Of a stretch of DNA of 42,503 nucleotides, positions 1 to 42,503 are shown one piece after another; the first letter of the stretch is position 1, and each line of letters opens with the position of its first letter. The position numbers and the translations under genes are program-made. The notes under the pieces were generated by a model that was given only the letters and a program-made list of their open reading frames with translations, was not told where the DNA came from and did not search any database. The DNA is from a virus. Where the stretch lies: the IMG/VR virus record IMGVR_UViG_3300025645_000146, positions 1 to 42,503 of that record, one strand, 5' to 3'.

Positions 1-18
1 TCTACAATTAACGCACAA

Positions 19-489
19 CTAGAAAGTGAAAGAACCAAGAGGTACAGTAATTTCTGTTGTATTGCCTTCTTCATCTGTAATTATTAATGTTACCTTATCG
101 TCTTCTACTCTGTATTCTATGGTGTTTCCTTCTAATTCTAAAGTACCAAAGTCAGAAGCAGTCTCACCAAACAGGCTATCTACTAATTGTCTTGAAAGCT
201 GGGCATAGATGCGTGATTCCAAATTCCTGATGAACCGGGCCAATGTAGTATTTTCAGCCTCTCTCTCAAGGTCTTCTGTGTATGCTCTAAGTTCTTCTCG
301 TATTGCTTCTTTTCTGTTGAACTCTTGATTTTCTATAGTCAGATAGTGACTAGATGTGCCAACACCAGAAAAGCTTGGGTTCTTAAACTTGTGTGTCATT
401 TCATCTGCTTGTACAGATAAAACCACAAACATGACAATAATCATGGAAGCTATCAGCAGTATTTCATCAGGTCTTTTTAGATTTTTCAT
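19..489 (-). CDS. csgF-like: CsgF-like curli assembly protein
   Basis: 156 aa. In curli-producing bacteria CsgF is a small secreted protein that caps the outer-membrane pore CsgG. Residues 9-28 form a signal-peptide-like hydrophobic stretch with a plausible cleavage after SVQA. The mature start then reads DEMTHKFKNPSFSG, closely following the CsgF pattern (MTxxFxNPxFxG) that inserts into the CsgG channel. A helical middle (about 82-108, LARFIRNLESRIYAQL) and a beta-rich end (about 122-150, IEYRVEDDKVTLIITDEEG) also match CsgF order and length. The start overlaps the upstream gene by 23 bp and has an AAGGA ribosome site. It is the last gene before the left edge, so csgG could follow just outside. 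Family call from motif reading; role in the phage is inferred. Confidence 0.8.
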   Translation of the reverse strand: MKNLKRPDEILLIASMIIVMFVVLSVQADEMTHKFKNPSFSGVGTSSHYLTIENQEFNRKEAIREELRAYTEDLEREAENTTLARFIRNLESRIYAQLSRQLVDSLFGETASDFGTLELEGNTIEYRVEDDKVTLIITDEEGNTTEITVPLGSFTF

Positions 490-718
490 CTTGTTCCTTC
501 ACCTCAATAACTGTGTTCACTTTACTCTGTAGTCTAATCATATCTTGATCGAGTAGTCTAAGCTGATCTGTCAAACGTATGATTGTGCTTTTCATGTCTT
601 GTACAGCTGGGTCGATCTTGTTGGTAATCGTTTGCCATACAAAGTAAACAAAGTAACCCAGTCCAACTACCATGACTACTGGAAAACCAAATTCTGATAT
701 TATCTTTACTATATCCAT
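467..718 (-). CDS. Small holin-like membrane protein with coiled coil (copy 2)
   Basis: 83 aa. One N-terminal membrane segment (about residues 9-30, FPVVMVVGLGYFVYFVW) is followed by a charged helical tail likely to form a coiled coil (about 40-75). It resembles the product of the gene just upstream: both share I-x-E-x-G-x-P near the start, YF followed by V in the membrane segment, and DMIR in the tail. This suggests a tandem duplication. The start codon overlaps the upstream stop (TAATG), indicating translational coupling. Topology and position beside holin- and XhlA-like genes suggest a role in lysis or membrane permeabilisation, but no family is firmly recognised. Confidence 0.72.
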   Translation of the reverse strand: MDIVKIISEFGFPVVMVVGLGYFVYFVWQTITNKIDPAVQDMKSTIIRLTDQLRLLDQDMIRLQSKVNTVIEVKEQDEKSKKT

Positions 719-1011
719 TAATCTCTTCTGGCATCTATCTTGCCATCCTCTACAAAGTTCTCAGCTCTAGCTATTCTGTCTAAGTCTGGTGGTAGATTAA
801 GAGCACTAGAAACACTTGTATCTATACGAATCATATCATTATTCATAATAGAAGCTCTGGTGATGAGCATTTTGGTAATTCCTTGGACAGTTTTGATTTC
901 GCTAATCAAACCATCCATAAGTTGTTTCATAACTAAAAATATAAAGTAAGCCATGATTAAAGCACCAGCTATGGGCAAACCTAATTCAGCGATCAGATTG
1001 AACGCTTCCAA
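718..1011 (-). CDS. Small holin-like membrane protein with coiled coil (copy 1)
   Basis: 97 aa, with an apparent TTG start (1011-1009) preceded by GAGGA; no upstream ATG is available. A membrane segment covers about residues 12-30 (LPIAGALIMAYFIFLVM), followed by a helical, coiled-coil-like tail containing DMIR. The architecture and spaced motifs match the downstream 83-aa protein, so the two look like duplicated paralogues. It sits between a two-helix holin-like gene and the CsgF-like gene. A membrane or lysis function is inferred from topology and context only. Confidence 0.72.
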   Translation of the reverse strand: MEAFNLIAELGLPIAGALIMAYFIFLVMKQLMDGLISEIKTVQGITKMLITRASIMNNDMIRIDTSVSSALNLPPDLDRIARAENFVEDGKIDARRD

Positions 1012-1013
1012 GA

Positions 1014-1340
1014 CTAATCCTCGCCTTTAAACTTTTTGCTTTGTCCTGATGTACCAGCATAAATGCCAAATACTGCCGCCATTGCACCTACAACAACTGA
1101 CACTAAAGCAGATTGTTCTAAGTTGGGTTCAGGTATAGTCATAAACCAAGTAACTACTTTGTATAGTAGTAGGATGTAGACGCTGACAAAAACTCTAGGA
1201 AAAATTCGCCAAGCGTCTACGGTTTTAGCTAGGTGTATCCATTTATGAAATGGATTGACTGATAGATAGTTGGGTGAAACTTCTATGTCTAGTTCTAGCT
1301 TCTTTTTTATAGCTGGTTCGATTTTGACTTCTTCTTCCAT
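1014..1340 (-). CDS. Two-helix holin-like membrane protein
   Basis: 108 aa. A charged N-terminus is followed by two predicted membrane helices: about residues 50-67 (VFVSVYILLLYKVVTWFM) and 79-97 (ALVSVVVGAMAAVFGIYAGT), then a short basic tail. Class II holins have this size and two-helix layout, and very similar WRIFPR...VTWFM proteins are common in marine phages. It starts three bases after the XhlA-like gene ends and precedes the paired single-helix proteins, so the whole stretch reads as a lysis or membrane cassette. No strong ribosome site is seen, so translation may depend on the upstream gene. Function inferred. Confidence 0.72.
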   Translation of the reverse strand: MEEEVKIEPAIKKKLELDIEVSPNYLSVNPFHKWIHLAKTVDAWRIFPRVFVSVYILLLYKVVTWFMTIPEPNLEQSALVSVVVGAMAAVFGIYAGTSGQSKKFKGED

Positions 1341-1523
1341 CTATAAAAACTTTGTGAGAACGATAGCTCCTACCATAAACGGGTAAACACCCCAGAGCAT
1401 ATTCTCTAATTTTTTAAACTTTTCAGATCCTTCATCAAGACGCTTTTCTATATTTTGATAACGTATAGCACACTCTTTTTCGTGTGAACTAATTTGATGA
1501 AGTGCGTCTTTTGCTGTTGCCAT
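1341..1523 (-). CDS. XhlA-like holin-associated protein
   Basis: 60 aa. Residues 1-40 are a charged, probably coiled-coil helix (HEKECAIRYQNIEKRLDEG) and residues 44-59 a C-terminal membrane anchor (GVYPFMVGAIVLTKFL). This cytoplasmic helix plus tail-anchor layout is that of XhlA/hemolysin-type proteins that act with holins in Gram-positive phages and are also common in marine phages. Its ATG overlaps the stop of the 50-aa gene upstream (TAATG). Assignment rests on length, topology and neighbours. Confidence 0.68.
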   Translation of the reverse strand: MATAKDALHQISSHEKECAIRYQNIEKRLDEGSEKFKKLENMLWGVYPFMVGAIVLTKFL

Positions 1524-1675
1524 TATTTTTTTTCTACTTCTACGGTAGTGTAGGCTTCGTTTACGTCAGGAGTAGACTTGTCATCTGCAACAAACTTACC
1601 GTCTTCTGTCCTGGCTCTAACTGTTTTTTCTTCAACGCCTCTAACTTTTTGCCACATTTTTTTTAACCAGTTCAT
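1523..1675 (-). CDS. Small hypothetical protein (50 aa)
   Basis: 50 aa, from ATG at 1675-1673 to TAA at 1525-1523. Both ends overlap neighbours through TAATG junctions, strong evidence that this short frame is translated. The protein is hydrophilic, starting MNWLKKMWQKVRG and then acidic, with no signal peptide or membrane helix. The amphipathic N-terminus could associate with membranes. Family not recognised. Confidence 0.7.
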   Translation of the reverse strand: MNWLKKMWQKVRGVEEKTVRARTEDGKFVADDKSTPDVNEAYTTVEVEKK

Positions 1676-1872
1676 TACTTCTCTCCGATCTTCTTAGTAA
1701 TTGATTCAACTTGGGCTTCTTCTTGTTGAGAAGCTTCTGCCATTTCTTTAATCTGTTCCATAGTTTGTTTTCTAACCGCAGCTATGGCTTCTATTTCAGC
1801 ACCTTTCCAAGCACCTCTTTCTGTTGCTACGTCTAATATTTGTAGCACGTTTACAAAGTATTGTTGTTCCAT
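1675..1872 (-). CDS. Hypothetical helical protein
   Basis: 65 aa, predicted almost wholly helical, rich in Glu, Gln and Ala, without membrane segments or Cys. The ATG is preceded by AGGATAAAATT, and the stop overlaps the next start (TAATG). It lies between the tail-fibre block and the lysis-like cassette and may be a small chaperone or virion accessory protein. No family recognised. Confidence 0.68.
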   Translation of the reverse strand: MEQQYFVNVLQILDVATERGAWKGAEIEAIAAVRKQTMEQIKEMAEASQQEEAQVESITKKIGEK

Positions 1873-1876
1873 AATT

Positions 1877-2221
1877 TTATCCTAATGTTTTAGTGACTAA
1901 TGTTGGTGTAATTTTTTCTGCTATCTGTGCATCTAATTCTGTTTTTAAAGCTGCAACAGTATCAGCAGTCAAAGCAGTTTCTACCCAACCTTGTACTTTA
2001 GCAGCATCAAGGCTAGACCAGTTTGTAAAACTAGATAGATCAGAGGTATCTAAACTTTGGCTTCCGATAGCTCTAGCTGTTTGTGGAATGCCCTCTGAAT
2101 CATTATTAGAATTATCAGTTGCAGTTAGTTTCCAATGCACTTCATGCACAACATTAGATTTACTGCTTTTTGTTGGGTATACATCACAAGTATTTACATC
2201 CCAAGTATAGTTTATTGCCAT
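1877..2221 (-). CDS. Conserved phage protein downstream of the tail fibre (DUF7936-like)
   Basis: 114 aa. It begins with a beta-rich pattern (INYTWDVNTCDVYP) and has a W-K-L-T-A-T strand, a V-x-GWVETAL helix and a C-terminal DAQIAEKITPTLV segment. This arrangement (MAI-x-Y-x-W, CYP-like motif, GWV, Q-I-x-ITP-x-V near the end) is shared by a small family found next to tail genes in cyanophages and other marine phages; I recall it as DUF7936. Its ribosome site GGATAAGAAT overlaps the end of the fibre gene. Probably a virion or fibre accessory protein; function unknown. Confidence 0.72.
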   Translation of the reverse strand: MAINYTWDVNTCDVYPTKSSKSNVVHEVHWKLTATDNSNNDSEGIPQTARAIGSQSLDTSDLSSFTNWSSLDAAKVQGWVETALTADTVAALKTELDAQIAEKITPTLVTKTLG

Positions 2222-2225
2222 ATTC

Positions 2226-4280
2226 TTATCCTTCTAAAGTTTCAATTCTAGTTTTTAAGTCTTCTATTATTGTTTGTTGTTCTTGCATAGCTTTTACAAG
2301 TAATGGAGTAATTCTTCCGTAATCCATAGTTTGTGCGTTTACTGTTCCATCATCTTTTACAGCATCTTTTTCACCTGTAACTGCATCAGAAAAAACTTCT
2401 TGTACTTCGTGTGCTATAAAACCTTCACTTGATATGCCATGATCTTTCCAATCAAATTTAACTGGTTTTAAATTATTAAGTCTGTCTAAACCATTTTCTA
2501 TAGGTCTTACATTTTCTTTTAATCTGTAATCTGATGTGGTGTTAAATGCTGTATTTACATTAGTACAATGTATTTCTCCAATTAAACCTCCTCCTTGATC
2601 CTCTGATTTAAAAAACTTTGCGGGTTGATAATTGTGATTACCATTAGCTTGTGCATGATAGCCTACTCCATTTGAAGAAAGATTTGATATTCTAAGACCC
2701 GTAGTAGTCGTGTGACCTATATCAATAAAATAACCAGGATTAGTTTGTCCTATTCCTATTTTTCCATTCCCTACTACTCTTGCTAACTCTGTACCTGCAT
2801 TTATCCATCTTTGTACTGTAGTTCCAGTAGTGCTTGTTTCTACATCAAGTCCTCTATCAGTACTAGCTGAACCCGCAGTATTGTGAAATGTTACTAATGT
2901 TCCTGAATGAGAACCATCAACGTGAAGTTGGCTGTCGGGATCAGTTGTTCCTATGCCTACTTGTCCATCACCTCTAATAGACAGCCTTTCGTCAGCAACC
3001 GCATCCCCCGCAACAGAACCTAAGAAGAAACCCATTCTTCTGTCGGCTAGTGTATTATCATTAAAAGACATGATGTACATATCTTGTTGATTACCAGAAA
3101 ACTTAATTGCGTTATAAACACCATCACCTGAACCTGAATTACCTAAAACTAAAGTTTCATTATTATTAGCTAGAGTTACATTTGTCTCAGTATGAGCCAT
3201 TTGTATTGCAAATCTACCTGATGGAGTCGCAGTTCCTATGCCTACAGCATTACCACCAGCATTAACAAAAATCATATTAGCTTCGTCATTCGATTCAACT
3301 CTAAAGTCTACATCTACTGAACCTTCATTAAATACTGTGGCTGCTGGAAGTACAGACATCCTGTTTACTAATGTTCCAGCTACCATAGAGTTTATGTGTA
3401 ATATTCCGTCTTCTGTGCCATCAGAAGCATCATCTATATATCCAGCTATTGTTGCAAAGTTGGTAACATTTGCACCATCATCATTAGCGTTAAAACTAAT
3501 TTGTCCTATAGCATCATTATCTGCTGGAGAACCAGAAGCTCTCCATAAAGTAAGTTGTGGTCCTACATTAGAATCTGCATCTGTAGATTTAAGCACTAAA
3601 TTTTCTGAGTTATCAGCAACAGTAATTGTCGCTCCAGCAGAAGAAGTTATAGCACCATCTACTTGTAACGTAGAAGCCATATCAACCGCACCATCTATAT
3701 CTACTATATCTAAGTTAGATGTACCATCCACGTCAATATCACCTGATATATCAAGAGAAGTAGCTGTTAAAACACCTGTAACACCTAAAGTACCGCCTAT
3801 AGTTGCATCATCTGTAACTGTTAGATCGTCTTGTACTTTAAGGTCTACTACAGAAAGACTAGCAAAAGCATCAACTACCGCAGCTCCACTACCAGCTCCA
3901 TCTAGGTAAACTGCTTTAGTATCACCCGGTGGTATTGTTATATTGGCTCCAGAGCCTTGTGAGATTATGATGTTTTGTGAACCACTTGTACCATTTTCGA
4001 TAAAGTGCATCCTATTGAGTGTATTAGGTGCGATTGTAATTGTGCAAGCTGAGTCTAATGTACCTGTGTATTCAATGTACATCGCTCTACCGGGGTCAGT
4101 TGCTCCATCTGCTACTGTTGTGGTGTGAGTATCTGCGTTAGTAGTAATACCTTCTGTGCCATAACCTAGAGCTTCTCCAATCAGCTCAAGATTCAAATTC
4201 GTCACAACGCCCCAATTTCCCGACTCATCTCCAGTCGCCATCTCATTTAGTCTGAGATCATTTACATATGTACTTGCCAT
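2226..4280 (-). CDS. Tail fibre with C-terminal S74 intramolecular chaperone
   Basis: 684 aa receptor-binding fibre. The N-terminus (LNEMATGDESGNWG, about 12-25) matches the virion-attachment part of many marine phage fibres. The middle has repeated beta-strand units such as VGIGT...P and DGQVGIGTTDPDSQLHV, typical of trimeric beta-helical shafts. The last about 100 residues are a peptidase S74/endosialidase-type chaperone: SDYRLKENV supplies the candidate Ser583-Lys588 self-cleavage dyad, followed by L-K-P-V-x-F-D-W and a final coiled coil (EQQTIIEDLKTRIETLEG). The chaperone would trimerise the fibre and then be cut off. The gene has an AGAGG ribosome site and leads into accessory and lysis genes. 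Confidence 0.93.
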   Translation of the reverse strand: MASTYVNDLRLNEMATGDESGNWGVVTNLNLELIGEALGYGTEGITTNADTHTTTVADGATDPGRAMYIEYTGTLDSACTITIAPNTLNRMHFIENGTSGSQNIIISQGSGANITIPPGDTKAVYLDGAGSGAAVVDAFASLSVVDLKVQDDLTVTDDATIGGTLGVTGVLTATSLDISGDIDVDGTSNLDIVDIDGAVDMASTLQVDGAITSSAGATITVADNSENLVLKSTDADSNVGPQLTLWRASGSPADNDAIGQISFNANDDGANVTNFATIAGYIDDASDGTEDGILHINSMVAGTLVNRMSVLPAATVFNEGSVDVDFRVESNDEANMIFVNAGGNAVGIGTATPSGRFAIQMAHTETNVTLANNNETLVLGNSGSGDGVYNAIKFSGNQQDMYIMSFNDNTLADRRMGFFLGSVAGDAVADERLSIRGDGQVGIGTTDPDSQLHVDGSHSGTLVTFHNTAGSASTDRGLDVETSTTGTTVQRWINAGTELARVVGNGKIGIGQTNPGYFIDIGHTTTTGLRISNLSSNGVGYHAQANGNHNYQPAKFFKSEDQGGGLIGEIHCTNVNTAFNTTSDYRLKENVRPIENGLDRLNNLKPVKFDWKDHGISSEGFIAHEVQEVFSDAVTGEKDAVKDDGTVNAQTMDYGRITPLLVKAMQEQQTIIEDLKTRIETLEG

Positions 4281-4310
4281 TTATTATTCCTCTGTAAATC
4301 GTGTGTTCAT

Positions 4311-4856
4311 TTAAGCAGCGTCACGACCACCTGTTATTGTAGTATATGTTGGAGTTTGACTTGTAGCAACATCTGAGTAATTCGGTGTTTGACTTGTATC
4401 AAGCTGTCCATATACAAATATTATGCCTACGCTAGCTGTAGCACTTTGTCCTTCTGGTACTACATTCGCTTTTGCTACTGTAGAAACTGCACCAACACTG
4501 GCTGTCAAACCAAAACCAGTCAGTTCTATAACTTCGTTTTCATGGATGATAACAGTACCTAAAGCACTGGTCGCTGCTATGCCTGTTATAGCTACGTTGG
4601 CTTCTGCATCTACTGCGAGTGCACCGACTGAACCTGTAGCTGCTAGTCCTGTAGGCGAAACATTACAGTCAGGTTGTATGACTGGTGTTCCAAGTGAACA
4701 AGTTGATGAAACGCCTGTAAGCGTTACGTTAGCTTCTGCATCTACTAATGCTGTGCCTAAAGAAGCTGTAGCTGCTATGCCTGTAAGCGATACTTCTACT
4801 GAGGTAGCACCCCAATAGTCTTGACCATAACCAGCACGACCCCAACCGACTGCCAC
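4311..4856 (-). CDS. Virion protein made of six ~22-residue beta repeats
   Basis: 181 aa starting at GTG; the start overlaps the upstream stop (TAGTG), with AAGGA upstream. After a Gly/Trp-rich N-terminus (GWGRAGYGQDYWGA), residues about 18-150 hold six tandem repeats of about 22 residues with the consensus N-V-x-x-TG-x-x-AT-x-S-L/V-GT/A, for example NVAITGIAATSALGT. The pattern suggests stacked beta strands. The C-terminus is Thr/Pro-rich (TSQTPNYSDVATSQTPTY). Similar repeats are common in marine phage virion proteins, and single copies end two other proteins here. Likely a fibre or surface component upstream of the tail fibre; no enzymatic domain is seen. Confidence 0.78.
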   Translation of the reverse strand: MAVGWGRAGYGQDYWGATSVEVSLTGIAATASLGTALVDAEANVTLTGVSSTCSLGTPVIQPDCNVSPTGLAATGSVGALAVDAEANVAITGIAATSALGTVIIHENEVIELTGFGLTASVGAVSTVAKANVVPEGQSATASVGIIFVYGQLDTSQTPNYSDVATSQTPTYTTITGGRDAA

Positions 4857-4978
4857 TAACTTATTCCTTCAAGTTTGGCTTTAACGACTTCGAGATCTTC
4901 TTTTACTGGTGTGGTAATCCACTTGTAAGCCAGCATGTAGTCAATCTTATCTATGCAGAATTGTATGTCTTCATTCAT
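4856..4978 (-). CDS. Small hypothetical protein (40 aa)
   Basis: 40 aa, ATG at 4978-4976. It overlaps the end of the 578-aa gene by 8 bp and its TAG overlaps the next GTG start (TAGTG), so it is tightly coupled on both sides. The product is a short amphipathic helix pair (IDKIDYMLAYKWITTPVKED). No family recognised; tail-assembly or fibre-accessory role only by position. Confidence 0.6.
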   Translation of the reverse strand: MNEDIQFCIDKIDYMLAYKWITTPVKEDLEVVKAKLEGIS

Positions 4979-6707
4979 AATCGGCCTCTTCTAGCTCAAT
5001 AAATATATCATCATTGTAAGTTTGTGCATTTTCCTGTAAACTCTGCGGTATGGAAACAACGTATTTTTCTTGGGAAAGATCAGCGGCTGTCATAGTCGGC
5101 AGTGAAGATAATCGCTTTGGATTCTTTTTACCTGTGCTTAAAGAAGAAGGTGGCTGGAGAGAAGCTACACCTGACCAAGTAAAAGACTTTTTCATTGACG
5201 GCTCTAGGTTGTCAAAGTCTGAGTTTGAAAACATGTTTGGTGTTATTGGCGACAATCTTCCTGATCTTCCAGCATTAACATAGCCACCTCTGTTAAACCT
5301 TTCTATAATATCTTCATAGAATTTAGGATCTATTAATTTTCCTTTGGGTTCGAAGATATCTTTCATTCGTTTTTCTAATCTAAAACCTTCTTTTTCAATG
5401 GCTGCTACACTGGAACCAGACGGCAAACCAAAGTTAGTTTTTCTAAAAGCTTCATAAATATCGTGTGCTTCGTGTGCACCATCTAGCATAGGCCTAGTGA
5501 TAATACCTATTTCGCCTATGATGTTTTCGCCGTTTGCACCTGTAAATTGTACGTTTAGCTTTCGATCTAAATAACCAGATTTTTTCATCAAGACTCTTTC
5601 ACCGTCCACTGTTGGAAAAAGTTTGGCAATGCGTTCAGCAATTAATTTTTCTTGTTGTGGTGTTTCTACAACAATTCTAGTTCTAATTGGGTCTGTGATC
5701 TGTGAAAAATCACCTTCGTATTTTTGATTTACTTTTTCAATCATTCTGGGCATGAGCTTAACTTCACCTACAGGAAAACCTGTGAGCTCATCAATTTCGC
5801 CTGTGGCTTTGCCACCTACAGGATTAAAGCCTTGGTCTACACCTAAATCATCAGCTACTTTAGCGACTTGTTTCTGAAACTCTGGATTAAGTCTTTTGGC
5901 CCTTTCAAACATTTGTGGTGCACTAGCAATGCCTTCTTGGTGTTTGTTAAAGTTAAATTTAAACTGTTGTTCTGTTTTGTTGCCGAACTGTCTGACGGGT
6001 CCTTCGAAGGTAGGATTGCCTTTGGTTGGCAACAACTTGTTTGCATCGTTCTGTCTTGTAACGTTCTTGTTGTTTTTTCTTATGAAGTCGTAAGTGTTGT
6101 AATCTTGTGCATTGTCAAAGATTTTTACAGGTATGCGCTTTACTCCACTGAGTTCAAGAGCTTCTAAAGTAGACTTACCGCCCAGCTGTGTAAAAGTGCC
6201 GTCTGTGTTTTTAAGCACTTCTATGGGTTGACGTTTATTTTGCTGAACCCCTTTGTAAGCGCTGCCTGATGCTGATTTGTTTAGGAGCTCTGTTGCCTGA
6301 TCTACTCGTTTTTTTTCTGATTTTACAACATTGCCTTCAAGATCTTTAGGTCTGTTGATGTTTTTTATATCAACCACTTCATCGGCTTTTGTTAAATCTA
6401 TACCTTTAAGCAATCCCTTTGGACCTCGCGCTAGTTCTCCAAACAAAGGTATAGCACCTAATACAGACAAACCAGCAATACCGCCATATAGTGCGCCTTT
6501 GCCGTATTCACCTTCTGCTATATTCCTGACTGCATCGCGTCCGTACTTACCAGCTGCTACTAAGTCCATGGCCATGCCCGGTGGGGTAAAGCCAGCTGCT
6601 ATCTGGCCAACTAAAGGTACGTTCTCTTCGTAACCCTCAACAGCACGGTCCAGAATATCTTTCTCTGGTGCAAAGATGTTTACGTTGTCTGATAAACCTT
6701 GAGCCAT
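4971..6707 (-). CDS. Probable virion-borne protein with ParB-like and RelA/SpoT-like domains
   Basis: 578 aa. Residues about 30-90 are Gly/Ala-rich and hydrophobic (VGQIAAGFTPPGMAMDLVAAG; IAGLSVLGAIPLFGE), as in ejected virion proteins. About 135-200 resembles a ParB/sulfiredoxin-type fold (RQPIEVLKNTDGTFTQLGGK...GVKRIPVKIF). About 316-425 resembles a RelA/SpoT nucleotidyltransferase: K-x-x-R-x-x-EK, ITDPIRTRIVVETP (Asp339), SGYLDRKLNVQF, then GEIGIITRPMLDGAHEAHDIYEAFR (Glu399). The usual EIQ/EVQ is EIG, so nucleotide synthesis is uncertain. RFNRGGYVNAG follows at about 470-480. Such domains occur in phage polyvalent and MuF-type proteins injected with DNA. The start lacks a good ribosome site. 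Confidence 0.75.
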   Translation of the reverse strand: MAQGLSDNVNIFAPEKDILDRAVEGYEENVPLVGQIAAGFTPPGMAMDLVAAGKYGRDAVRNIAEGEYGKGALYGGIAGLSVLGAIPLFGELARGPKGLLKGIDLTKADEVVDIKNINRPKDLEGNVVKSEKKRVDQATELLNKSASGSAYKGVQQNKRQPIEVLKNTDGTFTQLGGKSTLEALELSGVKRIPVKIFDNAQDYNTYDFIRKNNKNVTRQNDANKLLPTKGNPTFEGPVRQFGNKTEQQFKFNFNKHQEGIASAPQMFERAKRLNPEFQKQVAKVADDLGVDQGFNPVGGKATGEIDELTGFPVGEVKLMPRMIEKVNQKYEGDFSQITDPIRTRIVVETPQQEKLIAERIAKLFPTVDGERVLMKKSGYLDRKLNVQFTGANGENIIGEIGIITRPMLDGAHEAHDIYEAFRKTNFGLPSGSSVAAIEKEGFRLEKRMKDIFEPKGKLIDPKFYEDIIERFNRGGYVNAGRSGRLSPITPNMFSNSDFDNLEPSMKKSFTWSGVASLQPPSSLSTGKKNPKRLSSLPTMTAADLSQEKYVVSIPQSLQENAQTYNDDIFIELEEADYE

Positions 6708-6715
6708 AATTTAAG

Positions 6716-6721
6716 ATTATA
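6716..6721 (-). promoter_or_regulatory. Possible -10 element before the RelA/SpoT-like gene
   Basis: On the minus strand a perfect TATAAT lies 8 bp upstream of the ATG at 6707, in the 37-bp gap after the recombinase gene. The matching -35 is weak, and no Shine-Dalgarno sequence precedes the ATG. If used, the transcript would be nearly leaderless. Weak evidence. Confidence 0.3.
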
Positions 6722-6744
6722 GACCAAAGTTAGGATTTTGCTAC

Positions 6745-7560
6745 TTAATGGTGAGTCTCGTATTTGTTGTCTTGCTCGTCCAATAGACCTTGGAACTTTC
6801 TGTTTAAGATCTTAGCGACCTTGTGATAAGGGAAGTCTTCGTAACCTTCGTGCAAGCTGCCCACTTGTCTGGCAATCTTTCTAGGACCTAGACCTCTTTG
6901 TCTAAGTTTGTAGATGGTTTTAAGAACCGCTTGTTCTTCGGGTATTGGTATCAATTTGGTGTGTCGTCTGGACCCGTGGTCCTCGTACTCTTTTCTGTAA
7001 CCAAAAGGCACATGGCCACCAATCGAGTAACCTTTCTCGGCCCAAGCTATCTTGCCTCCTGACAGTCTGGTCTTAATCATTTCACGCTCGAACTCTGCGA
7101 ACTGAGCTAGTGTTGCGACCAGCTGTCTATTGTTAATTCTTACCATGTCCATCTTAGCTGCCAAACCTGTCTCTTGTTTCTCTTTGGGTAACACAACAGG
7201 TGTGTCGCCAAACATTTCACAGAAGTACAGGGTTATGCCTGTGTCTTCTAGCGTAGGTATCATGTTGACCATCTCGGTAAACGACCTAGCCAATCGATCC
7301 AACTTTGTGGTTACTATCACATCATGTTGGTCCATCACGTCTGTGAGGCCACGCGATCCCGGTCTTTCGATAAGATCCTTCATGCCACTCACACCAGCGT
7401 CTACAAAGAATTCGTCTACAGGTCTGTTGAACTTGTTTTGCACAAAAGCCTCTATGGTCTTCTTCTGCTCATCAAGAGAGCTGCCGTCCGAGACTTGTTG
7501 CTCGGACGAAACTCTGATGTAACCGTAGATGTTATTGATCTGCTTGATTGGTGTAATCAT
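6745..7560 (-). CDS. Serine recombinase (resolvase/invertase family)
   Basis: 271 aa site-specific recombinase. The N-terminal catalytic domain has YIRVSSEQQ with the nucleophile Ser18 and Arg16, DAGVSG, and KLDRLARS (86-93), all diagnostic of serine recombinases; FEREMIKTR at 157-165 starts the long helix. Residues about 168-255 form a short recombinase domain (GGHVPFGYRKEYEDHG, PIPEEQAVLKTIYKLRQRG, LGPRKIARQV). It is longer than a classical resolvase (about 185 aa) but far shorter than large serine integrases (450 aa or more). It is last in an early operon behind two small genes; its ATG overlaps the upstream stop (ATGA) and uses GGAGG. It could integrate, resolve multimers or move a cassette; no attachment site was identified. 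Confidence 0.93.
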   Translation of the reverse strand: MITPIKQINNIYGYIRVSSEQQVSDGSSLDEQKKTIEAFVQNKFNRPVDEFFVDAGVSGMKDLIERPGSRGLTDVMDQHDVIVTTKLDRLARSFTEMVNMIPTLEDTGITLYFCEMFGDTPVVLPKEKQETGLAAKMDMVRINNRQLVATLAQFAEFEREMIKTRLSGGKIAWAEKGYSIGGHVPFGYRKEYEDHGSRRHTKLIPIPEEQAVLKTIYKLRQRGLGPRKIARQVGSLHEGYEDFPYHKVAKILNRKFQGLLDEQDNKYETHH

Positions 7561-7733
7561 GCTGCCTCCTTACAGTTGCATTTTAAATAAACAGTTTTTT
7601 TAATCTCGTTAGTTGCTGGATTAATGAAATTAATCTCTCTCTTACCAGTCCCTTTACAATCCTCACAAAACTCAAGGGTTTTAATGGTGGTTATAGAAAC
7701 CAACTTATCCTCAACATTGATATGAACAGCCAT
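7557..7733 (-). CDS. Small DnaJ-type zinc-finger protein
   Basis: 58 aa, ATG at 7733-7731. The Cys pattern FCEDCKGTGKRE...YLKCNCKEA (CxxCxGxG followed by CxC) resembles half of a DnaJ-type zinc finger. The start overlaps the upstream stop (TAATG) and the stop overlaps the recombinase ATG (ATGA), placing it firmly in this operon. Such small CxxCxGTG proteins are common in phage early regions; the function is unknown, possibly protein or DNA binding. Confidence 0.78.
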   Translation of the reverse strand: MAVHINVEDKLVSITTIKTLEFCEDCKGTGKREINFINPATNEIKKTVYLKCNCKEAA

Positions 7734-7981
7734 TACGCCACCTCCAACATAGATAGTGGCACTCTGTAGCTACCGTTAGGTAATTCAACAACCGCCTTAG
7801 TTCTGTTGATCTTAGTAACAGTACCCAAAGTCTTTTTAGTCTTTTGAACCACATAAACTTCCATGCCGACAGCGATTTCACTGAGGACCAAAGATTCTGC
7901 TCTAAGCTTTATGAAAGAAACTAGATCGTCAAGCTCTGCTTTTGATGTAATTTCGTTTATTAGTGATTTAATATTTGTCAT
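7733..7981 (-). CDS. Small protein with SH3/KOW-like C-terminus
   Basis: 82 aa from the ATG at 7981, chosen over a longer frame because AAAAAAGGAG lies just upstream. The N-terminal half is helical (NIKSLINEITSKAELDDL). The C-terminal half (VGMEVYVVQKTKKTLGTVTKI...AVVELPNGSYRVPLSML) looks like a small beta-barrel of SH3/KOW type. The 59-aa gene at 9064-9243 has a somewhat similar layout. It is first in the recombinase operon, behind a copy of the repeated promoter. Function unknown. Confidence 0.78.
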   Translation of the reverse strand: MTNIKSLINEITSKAELDDLVSFIKLRAESLVLSEIAVGMEVYVVQKTKKTLGTVTKINRTKAVVELPNGSYRVPLSMLEVA

Positions 7982-8023
7982 TTTTTCTCCTTTTTTGTTA
8001 TTAATTAAATATCTCACACATGT

Positions 8024-8052
8024 ATATTACAGGAAAAAGCAAATATGTACAA
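8024..8052 (-). promoter_or_regulatory. Repeated early promoter, copy A (recombinase operon)
   Basis: On the minus strand: -35 TTGTAC (8052-8047), 17-bp spacer, -10 TAATAT (8029-8024). Upstream is an AT-rich block (ATTAATATTTATTTGTATAT) and downstream TGTGAGAT and an AAAAAAGGAG ribosome site. The same arrangement occurs at 9495-9523, 9559-9586, 21058-21085 and 41066-41093. Confidence 0.78.
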
Positions 8053-8090
8053 CTATATATACAAATAAATATTAATCTTTTTTAAGGTCG

Positions 8091-8432
8091 TCATCTCTTC
8101 CAAAAGCGAGCTGATGGATGACTCTCTGCAAGCTGTCGAGCTCTTTCTTTTCTGCTACGTTTATCTTCTTCTTCTGTAGCTCTCGGCCCCTCTCTCCCAT
8201 CAGCTTGATGAGTATGCTCTTGTCGTATTCGGTCAGTAGTAATCGCATGTCTTTGTTCCTTAAATTTGTCGATCAGTTTATTGTAAAGTTCTGTGTCTAT
8301 GTCGCGCATAGTATGAATGGCGCTTATGTTGGTTTTGTAAAATTTTTCTAAACTATAGTTTGTGTCTATTCCAGATAGAAAACCAGTGATTAATGTGTAG
8401 ATGCCTTCTGCAAATTCTTGGTCGGAGTTCAC
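8091..8432 (-). CDS. Hypothetical charged protein
   Basis: 113 aa. The first 70 residues are predicted helical (FAEGIYTLITGFLSGI, DTELYNKLIDKFKEQR). The remainder is highly charged and low complexity (DGREGPRATEEEDKRSRKERARQ), probably disordered. It starts immediately after the previous stop and is the last gene of the operon that begins at 9464. No family recognised. Confidence 0.68.
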   Translation of the reverse strand: MNSDQEFAEGIYTLITGFLSGIDTNYSLEKFYKTNISAIHTMRDIDTELYNKLIDKFKEQRHAITTDRIRQEHTHQADGREGPRATEEEDKRSRKERARQLAESHPSARFWKR

Positions 8433-8648
8433 CTAGTCTAATCCTAGTTTCTTTTTTAAGGCAGCTGCTTTCTTCTCTCTGTACTTTCGCCTAAGAAACA
8501 TTTTGTGTTGAGTCCTGTACTCTCTGTAACTCAGTACATCTTTTTCTCTGTTACGAGATTTTTCTTTTTTGTACTTGGCATACATAGATTCACAAAACTT
8601 ATCGAAGGCAGATCTATTATCATTCAGGCTTATATCTATATCGGACAT
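8433..8648 (-). CDS. Small basic hypothetical protein
   Basis: 71 aa, Lys/Arg-rich and helical from about residue 15 (KFCESMYAKYKKEKSRNREK...KMFLRRKYREKKAAALKKKL). It could bind nucleic acid. The start has AAAGGAGAAAAACCT upstream and overlaps the previous small gene by 13 bp. No family recognised. Confidence 0.68.
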   Translation of the reverse strand: MSDIDISLNDNRSAFDKFCESMYAKYKKEKSRNREKDVLSYREYRTQHKMFLRRKYREKKAAALKKKLGLD

Positions 8649-8743
8649 AGGTTTTTCTCCTTTAACTTTCTCTCGTTCTCTTTTCTGATTTCGTAACGCT
8701 TGAGCATGGCCTGTTTTTTTCTACTGGCTATTTTTCTGTTCAT
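8636..8743 (-). CDS. Very small basic protein (35 aa)
   Basis: 35 aa from ATG at 8743-8741, which overlaps the upstream stop (ATGA). It is strongly basic (MNRKIASRKKQAMLKRYEIR) and helical, ending 13 bp inside the next gene. It may be a regulatory or nucleic-acid-binding peptide, or mainly serve to couple translation. Supported by its start/stop junction rather than by homology. Confidence 0.52.
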   Translation of the reverse strand: MNRKIASRKKQAMLKRYEIRKENERKLKEKNLCPI

Positions 8744-8958
8744 AACATCTCCAATGCTTTTACAGCTGTCGGTTCATCTTTTTCATATCTTAATCGGTTT
8801 TCTCGCCATTGCTCAATAACATAATCGGCTCCGCCCACAATATCGTGCTGGCGGTCCAGATGTTTTTTCATAATTCTTTTGAGGGCCGCTGGTCCAGCTT
8901 GTTGGTAATTAGAGTTGAACAGTGCGTCCAAGGTGCTTGCGTAATTTTCAAATGCCAT
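8740..8958 (-). CDS. Hypothetical protein
   Basis: 72 aa, mostly helical (STLDALFNSNYQQAGPAALKRIMKKHLDRQ), no membrane segment or Cys. It starts one base after the preceding small membrane protein ends, and its stop overlaps the next ATG (ATGA). Part of the operon 9464-8091. Family not recognised. Confidence 0.68.
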   Translation of the reverse strand: MAFENYASTLDALFNSNYQQAGPAALKRIMKKHLDRQHDIVGGADYVIEQWRENRLRYEKDEPTAVKALEML

Positions 8959-8959
8959 A

Positions 8960-9067
8960 CTAAGCTCCTAGTTGCCATAAAAAGAAAAACAAGAAACCAC
9001 ACATTACAATGCAGTAAGCTGCTTGCGATGCGTAGGCCTTGAGAATCGTGCGTTTGGTTTTTATCAT
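8960..9067 (-). CDS. Single-pass membrane peptide (35 aa)
   Basis: 35 aa, ATG at 9067-9065 overlapping the upstream stop (ATGA). After a basic start (MIKTKRTILK) residues about 15-33 are a membrane helix (AAYCIVMCGFLFFFLWQLG). Other promoter-led cassettes also hold tiny membrane proteins, for example 40920-41030. The role could be host-membrane modification or superinfection exclusion; that is only inference. Confidence 0.6.
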   Translation of the reverse strand: MIKTKRTILKAYASQAAYCIVMCGFLFFFLWQLGA

Positions 9068-9243
9068 AACGCGATCTCCTTTAAAGCAGTTAATGGCAAC
9101 GCCAACTCTCCTCTTGCTGTTTTAGTAAAATCTTTTGAGTCAACACACTTTAGTTGTGCGTAGTCTTCTCCATCAATTTTTCTAAACCCAAGCACAACAA
9201 AATGGCCAGCCACTTTGCCTTTTACAATTTGATTAATTTTCAT
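9064..9243 (-). CDS. Small beta-rich protein
   Basis: 59 aa from ATG at 9243-9241, chosen because AGGAGAAGAT precedes it; a longer frame reaches 9282 but lacks a ribosome site and overlaps the previous gene. The product (INQIVKGKVAGHFVVLGFRKIDG...LALPLTALKEI) looks like a small beta-barrel resembling the C-terminus of the 82-aa protein at 7733-7981, including the PLSML/PLTAL ending. Function unknown. Confidence 0.72.
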   Translation of the reverse strand: MKINQIVKGKVAGHFVVLGFRKIDGEDYAQLKCVDSKDFTKTARGELALPLTALKEIAL

Positions 9244-9254
9244 ATCTTCTCCTG

Positions 9255-9464
9255 TTAATCCCAATATTGATGACCGGCCCACCTGTAACCATTAGCACCT
9301 GATTTGACCCAGCTGCCGTTGTAAGGTTGTGGTTTTGGATATGCTTCTTTATCGAACTGCATTTCTGGAAGATCCCTAGACCAATCGTTGGCCGCTACAT
9401 ACGGTATTTCAAGTTTGTCCTCGAAGACCTTTTTGTGGCCAAAACATTCAAATGTGTATTTCAT
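9255..9464 (-). CDS. Hypothetical protein, first gene of early operon
   Basis: 69 aa, aromatic-rich (NDWSRDLPEMQF, YNGSWVKSGANGYRWAGHQYWD), without membrane segment. The ATG follows AAAGGAG, about 30 bp downstream of a copy of the repeated promoter. It opens the minus-strand operon 9464-8091, opposite the plus-strand operon at 9620. Family not recognised. Confidence 0.75.
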   Translation of the reverse strand: MKYTFECFGHKKVFEDKLEIPYVAANDWSRDLPEMQFDKEAYPKPQPYNGSWVKSGANGYRWAGHQYWD

Positions 9465-9494
9465 TTTTTCTCCTTTGTTGATTTCACAATATGC

Positions 9495-9523
9495 ACCTTA
9501 CATGAAAAAGTTTATATGTGCAA
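9495..9523 (-). promoter_or_regulatory. Repeated early promoter, copy B (minus side of divergent pair)
   Basis: On the minus strand: -35 TTGCAC (9523-9518), 17-bp spacer, weak -10 TAAGGT (9500-9495), followed by TGTGAAAT (variant of TGTGAGAT) and AAAGGAG. It lies back to back with copy C, sharing the AT-rich block 9524-9558. Confidence 0.65.
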
Positions 9524-9558
9524 CTATTTATAACATACAAATATAAATGTATTTATTG

Positions 9559-9586
9559 TTGCATATAAGTACAGATAGTGTACTAT
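9559..9586 (+). promoter_or_regulatory. Repeated early promoter, copy C (plus side of divergent pair)
   Basis: Plus strand: -35 TTGCAT (9559-9564), 16-bp spacer, -10 TACTAT (9581-9586), then GTATATGTGAGAT and AAAAAAAAGGAG before the ATG at 9620. It is the only copy of the module on the plus strand. Confidence 0.75.
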
Positions 9587-9619
9587 GTATATGTGAGATA
9601 TAAAAAAAAGGAGAATGAA

Positions 9620-9886
9620 ATGACCGAAGTAACTATTAAAATCAGAAAACCGCAGATTGTGATTCCAACTGAAAAGACAATCAAATTCACAGCTGGGAAT
9701 GATGAACCGGCCTTTGGAGATATCGAAATGGTTTTTGAAACCTTTAAAGGTTATGAGCCTGACGCAGACTTTCCAAATGCGTCTTTAGGTGAATATGGAG
9801 AAGTGAAATGTTATGACTATGGCTACTACTGGGAAATGGGAGACATAGTTAAAAAGTGGAAAGATAAAATAAGGGAGGCAGCATGA
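9620..9886 (+). CDS. Hypothetical protein, first gene of plus-strand early operon
   Basis: 88 aa from the ATG at 9620, which has AAAAAAAAGGAGAATGAA upstream; an in-frame extension to 9578 would run into the promoter. Beta-rich start (VTIKIRKPQIVIPTEKTIKF) and an aromatic acidic end (VKCYDYGYYWEMGDIVKKWK). Its stop overlaps the next ATG (ATGA). Family not recognised. Confidence 0.76.
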   Translation: MTEVTIKIRKPQIVIPTEKTIKFTAGNDEPAFGDIEMVFETFKGYEPDADFPNASLGEYGEVKCYDYGYYWEMGDIVKKWKDKIREAA

Positions 9887-10227
9887 TTATAGAAGTTAAA
9901 CCAAATTGGACAGGAAGGGTATTCAAGTTCAAGATTTCTGATGTTGACTTTGGATATAACAAACCAGTTTATGCTTGGCACGAAAAAGGTGAATGGCAAG
10001 AAGTGGTAAACGGCAGCCATCATTATCATCTTTTGGTGAGTGAGCTTGAGTATGACCCAAAAGCAAAAAGATGTTTTCACTGTAGAGAGTGTGAAGTGAC
10101 AAACTACCAAGATGATGTTGAGTTGCTTTACGAGGACATTGGTAACAAATTACCTGTCAGAAGAAACGCTTGTACTGACCATGCTGATTTCTACTACATG
10201 GAAAAAAGAGCAAAGGATGTGATATGA
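9883..10227 (+). CDS. Hypothetical protein with Cys/His cluster
   Basis: 114 aa. The N-terminus is beta-rich (WTGRVFKFKISDVDFGYNK). Middle to C-terminus carries RCFHCRECEV and later NACTDHADFYY, a Cys/His set that might bind zinc. It is coupled on both sides by 4-bp ATGA overlaps. No family recognised. Confidence 0.75.
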   Translation: MIIEVKPNWTGRVFKFKISDVDFGYNKPVYAWHEKGEWQEVVNGSHHYHLLVSELEYDPKAKRCFHCRECEVTNYQDDVELLYEDIGNKLPVRRNACTDHADFYYMEKRAKDVI

Positions 10228-10496
10228 AATGGCATGAAAAATTTACAGGGCCCGTAACCTTCGGATTCAGCTCCGACAAATACGGTGAGGTCGAATGGTC
10301 TTACAAAGATCAGGAGAAGCAGTGGCATCAGACTGCCTTAGTCAAACGCAATGACATAGTGGTCCTGACCAAACTATCAGCTGCTGATGAAAAAGAAGTC
10401 GTTGACGAAATGATGGTGGAGCTCGAAGAAGCTAACCAGCTGGTCAAAGATAGATCCAACGCGCTGGCCAGAAAGAGAAGGTCGGCTCAAGATTAG
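10224..10496 (+). CDS. Hypothetical protein with helical tail
   Basis: 90 aa. An N-terminal beta segment (FTGPVTFGFSSDKYGEVEWSY) is followed by a charged helix (about 50-88) ending in basic residues. The stop (10494-10496) abuts the stop of the convergent gene on the other strand with no spacer. Last gene of the three-gene plus operon. Family not recognised. Confidence 0.75.
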   Translation: MKWHEKFTGPVTFGFSSDKYGEVEWSYKDQEKQWHQTALVKRNDIVVLTKLSAADEKEVVDEMMVELEEANQLVKDRSNALARKRRSAQD

Positions 10497-12092
10497 TTAG
10501 GGGTTTGCTGTAGATGAAATTGGGAAGTACCCAAATTCATTTACATCGTTTGCATCCCATATCAAGTCTTTAACTTTAACTTTTTGGCTTATAACTTCTC
10601 CAGCTTCGTCTCCTCGACTGCCATAGCCACTTAATCCATGTAGCTCTGCATATTTAGGGGAGAGAGTAACAAAATCTCCTTCATTAATATTTTTTATACC
10701 TTTAGGTACTGCTCTATAGATTGTTACTTCTGCCTCTGGGTTGCCCCTTGCTTTTGTAATTGCGTTATAACTTTCTGTGTTTGCTAATCCATATTCATCA
10801 TCTGCAAATCTTTTTCCCGGTGCATATATTCTTTGCCCTTGAGAAGAATAAAAATCATCAGGATAGCCAGCCTGATTTCCAGATATGTCTTTTGTTAAAT
10901 CATCCAACCTAATGGCATCTGGCTCTAATCCTCTTGCTTGATGTTGCATTCTATAAGATGTATCTGGCTTGAGTGCAGCTATACCTTTGTCTGCATCTAT
11001 AACATTTACTTGGCTTGGGTTGTTGGTCTTGGGTAGGTTATCAGCTCCGTAGTATTCGATGTCGTTATAAAGTTTTATCTCGTTCCCACCTTCATTAATA
11101 GTTCTAAAGCTGTTGGGGTTGTCTAATTTAACCAGAACATCGTTGTCCACAATAGAGGCCTTGCCGTTTATTATTGATTTGACACCGTAACCCTGTGGAT
11201 CAACAAAAACATTTTGTTTCATTGGATTAAAACCAAGCGTTAAGTCTGGTTCAAATATGTCCAAGTCATCGTAGATACCACGCACAGAGGCCATTGGAAA
11301 CTTAGGCTTGGTTTTGCTGGCAATAGAGTCTCTGGCCTTTTGATTAACCTTGAGCTCTATTGGTACGCCATTAGACTTGACCGTAACGGCTGGGTCATAG
11401 CTCAACGCTGTGCCTGTACCGATATTTGATTCTGAGTCGCTGATCTTTCCGCTCTTTAAGGTTTTTACATCATGTATGGTTTGAGCTTTGAATTTTGCTA
11501 AATCAGGGTCATCAAAAGAACTATTGAGGTTTTTGCGTACATCTATAATCTTGCCCTTTTCTACATTCGTGGGAGTAACCATTTTTTGTGTAGCTTCTTG
11601 GGTACCCGCTGTTGCTTTGCCTTGATTGATAAGATCTTGTGCTTTTTGTACTTTAAGTGAAGTAATGCCACCCTTACCAGCACTAGATATTGTTTTTGCT
11701 ACGGCAGCCATCGCTGCTGGAAATTTTAACAAACTCCCTATCGTTGGTCCCGCAGCTGCGCCTATGAATGGTGCTGCATAAGTTGCATCTCCAAGAACTC
11801 CTAGTGCTTGTGCTCCAGCCATACCGTAACCGCCGAGGCCTCCGCTTTCGATGTTCTCAAGAATAGAAAGATTTGGTGGATTAGAAAAAGCTTCACTAAA
11901 CGGTTGGTCTTTGGGTCCCATAGATGAATACTGACCTTTCGCATCTAAGAGAGCAGCTCCGGGAGCAAACATACCAGAAAAGTTTGCCATTTGTCCCGCG
12001 CTTGGAGTGTACTCCATAGAAAGATCTTGAGTTCGCCTAGCGCGATCTGTGTTTTCTCTTACTGCTTGTTCTATGAGATCTCTTAAAGACAT
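10497..12092 (-). CDS. Probable virion-borne protein with ADP-ribosyltransferase-like C-terminus
   Basis: 531 aa. Residues 84-135 are Gly/Ala-rich and hydrophobic, as in ejected virion proteins. Residues about 280-350 (FEPDLTLGFNPMKQNVFVDPQG...IEYYGADNLP) resemble a segment of phage polyvalent proteins. The C-terminus (about 384-525) follows a phage/mobile-element family: HQARGLEPDAIRLDDLT, GYPDDFYS, ARGNPEAEVTIYRAVPKGI, NEGDFVTLSPKYAELHG, GEVISQKVKVKDLIWD, NEFGYFP. I read this as an ADP-ribosyltransferase fold, with Arg460 of IYR, Ser478 of TLS and an acidic residue near 496-499; the fold and activity are inference. There is no strong ribosome site. Confidence 0.68.
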   Translation of the reverse strand: MSLRDLIEQAVRENTDRARRTQDLSMEYTPSAGQMANFSGMFAPGAALLDAKGQYSSMGPKDQPFSEAFSNPPNLSILENIESGGLGGYGMAGAQALGVLGDATYAAPFIGAAAGPTIGSLLKFPAAMAAVAKTISSAGKGGITSLKVQKAQDLINQGKATAGTQEATQKMVTPTNVEKGKIIDVRKNLNSSFDDPDLAKFKAQTIHDVKTLKSGKISDSESNIGTGTALSYDPAVTVKSNGVPIELKVNQKARDSIASKTKPKFPMASVRGIYDDLDIFEPDLTLGFNPMKQNVFVDPQGYGVKSIINGKASIVDNDVLVKLDNPNSFRTINEGGNEIKLYNDIEYYGADNLPKTNNPSQVNVIDADKGIAALKPDTSYRMQHQARGLEPDAIRLDDLTKDISGNQAGYPDDFYSSQGQRIYAPGKRFADDEYGLANTESYNAITKARGNPEAEVTIYRAVPKGIKNINEGDFVTLSPKYAELHGLSGYGSRGDEAGEVISQKVKVKDLIWDANDVNEFGYFPISSTANP

Positions 12093-12147
12093 CGTGCAAG
12101 TTTATCACCTAAAGCAAGGACCCGTAAACCAAACAGAGAATGTATCG

Positions 12148-12789
12148 CTAAGAGAAAATATCTATATCGTTTACTGCACCACCAGTGGCAAATTTTTTGC
12201 CAAACTCAATTCTGTACTCTGGACTGCCTTGAGAATCAAATCGCGCTCCAGCATCAACAAACGTATCCCTTTGCGGCTGGTATCGTACCCCTAAGTCGCC
12301 AGTGGCTCTGCCACGCTCGTCTATGTTAGCTCCCATCCTAAAATTAGTATTATTAGCTATGGGCATGTCTGGGATGCTGTAATTCAAGTTGGCCCGCGAT
12401 TGTGGTCCTAGACTGGCATCGAAACCAAGTCTACCGCTGTCTCCTAGCGGCATCGATCTTGAAATATTGTACTCAGGTGCTTCGCCTCTTAACAAAGTTT
12501 GTTTGAGGGCGTTGGGTATTCTTAATTGTTCTAGGATCTTGGGCAAGGTGAAATTCATTGCTACTTCTTCTGTCGGAAGGTTATTTTTGATGTCGTTTTG
12601 TATACCTACGTCTAAACCAGACAGCTCAAGTGCTTTGTCTGTGCCTAGTCTTTTGATAGCGTCAAGTAGCGGCATGCCTTGCAATAGGTTGCTTTGGAAG
12701 CCAGAGTAGTCTGACTCTTGCTCTGTAAATTTCAACTCACCCAAAATATTGGACTTTCTTGGTATGTTTAGATCTTCAATTCCAGCCAT
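12148..12789 (-). CDS. Probable virion protein with beta-barrel-like C-terminus
   Basis: 213 aa. Residues 1-100 are helical (LLQGMPLLDAIKRLGTDKAL, LPKILEQLRIPNALKQTLL). From about 105 to 198 the sequence alternates short amphipathic strands and Gly/Asn/Asp turns (GRLGFDASLGPQSRANLNYS, GDLGVRYQPQRDTFVDAGA), like a small outer-membrane-type barrel. It ends KKFATGGAVNDIDIFS; this GG-V tail recurs in other virion proteins here. The start overlaps the nuclease gene by 14 bp. Function unknown. Confidence 0.68.
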   Translation of the reverse strand: MAGIEDLNIPRKSNILGELKFTEQESDYSGFQSNLLQGMPLLDAIKRLGTDKALELSGLDVGIQNDIKNNLPTEEVAMNFTLPKILEQLRIPNALKQTLLRGEAPEYNISRSMPLGDSGRLGFDASLGPQSRANLNYSIPDMPIANNTNFRMGANIDERGRATGDLGVRYQPQRDTFVDAGARFDSQGSPEYRIEFGKKFATGGAVNDIDIFS

Positions 12790-13210
12790 CTTCTTCTTTC
12801 TGTTTATAAATACTCCAGTTCGACTTTATCACATTTAACCAGTCGTCCATAGACATGATGGCCATTTTTTGATTGTCTACCTCCCATTCGGGATTTACTG
12901 CGTGTAAGGGTATGGCCACTCTTGTAGGAACGCGATTGAACTTAAAAATCAGGACGGGTATGGTACCTTCGTTGTCTGCCGAATCGCACACTTGCCTCCA
13001 CCATTCTGGCTTGAGCCAGTTGCCCTCTTTGTAGTGCTTACACTCGACAGAGTGAAACGGGATGTTGATGTCGGACTGCCCAGCGGTTTGGTACTGATCT
13101 AGGTTGCGCTTACAAGTTACATCAAAATTATTTTGCAAAAAAAATTCGTTCAGGATTCCTACGACCTTTCTCTCGTAACTTGCCCCCTTGGTTCGCGAAT
13201 TAATCGGCAT
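12776..13210 (-). CDS. PD-(D/E)XK nuclease, Holliday-junction-resolvase-like
   Basis: 144 aa. The fold signature is visible: Glu13 in the first helix (GASYERKVVGIL), Asp47 in QSDINI, and Glu56-Cys-Lys58 in VECKHYKEG, followed by W-x-x-Q-V and a beta strand PVLIFKFNR. This fits a small archaeal-Hjc/phage-type resolvase or related nuclease that cuts branched DNA before packaging. It lies between the small terminase gene and the late virion-type genes, where phages often keep a resolvase. The exact subfamily is not certain. Confidence 0.78.
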   Translation of the reverse strand: MPINSRTKGASYERKVVGILNEFFLQNNFDVTCKRNLDQYQTAGQSDINIPFHSVECKHYKEGNWLKPEWWRQVCDSADNEGTIPVLIFKFNRVPTRVAIPLHAVNPEWEVDNQKMAIMSMDDWLNVIKSNWSIYKQKEEDGWN

Positions 13211-13385
13211 CGTCAGGAAATTTCCAATCCAACTTTTTTTGTATACATGTGCAAACTATACCAGATGAAAAGGGCGATGAGTTTTTTTCGTTATCGAGTG
13301 TGGCTAACTTAGTTATATTTACCTCGGCCACGGCCAAACCAATATATGGGTGTATGGGGTCAAAAAAAAGGCTCCAGCTGGGCAA
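13200..13385 (-). CDS. Small hypothetical protein (uncertain start)
   Basis: Up to 61 aa. The farthest start is TTG at 13385; a GTG at 13331 is possible, and neither has a clear ribosome site. The end (SSPFSSGIVCTCIQKKLDWKFPDDAD) looks like a folded protein rather than random translation, and the frame overlaps the nuclease start by 11 bp. The two Cys in VCTC could bind metal. Moderate to low support. Confidence 0.45.
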   Translation of the reverse strand: MPSWSLFFDPIHPYIGLAVAEVNITKLATLDNEKNSSPFSSGIVCTCIQKKLDWKFPDDAD

Positions 13386-13567
13386 AAACTGAGCTCTAGG
13401 GACTCCAATGTTACTGTTGTGAGCACACCGTATTCTTTAGTGTACATATCTGCATGTTAATATACACGCGTAAGTCATTGATTTCATTAGCTTTTTTGCT
13501 AATTTCTGAATTTTTCTGTTTTTTTCAGGGCCCACCGGGGAAGAGGCCTAAAACTAAGTTACCTACC
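13386..13567. other. Intergenic region with GC-rich patch downstream of the small terminase
   Basis: 182 bp without a convincing gene. It has a GC-rich block (about 13528-13548, core GGGCCCACCGGGG) in otherwise AT-rich DNA, T-runs beside it, and a 6-bp inverted repeat ATTAGC-TTTTTT-GCTAAT. No clear terminator or promoter could be fixed. Its position beside the small terminase gene makes a packaging (cos/pac) signal conceivable. Confidence 0.4.
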
Positions 13568-14086
13568 TTATTTATCTGTAGGTGAGTAGTCGTCCACCTC
13601 TGCTCCTAAAAGCTTGGACAATCGTTCTTTGATGTCGTCCTTGCTCATCTGATCTACAGACGCATTGATGTTAATGTTCTGGGATCTATTGATGGATAAA
13701 CCAGCTAATTGATTGAGCTCTTTGATGGCTGACACAGCTGCATTGAGCTGTCCATTCTCATACGCTTGCTCTGTTATCTTCCACAGCATACTGCCAGTCT
13801 TGGCTGGCGTGATGGCATACTTCTCCCTCAGTTCGTCTTGCTTAATCCTTATAGCCTTAACCACATTCGGATAGTCCTTACCATTCAGGAACTTGTTGGC
13901 AGCTTGTGCTGGGAACTCGAAGCCAGCCTTTCGTGCTGCTTCTGTCTGGCCACACGCACCTTCGGTGTAATGCCACACGAATGATGACTGCATCTCAGTC
14001 AGTCCATGCTCGTCATCCTTCTCGAATTGTGTAGGTGTATTAACCAACTTCTCTTTAGGTTTTCTTGGTCTTCCTTTCGTTGCCAT
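13568..14086 (-). CDS. terS: Terminase small subunit
   Basis: 172 aa. It follows the small-terminase pattern: a basic N-terminus (KGRPRKPKEK), then GLTEMQSSFVWHYTEGACG, QTEAARKAGF and AANKFLNGKDYPNVVKAI, a helix-turn-helix-like DNA-binding region at about 28-85, a central helical oligomerisation part (KYAITPAKTGSMLWKI, AAVSAIKELNQLAGL) and an acidic C-terminus that would contact the large subunit. It recognises phage DNA for headful or cos packaging. The large subunit does not follow it; downstream genes are unknown/nuclease, so the terminase genes are split. Confidence 0.88.
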   Translation of the reverse strand: MATKGRPRKPKEKLVNTPTQFEKDDEHGLTEMQSSFVWHYTEGACGQTEAARKAGFEFPAQAANKFLNGKDYPNVVKAIRIKQDELREKYAITPAKTGSMLWKITEQAYENGQLNAAVSAIKELNQLAGLSINRSQNININASVDQMSKDDIKERLSKLLGAEVDDYSPTDK

Positions 14087-14087
14087 G

Positions 14088-14261
14088 TTATTCCTCTATG
14101 AATGCCATATACTTTCCATCGTCTATTTTTATTATGGCTATTACGTTTTGTTGCTTCAACTTTCTTATCACACCTGAGTAGTTCTTAACCGATAATATAA
14201 CAGCTTTGATGTCATATCTTTCATCGCTGGTTTGTATTGTAATCGATTCTAGTTTACTCAT
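14088..14261 (-). CDS. Small hypothetical protein upstream of terS
   Basis: 57 aa from the ATG at 14261, chosen because GAGGATAACG precedes it; a longer frame to 14300 lacks a ribosome site. Beta-rich (LESITIQTSDERYDIKAVIL, IAIIKIDDGKYMAFIEE). It ends one base before terS begins. No family recognised. Confidence 0.62.
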   Translation of the reverse strand: MSKLESITIQTSDERYDIKAVILSVKNYSGVIRKLKQQNVIAIIKIDDGKYMAFIEE

Positions 14262-14346
14262 CGTTATCCTCATACAGTGTAAGGGGGCAGTGTATAGCAC
14301 TCAAACTCTTTCTTATGGTGTTCTCTCCCATTTGTACTGTAACCAT
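14254..14346 (-). CDS. Possible leader peptide (30 aa)
   Basis: A 30-codon frame from ATG at 14346 to a TAA that overlaps the next start (ATGAGTAA), giving MVTVQMGENTIRKSLSAIHC and ten more residues. The overlap is suggestive, but there is no ribosome site and no homology visible. It may be a translated leader for the 57-aa gene or chance. Confidence 0.28.
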   Translation of the reverse strand: MVTVQMGENTIRKSLSAIHCPLTLYEDNDE

Positions 14347-14424
14347 GATTAATAGTTATATATATAATATAGATACACTAATACACTAATAGTAGTAATA
14401 GCCTTATAAATAAAGGAAAGTTCG

Positions 14425-14454
14425 ACAGGGTAGCATTTTTCTACTATACCCTGT
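14425..14454. repeat. 8-bp inverted repeat ACAGGGTA / TACCCTGT
   Basis: Perfect 8-bp arms (14425-14432 and 14447-14454) around a 14-bp pyrimidine/T-rich loop, in a 200-bp gene-poor stretch. The GGGTAG core recurs at 14544-14558 as AGGGTAG-G-CTACCCT. No clean T-run follows on either strand, so it does not look like a terminator; protein binding or an origin-type role is possible. Confidence 0.6.
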
Positions 14455-14543
14455 TCAGTGTACTCACCCCACCCTACTCTACTCATATACATACATTGCT
14501 CCACATTACCACACACACGCTCTCTCTCAACACCTCGCCACAC

Positions 14544-14558
14544 AGGGTAGGCTACCCT
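14544..14558. repeat. Palindrome AGGGTAG-G-CTACCCT
   Basis: Near-perfect 15-bp palindrome at the 3' end of the zinc-ribbon gene, sharing the GGGTAG core with the inverted repeat 100 bp away. The spacer between them is rich in CA/CT with further CCCTACTCTACTC elements. Confidence 0.55.
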
Positions 14559-14838
14559 ACTTCCGCCTTATTCTTACACTCAGGCTGGCTCTGATTCCAT
14601 GGTCATTCAAGACCTGTTTCAGCTCCGCTAATGCTAAATCACCCTCTCGTCTGACGACCTCACCAGCCTGTACAGTAAGAACGTGCATGTAGTCTTTGTT
14701 CTGATTATCAGGCAACGACACCATGACCTCTGACTCACACCCCGGACAATGTAAGTTCGTGTCCATGACGTAACCGTCATCATCACTGTCGTGATCTCCA
14801 CGCCATATTAATTTCTCACTGCAATGCCAACACCTCAT
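14557..14838 (-). CDS. Zinc-ribbon protein
   Basis: 93 aa. Two CxxC knuckles are clear: Cys3/Cys6 (MRCWHC) and Cys31/Cys34 (LHCPGCES), separated by an acidic loop (GDHDSDDDGY). This W-H-C-x...CP-x-C zinc ribbon is conserved in cyanophages and other marine phages and may bind nucleic acid or polymerase. The rest is an alpha/beta segment (VQAGEVVRREGDLALAELKQ). It lies downstream of the primase-helicase in the same transcriptional direction. Confidence 0.82.
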   Translation of the reverse strand: MRCWHCSEKLIWRGDHDSDDDGYVMDTNLHCPGCESEVMVSLPDNQNKDYMHVLTVQAGEVVRREGDLALAELKQVLNDHGIRASLSVRIRRK

Positions 14839-14839
14839 A

Positions 14840-14998
14840 TCATCTCCTCTTATCTCTTAGTAACCACCAATCTTGTAGTGCAACTATCATTTTGTGCACC
14901 GCGAGTAATGGCATAAGGACCGCGACTGTGACTAGGCCTACGCCCATCATTGTTATGAACAACCACACAGTCATAAATTCTTTTATTGTTTTAATCAT
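14840..14998 (-). CDS. Small membrane protein (52 aa)
   Basis: 52 aa from the ATG at 14998, which overlaps the end of the primase-helicase gene (GATGATTAA), so it is translationally coupled. A hydrophobic helix covers about residues 9-34 (VWLFITMMGVGLVTVAVLMPLLA), followed by a basic tail (LRDKRR), suggesting a single-pass inner-membrane protein. A longer upstream frame exists inside the helicase gene but is unlikely. Function unknown. Confidence 0.62.
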   Translation of the reverse strand: MIKTIKEFMTVWLFITMMGVGLVTVAVLMPLLAVHKMIVALQDWWLLRDKRR

Positions 14999-17162
14999 CT
15001 CCAAACCGCGCATTGAAACCGCCTGACTCTTCGACAGCGGTATAGTTAATATCATAGACGTTCTTGCCATTGGTCCTTCGCTTCTCTACACCGCGTTCAT
15101 GTAAGACCCTAGCAGCTTCTTTAAAGTCTGGCATCCTCGGTGCTTTGATGCCCATGTCTCTTAATAGCTTAGTCATCTGTACAGGCTTAGTGAACTCACT
15201 ATCGAAGTCCACATGCTCCAGCAGTAGATCTTCTACACTGGATTGTGTGCGGTACATTTCATTCGATTCGTTCAGTAGCTCACGCTCATCTGGTGATAGA
15301 AACCAATTCATCTGACCCTGTACATACATGGTTTCTTTCACTTCGGCCCACAGCTGTTGCATGTTCACATTATGGTTCACATCTATATCTTTCACAGCGA
15401 GTACCCAAAACCTTCGGTTGCCAGACGTGTCCGTCAAGAACTCTCTAGCGTTGACACTGGCGTAGAAAGCCGTGCGTCTTTGGTAAGTAGTAAATGCTCT
15501 GTCATACGGCAGTCTAAGTTCGTCCGTCTTCGCCGTGACAAAAGCTTTCAGCTGATCTATGTCTGACTTCTTAAACGTGCTTTCTATCTCGCCCAACTCC
15601 ACTATCCAGTGGCTAACAGCTCGCTTCACGCTGTCCTTATCACTCGGATTCAACGTAGCGCCTTCCAGCAGCCAACCCTTCTCATAATCGCAGAGTCGCT
15701 TGAACCACAGCGTCTTACCTAATCCTTGAGCGCCTTGCAAGACCAGTATGCCCTCTGTCGAGACACCTCTTACTTCGTAAGCAGCGGCCACACAGCTTAT
15801 CAGCCACTTCTTCATCAGCATTTCTTTGAGGCTGGCACTGTCGTGTGTGACGATGCTATCCAAGAACCTTTGCATACGGCTCTCGCCGTCCCAAGGGATG
15901 CTGTCTATCCATTCCTTTACTGGGTTGTATTCTCTAGCGAGGATCTTCAAGTAATCTCTGACCTTAGTATGAGGGATGCCCATATTGATACACCGATCTT
16001 CGATCTCAATTAGACTGGCCTCTTCCTTCATATCAGCGATGAACGTCATGTTAGGTATCTCTATCTCCATTCGTTTCTTAATGACGTTGTAATTCACGTC
16101 TACGCCGTGTGTTTTGAGTACGCCACCTATGTTGTCCTTAGTATTCAAGAAGCGTCCACTGGCGTTGCGCTGGAACTCATATTCAACGGGTAGGTCTAAC
16201 TTATCCAATGCGGGCAAGAACTCTCCTTGTAGAGCTTCTGTGTCGTTCTTATGGTCATTGTAGTCACCCTGAGTCTGTGGCATGAGTACCTCGGCCCGAC
16301 CATTGTTCTTGGTTATGATCTGACAGGCTTTAGTTGCTTCCTTTTCACCCGTTTTACTATCATCATTGTCAGCTATGAATACATGCTTGCGGTCATGGAA
16401 AAACTCGAACATCGTCTCTGCGACAGGCGAAAGATTGTAAGCATCAAATGACACGATGACTGGCTGTGAGAAGTCAGCGTAAATACTCGCTGCGGTTGCA
16501 TAGCCTTCGGCATAATTAATTATGGTGCTGGTTTTGAGTATCTCTTGTCCCAAGATAAAAAAGCTACCGCTTTTTTTAGAACCAGTAAGAAACAGTTTTT
16601 TGCCATCTTCATCTATGTATTGCAGTCCGACAATCGCCATGCTTTTGTCATACAAAGGGATGACTAACTGACCGTGTTGGTTGACCCTCAATCCATAAGG
16701 TAAGACTTTCTTTCTTTCTAAGTACGGATGTTTTTCACACGGTGTGGCTTTGTCCCAAAGATCCTTGGCCTTCTTAGCTGTCTCCAGATGTTTCTTGGTG
16801 AGCTTCTTGACGGCCTCTTTTCTCAGCTCTTCGATCTCAGCTCTCTCTTCTTTAGATATGGTTTGTTTCTTCTTATTCTCTGGCTTCCAATGATGCGTGG
16901 GAACATCAGCCGAGGTTCGATAGTCACCCAATCTGCCGTAAGGGACAGACTGATCTAACCACAGCTGATACCACCCTGATAGCTTACGCTTACCACCAAC
17001 ATTGATGTACGCTCGACCTATTGAGCCATCGGTAAGTAAGCCTTTGCTGGGTTCTGGTTCCAACCCGTGTTCAGCTAGAAAATCGCTAAATTCGTGTTGG
17101 TAATTAATAGAGAGGGGTTGTTCAAAATTCTTTTTCTTAGGTCGGTTTAGTTTCAGTGACAT
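14991..17162 (-). CDS. Primase-helicase (Toprim plus VapE/SF3-like ATPase)
   Basis: 723 aa from ATG at 17162, with AAGGATGATTG upstream. Residues about 1-95 form an N-terminal domain of the type seen in plasmid and phage primases; 95-150 are a charged helix. A Toprim region follows (about 160-310) with INYAEGYATA (Glu near 219), VIVSFDAYNL and FIADNDDSKTGEKEA. The C-terminal half (about 345-690) is a virulence-associated-E type helicase: Walker A GAQGLGKT (about 477-484), Walker B WIVELGE (about 519-525), FYASVN and GNRRFWVL. It would prime and unwind DNA. No DNA polymerase gene is seen here, so the host replicase is probably recruited. Divergent from the SSB-like operon. Confidence 0.93.
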   Translation of the reverse strand: MSLKLNRPKKKNFEQPLSINYQHEFSDFLAEHGLEPEPSKGLLTDGSIGRAYINVGGKRKLSGWYQLWLDQSVPYGRLGDYRTSADVPTHHWKPENKKKQTISKEERAEIEELRKEAVKKLTKKHLETAKKAKDLWDKATPCEKHPYLERKKVLPYGLRVNQHGQLVIPLYDKSMAIVGLQYIDEDGKKLFLTGSKKSGSFFILGQEILKTSTIINYAEGYATAASIYADFSQPVIVSFDAYNLSPVAETMFEFFHDRKHVFIADNDDSKTGEKEATKACQIITKNNGRAEVLMPQTQGDYNDHKNDTEALQGEFLPALDKLDLPVEYEFQRNASGRFLNTKDNIGGVLKTHGVDVNYNVIKKRMEIEIPNMTFIADMKEEASLIEIEDRCINMGIPHTKVRDYLKILAREYNPVKEWIDSIPWDGESRMQRFLDSIVTHDSASLKEMLMKKWLISCVAAAYEVRGVSTEGILVLQGAQGLGKTLWFKRLCDYEKGWLLEGATLNPSDKDSVKRAVSHWIVELGEIESTFKKSDIDQLKAFVTAKTDELRLPYDRAFTTYQRRTAFYASVNAREFLTDTSGNRRFWVLAVKDIDVNHNVNMQQLWAEVKETMYVQGQMNWFLSPDERELLNESNEMYRTQSSVEDLLLEHVDFDSEFTKPVQMTKLLRDMGIKAPRMPDFKEAARVLHERGVEKRRTNGKNVYDINYTAVEESGGFNARFGDD

Positions 17163-17255
17163 CAATCATCCTTTTTTTACATTTGCTTAATTTGTATTAT
17201 TGTGTAAGATACTACATAAATTAATTCAAATAAGCAAACAATATAGGAGACAATT
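17163..17255. promoter_or_regulatory. Divergent promoter region between primase-helicase and SSB-like operon
   Basis: 93 bp of AT-rich DNA separating divergent replication genes. Plausible plus-strand elements include TTGTAT with CATAAA 17 bp downstream; on the minus strand, TTGAAT with TACACA. AATATAGGAGACAATT gives a strong ribosome site for the plus gene. Elements are weak matches and do not follow the repeated early module. Confidence 0.45.
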
Positions 17256-17975
17256 ATGAGCTTAACATTAAAACAAGGTGACAACGATTTTCAAAAATTA
17301 GAGAAGGGTATATATCATGCTACCTGTTTCAGAATGGTTGATCTCGGTACACAAGACAACACCTATAAGGGTGAAACCAATAAAAAAATGAAAGTGCAAA
17401 TCGACTTTGAGATTACAGAAGCTTTAGATCCAGACAATAGTGAAGTCAAAATGGCAGACGGTAGACCATTCGGTGTAGGTAAAGAATACACAGCTTCTCT
17501 GTTTGAATCTGCAAACCTAAGAAAAGACTTAGAGTCTTGGAGAGGCAAGAGCTTCACACAAGAAGAGCTAGATAGCTTAGAGCTGACTGACTTCTTAGGA
17601 TGCACGGTAAAAATAGAAGTTGGTTTAACAGGACCAAGACCTGACGGATCTGGTGGTGGTAATCCAAAAATTATAAGGCTATCCGAACCACGCAACGGCA
17701 CAGAACAAGTAGCTACTGTAAACCCACAGGTTGCATTTGATATGAGTGTTTACTGTGATGAGTTTAATGGCAACAGCAACGCAAACTCTAAAGCCATGTG
17801 TGATGTGTTTGATGAAGTACCAGCCTACTTACAAAAGAAAGTAGAAGAGAGTTACGAATACAGAGCAGCTGTAGAGAAAGGTGCTAGAGCATCAACAGTA
17901 GAAGTAGAAGCACCAGCAGAGTCATTAGCAGACCTAGCGTCTAGCAGTGATGATGATGATAAGTTACCATTCTAA
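17256..17975 (+). CDS. Single-stranded-DNA-binding-like protein
   Basis: 239 aa. An OB-fold-like beta-rich region (about 15-150; YHATCFRMVDLGTQ, KMKVQIDFEITEAL, FLGCTVKIEVGL) is followed by a flexible part and an acidic tail ending SSSDDDDKLPF. The acidic C-terminus with a terminal Pro-Phe is the hallmark by which SSB proteins recruit partners. It heads the plus-strand replication/recombination operon (SSB-like, DUF3310, oxygenase, exonuclease), opposite the primase-helicase, and likely protects ssDNA for both. Start has TAGGAGACAATT. Confidence 0.82.
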   Translation: MSLTLKQGDNDFQKLEKGIYHATCFRMVDLGTQDNTYKGETNKKMKVQIDFEITEALDPDNSEVKMADGRPFGVGKEYTASLFESANLRKDLESWRGKSFTQEELDSLELTDFLGCTVKIEVGLTGPRPDGSGGGNPKIIRLSEPRNGTEQVATVNPQVAFDMSVYCDEFNGNSNANSKAMCDVFDEVPAYLQKKVEESYEYRAAVEKGARASTVEVEAPAESLADLASSSDDDDKLPF

Positions 17976-17985
17976 ATAGTTTTCC

Positions 17986-18039
17986 GTGGGCAGTCCCTAC
18001 TATCCTTTTTGATCTCACACTCAAACAGGTACTGCCCAC
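17986..18039 (+). repeat. Intergenic inverted repeat GTGGGCAGT / ACTGCCCAC
   Basis: Perfect 9-bp GC-rich arms (17986-17994 and 18031-18039) flank a 36-nt loop between the SSB-like and DUF3310 genes. The right arm ends 12 bp before the DUF3310 ATG and no T-run follows, so a structured leader or protein site is likelier than a simple terminator. No clear ribosome site precedes that ATG. Confidence 0.7.
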
Positions 18040-18051
18040 ACCTTTCACAAT

Positions 18052-18327
18052 ATGAAAACAGAAACAGACATGGTTAATCAACCACCACATTACCAAGGTG
18101 ATATAGAGTGCATTGATTACATACAACAACAGTTGGGTGACAATTTTAGATACTACCTAGAAGGTACAGCCATTAAATACTTACACCGTTTCAAATATAA
18201 AGATAAAGAAATAGAGGACCTACAGAAGAACCAATGGTATGTCAGTAAGTTAATAGAAGAATTAGAAAGATTAGAAACAAAGTTCAAACAAGAACTAATG
18301 ACAGAAGCGAGGAAGTTCATTGAGTAG
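18052..18327 (+). CDS. DUF3310 family protein
   Basis: 91 aa. It carries the DUF3310 signature: VNQPPHYQGDIECIDYIQQQ, an F-x-Y-YLEGTAIKYLHRFKYKDK core and an EDLQKNQWYVSKLIEEL helix. The family is widespread in tailed phages, sometimes annotated as nucleotide-kinase-like, with unproven function. It sits 76 bp after the SSB-like gene, behind the inverted repeat. An internal ATG just before VNQPPHY is an alternative start. Confidence 0.9.
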   Translation: MKTETDMVNQPPHYQGDIECIDYIQQQLGDNFRYYLEGTAIKYLHRFKYKDKEIEDLQKNQWYVSKLIEELERLETKFKQELMTEARKFIE

Positions 18328-19039
18328 TTTAGAGTACGACATATACAATTTGCCATCAGCAATAATGATGGAGCACCAGCTGTCACAAGAAGTGATACAA
18401 ACATTAAATAATTACCTAGATAACAAACTTAAAGATCCATTTAGAAAATCTTTGAGTGGTGATTTGGTAGGACAGATACACCAAGGTGAACAGCTGTCTA
18501 TGAATTATGAAACAGAAGAACTGCAAGAATTTAGAGTCATAGTCGAGAACTTAGGCATAGCCTATCTCAGACGTTTTGTAGAACAGACGGGCACTATGAT
18601 AAGGCCCAAGCAAGTAGTCACAGATAAGCTTTGGTCGGTTCACTCTTATGAAGGTGACTACAATCCAATCCACGATCACCTCACAGCAACACCTATGGGC
18701 ATTAGCTTTACCACTTGGACCAAGGTACCGAAACAAATAGGCAAGACTGCGGAAGGTAAAGAGATAGAGGATTACAGTTTATACAACTCATCTGGAGCTA
18801 TCGATGGGTTTATTAATTTCACGTATGGTCTTAATCAGACAGCGGATCCAGAAAGATTAAGACCTTCACAGTCTCGATATGTGAAACCAGAGGAGGGTAA
18901 GTTACTGTTGTTTCCATCTTGGATGCAGCATGTGGTTTATCCTTTCTTCGGTAAAGGTGAGAGGCGCACAGTGGCGGGCAATATGAATTGCTTTGATGTA
19001 ACAGAAGAACAAATGAAAGAGGTAGAAGATGGAGTTTAA
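18320..19039 (+). CDS. 2-oxoglutarate/Fe(II)-dependent oxygenase (TIGR02466-like)
   Basis: 239 aa. A double-stranded beta-helix oxygenase: metal-ligand candidates are the NPIHDH motif (His118, Asp119/His120) and distal His204 in FPSWMQHVVYPF, with Arg215/216 of GERRTVAGN to bind 2-oxoglutarate. This matches the TIGR02466-type family common in marine phages and cyanophages. The substrate is unknown; DNA, RNA or a host protein are all possible. The start is TTG (18320) with GAGGAAG upstream, overlapping DUF3310 by 8 bp; its stop overlaps the exonuclease start by 11 bp. Confidence 0.86.
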   Translation: MSSLEYDIYNLPSAIMMEHQLSQEVIQTLNNYLDNKLKDPFRKSLSGDLVGQIHQGEQLSMNYETEELQEFRVIVENLGIAYLRRFVEQTGTMIRPKQVVTDKLWSVHSYEGDYNPIHDHLTATPMGISFTTWTKVPKQIGKTAEGKEIEDYSLYNSSGAIDGFINFTYGLNQTADPERLRPSQSRYVKPEEGKLLLFPSWMQHVVYPFFGKGERRTVAGNMNCFDVTEEQMKEVEDGV

Positions 19040-19805
19040 AGTAGGGGTATACGAAGATATACCATTTGAAGATTATAACGAGATACCAGCTTACAGAGCA
19101 TCGGATCTAAAAGATGCAGCTAAGTGCATGTACACTTGGAAGAACAGAAAAGGTTTTGTGAGCTCACCAGCTCTATTAGAAGGTAGCGTTCAACACAATG
19201 TCTTCTTGGAGTTTCACAACTTCGACAAAGACTTTGTTATTCAGCCACCCATAGACAGAAGAACCAAAGTTGGCAAAGCTGAGTATGAAGACTTCTTGGC
19301 CACCGCCGGGAACAGAACTGTTATCACTCAGGACCTGTACGATACTTGTATGGAGCGCAGAGAAACCGTAAAGCATCTAATTCCTAATGGCGAGAACGAT
19401 AGGACAGAGCTGACAGTTTGCTTTGAATACCACGGCCAACCATTTAAATCTCGTTTGGATTGGTATGACGGCAAGAGGGTATGGGATCTTAAAACCTGTA
19501 GGGATGCTTCACCAAGAGGATTCAGGCAAGCGGTAAACAACTTCAACTATCACATGCAAGCTGCACTTTATGTCGATGCCTGTCGTCTTGTTGGTTTACC
19601 AGCAGAAGGATTCTCATTCTTAGCGCAAGAGAAAGCACATCCTTATCCTTATGTAATATATGAAATGTCAGATGAATCTATGTTGTATGCCAGATCAAAA
19701 AACGAACAGGCCTTGGCTGCAATATTGAACGCAAAAGAAAGTGACAACTATAGTCCATACAACCTAGATGGTGTACAGACTATAGAGCTGGGTGATTTGT
19801 ATTAG
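19029..19805 (+). CDS. RecE-like PD-(D/E)XK exonuclease
   Basis: 258 aa. Motifs of the RecB/RecE-like fold: G52-x-x-x-H56 in LLEGSVQHNVF, Asp144 in KSRLDWYDG, D153-L-K155 in VWDLKTC, and Y/H-x-x-Q in NYHMQAALYVDA. Such enzymes (exodeoxyribonuclease VIII type) resect double-stranded DNA to feed single-strand annealing. With the SSB-like protein in the same operon it suggests phage recombination, though no Beta/Erf/RecT annealase is seen. Its stop is one base from the convergent gene. Confidence 0.88.
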   Translation: MEFKVGVYEDIPFEDYNEIPAYRASDLKDAAKCMYTWKNRKGFVSSPALLEGSVQHNVFLEFHNFDKDFVIQPPIDRRTKVGKAEYEDFLATAGNRTVITQDLYDTCMERRETVKHLIPNGENDRTELTVCFEYHGQPFKSRLDWYDGKRVWDLKTCRDASPRGFRQAVNNFNYHMQAALYVDACRLVGLPAEGFSFLAQEKAHPYPYVIYEMSDESMLYARSKNEQALAAILNAKESDNYSPYNLDGVQTIELGDLY

Positions 19806-19806
19806 G

Positions 19807-20418
19807 TTAGTCTACTTCGTCTTCATGTAAAATTTTTGTCGGCCTTGTGTAGAAACCAAACTTAATATCATCTTTAGAAGGATTTACTCTCGCAAAGAAA
19901 GATAACCTGTCACCTCTTTCACCGACATAGCCACCCCAAACCTTGAAACCCCTGTCGTCTTGGAACAAACATTTGGCGGTGTCGCCCCATTGTGTTTCTA
20001 CTTTTTTTATACCTAGAACCACACCTTCGAATTTAATTCTTTCTTCTGTGATTGGCACTGGCTCTGCTTTTTCGTAAGCTTCTTTTTCTTTTCTAGCAGC
20101 CTCCTCTAACTCTTTGTCTCTCTGCTCTTTTTGTTCTAACCAAGCAGAGTTGTCATATTCTACTTTTCTGTTTGCTCCTGTGCCCCACTCATTTGTATCT
20201 TTTTCTCCGTTCAAGGTAAGTTTTGCATTACCTACAATCTCTTTTGCCTTTTGTACTGCTTGCTCATAATCAGTAGAAAGATTGTAGCAGTAGTTGGTTT
20301 TGACGTAAGGTTCTGCAATTCCGTCTATACCTTTTCTGTAGTCAACAAAAGAATATTTAAGAGTATACATAATGTTGTCTTCACCTGTATCAATCCAATA
20401 GTGCGCTTCAAATTCCAT
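19807..20418 (-). CDS. Hypothetical protein with OB-like C-terminus
   Basis: 203 aa. About residues 15-75 form an alpha/beta region; 90-120 is a charged helix (LEQKEQRDKELEEAARKEKE) rich in Glu/Lys; 125-195 is beta-rich (IKFEGVVLGIKKVETQWGDT, RLSFFARVNPSKDD), perhaps an OB-fold. The ATG at 20418 has GGAGGTAGCGTA and overlaps the upstream stop. Last gene of the operon starting at 21022. Family not recognised; nucleic-acid binding is a guess. Confidence 0.74.
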   Translation of the reverse strand: MEFEAHYWIDTGEDNIMYTLKYSFVDYRKGIDGIAEPYVKTNYCYNLSTDYEQAVQKAKEIVGNAKLTLNGEKDTNEWGTGANRKVEYDNSAWLEQKEQRDKELEEAARKEKEAYEKAEPVPITEERIKFEGVVLGIKKVETQWGDTAKCLFQDDRGFKVWGGYVGERGDRLSFFARVNPSKDDIKFGFYTRPTKILHEDEVD

Positions 20419-20669
20419 TACGCTACCTCCGTTCTATCGTAGTGATATATTGGCTCGACCTGTAAAACTTTGACCTCTATACCCAAGTGATATTTAGAAG
20501 CAAATGCAGCTATTTGTGCATACGCTTCGGCTAAAGAGTTAAATCTCATAAACCAATTTTCATCATCGTGGTCTACATAATCAATTTTTTCGATAGTTAA
20601 ATCAAAAAAACTGCCTTCACCATCCAGATTAAATTGAGACTCTTGAATTTTATAAGTTATTGTTTCCAT
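20418..20669 (-). CDS. Hypothetical protein
   Basis: 83 aa alpha/beta protein (ETITYKIQESQFNLDGEGSF, AEAYAQIAAFASKYHLGIEV). GGAGG precedes the start, and both ends share bases with neighbouring genes, as in other early operons here. No recognised family or motif. Confidence 0.76.
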   Translation of the reverse strand: METITYKIQESQFNLDGEGSFFDLTIEKIDYVDHDDENWFMRFNSLAEAYAQIAAFASKYHLGIEVKVLQVEPIYHYDRTEVA

Positions 20670-21022
20670 TATTTTACCTCCGTTACAATGTGTTTCCAGC
20701 TGGCGTAAGGTTCACAGAACAAACCAGCTGCTTTGAAGTTTGCGTCAAGCGTTTCTTCAAACCCATACCCTAAACCACTTTCACAAGGGTTTACTAAATC
20801 CCAACCTACTCCGCCATCACACATAAAGCAGTACGCTTCTTCATGGTCATACTCAGGAACAAAGAACCACTCTTCATTGCCGTATTTTTTTGCTAACTCT
20901 TTATTGACTAAATCTCTTACGACAATTTTACCTTCGTAAGCAGCGGCCTTATAAATGTTTTTGAAATAGTCGTTTATAGTCTTGACCAAGACCTTTTCGA
21001 TTTTTGGTTTAAGATTTTTCAT
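20669..21022 (-). CDS. Hypothetical protein, first gene of early operon
   Basis: 117 aa. A helical N-terminus (KPKIEKVLVKTINDYFKNIY) is followed by an aromatic, acidic region with CFMCDGG and NPCESGLGYGF, three Cys that may bind metal. AAAAAAGGAGAAAA gives a strong start, about 30 bp behind a copy of the repeated promoter. Function unknown. Confidence 0.78.
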   Translation of the reverse strand: MKNLKPKIEKVLVKTINDYFKNIYKAAAYEGKIVVRDLVNKELAKKYGNEEWFFVPEYDHEEAYCFMCDGGVGWDLVNPCESGLGYGFEETLDANFKAAGLFCEPYASWKHIVTEVK

Positions 21023-21057
21023 TTTTCTCCTTTTTTGTTAATCAATCTCACATAGAC

Positions 21058-21085
21058 ATAATACAGTATATGCACAAATATGCAA
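21058..21085 (-). promoter_or_regulatory. Repeated early promoter, copy D
   Basis: Minus strand: -35 TTGCAT (21085-21080), 16-bp spacer, -10 TATTAT (21063-21058), then GTCTATGTGAGAT and AAAAAAGGAG. Upstream runs the AT-rich block ATTAATTAATATTTATATG, nearly identical to copy E at 41066-41093. Confidence 0.8.
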
Positions 21086-21114
21086 CTATATATACATATA
21101 AATATTAATTAATT

Positions 21115-21846
21115 TTAAGGTAGGGTATGGTACAAATCTACGGTCCTTTGCTTGTCGCATAACCAAAACACCAACAGATACCTGTCTCCTGATTCTACAG
21201 GTAAGCCTTTGTGTAGGTTGATAAAGCTGGGGAACATCAGTGCATGACCTGTGGGTAAGGGCCCTATCTCTCCATAGTTATGAAAAGCAGTACCGCCACC
21301 TTTGTAAGAACCTGTATTGAGAGGAACCACCACGCTGATCTCAGCACTATCATCATGGTGCCAAGCGCCTTGCTTTTTATCCACAAGATTGTAGTTGGCT
21401 ATTTGTATAGTGGTCGGATCCTTGCAGTCTCTTTGCCACAGCGCATTGAACATAGGATTTAAAACTGTTTGCACTACAAACCACATGTTGCGATACAGCT
21501 CTGGCACTTGCTCTTTCAAAACAATTTCTGGTATTTGTCGCAGCTCATCCTCTTCCTCATTGCCCACAAAATCTATTTCTTTTTTCATCATCTCTATCTC
21601 TTTAACCAATAGATTACAAAAGTGTCTGCGGAACAAAGGCACCTTGTAGATCTCTGGATAGATCTTCTTTACCACCTTATGCACAGGTGTTTTAGGTAAG
21701 TCTTGTTGGCCGTCACTGGCTTTATACTTTGCAATCAAAGGCAAAGTGTCTTGTACAGCTTTATAGGTAGGCTGGTTTATCATCCAATGAGACTGCATGC
21801 TGAGTAAATAGTTTTTAAGTTTGTACATAGTTTTGTAGTTTATCAT
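21115..21846 (-). CDS. 2-oxoglutarate/Fe(II)-dependent oxygenase (prolyl-4-hydroxylase type)
   Basis: 243 aa from the ATG at 21846; a frame to 21900 exists but would overlap the divergent promoter. The catalytic core is near the end: W-H-H-D-D (His164-x-Asp166), SAEISVVVPLN, GGGTAFHNYG, distal His212 in FINLHKGLP and Arg222 in SGDRYLLVFWL, giving the HxD...H iron site and the 2-oxoglutarate Arg. Residues 1-150 are helical with no recognised domain. It differs from the oxygenase at 18320-19039. It reads away from a ribbon-helix-helix gene, sharing the 54-bp region between them. Substrate unknown. Confidence 0.82.
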   Translation of the reverse strand: MINYKTMYKLKNYLLSMQSHWMINQPTYKAVQDTLPLIAKYKASDGQQDLPKTPVHKVVKKIYPEIYKVPLFRRHFCNLLVKEIEMMKKEIDFVGNEEEDELRQIPEIVLKEQVPELYRNMWFVVQTVLNPMFNALWQRDCKDPTTIQIANYNLVDKKQGAWHHDDSAEISVVVPLNTGSYKGGGTAFHNYGEIGPLPTGHALMFPSFINLHKGLPVESGDRYLLVFWLCDKQRTVDLYHTLP

Positions 21847-21864
21847 ATTTTTTTTTAGTATTAT

Positions 21865-21880
21865 TTGTATATTCATACAA
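21865..21880. promoter_or_regulatory. Palindromic operator candidate TTGTAT-ATTC-ATACAA
   Basis: Perfect 6-bp arms around 4 bp, lying between divergent genes and next to a -10-like TATAAA (21886-21891) for the ribbon-helix-helix gene. Palindromes of this length commonly bind such dimers, so autoregulation is a reasonable inference. Confidence 0.6.
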
Positions 21881-21900
21881 TTTAATATAAAATCCCCCAC

Positions 21901-22068
21901 ATGGACGAAGATAAAAAAATTAGAAAAAGTTTAGCAGTCGACATAGAAACGTATGAGTTGTTACAAGCGGTGTGTAAGTCTGAGAACAGATCAAAGATTG
22001 ACCAACTAAGAGAATTGATCGGTAACGAACACAAGCGCATACAACAACGCAACGCTGTTGAGGCATAA
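21901..22068 (+). CDS. Ribbon-helix-helix DNA-binding regulator
   Basis: 55 aa. A short beta strand (KSLAVDIETYELL) leads to two helices (ELLQAVCKSENRSK, SKIDQLRELIGNEHK), the layout of Arc/CopG-type repressors that dimerise through the strand and read the major groove. No Shine-Dalgarno sequence is seen; the -10-like TATAAA at 21886-21891 would put transcription start only a few bases before the ATG, suggesting a leaderless message. Its stop overlaps the next ATG (TAATG). Likely represses its own promoter and perhaps others. Confidence 0.76.
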   Translation: MDEDKKIRKSLAVDIETYELLQAVCKSENRSKIDQLRELIGNEHKRIQQRNAVEA

Positions 22069-22304
22069 TGTTTAAAAAACTTATGTCGAGTAACAAGGAC
22101 GTGCCGCAAGCCTACAAACCAGTTATAGAAGCTCCAGAGGTCGTAGAGCTTTTTAGCCGTTTAACCTTGCATCATCAAACCGCATTACTCAGGCTTATAT
22201 CAAGGAACCTAGAAATCGAAATCGATGGAGAATCCACAATGGGTTACGAAATGGATTACGAGGTGGTAGGTGCTATGATAAAAGCTACAGAAGCTACTGA
22301 CTAA
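22068..22304 (+). CDS. Small hypothetical protein coupled to the regulator
   Basis: 78 aa helical protein (VIEAPEVVELFSRLTLHHQT, TALLRLISRNLEIEIDGE). The start overlaps the regulator stop (TAATG), so the two are co-translated. It ends by sharing a CTAA tetranucleotide with the convergent HNH gene. No family recognised; a partner or antagonist of the regulator is possible from position only. Confidence 0.74.
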   Translation: MFKKLMSSNKDVPQAYKPVIEAPEVVELFSRLTLHHQTALLRLISRNLEIEIDGESTMGYEMDYEVVGAMIKATEATD

Positions 22305-22552
22305 GCTTTAGATTTCCTCGCCGTTTTTGTTCTTGCAAAAGAGCGATTCTTACTTCTATGCACGGTCCTCAAGTTACTCTTCTTATTATTCAGCGGGTTG
22401 CCATCAACATGATGTATGTCCAGATTATCCCCTTTCTTGACCTTGCCCGAAGCTAACGCTTCTCTTCTAACTTTGTTACGAGAAGATCTCTTCTTTATTT
22501 GTGCGGGTTTGCTGTGATAGTTAGCGTACTCTTTGGCGTAGTTCCTAGCCAT
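22301..22552 (-). CDS. HNH endonuclease
   Basis: 83 aa. The HNH core is DIHHVDGNPLNNKKSNLRTV (about 45-64): His-His, Asn and a C-terminal segment in which His is replaced by Asn/Arg-type residues, as in small phage HNH proteins. A basic N-terminus (KKRSSRNKVRREAL) would bind DNA. It may aid packaging, as HNH proteins near terminase genes do, or be a homing-type nuclease. Its ATG overlaps the stop of the 835-aa virion gene (TAATG). Confidence 0.85.
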   Translation of the reverse strand: MARNYAKEYANYHSKPAQIKKRSSRNKVRREALASGKVKKGDNLDIHHVDGNPLNNKKSNLRTVHRSKNRSFARTKTARKSKA

Positions 22553-25059
22553 TAGGTCAAGCTTGCGATACCTTGTTGCCTCATAGCGATCTCTCTATCT
22601 CTCTCGTCAGGCAAGAGCGTAGGTGAGGCCGCCATAGCTGGGTCTGTCGCCCCAAAAGCGTTACCGCTTACATTTGGCATTTGAAAGTTGTCTATCGACT
22701 GTGCCAGCTGTGTATTTTCAGGCATAAGTTTGTCAGATACTTCTGCTGTAGAGACTTCTCTAAAGTTTAATTCATTCTCTAAAGGTCCAATTAAAGGTTG
22801 AGCGTTGCCACGAACAGAGGCTGACTGATGCGATTCTATTGGCTCAACCGTTTGCTCCCTCATGCCTTCCATGGTTGCTTGTATTTCTTCTCTTATGGCG
22901 GGATTAAGTTCGGCTATTTTGCCCAACCTTATAATATGCTGGCCCATAGACATAGGGTCAAACGCTTGTATTTCTACAGCTTTAGAAAGCCAATTAACAT
23001 AACTAGAATTGGTCATTAATTTAGCGCCAAGATAAGGATATGCCAGTGTAGATAAACCAAAATCAAAAGCACCAGCACCAACCCCAATAGCTTGACCAAA
23101 ACTTTCCATACCCGGCAAAACTTGTGCAGCTGTAAACAAAAAGGCATTTCTTTTTCCTGTTCCAGATGGGTTTGCTTGAGCTTTTATAGTTTTTGCTACT
23201 CTATCAGATACAGTTTTAAGATTGTTAAGAGCTGGTGCAAGGTCTTTATATTTACCACCAGCAAAAAAAGCTTCTATAGCTTCTTGAGATAGATTATTAA
23301 AGTTACGAGCAAAAACCTGTGGATCAAAGCCTTTCTCTGCTATAAATTGAGCAGCCTCCATACCTTCTTCAATGTCTGGCATACCAGCAACACTAGCATT
23401 AGGCAAGCCCATTTTACCTAGCTGATAACCAGCCAACACATCAAATTCTTCTGGTGTAAATTGATTTCTAAGTTTTCTTATTCTTTTTCCACTGTCTTTT
23501 GCACCAGAAAAAGCATAACGTAAAGCGGCCGATGTATCTGCTTCGCCTTTTTTCAAAACTTTATTAATGAAATCCATGTCACTGCCTATGGCATTGTTTT
23601 CTTTTACAATTTTGTTTATGACCTTGTAATCATCTAACAATTTAGGGTCACCCATTTTTACAGATGCGGCTTCTACCATGTCATATAAATCTTTTGTAAG
23701 ATGACCTATTAATTTTTTTACATTAGCATCTTGAGGGCCTAAAGCACCCTGACTTTCAGCAGATCTTATGCCTTTCATCGTGTCACTTCTAAATTGTTTT
23801 AAACGTGTATATGTAAGTTTGCCGCTAGCTGCATCATCAGCTACTTTTTGTGCTTGAAACAAAGCTTTATTTAAGAAATCTTTACCTGTAGCTGTTTTTG
23901 ATTCATCAATGTATTTGTTTATAAAATTAGAAGTGCTTTTGCCGTCAGAAACTATGTCGTTAGGTATTCTTGCTCCTATATCATTGTACATGCCACTAAT
24001 TTTAGCGGTGTAATCATCTCTAACTCTTTGTGTAGACTTCAACAAAGAATCAGCCGTTTCATCAAAACTTCTTATACCACCATACTCCATTGCCAGTCTT
24101 CGATTTTCTTTTTCCATTTGGTCAATAACACCGTCAGTAGCTCTACGCATTGTGATAGTAGAAGTAGGCATCATTTCTAATCCGCCCTCCAAAAAATTAG
24201 CCACAGGATTTCCTGTAACCATTCCTACCGTGGGGTTGGCTACAGCTTCTGAGGCTGGATCACCTCCTTTAGCCACAGCGTTAAAAGCATCTAAAACTTC
24301 TTTATTGGTTTTATTTAAACCATCTTTTGGAATTCTAACCTTGCCCCCAACAAATTTAGCACCCCTCCACACGCCACTCAAAACAGGACCAGCAGCAGCG
24401 TTCATTGTTCCTGTGTAAGCCATATCAGCAGCAACTTCTAAACCAGTTCTTGAGTCCTCAGTCTCGCCAAAAAAATCCAAGGCTCTTATGTAAGCTTGCC
24501 TTGCTACAGTGCTACCGACACCTTCTCCAGCAACAAATCCAGCAGTGCCTCCAGCTACAGTGCCGATTCCGGGTAGCGCTAATGTACCAGCAGAAGCTCC
24601 GCCTATAGCACCAGCTATACCACCACCTATGGCTCCAACTGTTTCTGCTATTTCTGGGCCTATGTCTGCTGTTAAATCTGCTAAAGTAAGACCGAAGAAT
24701 CTACCACCGCCGTCTTCATCAAATAAAGTTAATTGTCCCGTCTCTGGACTGGTGTAAACAAAATTACCGTCACCAAATTTGTTAGCTCCGTTTTCAGGAT
24801 CAAAGATTTCTACAGGCATTGCATCTGGGTAAAATTGTTGCAAAGTGGTTAGTCTATCTTCTTCTCTTTGTGCTGCATTAACCTGTGCTCTGATTCCTAT
24901 GGGTGCTCCTGTTTTTGTGTCTATAGAATCTGACTCATCGATTTTTGCTAAGTCGTATAGCAGAGCATCGTCATAACCAACTTTACTATCATTCTGTACA
25001 GTAGGAGTTGCAAACTCTAACAACTCGTCATCTGTTAAATCATCATAAATATTACTCAT
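22552..25059 (-). CDS. Large internal/ejection-type virion protein
   Basis: 835 aa. Acidic N-terminus (NIYDDLTDDELLEFA), then a glycine-zipper hydrophobic region at about 134-180 (AIGGGIAGAIGGASAGTLAL, GTVAGGTAGFVAGEGVG) able to enter membranes, then a long, mostly helical body to about 700. This resembles podovirus internal core proteins released into the host envelope to form a DNA channel. A sequence LPGMESFGQAIGVGAGAF near 635-655 adds another hydrophobic part. No lytic-transglycosylase motif was found. It is last in the virion operon before the HNH gene. Confidence 0.7.
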   Translation of the reverse strand: MSNIYDDLTDDELLEFATPTVQNDSKVGYDDALLYDLAKIDESDSIDTKTGAPIGIRAQVNAAQREEDRLTTLQQFYPDAMPVEIFDPENGANKFGDGNFVYTSPETGQLTLFDEDGGGRFFGLTLADLTADIGPEIAETVGAIGGGIAGAIGGASAGTLALPGIGTVAGGTAGFVAGEGVGSTVARQAYIRALDFFGETEDSRTGLEVAADMAYTGTMNAAAGPVLSGVWRGAKFVGGKVRIPKDGLNKTNKEVLDAFNAVAKGGDPASEAVANPTVGMVTGNPVANFLEGGLEMMPTSTITMRRATDGVIDQMEKENRRLAMEYGGIRSFDETADSLLKSTQRVRDDYTAKISGMYNDIGARIPNDIVSDGKSTSNFINKYIDESKTATGKDFLNKALFQAQKVADDAASGKLTYTRLKQFRSDTMKGIRSAESQGALGPQDANVKKLIGHLTKDLYDMVEAASVKMGDPKLLDDYKVINKIVKENNAIGSDMDFINKVLKKGEADTSAALRYAFSGAKDSGKRIRKLRNQFTPEEFDVLAGYQLGKMGLPNASVAGMPDIEEGMEAAQFIAEKGFDPQVFARNFNNLSQEAIEAFFAGGKYKDLAPALNNLKTVSDRVAKTIKAQANPSGTGKRNAFLFTAAQVLPGMESFGQAIGVGAGAFDFGLSTLAYPYLGAKLMTNSSYVNWLSKAVEIQAFDPMSMGQHIIRLGKIAELNPAIREEIQATMEGMREQTVEPIESHQSASVRGNAQPLIGPLENELNFREVSTAEVSDKLMPENTQLAQSIDNFQMPNVSGNAFGATDPAMAASPTLLPDERDREIAMRQQGIASLT

Positions 25060-25076
25060 ATTCTTTACTCATTTAC

Positions 25077-25730
25077 CTATTTAAAATCTGGTGGCAACAA
25101 TCCTTTTTCTATTGCTTTTTTCTTAAATTCTGCGTTTGCTCTGGCTCTTTCTTCAATTTTATCTTGTCTGTCTGAGTCTAAAATACCCTTATCAATGGCA
25201 ACTTCTGCGGCCATTTCTTTGTAGGCATTACCTCCCGCTTCTCGCATGCCAATCAACAAAGATCTTCTGGCTTCTCTTTTTTCATCGACTTGTCTCTGTT
25301 CGTTACCCACCACTGGAAAATAAGTTATCAGAGCACTTACAATTTCTTCTGGTGGTATAGCAGCACCCGATACGTCTCTTAAATGTGCCATAACCCAAGC
25401 ACGAGCAGCTTGGTCATAAGATTGCACATCCTCAGACACAAAATTTCTTAACCAAGGCATATCTGTACTTGCTTCTTTTATGTATTGTTCAAAATTACCA
25501 GTAATGCCAGTAAATTCACTGCTAAAAGTTGATAAGTCTGACTTATCCTCTATATCGTTTATTACACGATTGGCTTCATCCATTATTATCGAATAAGTGG
25601 CCTTTTTTAGTTCTGCTTCCGCAAATTGTGATTTTCCTGAATCCAATATAACATCGCCCACTTCTACGTTACTTGTTGGCTTATCATTTTCTTCAATAGA
25701 TTCGTCAAATTGGTCAAAAATATTACTCAT
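25077..25730 (-). CDS. Virion protein with VSGAAIPPEE motif
   Basis: 217 aa, helical. MSNIFDQFDE at the start resembles the N-terminus of the neighbouring 835-aa protein (MSNIYDDLTDDE). Residues 108-135 contain the motif RDVSGAAIPPEEI followed by YFPVVGNEQRQVDEKREAR, a pattern I recall in internal proteins of many podoviruses (SGAAI, then YFP-x-x-G and K-x-x-AR). The same short motif occurs in repeated form in the 745-aa protein. Likely an internal virion or ejection protein. Confidence 0.7.
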   Translation of the reverse strand: MSNIFDQFDESIEENDKPTSNVEVGDVILDSGKSQFAEAELKKATYSIIMDEANRVINDIEDKSDLSTFSSEFTGITGNFEQYIKEASTDMPWLRNFVSEDVQSYDQAARAWVMAHLRDVSGAAIPPEEIVSALITYFPVVGNEQRQVDEKREARRSLLIGMREAGGNAYKEMAAEVAIDKGILDSDRQDKIEERARANAEFKKKAIEKGLLPPDFK

Positions 25731-26492
25731 TTAAAGACCCTCTGGTAATGCACCATACTTTTCTATAAATGCACTTCTGTTTTCTTCTGTGTCATTCGTT
25801 TTTAAAAAATCTATAGCTTTTTGATTTGGTTTTTTTCTTTCGTATCTTTCAAAATCTATGGTAGATGTAGTAATAACAGGTACCACCGTACTACCACTTG
25901 TTTGATAAGAAGTTTTAGGAGCATTTATGATGTCTCTTGCTTGTTCATATTGAGGTAAAAAATCACCGTTGCTATCATACATCAAACTGTAATCTTTTTT
26001 GGAAGCCGCTATTTGTGCTTTTGTAATATAATTTCTAGCTTGGTTTTCAAGACCAGAACCAGCGAAATAATCACTTGATCCTCTAGCCTCTATTTCTGCC
26101 TCTAAAGCTTTAGTCGCCGCCAGTTGTCTATAATCAATACTCTTTTGTCTTTTATCTTGCAATTCACCGTAAGCTTTTAACACTAAACTTTGTTTCATTT
26201 GCTCTGCTTTATTACGTCTAGCTGCCTCTGCATCATTAAACATTTTAAATCCTTGAGCAAAACCGTAGCCAATAGAAGGTGCTTGGCCACTAGCAGCTTG
26301 TGCCGTCAAACCAGCAGATATGTTACTAGCCAAATCATAGATACTTGCTCTCCTAGTAGACGGAAACAAACCAGCAAGTTCTTCTGCTCTTTTTACAGCA
26401 TCATTTATATCAACATTTGCCGTGCCTTGTTCCATTTTTGCAATATCAAGATAGGCTTGCTCGATATCTATATCGCTTGTAGGTAATGCCAT
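25731..26492 (-). CDS. Hypothetical virion protein
   Basis: 253 aa, helical for about the first 170 residues (IEQAYLDIAKMEQG, AAQAASG-type Ala-rich stretch, KALEAEIEARGS), with a Thr/Val-rich linker (SGSTVVPVITTSTIDF) and a short helical end. It starts three bases after the previous gene. Position between two large internal-type proteins suggests a virion component. Family not recognised. Confidence 0.66.
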   Translation of the reverse strand: MALPTSDIDIEQAYLDIAKMEQGTANVDINDAVKRAEELAGLFPSTRRASIYDLASNISAGLTAQAASGQAPSIGYGFAQGFKMFNDAEAARRNKAEQMKQSLVLKAYGELQDKRQKSIDYRQLAATKALEAEIEARGSSDYFAGSGLENQARNYITKAQIAASKKDYSLMYDSNGDFLPQYEQARDIINAPKTSYQTSGSTVVPVITTSTIDFERYERKKPNQKAIDFLKTNDTEENRSAFIEKYGALPEGL

Positions 26493-26494
26493 TA

Positions 26495-28678
26495 CTATCT
26501 TTGTCCTTGGTTCATAAAGTTACCGATAGCTCCAAATGCTCCTAAACCAGTTGCCAAGCCAGCCTGTAAAGCAGACGGCCTTGGTGAGAACTGGGTTTGT
26601 GTTGTGAACTGACCAGCTGGTGCCATGCTTACAAACGGCGCTAATGCTTGGTACTGAGCTAGTGGGGCCTGTTGTGCTTGTAATTGGTTTCTTCTTTGTG
26701 CATCCAACACAGCTTGATCTTGTTGTTGTTGCATACTACCTTGACCCATAAGTTGATTGTAGTCAAAAGCACCAGCCTGTTGTCTAGCAGCGCCTAAGTT
26801 TTGTAAGTTACTACCTAAACCAAACTGAGCATTGGCTAAACTTTGTCCATATTGCGATTCTAAGGCACCCATATTACTAAGAGCACCAGCACCAGTCTGA
26901 GCTGCTCCAAACCTTGTACCAGCTAAACCAGCTAATGTAGATCCTAAGTTTTGTTGTGCACCGAGTTGAGCTCCAGCCAAACCAGTCAGCTGACTGCCCA
27001 AGGCTTGTTGTGCACCCAGTCTTTGGCCTGATAAACCAGCTAAACCAGAGGAAGCGAGTCGTTCTGCTTGTCTTTGCCTTGCAAACTCACCTAAACCTGT
27101 CTGTTGAGCCTCTGAGAAGCCTCTTGACCTTATTCCACCCAGAGCCTCACCTAAACCCCTCCCCAATGCTTCACGTCTCTCTCCAGCGCTTAAACGAGCT
27201 CTTGAACCAAACGCTGATTCACCACCTGTTTGTATGTCTCTAGCTCTAGCGGCCATGTCCTGTTTTTCACCCGCTTCAAATACATCGTCAATGGTTTGTT
27301 GGACCACTCGATCTTCGTAAGGATTGTAGAACTGACTGGTTAAACCTTGGTCATAAGCACCTGTAGTGCCTCTTAATAAGCCTTCTGATTCTCCTATTCT
27401 TCTACCAAATCTGTCTGTAGCACCTATACCTCTACCAGCTATGCCACCTAGTTGTGTACCGAAGTTACCAGCAGCTCCTCTTGCTATACCTTCTACACCA
27501 CCTAATTCACCTTGTAAGCCGCCAATACCACTCTGTAATGCCTGTAATCCCTGTTGTTGAAAGCCTCTACCTCTTTCTATGCCTTGGCCTATATCTGAGA
27601 CACCTTGTTGAAAAGCACCTTCTGCGCCTGACAAGAAACGATCTTGTATGCCAACATTTCTTCTAGCTAGATCCATGCCAGCTGTCTGATCTCCTGTGAA
27701 ACCAGCTCTTTGTTCTTCTACTACTCTGGGGGTGCCGTCTGGATTAAAGAAGGTTGTTTCTGCTGCTTGCATAGCGCCCGGTATGAATCCACCTTGCCCA
27801 TCTAAACCAAATAATAGTTGTTTGCTTAAAGCGTCTAATCCTGTTTCGTTTCTAACCACACTCCCAATATAAGGTTGTTCACCAAAAGCATCATAGCCAG
27901 CACCTGTGTATGGAGCTAGTTGTTCAGCTGGAGGAGTTATTGTTCCCCCTTGTGTTGGGTCAAAACCAGCACCTACTGTATCTACTGGAGCTGGTGTTGT
28001 TACTGGTTCATCCCTATCGTCTATGCCATTGCCATTGCCATCTTGAAAGTCTGCTGTTCTAAATGATGGTGGAGCTACAAGAGAATTACCTGTACGCATC
28101 CGTTCTTGGTTTTCTGGACTATAAAAATCTAAAAAATTGCCCGTTCCATAAGGGTCTTCAGGTGTTCCTACAGGTACAGATGGTGTTGTTACATCTGGTG
28201 CAGAAACTGGTGTGGTTACAGGTAGTGGTGGTGGAGTGTAAACAGGATTGGTTGCACCAGTCACTCTTTCGTATGGGTTAAAGTCTCCAGTCACAGCATT
28301 ATTACCATCGTTATACCCAGTGGTTATTGGAGCTGCTACAGGTGCAGATGGAGCTGCTACAGGTAGAGATGGAGTTGCTACAGGTAAAGATGGTGTTGGA
28401 GTAGCAACCTCTGGAATAATATTAGGTAAAGGTGTTTGTGGTGTTATACCAGCTGCTATTAAGTTAGCATTTATCTCTTCCATGTTAAGTTGTGGTATCT
28501 GTACTGTTTGACCACCCGGTAATGTAATGGTTTGCATAGGAACATTTGTATTAGGTATAGCACCAATGCCAGTGAGTTGTTTTACAGGCGTTACTTGTGG
28601 CAGAACACCCATTTGTGGTAAAGCTGGAGCGTCTCTGCCACTACTAACTCTGTCAAATAAATTATTAAAAAATGCCAT
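26495..28678 (-). CDS. Large low-complexity virion protein
   Basis: 727 aa. Residues about 85-175 are Pro/Ala/Val/Thr-rich (TPSLPVATPSLPVAAPSAP) and probably extended. Residues 213-224 read DGNGNGIDDRDE, a calcium-binding loop like those in dockerin/EF-hand repeats. Residues about 330-650 are long glycine/alanine/glutamine-rich helices with recurring L-x-G-L-A-G-x-x-L-G-A-Q-Q units, such as LGAQQALGSQLTGLAGAQ. It ends in a hydrophobic stretch (LATGLGAFGAIGNFM). It could be a long internal or tail protein that spans the host envelope. No enzyme domain seen. Confidence 0.66.
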   Translation of the reverse strand: MAFFNNLFDRVSSGRDAPALPQMGVLPQVTPVKQLTGIGAIPNTNVPMQTITLPGGQTVQIPQLNMEEINANLIAAGITPQTPLPNIIPEVATPTPSLPVATPSLPVAAPSAPVAAPITTGYNDGNNAVTGDFNPYERVTGATNPVYTPPPLPVTTPVSAPDVTTPSVPVGTPEDPYGTGNFLDFYSPENQERMRTGNSLVAPPSFRTADFQDGNGNGIDDRDEPVTTPAPVDTVGAGFDPTQGGTITPPAEQLAPYTGAGYDAFGEQPYIGSVVRNETGLDALSKQLLFGLDGQGGFIPGAMQAAETTFFNPDGTPRVVEEQRAGFTGDQTAGMDLARRNVGIQDRFLSGAEGAFQQGVSDIGQGIERGRGFQQQGLQALQSGIGGLQGELGGVEGIARGAAGNFGTQLGGIAGRGIGATDRFGRRIGESEGLLRGTTGAYDQGLTSQFYNPYEDRVVQQTIDDVFEAGEKQDMAARARDIQTGGESAFGSRARLSAGERREALGRGLGEALGGIRSRGFSEAQQTGLGEFARQRQAERLASSGLAGLSGQRLGAQQALGSQLTGLAGAQLGAQQNLGSTLAGLAGTRFGAAQTGAGALSNMGALESQYGQSLANAQFGLGSNLQNLGAARQQAGAFDYNQLMGQGSMQQQQDQAVLDAQRRNQLQAQQAPLAQYQALAPFVSMAPAGQFTTQTQFSPRPSALQAGLATGLGAFGAIGNFMNQGQR

Positions 28679-28687
28679 ATTACTTCT

Positions 28688-30925
28688 TTAAGCTGGTCCT
28701 GTACGACTGCTAAAAGCCTCCATTAGTTGATACATAGTTTCGGTACCAGCATCTCTGCTAGGCTTACCGCTTGGAGTGAGCGTCACTATGCCACTATCAT
28801 TGGTCATTTTGTATGAACCAGCGCCTCTTACAGCCTGTCCTGTCATAACAAACTCACCGTCAGATAACATAGCGGGTATATCATCACTGGTTTCTGTACC
28901 TTCGCCGTTAATCTGTCCGTTCATTCTGTTGAAATCTTCCATGGCTACATTGCCGCCTTCGGCGTAAGCCATTGGCATAACATAACCACCCATGTTGTAA
29001 CCCATTCTATCCACAACTTCTGGCGCTACTTTTCTTAGTGCTGCAATGCCGGGTCCACCTTCTTTAAAATTCTGTACAGTTCCGCCATACATCATCGGTT
29101 GTGGATCTTCATTGTTAAAAGCTTGAGATAGTCTTTGTCCACCGCTTAACTGTGGAAATGTATTGGCGGGTAATAAACCAAACTCGACAGGGTTTGGTGC
29201 TTGTTGGCCCATCTGCCTAGCTATTTCTGCTTGTAGGTTATATCTACCAGTAGCATCCATTGCGACTACAGGAGACAAAGATACACCTTTCTGATCTTTG
29301 GCTTCGTCATAAGCAAGCTTACCTAGCTTGCCAGCTATACCACCCGCTAAAGCCATGCCAGCTAAACCGCCAAGACCACCTATGCCACCACCTTGTCCAC
29401 CTTGTCCACCAGTCATGCCACCATAAAAATCACTTAAACCACTTTGACCACCTAAACCTATTGCATCACCAATAGATTTGATACCTTGTGGTGTTTGTCC
29501 TCCAAAGAAACCACCCGCTGTAGGTTTTGGAGCGTAGCCAGAAAACTGCAAATCTTTCATAATGTCTGCATCAGACATTCCTTCTGCTCTTAATCTTTCT
29601 ACTCTAGTAGCAGCACCCGGAACCGAATTTGCAATATCATCAACGCTTTGTTGTGGTTGTCCTCCACCCATACCAAAAGTTTGGCCAAGATTACCCAACA
29701 AACCTACCTCGTCTTGCCCCGGCAATAAATATTCTTTGGCACGACCAAAGATACTGCCACCAGACATTTCTCCAGTCTTTGGATTAAAGTCTGGTGCTTT
29801 AGTTATGTTGTCTAAAAAATTCATATTATCTGCACCTTTAGTAAAATATTCTTTTGTTCTGGCAAAAATATTACCAGATGGTTGTGTTCCCGCAGCTATA
29901 CTGGCTTTAGCTCCAGCTGCTGCTTTATTAGCACCCGCCCATTGAGCTGCTGCTTGTATAGGACTGATATTGCCTTTGGCTACGTCATAAGCTGTGTAAC
30001 CTTTTGTAGCTATGGTAGCTGGTATTTGCCAAGGGCCGGGTATAACCGAAGCTACCTGTGCTATAACCCTACCTTTCTTTTTAATTGATTTAGCCGTTTT
30101 CTTTAACCAACCGTGTTGTTCTTGGCCTGTAACTGGGTTTCTTAAATTTGCTATACCCTGACCGAATACAATAGTTTCTGGGTCTATACCCGATTTCATT
30201 GCTTCATCTTCGATTAAAGACTCTATTTGTGGAGTAACCAGTTCTCTTGATAAATTTATATCGCCCGTTCTGACGTGTGCGATCATGTCGTCTTCGCCAC
30301 CAGTTAAAGCTAATTGATTCATCAAATCGTTATAAGGTGCTTGGCCTTGTATGATAGTTGATTGAATCGCCTCATCTATTTCTTCTAGCTCTTCTGGGTC
30401 GTTAGTGCCTTGCTTTTGCATCATTAAAGCATTTATTGCTGCATTGAGCTCTTCTGGTGACATGGTTTTTTCAACGGCCTGTCTGGCTACGTCTAATTCT
30501 GTGTTACCTTGCATGGGCATCATAGCTCTATTTAATTCACCTTCTGTAAATTGTGCGCCGGTTCTCGGCCTCATAAATTCACCGATTTCTTGTTCAGTGA
30601 GCATTGCCCCAGTTTGTCCACGCAAACCACCCATAGGTATCTCTGGATTAAGGCCTTGACTAAGCCTTTCGATTTCTTGTCTTAGCTCATCTTCTGATAT
30701 AGCAGCACCTGAAACCTGTCTAAGATTTTGTAATGCTTGCGTTCTAATTTCTTCTGGTGGCATAGCTGCACCTGATACGTTACCTATAGCAGCCATTTCT
30801 CTAGGATTTACATAAGGATTTCCAGCTAAACCTTGTAAGGCCGCAGAAGCACCAGCACCTAAACCAGTAGTAGCTCCACTTAAAGTAGAACTCATATCTT
30901 TTAACATTTCTCTCATTCCCGCCAT
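28688..30925 (-). CDS. Large virion protein with repeated SGAA motifs
   Basis: 745 aa. After a Gly/Ala-rich N-terminus come repeated short motifs: VSGAAMPPEE (50-59), VSGAAISEDE (71-80), QTGAMLTEQE (104-113), RTGAQFTEGE (121-130) and a looser EKTMSPEEL (152-160). The middle has Gly-rich and hydrophobic tracts (GGIGGLGGLAGMALAGGIAG). Near the end GYVMPMAYAEGGNVAMEDF is followed by TETSDDIPAMLSDGEFVMT and AVRGAGSY, a signature common in marine podovirus and siphovirus structural proteins. Likely an internal or tail-associated virion protein. Confidence 0.7.
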   Translation of the reverse strand: MAGMREMLKDMSSTLSGATTGLGAGASAALQGLAGNPYVNPREMAAIGNVSGAAMPPEEIRTQALQNLRQVSGAAISEDELRQEIERLSQGLNPEIPMGGLRGQTGAMLTEQEIGEFMRPRTGAQFTEGELNRAMMPMQGNTELDVARQAVEKTMSPEELNAAINALMMQKQGTNDPEELEEIDEAIQSTIIQGQAPYNDLMNQLALTGGEDDMIAHVRTGDINLSRELVTPQIESLIEDEAMKSGIDPETIVFGQGIANLRNPVTGQEQHGWLKKTAKSIKKKGRVIAQVASVIPGPWQIPATIATKGYTAYDVAKGNISPIQAAAQWAGANKAAAGAKASIAAGTQPSGNIFARTKEYFTKGADNMNFLDNITKAPDFNPKTGEMSGGSIFGRAKEYLLPGQDEVGLLGNLGQTFGMGGGQPQQSVDDIANSVPGAATRVERLRAEGMSDADIMKDLQFSGYAPKPTAGGFFGGQTPQGIKSIGDAIGLGGQSGLSDFYGGMTGGQGGQGGGIGGLGGLAGMALAGGIAGKLGKLAYDEAKDQKGVSLSPVVAMDATGRYNLQAEIARQMGQQAPNPVEFGLLPANTFPQLSGGQRLSQAFNNEDPQPMMYGGTVQNFKEGGPGIAALRKVAPEVVDRMGYNMGGYVMPMAYAEGGNVAMEDFNRMNGQINGEGTETSDDIPAMLSDGEFVMTGQAVRGAGSYKMTNDSGIVTLTPSGKPSRDAGTETMYQLMEAFSSRTGPA

Positions 30926-30986
30926 ATTCTTAACCTATTGTGTTCATACTATCACTTCACTTATTGTAGCACCAAGTTCCGTAATG

Positions 30987-31355
30987 TCATGTATACCATT
31001 GCTCCAAATCCCAGCCATAGACTGGACCCGTTATGTTTACTGTAACATTGCCATCTAAGGTTACGGTTACAGCTCCTACAGAAGCTTTCGCTTCTAAACC
31101 AAATTGTGGACCTACTGTTAGATTTACCCACTCGTCACCATCATATACTTGCAACTCTTCTGTTGTGGTGTTCCATATAACGTCACCAGCAGTAAAAGAA
31201 CTAGAATTACGTTCAACGTCTGTATATTGAGGAGTAGCAGTAGTGTCAAAACGACCTAGATTCAACTCCATGATACGAACCAAGCGATTGAATGTATCTA
31301 TAGATACCATTTCGCCTTGAGCTATGGGCAGTCTGGTTTCTAGTAGCTTGCCCAC
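30987..31355 (-). CDS. Small tail/head virion protein with beta-repeat end
   Basis: 122 aa. Helical start (GEMVSIDTFNRLVRIMELNL), then a beta domain (FTAGDVIWNTTTEELQVYDG) and a final repeat-like EAKASVGAVTVTLDGNVTVN that matches the unit of the 181-aa repeat protein (4311-4856). It starts at the stop of the tail-hub gene (31355). Probably a virion component attached to the hub. Confidence 0.72.
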   Translation of the reverse strand: MGKLLETRLPIAQGEMVSIDTFNRLVRIMELNLGRFDTTATPQYTDVERNSSSFTAGDVIWNTTTEELQVYDGDEWVNLTVGPQFGLEAKASVGAVTVTLDGNVTVNITGPVYGWDLEQWYT

Positions 31356-33244
31356 TATCTACGACCTGAACTTTGTACGTCTAAACGTGTTGCCCCAAGC
31401 CTCCACCTGTAGTCTTTACGACTAGCAGTATTGTCATCATCTGACTCAAACCTAAGTACCAACTGCCTACTTCTGGTTCGCAGACTAGAGAAAGTAGATG
31501 TATTCGTTACTTGAGTAGTAGAGTCTGTAGTTAAGCTGTCACCATTAAAGTTTCTACTTTTAACTACTATATTCATGGCTGGTGATGGCGCTGTGCCTGA
31601 CTGTGTATCAAACTTTATATCAGGTATAAGCTTTTTAACAAAAGCAAAGTTCTCGCCATCAGCTATGTCTATGTCTGCTGATTCTATAAAGACACCATCC
31701 ATGGCATTGTCATCATCATTAAATCCTGTTTCATGTAAGAACAAACAACTTGTAGAAGAACTTGTGCCTGATGCTATAGGTTTGTTTTCAATACCAGCAT
31801 CTAGCCAAGCATATCTAACTAAAGAACCTATGCTCCAAGAATTTTCTTCGTAGTTGTAAATAACATAACGTGAAATTTCATCAGTTCCATCTTCTAAGGA
31901 TGGATAGAAAAACCACACTTCTGCAAATTCAGTATTAACAGCGACATGACATTTGTAAGCTTGAGATACGTTTAGATCAGAGAATACATAGTCTTGTACT
32001 GAACAAGGTAATTTTTGTACAGAACCATTGTAAAAATAGAAAGCATTTTTGGACATAAAGAATACACCTGTAGGTGAGTTACCAAATGCTTTAGGTCCTA
32101 TCAAACCAGCACCTTCGTTAATTAAATTAACTGCAAATATAAGAGGTGGTCCTATAAAGGTCATGCTATACAAACTGGTATCTGTCCACACCAATACTTC
32201 TTGTCTTGATTTTAGACCGCCAACTATAAGAGAACCGCTAGACAATCTAACATCACCAGCACTATTTGTGCTCAATGGCTCAAACTCTAAAGCATTTTCA
32301 GAGTCACTAAAGGCTATAAGCATAGGATCTACAGCACCAGTCCTAGCACTACCGCTTATTGGGTCAGCTCCTAATACTATTAAATGTCGATCTGTTTCTG
32401 ATGTAATGACCTGTAAACCTACAGTGGGTACTAAGTTAGCACCAGATGTACCTGACAAGCTGACAGCTCTTGTAGACAGGCCATCGTTCTCTACCCATCT
32501 GTAAATACTGCCACCTCTAGGATTTATAATTAAATCTTCACCAAAGTTATCATGTGTCCACAGTCTTAATTGTCCAGTATCAGACAAAGCATTTGTAGAT
32601 CCAAATGTACTAGCAGACCATGCTCCAGAACCCCAACCAGCAGCTTGTACATAAACATCTAAGCCTGAGTTTATTTGGTAAACACCATCAACTCCAGAAC
32701 CACCATTACCACTGTCACTACTGTTTGCAGTAACAGTATCTCCGCTAGTGTCTTTGGCTGTAAAAGTAAAGGTGTTGGCATTAGCCACACCTGTAATCTT
32801 ATATTCTTGGTTTAAAACAGCAGCTGTTATCAGGCCACCTAGTGAAACAGAACCAGCTATAGTTACAAAGTCACCCACTACTGCTCCATGACTTGAATCA
32901 GTAGCTGTTATTAAAGATGAACCATCAGTAGCAGCGAAAGTTATGCCATTAGTGGTTGTAGCTCTTATAGGAGTAATATCGTTGTAACTACCACCATTAT
33001 CTATGTAGTATTTAGATGTAGTGCCAAAACCAAGATAGCGTGAACCACCGAGTGAGATCCAACTGTGTAGTGCTCTGGCTGTGTCAAAAAATACGTTGGT
33101 GCTTTTTTTTGCCCAACCACCAACTTTTTCTACACCGCCTTTTCTGAAACGTACTAAATTACCATCGACCCAACCATTTTCATTAGAATAGTTAGTTTCT
33201 TCTTTGTTAATTCCCGGCTTAAAATTAAATTTTGTGAGTGGCAT
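31355..33244 (-). CDS. Tail hub / DNA-stabilisation-like protein (P22 gp10-like)
   Basis: 629 aa. The N-terminus (FNFKPGINKEETNYSNENGW, then NLVRFRKGGVEKVGGW) is characteristic of a family of podovirus tail proteins related to P22 gp10, which form the tail hub or nozzle under the portal. The rest is beta-rich with segments such as GASNLVPTV-like strands and EVWFFYPS, consistent with a beta-propeller. Neighbouring gp4-like and adaptor genes support a P22-type tail machine. Exact fold not verified. Confidence 0.75.
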   Translation of the reverse strand: MPLTKFNFKPGINKEETNYSNENGWVDGNLVRFRKGGVEKVGGWAKKSTNVFFDTARALHSWISLGGSRYLGFGTTSKYYIDNGGSYNDITPIRATTTNGITFAATDGSSLITATDSSHGAVVGDFVTIAGSVSLGGLITAAVLNQEYKITGVANANTFTFTAKDTSGDTVTANSSDSGNGGSGVDGVYQINSGLDVYVQAAGWGSGAWSASTFGSTNALSDTGQLRLWTHDNFGEDLIINPRGGSIYRWVENDGLSTRAVSLSGTSGANLVPTVGLQVITSETDRHLIVLGADPISGSARTGAVDPMLIAFSDSENALEFEPLSTNSAGDVRLSSGSLIVGGLKSRQEVLVWTDTSLYSMTFIGPPLIFAVNLINEGAGLIGPKAFGNSPTGVFFMSKNAFYFYNGSVQKLPCSVQDYVFSDLNVSQAYKCHVAVNTEFAEVWFFYPSLEDGTDEISRYVIYNYEENSWSIGSLVRYAWLDAGIENKPIASGTSSSTSCLFLHETGFNDDDNAMDGVFIESADIDIADGENFAFVKKLIPDIKFDTQSGTAPSPAMNIVVKSRNFNGDSLTTDSTTQVTNTSTFSSLRTRSRQLVLRFESDDDNTASRKDYRWRLGATRLDVQSSGRR

Positions 33245-33273
33245 CTCTTAACTCTACCATTACTAAAATAAAT

Positions 33274-33699
33274 TTAAGCTATTCTTATGATGGCAGCAGT
33301 CGCACTAGCTGCTGGAAAAACGACCGTGAAGTCTCCAGCTGTGCTTGTCTTGTCTCCTCCAAAATCAATAGTAGCCAAAGCTTTGTTTGAGTTTGTTGAG
33401 TTGTAAATTAGACAACCTCTAGCAGTCACTGTAGCTGTACCAAATGTCAGGTCAGCAAAATCTACAATAGCTGTAGTACCAGATATTGCTGGTGTCACGT
33501 TAGTCAACGCTGCTCCAGCTGCTGTGTAATTTGTACCAGACACTTCTTGTGCAGTTGAGTAGGCTGTCGTGCCAGCTCCCATAGTTGCTGATGATGTGTA
33601 TAAAGCTAACTTGATAGAGTCAGCTCCGTTAGTGAGATTGTGTCCTTCAACAAGAATTTCTTGTTTAAAACTTGTGCATATTGCTGATGTAATTGCCAT
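33274..33699 (-). CDS. Conserved marine-phage structural protein
   Basis: 141 aa, beta-rich (SIKLALYTSSATMGAGTTAY, TAIVDFADLTFGTATVTARG, GDFTVVFPAASATAAIIRIA). Proteins beginning with an unsplit helix and ALYTSSATMGA-T-TAYS are frequent beside head-tail connector genes in marine phages. No signal or enzyme motif. Probably a minor virion protein, possibly a surface decoration. Confidence 0.76.
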   Translation of the reverse strand: MAITSAICTSFKQEILVEGHNLTNGADSIKLALYTSSATMGAGTTAYSTAQEVSGTNYTAAGAALTNVTPAISGTTAIVDFADLTFGTATVTARGCLIYNSTNSNKALATIDFGGDKTSTAGDFTVVFPAASATAAIIRIA

Positions 33700-33702
33700 T
33701 TC

Positions 33703-33987
33703 TTAAAGCTCCTTTATTATCCTAGCCATGTCTTCATGGCCTTGTTGCCTTAATAAATTCACATATGTCACGTTTTTAGAATTTATTGCGTTCTTAATAC
33801 TATGTAAGATTACAGTATAAACTTGATTTTGAAAAGCCATAGCCTGTTGTTTTACATGCTCTGGTGCATCCATAGAAATCTCACATATTTTCTTAGTCGC
33901 TTGTTCTGCCCAAAACTCAGGGTCGTGCCCTTTGTTCTGTGTGGTGTGAACATTAACTTTTCCTAATTGTATAAAACTATCTGTCAT
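33703..33987 (-). CDS. Conserved hypothetical protein (head-tail region)
   Basis: 94 aa, helical (EFWAEQATKKICEISMDAPE, FQNQVYTVILHSIKNAINSK). It resembles small proteins found between connector genes in other marine phages, function unknown. Its start overlaps the upstream gene by 4 bp. Confidence 0.74.
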   Translation of the reverse strand: MTDSFIQLGKVNVHTTQNKGHDPEFWAEQATKKICEISMDAPEHVKQQAMAFQNQVYTVILHSIKNAINSKNVTYVNLLRQQGHEDMARIIKEL

Positions 33988-34703
33988 CCTTTATATGGTT
34001 CTGGTGGTTCTTCATCTTTATGTAAAACCAATCCATGTTCTGCTAATTTTTCGTCTATATCTTCAAATGGACCTATGATCCATTTACCTTCATGTGGCAC
34101 TGCTACTAATGGTTTATCTAATCTATGGAAACCGTATAGCCTATCTGTTGCTACTACATTAGAGTCTAACACTGTAGATCTTGAACTAATACCTACCGTT
34201 ATGTCTGCTTCCATACACTTGCATATCCAAAACTCTACACAAGCTCTGCCAGCTTCTGCAAAGTGCATGTTCTCTTTGTAAGAAAAATCTATGCCGTATA
34301 AGTCAATAGCGCCAACCTTGTTAAACAAAGCAAAAGCAATAGCATAAGCTACTGTATTGTTGAGATAAGCACAGCGGGTAGCATTACAAACATCTTCTAT
34401 TGGGTAAACCACAGCACTAGGAACTCTGTCGTCAAGCTCACAGGTATAAATAGGATAATCTGCTTCGGGTAGTATTCTAGTCAAAGCACTGGTTTGTTTA
34501 CCCGCATCGTTACTATCAAAAAAACGACTTGCTGGATCTAACATAAACATTCTGTCTGTTTTGTATACAGCAGCTGCTGAGTTTATGGTCCAAACTTCAT
34601 CCCAAGTTTTACCATTCTCTAAACCCACAGCAAAATCTACTTGAGATATGCCAAGGCCTACTAGAGCAACTCTCTTGCCCTCTAATGATTCAATGGGTTG
34701 CAC
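33984..34703 (-). CDS. Conserved phage protein, DUF115/MptE-like
   Basis: 239 aa Rossmann-like protein. It has a glycine loop KRVALVGLGISQVDF at the start, WTINSAAAVYKTDRMFMLDP, and DLYGIDFSY in the middle, a pattern that recalls DUF115/6-hydroxymethylpterin pyrophosphokinase-like (MptE) or sialyl/glycosyl-transferase-like proteins. Its home in the head-tail module suggests virion modification or a scaffold role; enzymatic activity is not established. It is coupled to both neighbours by overlaps. Confidence 0.62.
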   Translation of the reverse strand: MQPIESLEGKRVALVGLGISQVDFAVGLENGKTWDEVWTINSAAAVYKTDRMFMLDPASRFFDSNDAGKQTSALTRILPEADYPIYTCELDDRVPSAVVYPIEDVCNATRCAYLNNTVAYAIAFALFNKVGAIDLYGIDFSYKENMHFAEAGRACVEFWICKCMEADITVGISSRSTVLDSNVVATDRLYGFHRLDKPLVAVPHEGKWIIGPFEDIDEKLAEHGLVLHKDEEPPEPYKG

Positions 34704-35350
34704 TAAGATATGCCAGTGCGTAACTGATCGTATCTATATTCATCGCGTGTGCCACGACCTTCTGATAGAGTTTTCATTCTGCCAACTGCCTCCTTAAATC
34801 TAGCCTCAAATTGGCCAATGACATCAGGGGGTTCTTTTAGAAAGATAGCTCCTTCTACTAAACTTCCGTACAACAAAGCATCTGGATAATCAGAACTTAA
34901 CACTGTTGTACCGCTGTCACTACCACTCGTTAAAGAGGCTGGTTTATACAAATAATGTAATTCAATAGTATATGCGGAGTCTGGAACTGGGGCAAGTTCA
35001 AAAGAAGTATCATCAAACTGTGAATAATACTTGGGTTGTCCTGTAGCAGATGAAGAGGGTGCATACTCTTTAATAAAAGACGCATGCTTAAAATCTAAGT
35101 AATCGTATGTATTACTGCTAGTAATTGCCAAACTAAATGGCGCATAAAAATCTGTTGGTGTTGCTAGAAATCTATTACTAGCAGTTAGGGTAGCTGAAAC
35201 ATTTTTTCTTTGATACGGCAGCTGAACCATATTGAATATGCGATCTTCTGCTTCCTGTATAAATCTAGGCAGTTGTGTTGTAAAAGTAGTTTCTGAGACT
35301 TGTAAGTAGTCTTGTACTGCTGTTTTAAGTGTTGCTAGTGTAAAACTCAT
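34703..35350 (-). CDS. Head-tail adaptor protein
   Basis: 215 aa. Helical start (LATLKTAVQDYLQVSETTF, LPRFIQEAEDRIFNMVQLPY), then a beta region and a C-terminal helix (FEARFKEAVGRMKTLSEGRG). This is the pattern of the phage adaptor family that sits between portal and tail in podoviruses. The stop overlaps the next start; the gene begins inside the end of the 103-aa gene. Confidence 0.78.
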   Translation of the reverse strand: MSFTLATLKTAVQDYLQVSETTFTTQLPRFIQEAEDRIFNMVQLPYQRKNVSATLTASNRFLATPTDFYAPFSLAITSSNTYDYLDFKHASFIKEYAPSSSATGQPKYYSQFDDTSFELAPVPDSAYTIELHYLYKPASLTSGSDSGTTVLSSDYPDALLYGSLVEGAIFLKEPPDVIGQFEARFKEAVGRMKTLSEGRGTRDEYRYDQLRTGIS

Positions 35351-35658
35351 GTTGTTATCGTGACTGTTCCAAGGCTTGCTGTCAATTCAAAAGAGGTCAA
35401 GCTAGTGCCTAATTTTCCATCTCCAACATTAGTGTAAAGTGTAAAAAAGTTGTTGGTGTCTTTGTTTTCTGTCCTAGCATCTTTTATAGCTTGTGGATCT
35501 ACAGGCGAAGGTTTTGGCATAAGCTGTGGATGTTTAGCATTCCATTGATCTTTACCAACCAATAAACCGTCCCACGTTTTCCTTAGATCTTTATGTTTGT
35601 AGCGAAAGCCAGTGATGTCACAAATTCCATAAGCATTTTTGTTGGATGCAAAAGCCAT
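35347..35658 (-). CDS. Conserved phage virion protein (connector region)
   Basis: 103 aa. YGICDITGFRYKHKDLRKTW then DGLLVGKDQWNAKHPQLMP is a recurrent signature of small proteins encoded between connector genes in phages of Proteobacteria; the C-D-x-x-G-F and LRK-x-W motifs may bind metal. The C-terminal ELTASLGTVTITT is a single copy of the beta-repeat unit. Its function is unknown but position is conserved. Confidence 0.78.
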   Translation of the reverse strand: MAFASNKNAYGICDITGFRYKHKDLRKTWDGLLVGKDQWNAKHPQLMPKPSPVDPQAIKDARTENKDTNNFFTLYTNVGDGKLGTSLTSFELTASLGTVTITT

Positions 35659-36353
35659 TATGCGTTGTTGTAGCTTCTTAGGTTAGGAGATATGTTGAAA
35701 GAACTTCTGTCTTCATCGGTAGACAGAGCTCTGTCAAACTCTTCTTCGTATATAGCTTTAAGTTGTCCTGTCAGCTGTGGTGCTCTTTTCATAGACATGT
35801 AGTAAGCCAAACCAGCTGTTAAACAAGGATAAAACCTAAACGGTAGATCCATTGTATTAGTAGCAGAGTCTGCGTCATCCATTCTAGTAAGCACGTTCAT
35901 GTGAACAGTGTAAGTGCTTGAGAGATCAGGTGTTGGCCAAACAGTTATTGTAGGTGACAGCTGCTTGTCTATGAAGTATTGATTTGGTTTACCTGTAGAT
36001 GACTTATTCGTAATGTGTGCATACTCAGCTCTACTGAGTCTGCTTAAAGGTATGTCTGTAGTTTCTGAACCAGAGGTTTCTCTGATAAATACGTCTAGCA
36101 CATCAATAGGTGCAGTAGCGTTGATACTATCAACATTGTATGTTTTGCTATCTTTCACCATGGCTACAGTTTTTTCTGCAACCGTCCATTGGTTAAGTCC
36201 TCTATTGGCCCACTCTGCCAACATAATATTTAAACTTCTAGTTGCGCTCTTGAGGTCGTAACCAGTGCGTAGCTCTATGCCACATCTTTCAAAAGCTTCT
36301 TCAATGTATTCAGCTACATCAGGCTCAAAATTCTTACTGCTACTTGTCGCCAT
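35658..36353 (-). CDS. Head-completion / tail-accessory protein (P22 gp4-like)
   Basis: 231 aa from ATG at 36353; an extension to 36386 would lie inside the upstream gene and lacks a better start. Features: VAEYIEEAFERCGIELRTGY at the start, SLNIMLAEWANRGLNQWTVA, a Y/F-rich central beta part, VWPTPDLSSTYTVHMNV and a C-terminal helix. This matches gp4-like tail accessory factors that join the portal to the tail hub. Overlaps the upstream gene by 14 bp. Confidence 0.8.
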   Translation of the reverse strand: MATSSSKNFEPDVAEYIEEAFERCGIELRTGYDLKSATRSLNIMLAEWANRGLNQWTVAEKTVAMVKDSKTYNVDSINATAPIDVLDVFIRETSGSETTDIPLSRLSRAEYAHITNKSSTGKPNQYFIDKQLSPTITVWPTPDLSSTYTVHMNVLTRMDDADSATNTMDLPFRFYPCLTAGLAYYMSMKRAPQLTGQLKAIYEEEFDRALSTDEDRSSFNISPNLRSYNNA

Positions 36354-37035
36354 GTTCTTTATCCTCTGGAGCGTATAGATTATCAAATGTTATGTTTGGG
36401 TCCATATAGCTCTCATGTTGTTCTGCTGAATGTGTCCATTGTGAAGGCATAAAATCAGGAGCTCCTTCACCAACACGCCACAAGGCTGGGTTTGTTGCTC
36501 TTACTCTATTGTTAGGTAGAGCCACAAAGTTACCAGTCCAAGGACCAGCTTCTGTTAAATATAACACATGTGACTGCTTATGTTGAGCTGGGTCATCAGC
36601 TATCGAGTTATCTGTGTAGTCAACTGTAAACATATACTTACCTGTTACGAACTCTCCTCCTATCTTACATATCCATGGAGATGAGCTTACCCTGTCCATA
36701 ATAACCACAGAATGGTCGTGACTCAAGCAATCCCAAGGTTGTGCTAGATGATCTTCCATTGGTTCTGGCCATTCTTCTAAAGGCACGTCTGCTACTAAAG
36801 CCTGTATGGGCATCCTTGCCCACATAGCTCCGCCATGTACATTTGGTGCATCTTCCATGTCGTCTATTTCACAACCTGTAAAAACCACCTGAAAAGACAA
36901 TGATCTGTCTGGTAATGTGTTTACTGCTATAGCTAAAGCGTGTAGATACTCGCCATGATAATTGCTATGGTTAGCCGTAAACTCTTTTCTTACCCAGCAT
37001 TTAAACTGGGGTATGTTTGATATTAAATACGCCAC
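36340..37035 (-). CDS. Conserved marine-phage protein
   Basis: 231 aa, beta/aromatic-rich (FKCWVRKEFTANHSNYHGEY, LSFQVVFTGCEIDDMEDAPN, HGGAMWARMPIQALV). A Trp-rich acidic end (MPSQWTHSAEQHESYMDP). Similar proteins occur next to connector genes in other marine phages, function unknown. Possibly involved in head completion. Confidence 0.74.
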   Translation of the reverse strand: MAYLISNIPQFKCWVRKEFTANHSNYHGEYLHALAIAVNTLPDRSLSFQVVFTGCEIDDMEDAPNVHGGAMWARMPIQALVADVPLEEWPEPMEDHLAQPWDCLSHDHSVVIMDRVSSSPWICKIGGEFVTGKYMFTVDYTDNSIADDPAQHKQSHVLYLTEAGPWTGNFVALPNNRVRATNPALWRVGEGAPDFMPSQWTHSAEQHESYMDPNITFDNLYAPEDKEHGDK

Positions 37036-37057
37036 AATATTTAATCCTATTATTTAT

Positions 37058-37288
37058 TTAGATTGAAAAGTCGCCACCTCTGATAGCTGCACCCATGCCT
37101 CTTGCTACACCTTTTGTTTTGCCAATACGACCACCTTTTGACATGTATTTGGTGCCTTTACTACTAGCGCCACCGCCTTTTGACATATACTTAGTGCCTT
37201 TGCTTTTGCCTTTAGCCATGCCACCTTTGGACATATATTTAGTGCCTTTAGCTGCTCCGCCTTTGTTCATACCCTTAGTGCCTTTCAT
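37058..37288 (-). CDS. Basic glycine-rich repeat protein (KGTKYMSKGG)
   Basis: 76 aa. Three tandem copies of KGTKYMSKGG separated by short Ala/Gly/Lys linkers (GMAKGKS, GASS) follow KGMNKGGAAK; then a short Arg-rich end (GKTKGVARGMGAAIRGGDF). It is strongly positive, with no hydrophobic core and no Cys, so DNA binding or condensation is a natural guess. AGGAGTAATT precedes the ATG. First of four consecutive basic small proteins (37058-38194). Confidence 0.72.
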   Translation of the reverse strand: MKGTKGMNKGGAAKGTKYMSKGGMAKGKSKGTKYMSKGGGASSKGTKYMSKGGRIGKTKGVARGMGAAIRGGDFSI

Positions 37289-37296
37289 AATTACTC

Positions 37297-37599
37297 CTAT
37301 CTTCTGCCAAACAAACCATTGTTGTTTGATCTTGATTTACTTATCTTACCACCTGTAGAGGCGAATGTAGAAACATTAGTTGGCTTACCACCAACACCTT
37401 GTTTTTTTGATCTCTTGCGTTTTACAGCAGAAGATATTTGTTTTTTACTCATGCTAGAAGCTTTAGAGGCTGGTACGCACTTTGGATAACTTCGTTTAGA
37501 ACCTTTGGTTTTAGATCTACCGCATTTTTTATAGCCACCACCTTTTTTTGGTGCGCCTATATCAACCCAGTCATCTTTAAACCACTTCGTCAAACTCAT
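37297..37599 (-). CDS. Small basic Cys-containing protein (DUF5872-like)
   Basis: 100 aa. Begins KWFKDDWVDIGAPKKGGGYK, then CGRSKTKGSKRSYPKCVPAS with two Cys, and KQISSAVKRKRSKKQGVGG. This W-x-D-I-x...C-G-R...YPKC-x-P pattern is a recurring family in marine phages and some giant viruses; I recall it as DUF5872. Strongly basic C-terminus (KISKSRSNNNGLFGRR). Virion or DNA-binding role possible; untested. Confidence 0.76.
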   Translation of the reverse strand: MSLTKWFKDDWVDIGAPKKGGGYKKCGRSKTKGSKRSYPKCVPASKASSMSKKQISSAVKRKRSKKQGVGGKPTNVSTFASTGGKISKSRSNNNGLFGRR

Positions 37600-37601
37600 G
37601 C

Positions 37602-37886
37602 TTACACTCTAGGCATTTTTGTTTTCTTTCTTCTGTCATTCTGTATCGCACCGCAACCTCTGCCCTGAACCATGACTGAACCGCCTTGGTTAAACTTGAT
37701 TGCTCCACCAGCAGCTTTCTTTTTACCCTTATACTTGCCACCCATTTTTTTATACTCTTTAACCATGTAAGCATTAGCATAGGCTGATGGGTAAACATCA
37801 AACTTAGCTTTGGCCTTACTTTTAGCTTTTCTGTATAAGCTTGGATTTGATACGCTTTTAGGTACTTGTGATCTTGATATTGCCAT
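37602..37886 (-). CDS. Small basic protein, conserved in marine phages
   Basis: 94 aa from ATG at 37886, the internal Met before AISRSQVPKS; an upstream in-frame ATG at 37898 lies inside the previous gene. YRKAKSKAKAKFDVYPSAYANAYMVKEYKK is the family hallmark (VYPSAYAN), and GGAIKFNQGGSVMVQGRGCGAIQ carries the GG-V tail seen in other virion proteins. Basic throughout. Function unknown. Confidence 0.72.
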   Translation of the reverse strand: MAISRSQVPKSVSNPSLYRKAKSKAKAKFDVYPSAYANAYMVKEYKKMGGKYKGKKKAAGGAIKFNQGGSVMVQGRGCGAIQNDRRKKTKMPRV

Positions 37887-38194
37887 TAGCACTTCCACCT
37901 TCTTCTTGCTTGCCTAATTCGTGAGTTAGGGTCATTTTTTGTTTTAGCAGAGCTTTTCTTTAATTGTCCAAGCGACCTTGCACAATAAGACTTACGCCTT
38001 TTAGCTGCCGTGCTACCTTTCTTTACTTTGCCTGTTACAGCAGTTTTCAACTTAGAACCGGGGTTAGCTTTGCGATAAGCAGCTACACCCTTTTTAGTCA
38101 TGCCAGCGCCTTTACTGGTAGGGCGGTAGTTACCGCCCTTTCCAGTCGTCTTGCTTATAGGTTCAGCTTTTTTTCTAGGTTTTTTTACAGCCAT
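37886..38194 (-). CDS. Small very basic protein (DUF6321-like)
   Basis: 102 aa. Hallmarks: GAGMTKKGVAAYRKANPGSK then LKTAVTGKVKKGSTAAKRRK, SYCARSLGQLKKSS, and a C-terminal NDPNSRIRQARRRWKC. This GMTKKGV-x-x-YR-x-x-NPGSKL family occurs widely in phages and nucleocytoplasmic-type viruses and is strongly cationic; I recall it as DUF6321. Possible packaged DNA-binding protein. Overlaps the next gene start by 1 bp. Confidence 0.78.
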   Translation of the reverse strand: MAVKKPRKKAEPISKTTGKGGNYRPTSKGAGMTKKGVAAYRKANPGSKLKTAVTGKVKKGSTAAKRRKSYCARSLGQLKKSSAKTKNDPNSRIRQARRRWKC

Positions 38195-38197
38195 TCA

Positions 38198-38599
38198 TTA
38201 ATAATTCTTATTCAAGACCAATATGATCGAATAAGTATCACCACTTGAATGTCCTACAGTTGTTAAATCAATATCACCTGTTACACCACTACCCGCATTA
38301 TTGGGTATGCCTGTAAACAAATCATAGTATTCATCACCTGTGCTATCTGCTGGTAAACCAGTTAAAAGTACATTTGTACTAGCATCAAATTCAAGATTGA
38401 CACCCATACCTCTTGTGGCCCAGTAAATACGAGCAATGGAAACAGAGGAACAAGCGACACCGCTATTATTTGATCCTAAAGCCGATACATCAACCTTTTT
38501 GACAGCACTTTCTCCTGTACCGTCAGATACATTGGTAAACTTCAAGATGGCAATGTTTAAGCCATCTTGTATTGTTTGTGAGGTTACTGCGTCTGCCAT
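38198..38599 (-). CDS. Hypothetical virion protein (capsid region)
   Basis: 133 aa, beta-rich with Gly/Ser/Asp (SQTIQDGLNIAILKFTNVSD, GVACSSVSIARIYWATRGMG, GDIDLTTVGHSSGDTYSIIL). AGGAGTAAATT precedes the start. Compact beta sandwich-like; could be a decoration or spike-type protein. No recognised family. Confidence 0.72.
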   Translation of the reverse strand: MADAVTSQTIQDGLNIAILKFTNVSDGTGESAVKKVDVSALGSNNSGVACSSVSIARIYWATRGMGVNLEFDASTNVLLTGLPADSTGDEYYDLFTGIPNNAGSGVTGDIDLTTVGHSSGDTYSIILVLNKNY

Positions 38600-38608
38600 A
38601 ATTTACTC

Positions 38609-39514
38609 CTAGCTTAGATTCATGTTAATGAGTGAGTATTCTGTATTAGCTGATACAGCCATTACATCACCAATTTCCATTAACACGTTATCTGTTGCTG
38701 GAGCAACTCCACCAGCTGTTCCACCTGAACGTACTGCTGCGTTACCTACAACTAAAGTTCCTACAGTTAGCAAAGCTGCTGGTCCTGAAATTACTGCCCA
38801 ACCAAAATAGTCTGCTGTTAGATCAACTACTGTAGCTCCCATAATCGCACCTGTTTCTGTTGCTGGAGCAACAATAAGGTCGTTATTTGGGTCGGCCAAT
38901 AATGATAGTTGCGAGCTAGTTGTTAAAGCAGTTTTAAGTGCATCGTAACAAGTTATTACTACTGATGGGTCTGATGAATGATCGTGAGCTGGATTAGATT
39001 TTACTCTAAGCATTTGCCCTTCACCATTTACGTCATTTACCCAAAGATAACCATTTGCATATTGATTTAATGTTAAATCAGTACCACCTGTTTCTACAGA
39101 AATAGCTGTTTCACCAGCTGCTACTGCTGCTGTTGCTGTCATATTTGCGTGGTCAGAGACTATTGCTGGTTGTTGTAAAAGCTTACCAGCTGTTACTCCT
39201 GTTCCACCTACTCCAACATAACGATAAACATTATTTCCATAAACCAACTTAGCTCCTAATGGAAATAGTTGTGTTGCACTTTCTGCGTAAGGGTTAGCTG
39301 TACCATATTGACTGCCTCCTTTACCTACGATTAAATCAGCTGGTCCAAAACCAGTTGCTGCAACATATTGAATATGTCCACCATCATCAGTAAAAATATT
39401 ACCATCAGCGTTTATTACTAAACCATCAGTAACTGTACCTGTCGATGCAGCTACGTCTATAGTTTTAAAACCACCTTGGGACCTGACTGGTCCACTAAAT
39501 GTCGAATTTGCCAT
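38609..39514 (-). CDS. Virion protein, capsid-region beta-rich
   Basis: 301 aa. The N-terminus (STFSGPVRSQGGFKTIDVAA) resembles structural proteins in open-ocean phages. The rest is beta-rich with Gly/Thr (VNADGNIFTDDGGHIQYVAA, VSDHANMTATAAVAAGET). GAAGGAGGAAATT precedes the ATG. It follows the early operon whose terminator lies between 39582 and 39617, so it needs its own promoter or read-through. Could be a head decoration or spike protein. Confidence 0.72.
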   Translation of the reverse strand: MANSTFSGPVRSQGGFKTIDVAASTGTVTDGLVINADGNIFTDDGGHIQYVAATGFGPADLIVGKGGSQYGTANPYAESATQLFPLGAKLVYGNNVYRYVGVGGTGVTAGKLLQQPAIVSDHANMTATAAVAAGETAISVETGGTDLTLNQYANGYLWVNDVNGEGQMLRVKSNPAHDHSSDPSVVITCYDALKTALTTSSQLSLLADPNNDLIVAPATETGAIMGATVVDLTADYFGWAVISGPAALLTVGTLVVGNAAVRSGGTAGGVAPATDNVLMEIGDVMAVSANTEYSLINMNLS

Positions 39515-39581
39515 AATTTCCTCCTTCGGAAATAAGTCTTATCATCTCGGCTTGTCTGCTAGGTCAGTTGATAAAACAATA

Positions 39582-39617
39582 TAAAAAAATCCTAGTAGTA
39601 AAATCATACTACTAGGA
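39582..39617 (-). terminator. Rho-independent terminator of the nucleotidase operon
   Basis: Perfect 11-bp stem TCCTAGTAGTA / TACTACTAGGA (39590-39600 and 39607-39617), 6-base loop, and seven T on the minus strand (39589-39583). It lies 16 bp after the stop of the nucleotidase gene and separates the early operon from the virion genes downstream. Confidence 0.9.
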
Positions 39618-39632
39618 CCTTAAATTAGCAAA

Positions 39633-40121
39633 CTATAGAAGTGTCTTTAGCTCATCGATGCAGCTCTCAGCATCTTTAAAAAGTATGCCTATGCCTCCAG
39701 CACCTTTCCATGCGTCTATGTTTTTTTCAGTATCATCTATGAGTATGTAACCTTCTTTTGCAAAAGCAGCTTTCTGCACACCCTTGAAAGTACAAGTTAT
39801 AACCACATCTTTATCGACATGCTCTCTTATCCATTCTATTTTATCGTTGGCCACTATCTGTCTGTTTTGCATGCCTGTACAGGTGAGTATTTCCCAATAG
39901 ATCCCTTTGGCCTCACACTCTGTTTTTATGTGTTCCATAAGCTGGTGCATACCGTCAAGCACCGGCAAGTTTCTAAATAAACCATTGTTGCTAAGTTCTA
40001 TCTTTCTTGAGTCGTAGTCGTGCACATTTACAAACGGCCCGTTTAGATAATTGGGTCCTTCGACCCCTTTTATGAAATCAGCTAGTACACCGTCCATGTC
40101 TACAAATATTTTTTTTATCAT
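39633..40121 (-). CDS. HAD-family 5'(3')-deoxyribonucleotidase-like
   Basis: 162 aa. HAD motif I is FVDMDGVLADF (Asp8 nucleophile, Asp10), motif II is the LTCTG stretch (Thr80), and motif IV is LIDDTEKN (Asp129/Asp130), with a Lys between. Size and the DMDGVLADF start fit deoxyribonucleotidases that dephosphorylate dNMPs and tune nucleotide pools. It is last in the operon 41030-39633 and its start overlaps the papain-like gene by 4 bp. Substrate inferred. Confidence 0.85.
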   Translation of the reverse strand: MIKKIFVDMDGVLADFIKGVEGPNYLNGPFVNVHDYDSRKIELSNNGLFRNLPVLDGMHQLMEHIKTECEAKGIYWEILTCTGMQNRQIVANDKIEWIREHVDKDVVITCTFKGVQKAAFAKEGYILIDDTEKNIDAWKGAGGIGILFKDAESCIDELKTLL

Positions 40122-40459
40122 CCCATCTCCTTTTCAAATTCTGTTTCTTCTAGTTCCCAAGGTCCATAAGTTCCGTTTGTCGTTACCCAATGCCCGATTT
40201 CTTTTTTATCGTAAAGATACACGTCTTCTGGATTTATTTTGCCAATCTCGTAATATTCTTCTTTAGGAAATGTAATGTTTGTTTCTGTGTCCAGACACAC
40301 TTGGTCATTTATCTCTACCCAAGCATGTCCATATTTTTTATCTTTTACATAACCAGTTTTACCTGTTACTAAACCGTGAGCAATTTTTATGTCTTTGCCA
40401 CCTTTATAAAAAAGCTCTAACCACTTTTTTAAAGATGTTTCAAAACAAGTTCCAGCCAC
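40118..40459 (-). CDS. Papain-fold-like small protein
   Basis: 113 aa. Possible Cys-His-Asp triad: Cys5 (AGTCFETSLKKW), His45 (KKYGHAWVEI) and Asp57 (VCLDTETN), in the order of transglutaminase/papain-like folds. It then reads FPKEEYYEIGKI and TYGPWELEE, recurring in a small phage family. It is intracellular (no signal). The start overlaps the LPD29 gene stop, and its own stop overlaps the nucleotidase start. Catalysis is an inference from residue order. Confidence 0.62.
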   Translation of the reverse strand: MAGTCFETSLKKWLELFYKGGKDIKIAHGLVTGKTGYVKDKKYGHAWVEINDQVCLDTETNITFPKEEYYEIGKINPEDVYLYDKKEIGHWVTTNGTYGPWELEETEFEKEMG

Positions 40460-40917
40460 TATGCTGCCTCCTTAATTACGTTCTCAACCTCTTCCCAAGC
40501 GATAAAATCGTCTCTTCCATAAAGCAAGTCGCCCGCTAATCTTTTGTATTCGTAGTCGGGGTTATTAGAGACGCCTAAGTTGACCTTGCCTCTAACAAAC
40601 TCTTCAAGTTTTTCTAACGCCTCGTCTTGTAATCTCCAGTCGTATTTAATAAACAAGAACTTAGTCTGAGGTATGTCCTCTCTCAAGTTGCTGTTTTCGT
40701 AAATATCATACATGCCATCGAAGTGACCATATTTATATTTGGCCAACTCCTCTTTCAAGGTTTTGTAAACCTCTGGATCAATTATCTCTTTGATCTCGAC
40801 ATCTACATTGTTACCCATGCTGTATTGTTTGCTTCTTACGCTGGCCTTAATATTTTTCTCTTTTAAGATCTTTCTTATCTCAGCCGCGCATCTTACTACT
40901 TCACTTTTATATGCCAT
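40459..40917 (-). CDS. LPD29-domain protein
   Basis: 152 aa. Residues about 8-80 match the large polyvalent protein-associated domain 29: VRCAAEIRKILKEKNIKASV, RSKQYSMGNNVDVEI and KYGHFDGMYDIYENSN. LPD29 occurs as part of big injected proteins or as stand-alone small proteins of phages and conjugative elements, and may counter host defences. The rest is charged helix. It is second in the operon behind promoter copy E. Confidence 0.74.
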   Translation of the reverse strand: MAYKSEVVRCAAEIRKILKEKNIKASVRSKQYSMGNNVDVEIKEIIDPEVYKTLKEELAKYKYGHFDGMYDIYENSNLREDIPQTKFLFIKYDWRLQDEALEKLEEFVRGKVNLGVSNNPDYEYKRLAGDLLYGRDDFIAWEEVENVIKEAA

Positions 40918-40919
40918 CT

Positions 40920-41030
40920 TTACACCCCCAACATTTTAATTACAGCTTCGATCACAAAGACTAAAGCAAACATGTTAAACAACCCAGCAAGCATGCTCCA
41001 TTGTTCCAAGAAATTAAGCACTCTTATCAT
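40920..41030 (-). CDS. Single-pass membrane peptide (36 aa)
   Basis: 36 aa from ATG at 41030 with AAAGGAG upstream. One hydrophobic helix (about 14-30, LAGLFNMFALVFVIEAVI) after an amphipathic start (MIRVLNFLEQW). First gene of the operon driven by promoter copy E, two bases before the LPD29 gene. Function unknown; membrane-level superinfection exclusion or host modulation is possible. Confidence 0.66.
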   Translation of the reverse strand: MIRVLNFLEQWSMLAGLFNMFALVFVIEAVIKMLGV

Positions 41031-41065
41031 TTTTTTTCTCCTTTATTTATTAATCTCACATATAC

Positions 41066-41093
41066 ATAATACACTATTTACACAAATGTGCAA
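41066..41093 (-). promoter_or_regulatory. Repeated early promoter, copy E
   Basis: Minus strand: -35 TTGCAC (41093-41088), 16-bp spacer, -10 TATTAT (41071-41066), then GTATATGTGAGAT and AAAGGAG. Its AT-rich upstream block (TTAATTAATATTTATTTGTA) runs on into the terminator of the capsid gene. Confidence 0.8.
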
Positions 41094-41128
41094 CTATATA
41101 TACAAATAAATATTAATTAATTAAGGCC

Positions 41129-41155
41129 AAAAAAAAAGGCCCCGAAGGGCCTTTT
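41129..41155 (-). terminator. Rho-independent terminator after the capsid gene
   Basis: On the minus strand: AAAAGGCCC, a TTCG tetraloop, GGGCCTTTT and further T (nine A on the plus strand, 41129-41137). A c(UUCG)g-type loop with GC stem and T-run is a very strong terminator. It insulates the capsid transcript from promoter copy E, less than 40 bp downstream. Confidence 0.92.
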
Positions 41156-41198
41156 CTTGAAATACTTGAGTTATAAACGGTATTTCTAATCGTTCTAG

Positions 41199-42116
41199 TT
41201 ATGCACCTTGCGATCCATAAATTCCTCTCCAATCAGAGAAACCAAAAGAATAACGCTCACGCGCTTTATATCTAATGTTTCCTGTAGCGAAGTCAGGCTC
41301 CATAGAAGTTTCCATACCACTTCTTTGGAACATTTTTAGACCATCGCCTTGATCGGTGACAGAAGTTAAGAGAAAGAAAGCATCTGGATCAGTCAGATAA
41401 TGATTAACTGAATAACCACCGGGTAGTACCCCTGTGCTTCTTATAGCATTCAGATCATTGTCTGATGTGCCAGTTCTTAAATTAGAATTTAAAATTCTCT
41501 CAGCAACGAAAACGAGTTCACTAGGAACAATCATTTTTGTAGCTTGAACAGAAATTGTCAATCCTCTGTCATCTGTGAAACCACTAATGTCGATCAACGC
41601 ATCTTCTAAAGAAGTTTCGTTAAGATCAGCCATTGATGTCGCTCTGTTAGCAGCTGAACCACCACCTGAAAGTGGGTGATCTGTTGCTATGAGTGATTTA
41701 CCATCTCCACCAGTAAAACTGGATGAGAAGGCATTGTTTAACACATCAGCACCTTTTACTTCTTTGGTATTAGCCATAGACATTGCTAGTGCTTTTGTAT
41801 ACCTTTTTCCTAAAGAATCATAAAGGTTATCTTCAATCGCTTCTTCTGTTAAAGCAAACGCTAAAGCCACTGTATCGTGGGTGTAACGTGCGCTGTAACT
41901 TTCTGATGCGTTGTCGAAGCTAACGCCTTGACCTTCAGTCTTAGTTGGTGCGGAACCGAAACCAGTGATTAACACTTCCTCTTCAAAAGCACGGTTAGAA
42001 TCTTCTATAGAGAAGATGTCTTCGTACTCTCTGTCGTACTCATCGTAAGATAAGCCAAAGAGGCTGTTTAATCCGGGTTCTAACTCTTTAGCGAGTTGAG
42101 CTCTTGATATTGCCAT
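41199..42116 (-). CDS. Major capsid protein (Mu gpT-like)
   Basis: 305 aa, HK97-fold major head subunit of the Mu gpT type. N-terminal arm with LAKELEPGLNSLFGLSYDEY, E-loop-like stretch GFGSAPTKTEGQGVSFDNAS, spine helix TEEAIEDNLYDSLGKRYTKA, A-domain FLLTSVTDQGDGLKMFQRSG, and a C-terminal FGFSDWRGIYGS. Strong ribosome site (AGGTAGG). Directly downstream lies the UUCG terminator, so expression is set apart from the early operon. The partial gene upstream is probably another head protein. Confidence 0.9.
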   Translation of the reverse strand: MAISRAQLAKELEPGLNSLFGLSYDEYDREYEDIFSIEDSNRAFEEEVLITGFGSAPTKTEGQGVSFDNASESYSARYTHDTVALAFALTEEAIEDNLYDSLGKRYTKALAMSMANTKEVKGADVLNNAFSSSFTGGDGKSLIATDHPLSGGGSAANRATSMADLNETSLEDALIDISGFTDDRGLTISVQATKMIVPSELVFVAERILNSNLRTGTSDNDLNAIRSTGVLPGGYSVNHYLTDPDAFFLLTSVTDQGDGLKMFQRSGMETSMEPDFATGNIRYKARERYSFGFSDWRGIYGSQGA

Positions 42117-42128
42117 TTTTTACCTACC

Positions 42129-42503
42129 TTATGCTAGACCAGCACCTTTCTGTCCCATGATGTGGTTTTGAATCACACATAGTACATTGGTGTTAGCTGA
42201 CGCTACGTCATCGTTATCAGGATCCTGTGAAATATCTAAAGCTTTTAGAGGTAGAGTAGCGGTGGTAGCACCAGTACCTACATCCAATTCAACATTAGAT
42301 CTTCCAGAGGCTGTGTCGCCAACAGGAGAGTTTTCAACAATGTCAAAGTTTCCAAACAAGTCAGCAACAGGCATTGCTGCGTCTGCTTGTACTTCAAAAA
42401 CAACATTACTGTCATCAATCACGTTAGCTACTATGTCAGAAGCACTAATGCTTCCGGGATAGTAATTTTTAAATACTTGTTCGCCAGTAGTTGGGTCAGT
42501 ATA
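42129..42503 (-). CDS. Partial virion protein upstream of the capsid gene (5' end cut)
   Basis: At least 124 residues; the frame stays open to the right edge, so the apparent GTG start at 42422 is not the true start. The part seen is beta-rich: YTDPTTGEQVFKNYYPGSIS, ASDIVANVIDDSNVVFEVQA, GNFDIVENSPVGDTASGRSN, LKALDISQDPDNDDVASAN. Its position directly before the major capsid gene suggests a head decoration or capsid-associated protein. The 12-bp gap to the capsid start indicates one transcript. Confidence 0.72.
   Translation of the reverse strand, partial: YTDPTTGEQVFKNYYPGSISASDIVANVIDDSNVVFEVQADAAMPVADLFGNFDIVENSPVGDTASGRSNVELDVGTGATTATLPLKALDISQDPDNDDVASANTNVLCVIQNHIMGQKGAGLA

Follow-up and report, generated by a model that had tools for sequence, protein, structure and literature searches.

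A csgF gene in a podophage genome fragment probably marks the upstream end of a phage-borne curli secretion module

The window analyzed here, a stretch of 42,503 nucleotides from a marine phage record, carries a csgF gene at its left edge. This locus most probably forms the upstream edge of a minimal type VIII (curli) secretion module carried by an HTVC023P-type podophage, of which the window is a fragment. CsgF-CsgG modules of ocean phages have been published before, and apart from the details of the interface and of the empty sites the system has already been described (PMC7029224, PMC9004378, PMC9599517), so that the present locus is a well-confirmed further example.

RESULTS

The gene at 19..489 on the minus strand is complete and encodes a protein of 156 amino acids. 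The product matched the Pfam CsgF family (PF10614) over profile positions 3 to 132 of 132, with 69.9 bits against a cut-off of 25.8 (E value of 3e-19), and PHROG 35372 with an E value of 4.5e-44. A family search of the whole record returned this gene as the single CsgF-family match, and an independent CsgF search of 14 control genomes matched E. coli alone. The identity proposed in an earlier sequence-only reading was therefore borne out, and at the level of sequence comparison the gene is confirmed as a genuine CsgF, beyond chance. A signal peptide is predicted at residues 1 to 28 (406..489, minus strand), with cleavage at VQA^DEM; column variability ends at A28/D29, and this position aligns with the A19^G20 site of E. 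coli CsgF. The N-terminal CsgG-docking segment of the mature protein, DEMTHKFKNPSFSG, follows at residues 29 to 42 (364..405, minus strand). Across 50 diverse phage CsgFs, the signal-peptide columns were variable while F35, P38, and F40 were invariant, and the C-terminal beta segment is also conserved; both ends of the CsgF pattern noticed in the first reading, the mature start after a signal peptide and the beta segment, thus held up. Searched against the PDB, the phage CsgF profile had E. coli CsgF as its top match, over the N-terminal segment only and with an E value of about 0.08-0.1, and a phmmer search of the PDB with the single CsgF gave no match. An AlphaFold model (pLDDT 73, pTM 0.36) places two long helices ahead of the sheet. 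A Foldseek search of the PDB with this model gave no match at E <= 0.001, and solved CsgF was absent among the 50 matches listed.

The partner gene, csgG, had been expected just past the left edge. It is indeed the neighbor of csgF, but it starts already inside the window: its 5' end occupies 1..74 on the minus strand, overlaps the 3' end of csgF, and is cut by the window edge after 24 codons, which by direct translation of 74..1 read MKKAIQQKLLYLLVLSLSSCALIV, a lipoprotein signal with the lipobox LSSC. As the window stops inside csgG, the remaining module genes, including the curlin-like gene, were read from the contigs of relatives. An exact copy of the window's terminal 45 nt was found in eight viral contigs, all of which run on into a complete CsgG of 266 to 286 amino acids. 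Extension to the left, proposed earlier as a check, was provided by contig L002, which is 94.8% identical to positions 1 to 3737 of the window and runs on through a complete csgG, a 247-aa curlin-like gene, and FecR (371 aa) into a CHASE2-cyclase gene cut by the contig end. Profile searches, suggested alongside, recovered both partners, CsgF as given above and CsgG in the near relative L003 (PF03783, E value of 3.7e-51), where FecR (2e-13), CHASE2 (8e-23), and a cyclase domain (3e-18) were also matched in Pfam. The phage CsgG profile matched solved CsgG with an E value of 3e-72, and the lipobox cysteine was invariant in 32/32 phage CsgGs.

The gene order was followed in 152 viral loci, which remained after three duplicates were removed from 155 fetched by CsgF similarity. 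Among the loci with room to show each step, csgG was next to csgF in 146/146, a curlin-like gene came after csgG in 118/118, FecR after the curlin in 97/97, and a cyclase after FecR in 51/57; since the loci were chosen on csgF and many are closely related, these counts measure cohesion and not independent events. The median dN/dS was 0.08-0.15 for each module gene, with a value of 0.12 for csgF among relatives, which indicates purifying selection. The same order, plus a second curlin, was observed in HTVC008M, a myovirus of SAR11, and in Melnitz, a myovirus of OM43.

In the E. coli complex, residues F24, F26, and F31 of CsgF touch CsgG, single mutants break the interaction, and the contacts on CsgG include N148, Q168, D170, F206, and F208 (PMC7304575, PMC10133297). 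When the phage CsgF residues were mapped onto the E. coli numbering through the HMMER match, F35, P38, and F40, invariant in 50/50, corresponded to F26, P29, and F31. The equivalent of F24 is a His in 40 of the 50 proteins and Trp, Phe, or Gln in the others. On the side of the pore, N148, D170, F206, and F208 were kept in all 32 phage CsgGs, Q168 was replaced by Arg in all 32, and the eyelet residues Y66, N70, and F71 were not conserved. The conservation of interface residues on both sides argues that the phage CsgF and CsgG would still dock, contrary to what was suggested for Melnitz (PMC9004378), and the changes at F24, Q168, and the eyelet indicate that the properties of the phage pore may differ. 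Following that suggestion, a phage CsgF that has diverged, no longer pairs with CsgG, and acts alone would account for a helical middle domain that, as published, is unlike its E. coli equivalent (PMC9004378) and for an AlphaFold model without a PDB match; yet among the phages neither the N-terminal docking residues nor the CsgG residues opposite them vary, and csgF was never found without an adjacent csgG (146/146), and we consider this reading highly improbable, the least likely of those weighed here.

Next to csgG, the putative export substrate belongs to a phage curlin-like family whose curlin repeat has invariant Q, G, and N positions. Curlin_rpt was matched by 16 of 37 family members, and the L003 curlin, searched by itself, gave no Pfam match. 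Models derived from the phage proteins matched genes beside csgF/csgG in 5/5 alphaproteobacterial loci with QxGxxN repeats, at E values of 1e-7 to 1e-17 computed within a small set. The AlphaFold model of the curlin is all-beta (pLDDT 84) and had no significant match in a Foldseek search of the PDB. The gene has a dN/dS of 0.09, as expected under purifying selection. In Melnitz, two proteins (L084:7309-8028 and L084:9087-10103) match Curlin_rpt above the Pfam cut-off, and the second module curlin of HTVC008M (L083:9002-10327) carries a PA14 domain ahead of clear curlin repeats. The C-terminal tail of FecR (L003:2682-3797) ends in a curlin-like I-x-I-x-Q pattern, with similar tails in HTVC008M and Melnitz; it was rejected as curlin-like, with an hhalign probability of 6%.

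The constancy of the substrate bears on a proposal that the open CsgG channel imports scarce nutrients or cofactors, with curlin and FecR being secondary (PMC7029224, PMC9599517). Phage and alphaproteobacterial modules are reported to lack CsgE, the gate, as well as CsgD/CsgC (PMC9599517), which speaks for an open channel of this kind. However, CsgF is unnecessary for uptake and is nevertheless conserved with its docking residues, and the curlin is itself under purifying selection. An uptake pore therefore seems very unlikely to us.

Upstream of csgF lie two small membrane genes of one family, termed TM97. The first (467..718, minus strand; PHROG 18771, E value of 4.5e-25) overlaps the start of csgF by 23 nt and encodes 83 amino acids with one transmembrane segment and a coiled coil; its PHROG holin match is weak (0.0033). 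Its 97-aa paralogue (718..1011, minus strand; PHROG 18771, E value of 1.2e-24) was found in only six of 50,697 phage records, all with csgF. Members of the family measure 83-116 aa, with a single membrane segment at the N terminus and a coiled coil, and csgF is preceded by such a gene in 123 of 138 loci. A 108-aa membrane protein (1014..1340, minus strand; PHROG 10198, E value of 7.8e-21) belongs to the flank outside the curli module proper; it is the usual podophage neighbor of the 97/83-aa pair, with relatives in L002-L006 and in the module-less L378 and L403. The sequence-only reading had placed csgF after holin-like genes. Two small membrane genes are indeed there, but PHROG holin was matched by only 4/15 family members (best E value of 2.6e-5) and Pfam returned no holin family for the upstream genes, so that the holin-like label is plausible but weak. 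A "histidine kinase" has been said always to precede the module (PMC9599517). Judged by position and size, that gene is probably a member of the TM97-type family; the upstream small genes (83-116 aa) gave no kinase domain (HisKA, HATPase) in Pfam, and a resident small membrane (holin-like) gene is the more likely identity. As strict parts of the curli system, the small membrane genes were rejected, since nine loci keep them without csgF/csgG.

These nine loci came from a second set, chosen on the small upstream membrane genes, in which csgF/csgG followed in 205 of 214 loci (71/73, 69/71, and 65/70 in three sets that possibly overlap). In L403, L378, L271, and L257, spanin and/or lysozyme genes come after the membrane genes, with no curli gene; a tail gene takes that place in L413, L417, and L418, and a desaturase-like gene in L285 and L288, with csgF/csgG absent. 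The nine module-less relatives likely mark the insertion site of the module. Going by these gene arrangements, the curli genes appear to behave like cargo, as a block that some phages have next to their resident genes and others lack.

Within the window, no homologue of a lysozyme or spanin was found, in agreement with the first reading that no endolysin is seen. The window is, however, a 42.5-kb fragment from a phage group whose genomes measure about 60 kb, and the lack is explained by this, because close relatives carry lysis genes a few kilobases past the left edge: in L003, L004, and L005, which are 86-89% identical to the window across that edge, genes for Rz-like and Rz1-like spanins, a nuclease, and a phage lysozyme come after the cyclase. 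Among the 37 loci with both flanks, lysozyme or spanin genes lie near the module in 20, in several arrangements, and in the other 17 no lysis gene was recognized nearby by the models used.

The first reading had offered egress, lysis, or secretion as possible roles of the pair. As a lysis gate, CsgG-CsgF would form an ungated late pore in the outer membrane that passes small molecules or lysis factors and times lysis together with the holin-like proteins. The module does adjoin the holin-like genes, lysozyme or spanin genes are adjacent in 20/37 loci, and a lysis-timing role has been proposed for Melnitz CsgGF (PMC9004378). We nonetheless consider a lysis gate unlikely. A curlin substrate is always there (118/118), 17/37 loci lack a recognized lysis gene nearby, the relatives encode a lysozyme and Rz/Rz1-like spanins of their own, and module-less relatives keep the holin-like, spanin, and lysozyme genes in place. 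Rz/Rz1-like spanins are the usual tools for disrupting the outer membrane. Egress of virions through the pore is ruled out by its published size, a constriction of about 1.5 nm and an inner diameter of 4 nm against a 55-nm capsid (PMC7029224, PMC9004378). A variant in which the curli pore works within the lysis programme, as a late outer-membrane channel for which the curlin fibre would be the plug or timing element, strikes us as quite unlikely; if it were true, an amyloid secretion system would be working as a lysis-timing device. Since module-less phages keep their lysis genes, cargo is favored over a lysis gate.

The capsid protein of the window is 61-64% identical to those of HTVC023P, 023Pt_psg01, and the freshwater phage DSL-LC04. 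The GC content is 40%, versus 35% in HTVC023P, and no named phage was matched when 25 kb of the window was searched by megablast. Among 297 genomes from the order to which a Pelagibacter MAG belongs, the only strong full-length CsgG lay on the phage-like contig of that MAG, and four others had weak partial matches; with no full-length CsgG elsewhere in the sampled Pelagibacterales, the phage pair would complement no host system there. Curli modules also occur on Maricaulis, Pelagibacter, and Synechococcus MAG contigs that resemble phage contigs (L162, L163, L164, L169, and L170), and L162 and L163 have lysozyme or spanin genes beside the module, a contamination risk for claims of host curli. 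Curli matches in such "bacterial" contigs were not accepted as host curli, since in several of them phage lysis genes adjoin the module. Elsewhere in the window, a 578-aa open reading frame (4971-6707, minus strand) has a sub-threshold RelA/SpoT match (E value of 0.013), and another (6745-7560, minus strand) resembles a serine recombinase/resolvase by eye. A tail gene lies at 31355-33244 (minus strand), about 31 kb upstream of csgF, and its homologue in L003 (L003:7138-9003) comes directly after the lysozyme; backbones with nearly identical csgF thus differ in gene order.

DISCUSSION

In the module that we favor, the CsgG lipoprotein would assemble into an outer-membrane pore, and exported CsgF would plug its N terminus into this pore, as in E. 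coli. The pore may then export the curlin-repeat protein of the next gene, which could build an amyloid-type fibre on the infected cell, with FecR and the CHASE2-cyclase as putative accessory or sensory parts. The module is placed as a block behind one or two holin-like genes that are resident, and often just before spanin/lysozyme genes, a position that suggests late expression as cargo. What the phage would gain is the least certain part: host aggregation, superinfection exclusion, or an altered cell surface may be considered, and no clumping was seen in Melnitz-infected cultures (PMC9004378). Ocean phages would then carry what looks like a complete kit for amyloid secretion, one that is missing from their likely hosts. 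To the published picture we add that the docking surface appears to be retained and that the module is present or absent as a block, often next to lysis genes; together with the upstream "kinase" as a probable resident small membrane gene, these points favor a surface-fibre cargo over a lysis gate.

Phage CsgF/CsgG were first reported in 2020 (PMC7029224), the lysis-timing idea followed in 2022 for Melnitz (PMC9004378), and in the same year Wittmers et al. described the full module in HTVC023P-type podophages, along with its cross-family transfer and ocean-wide distribution (PMC9599517). The E. coli CsgG-CsgF pore (PDB 6L7A, 6LQH, and 6SI7) is the solved counterpart, as the CsgG profile match (3e-72) indicates; the phage pair differs from it in the altered CsgG eyelet, Q168R, and the F24-to-His change in CsgF, and the phage CsgF model in the two long helices predicted before the sheet. 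Methylophilales phage Melnitz has the same module, with curlin-repeat and FecR genes annotated in its record; the Melnitz paper states that csgA/csgB are absent (PMC9004378), but the locus encodes two proteins with Curlin_rpt matches that exceed the Pfam cut-off. HTVC008M (KC465899; PMC7029224) shares the csgF-csgG-csgB-like order, including paired small membrane genes, with 47% identity in CsgF and 45% in CsgG to the present locus, but it is a myovirus and has an extra curlin with a PA14 domain between FecR and the cyclase. The T8SS module of HTVC023P-type pelagiphages belongs to the same phage group as the window, whose capsid is 61-63% identical to those of HTVC023P and 023Pt_psg01, and it has the same order of small upstream gene(s), csgF, csgG, CsgA/B-like, FecR, and cyclase (PMC9599517). 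The window represents a separate phage fragment, and in contrast to that description its upstream genes, whose equivalence to the published one is probable, show no kinase domain and persist in module-less relatives.
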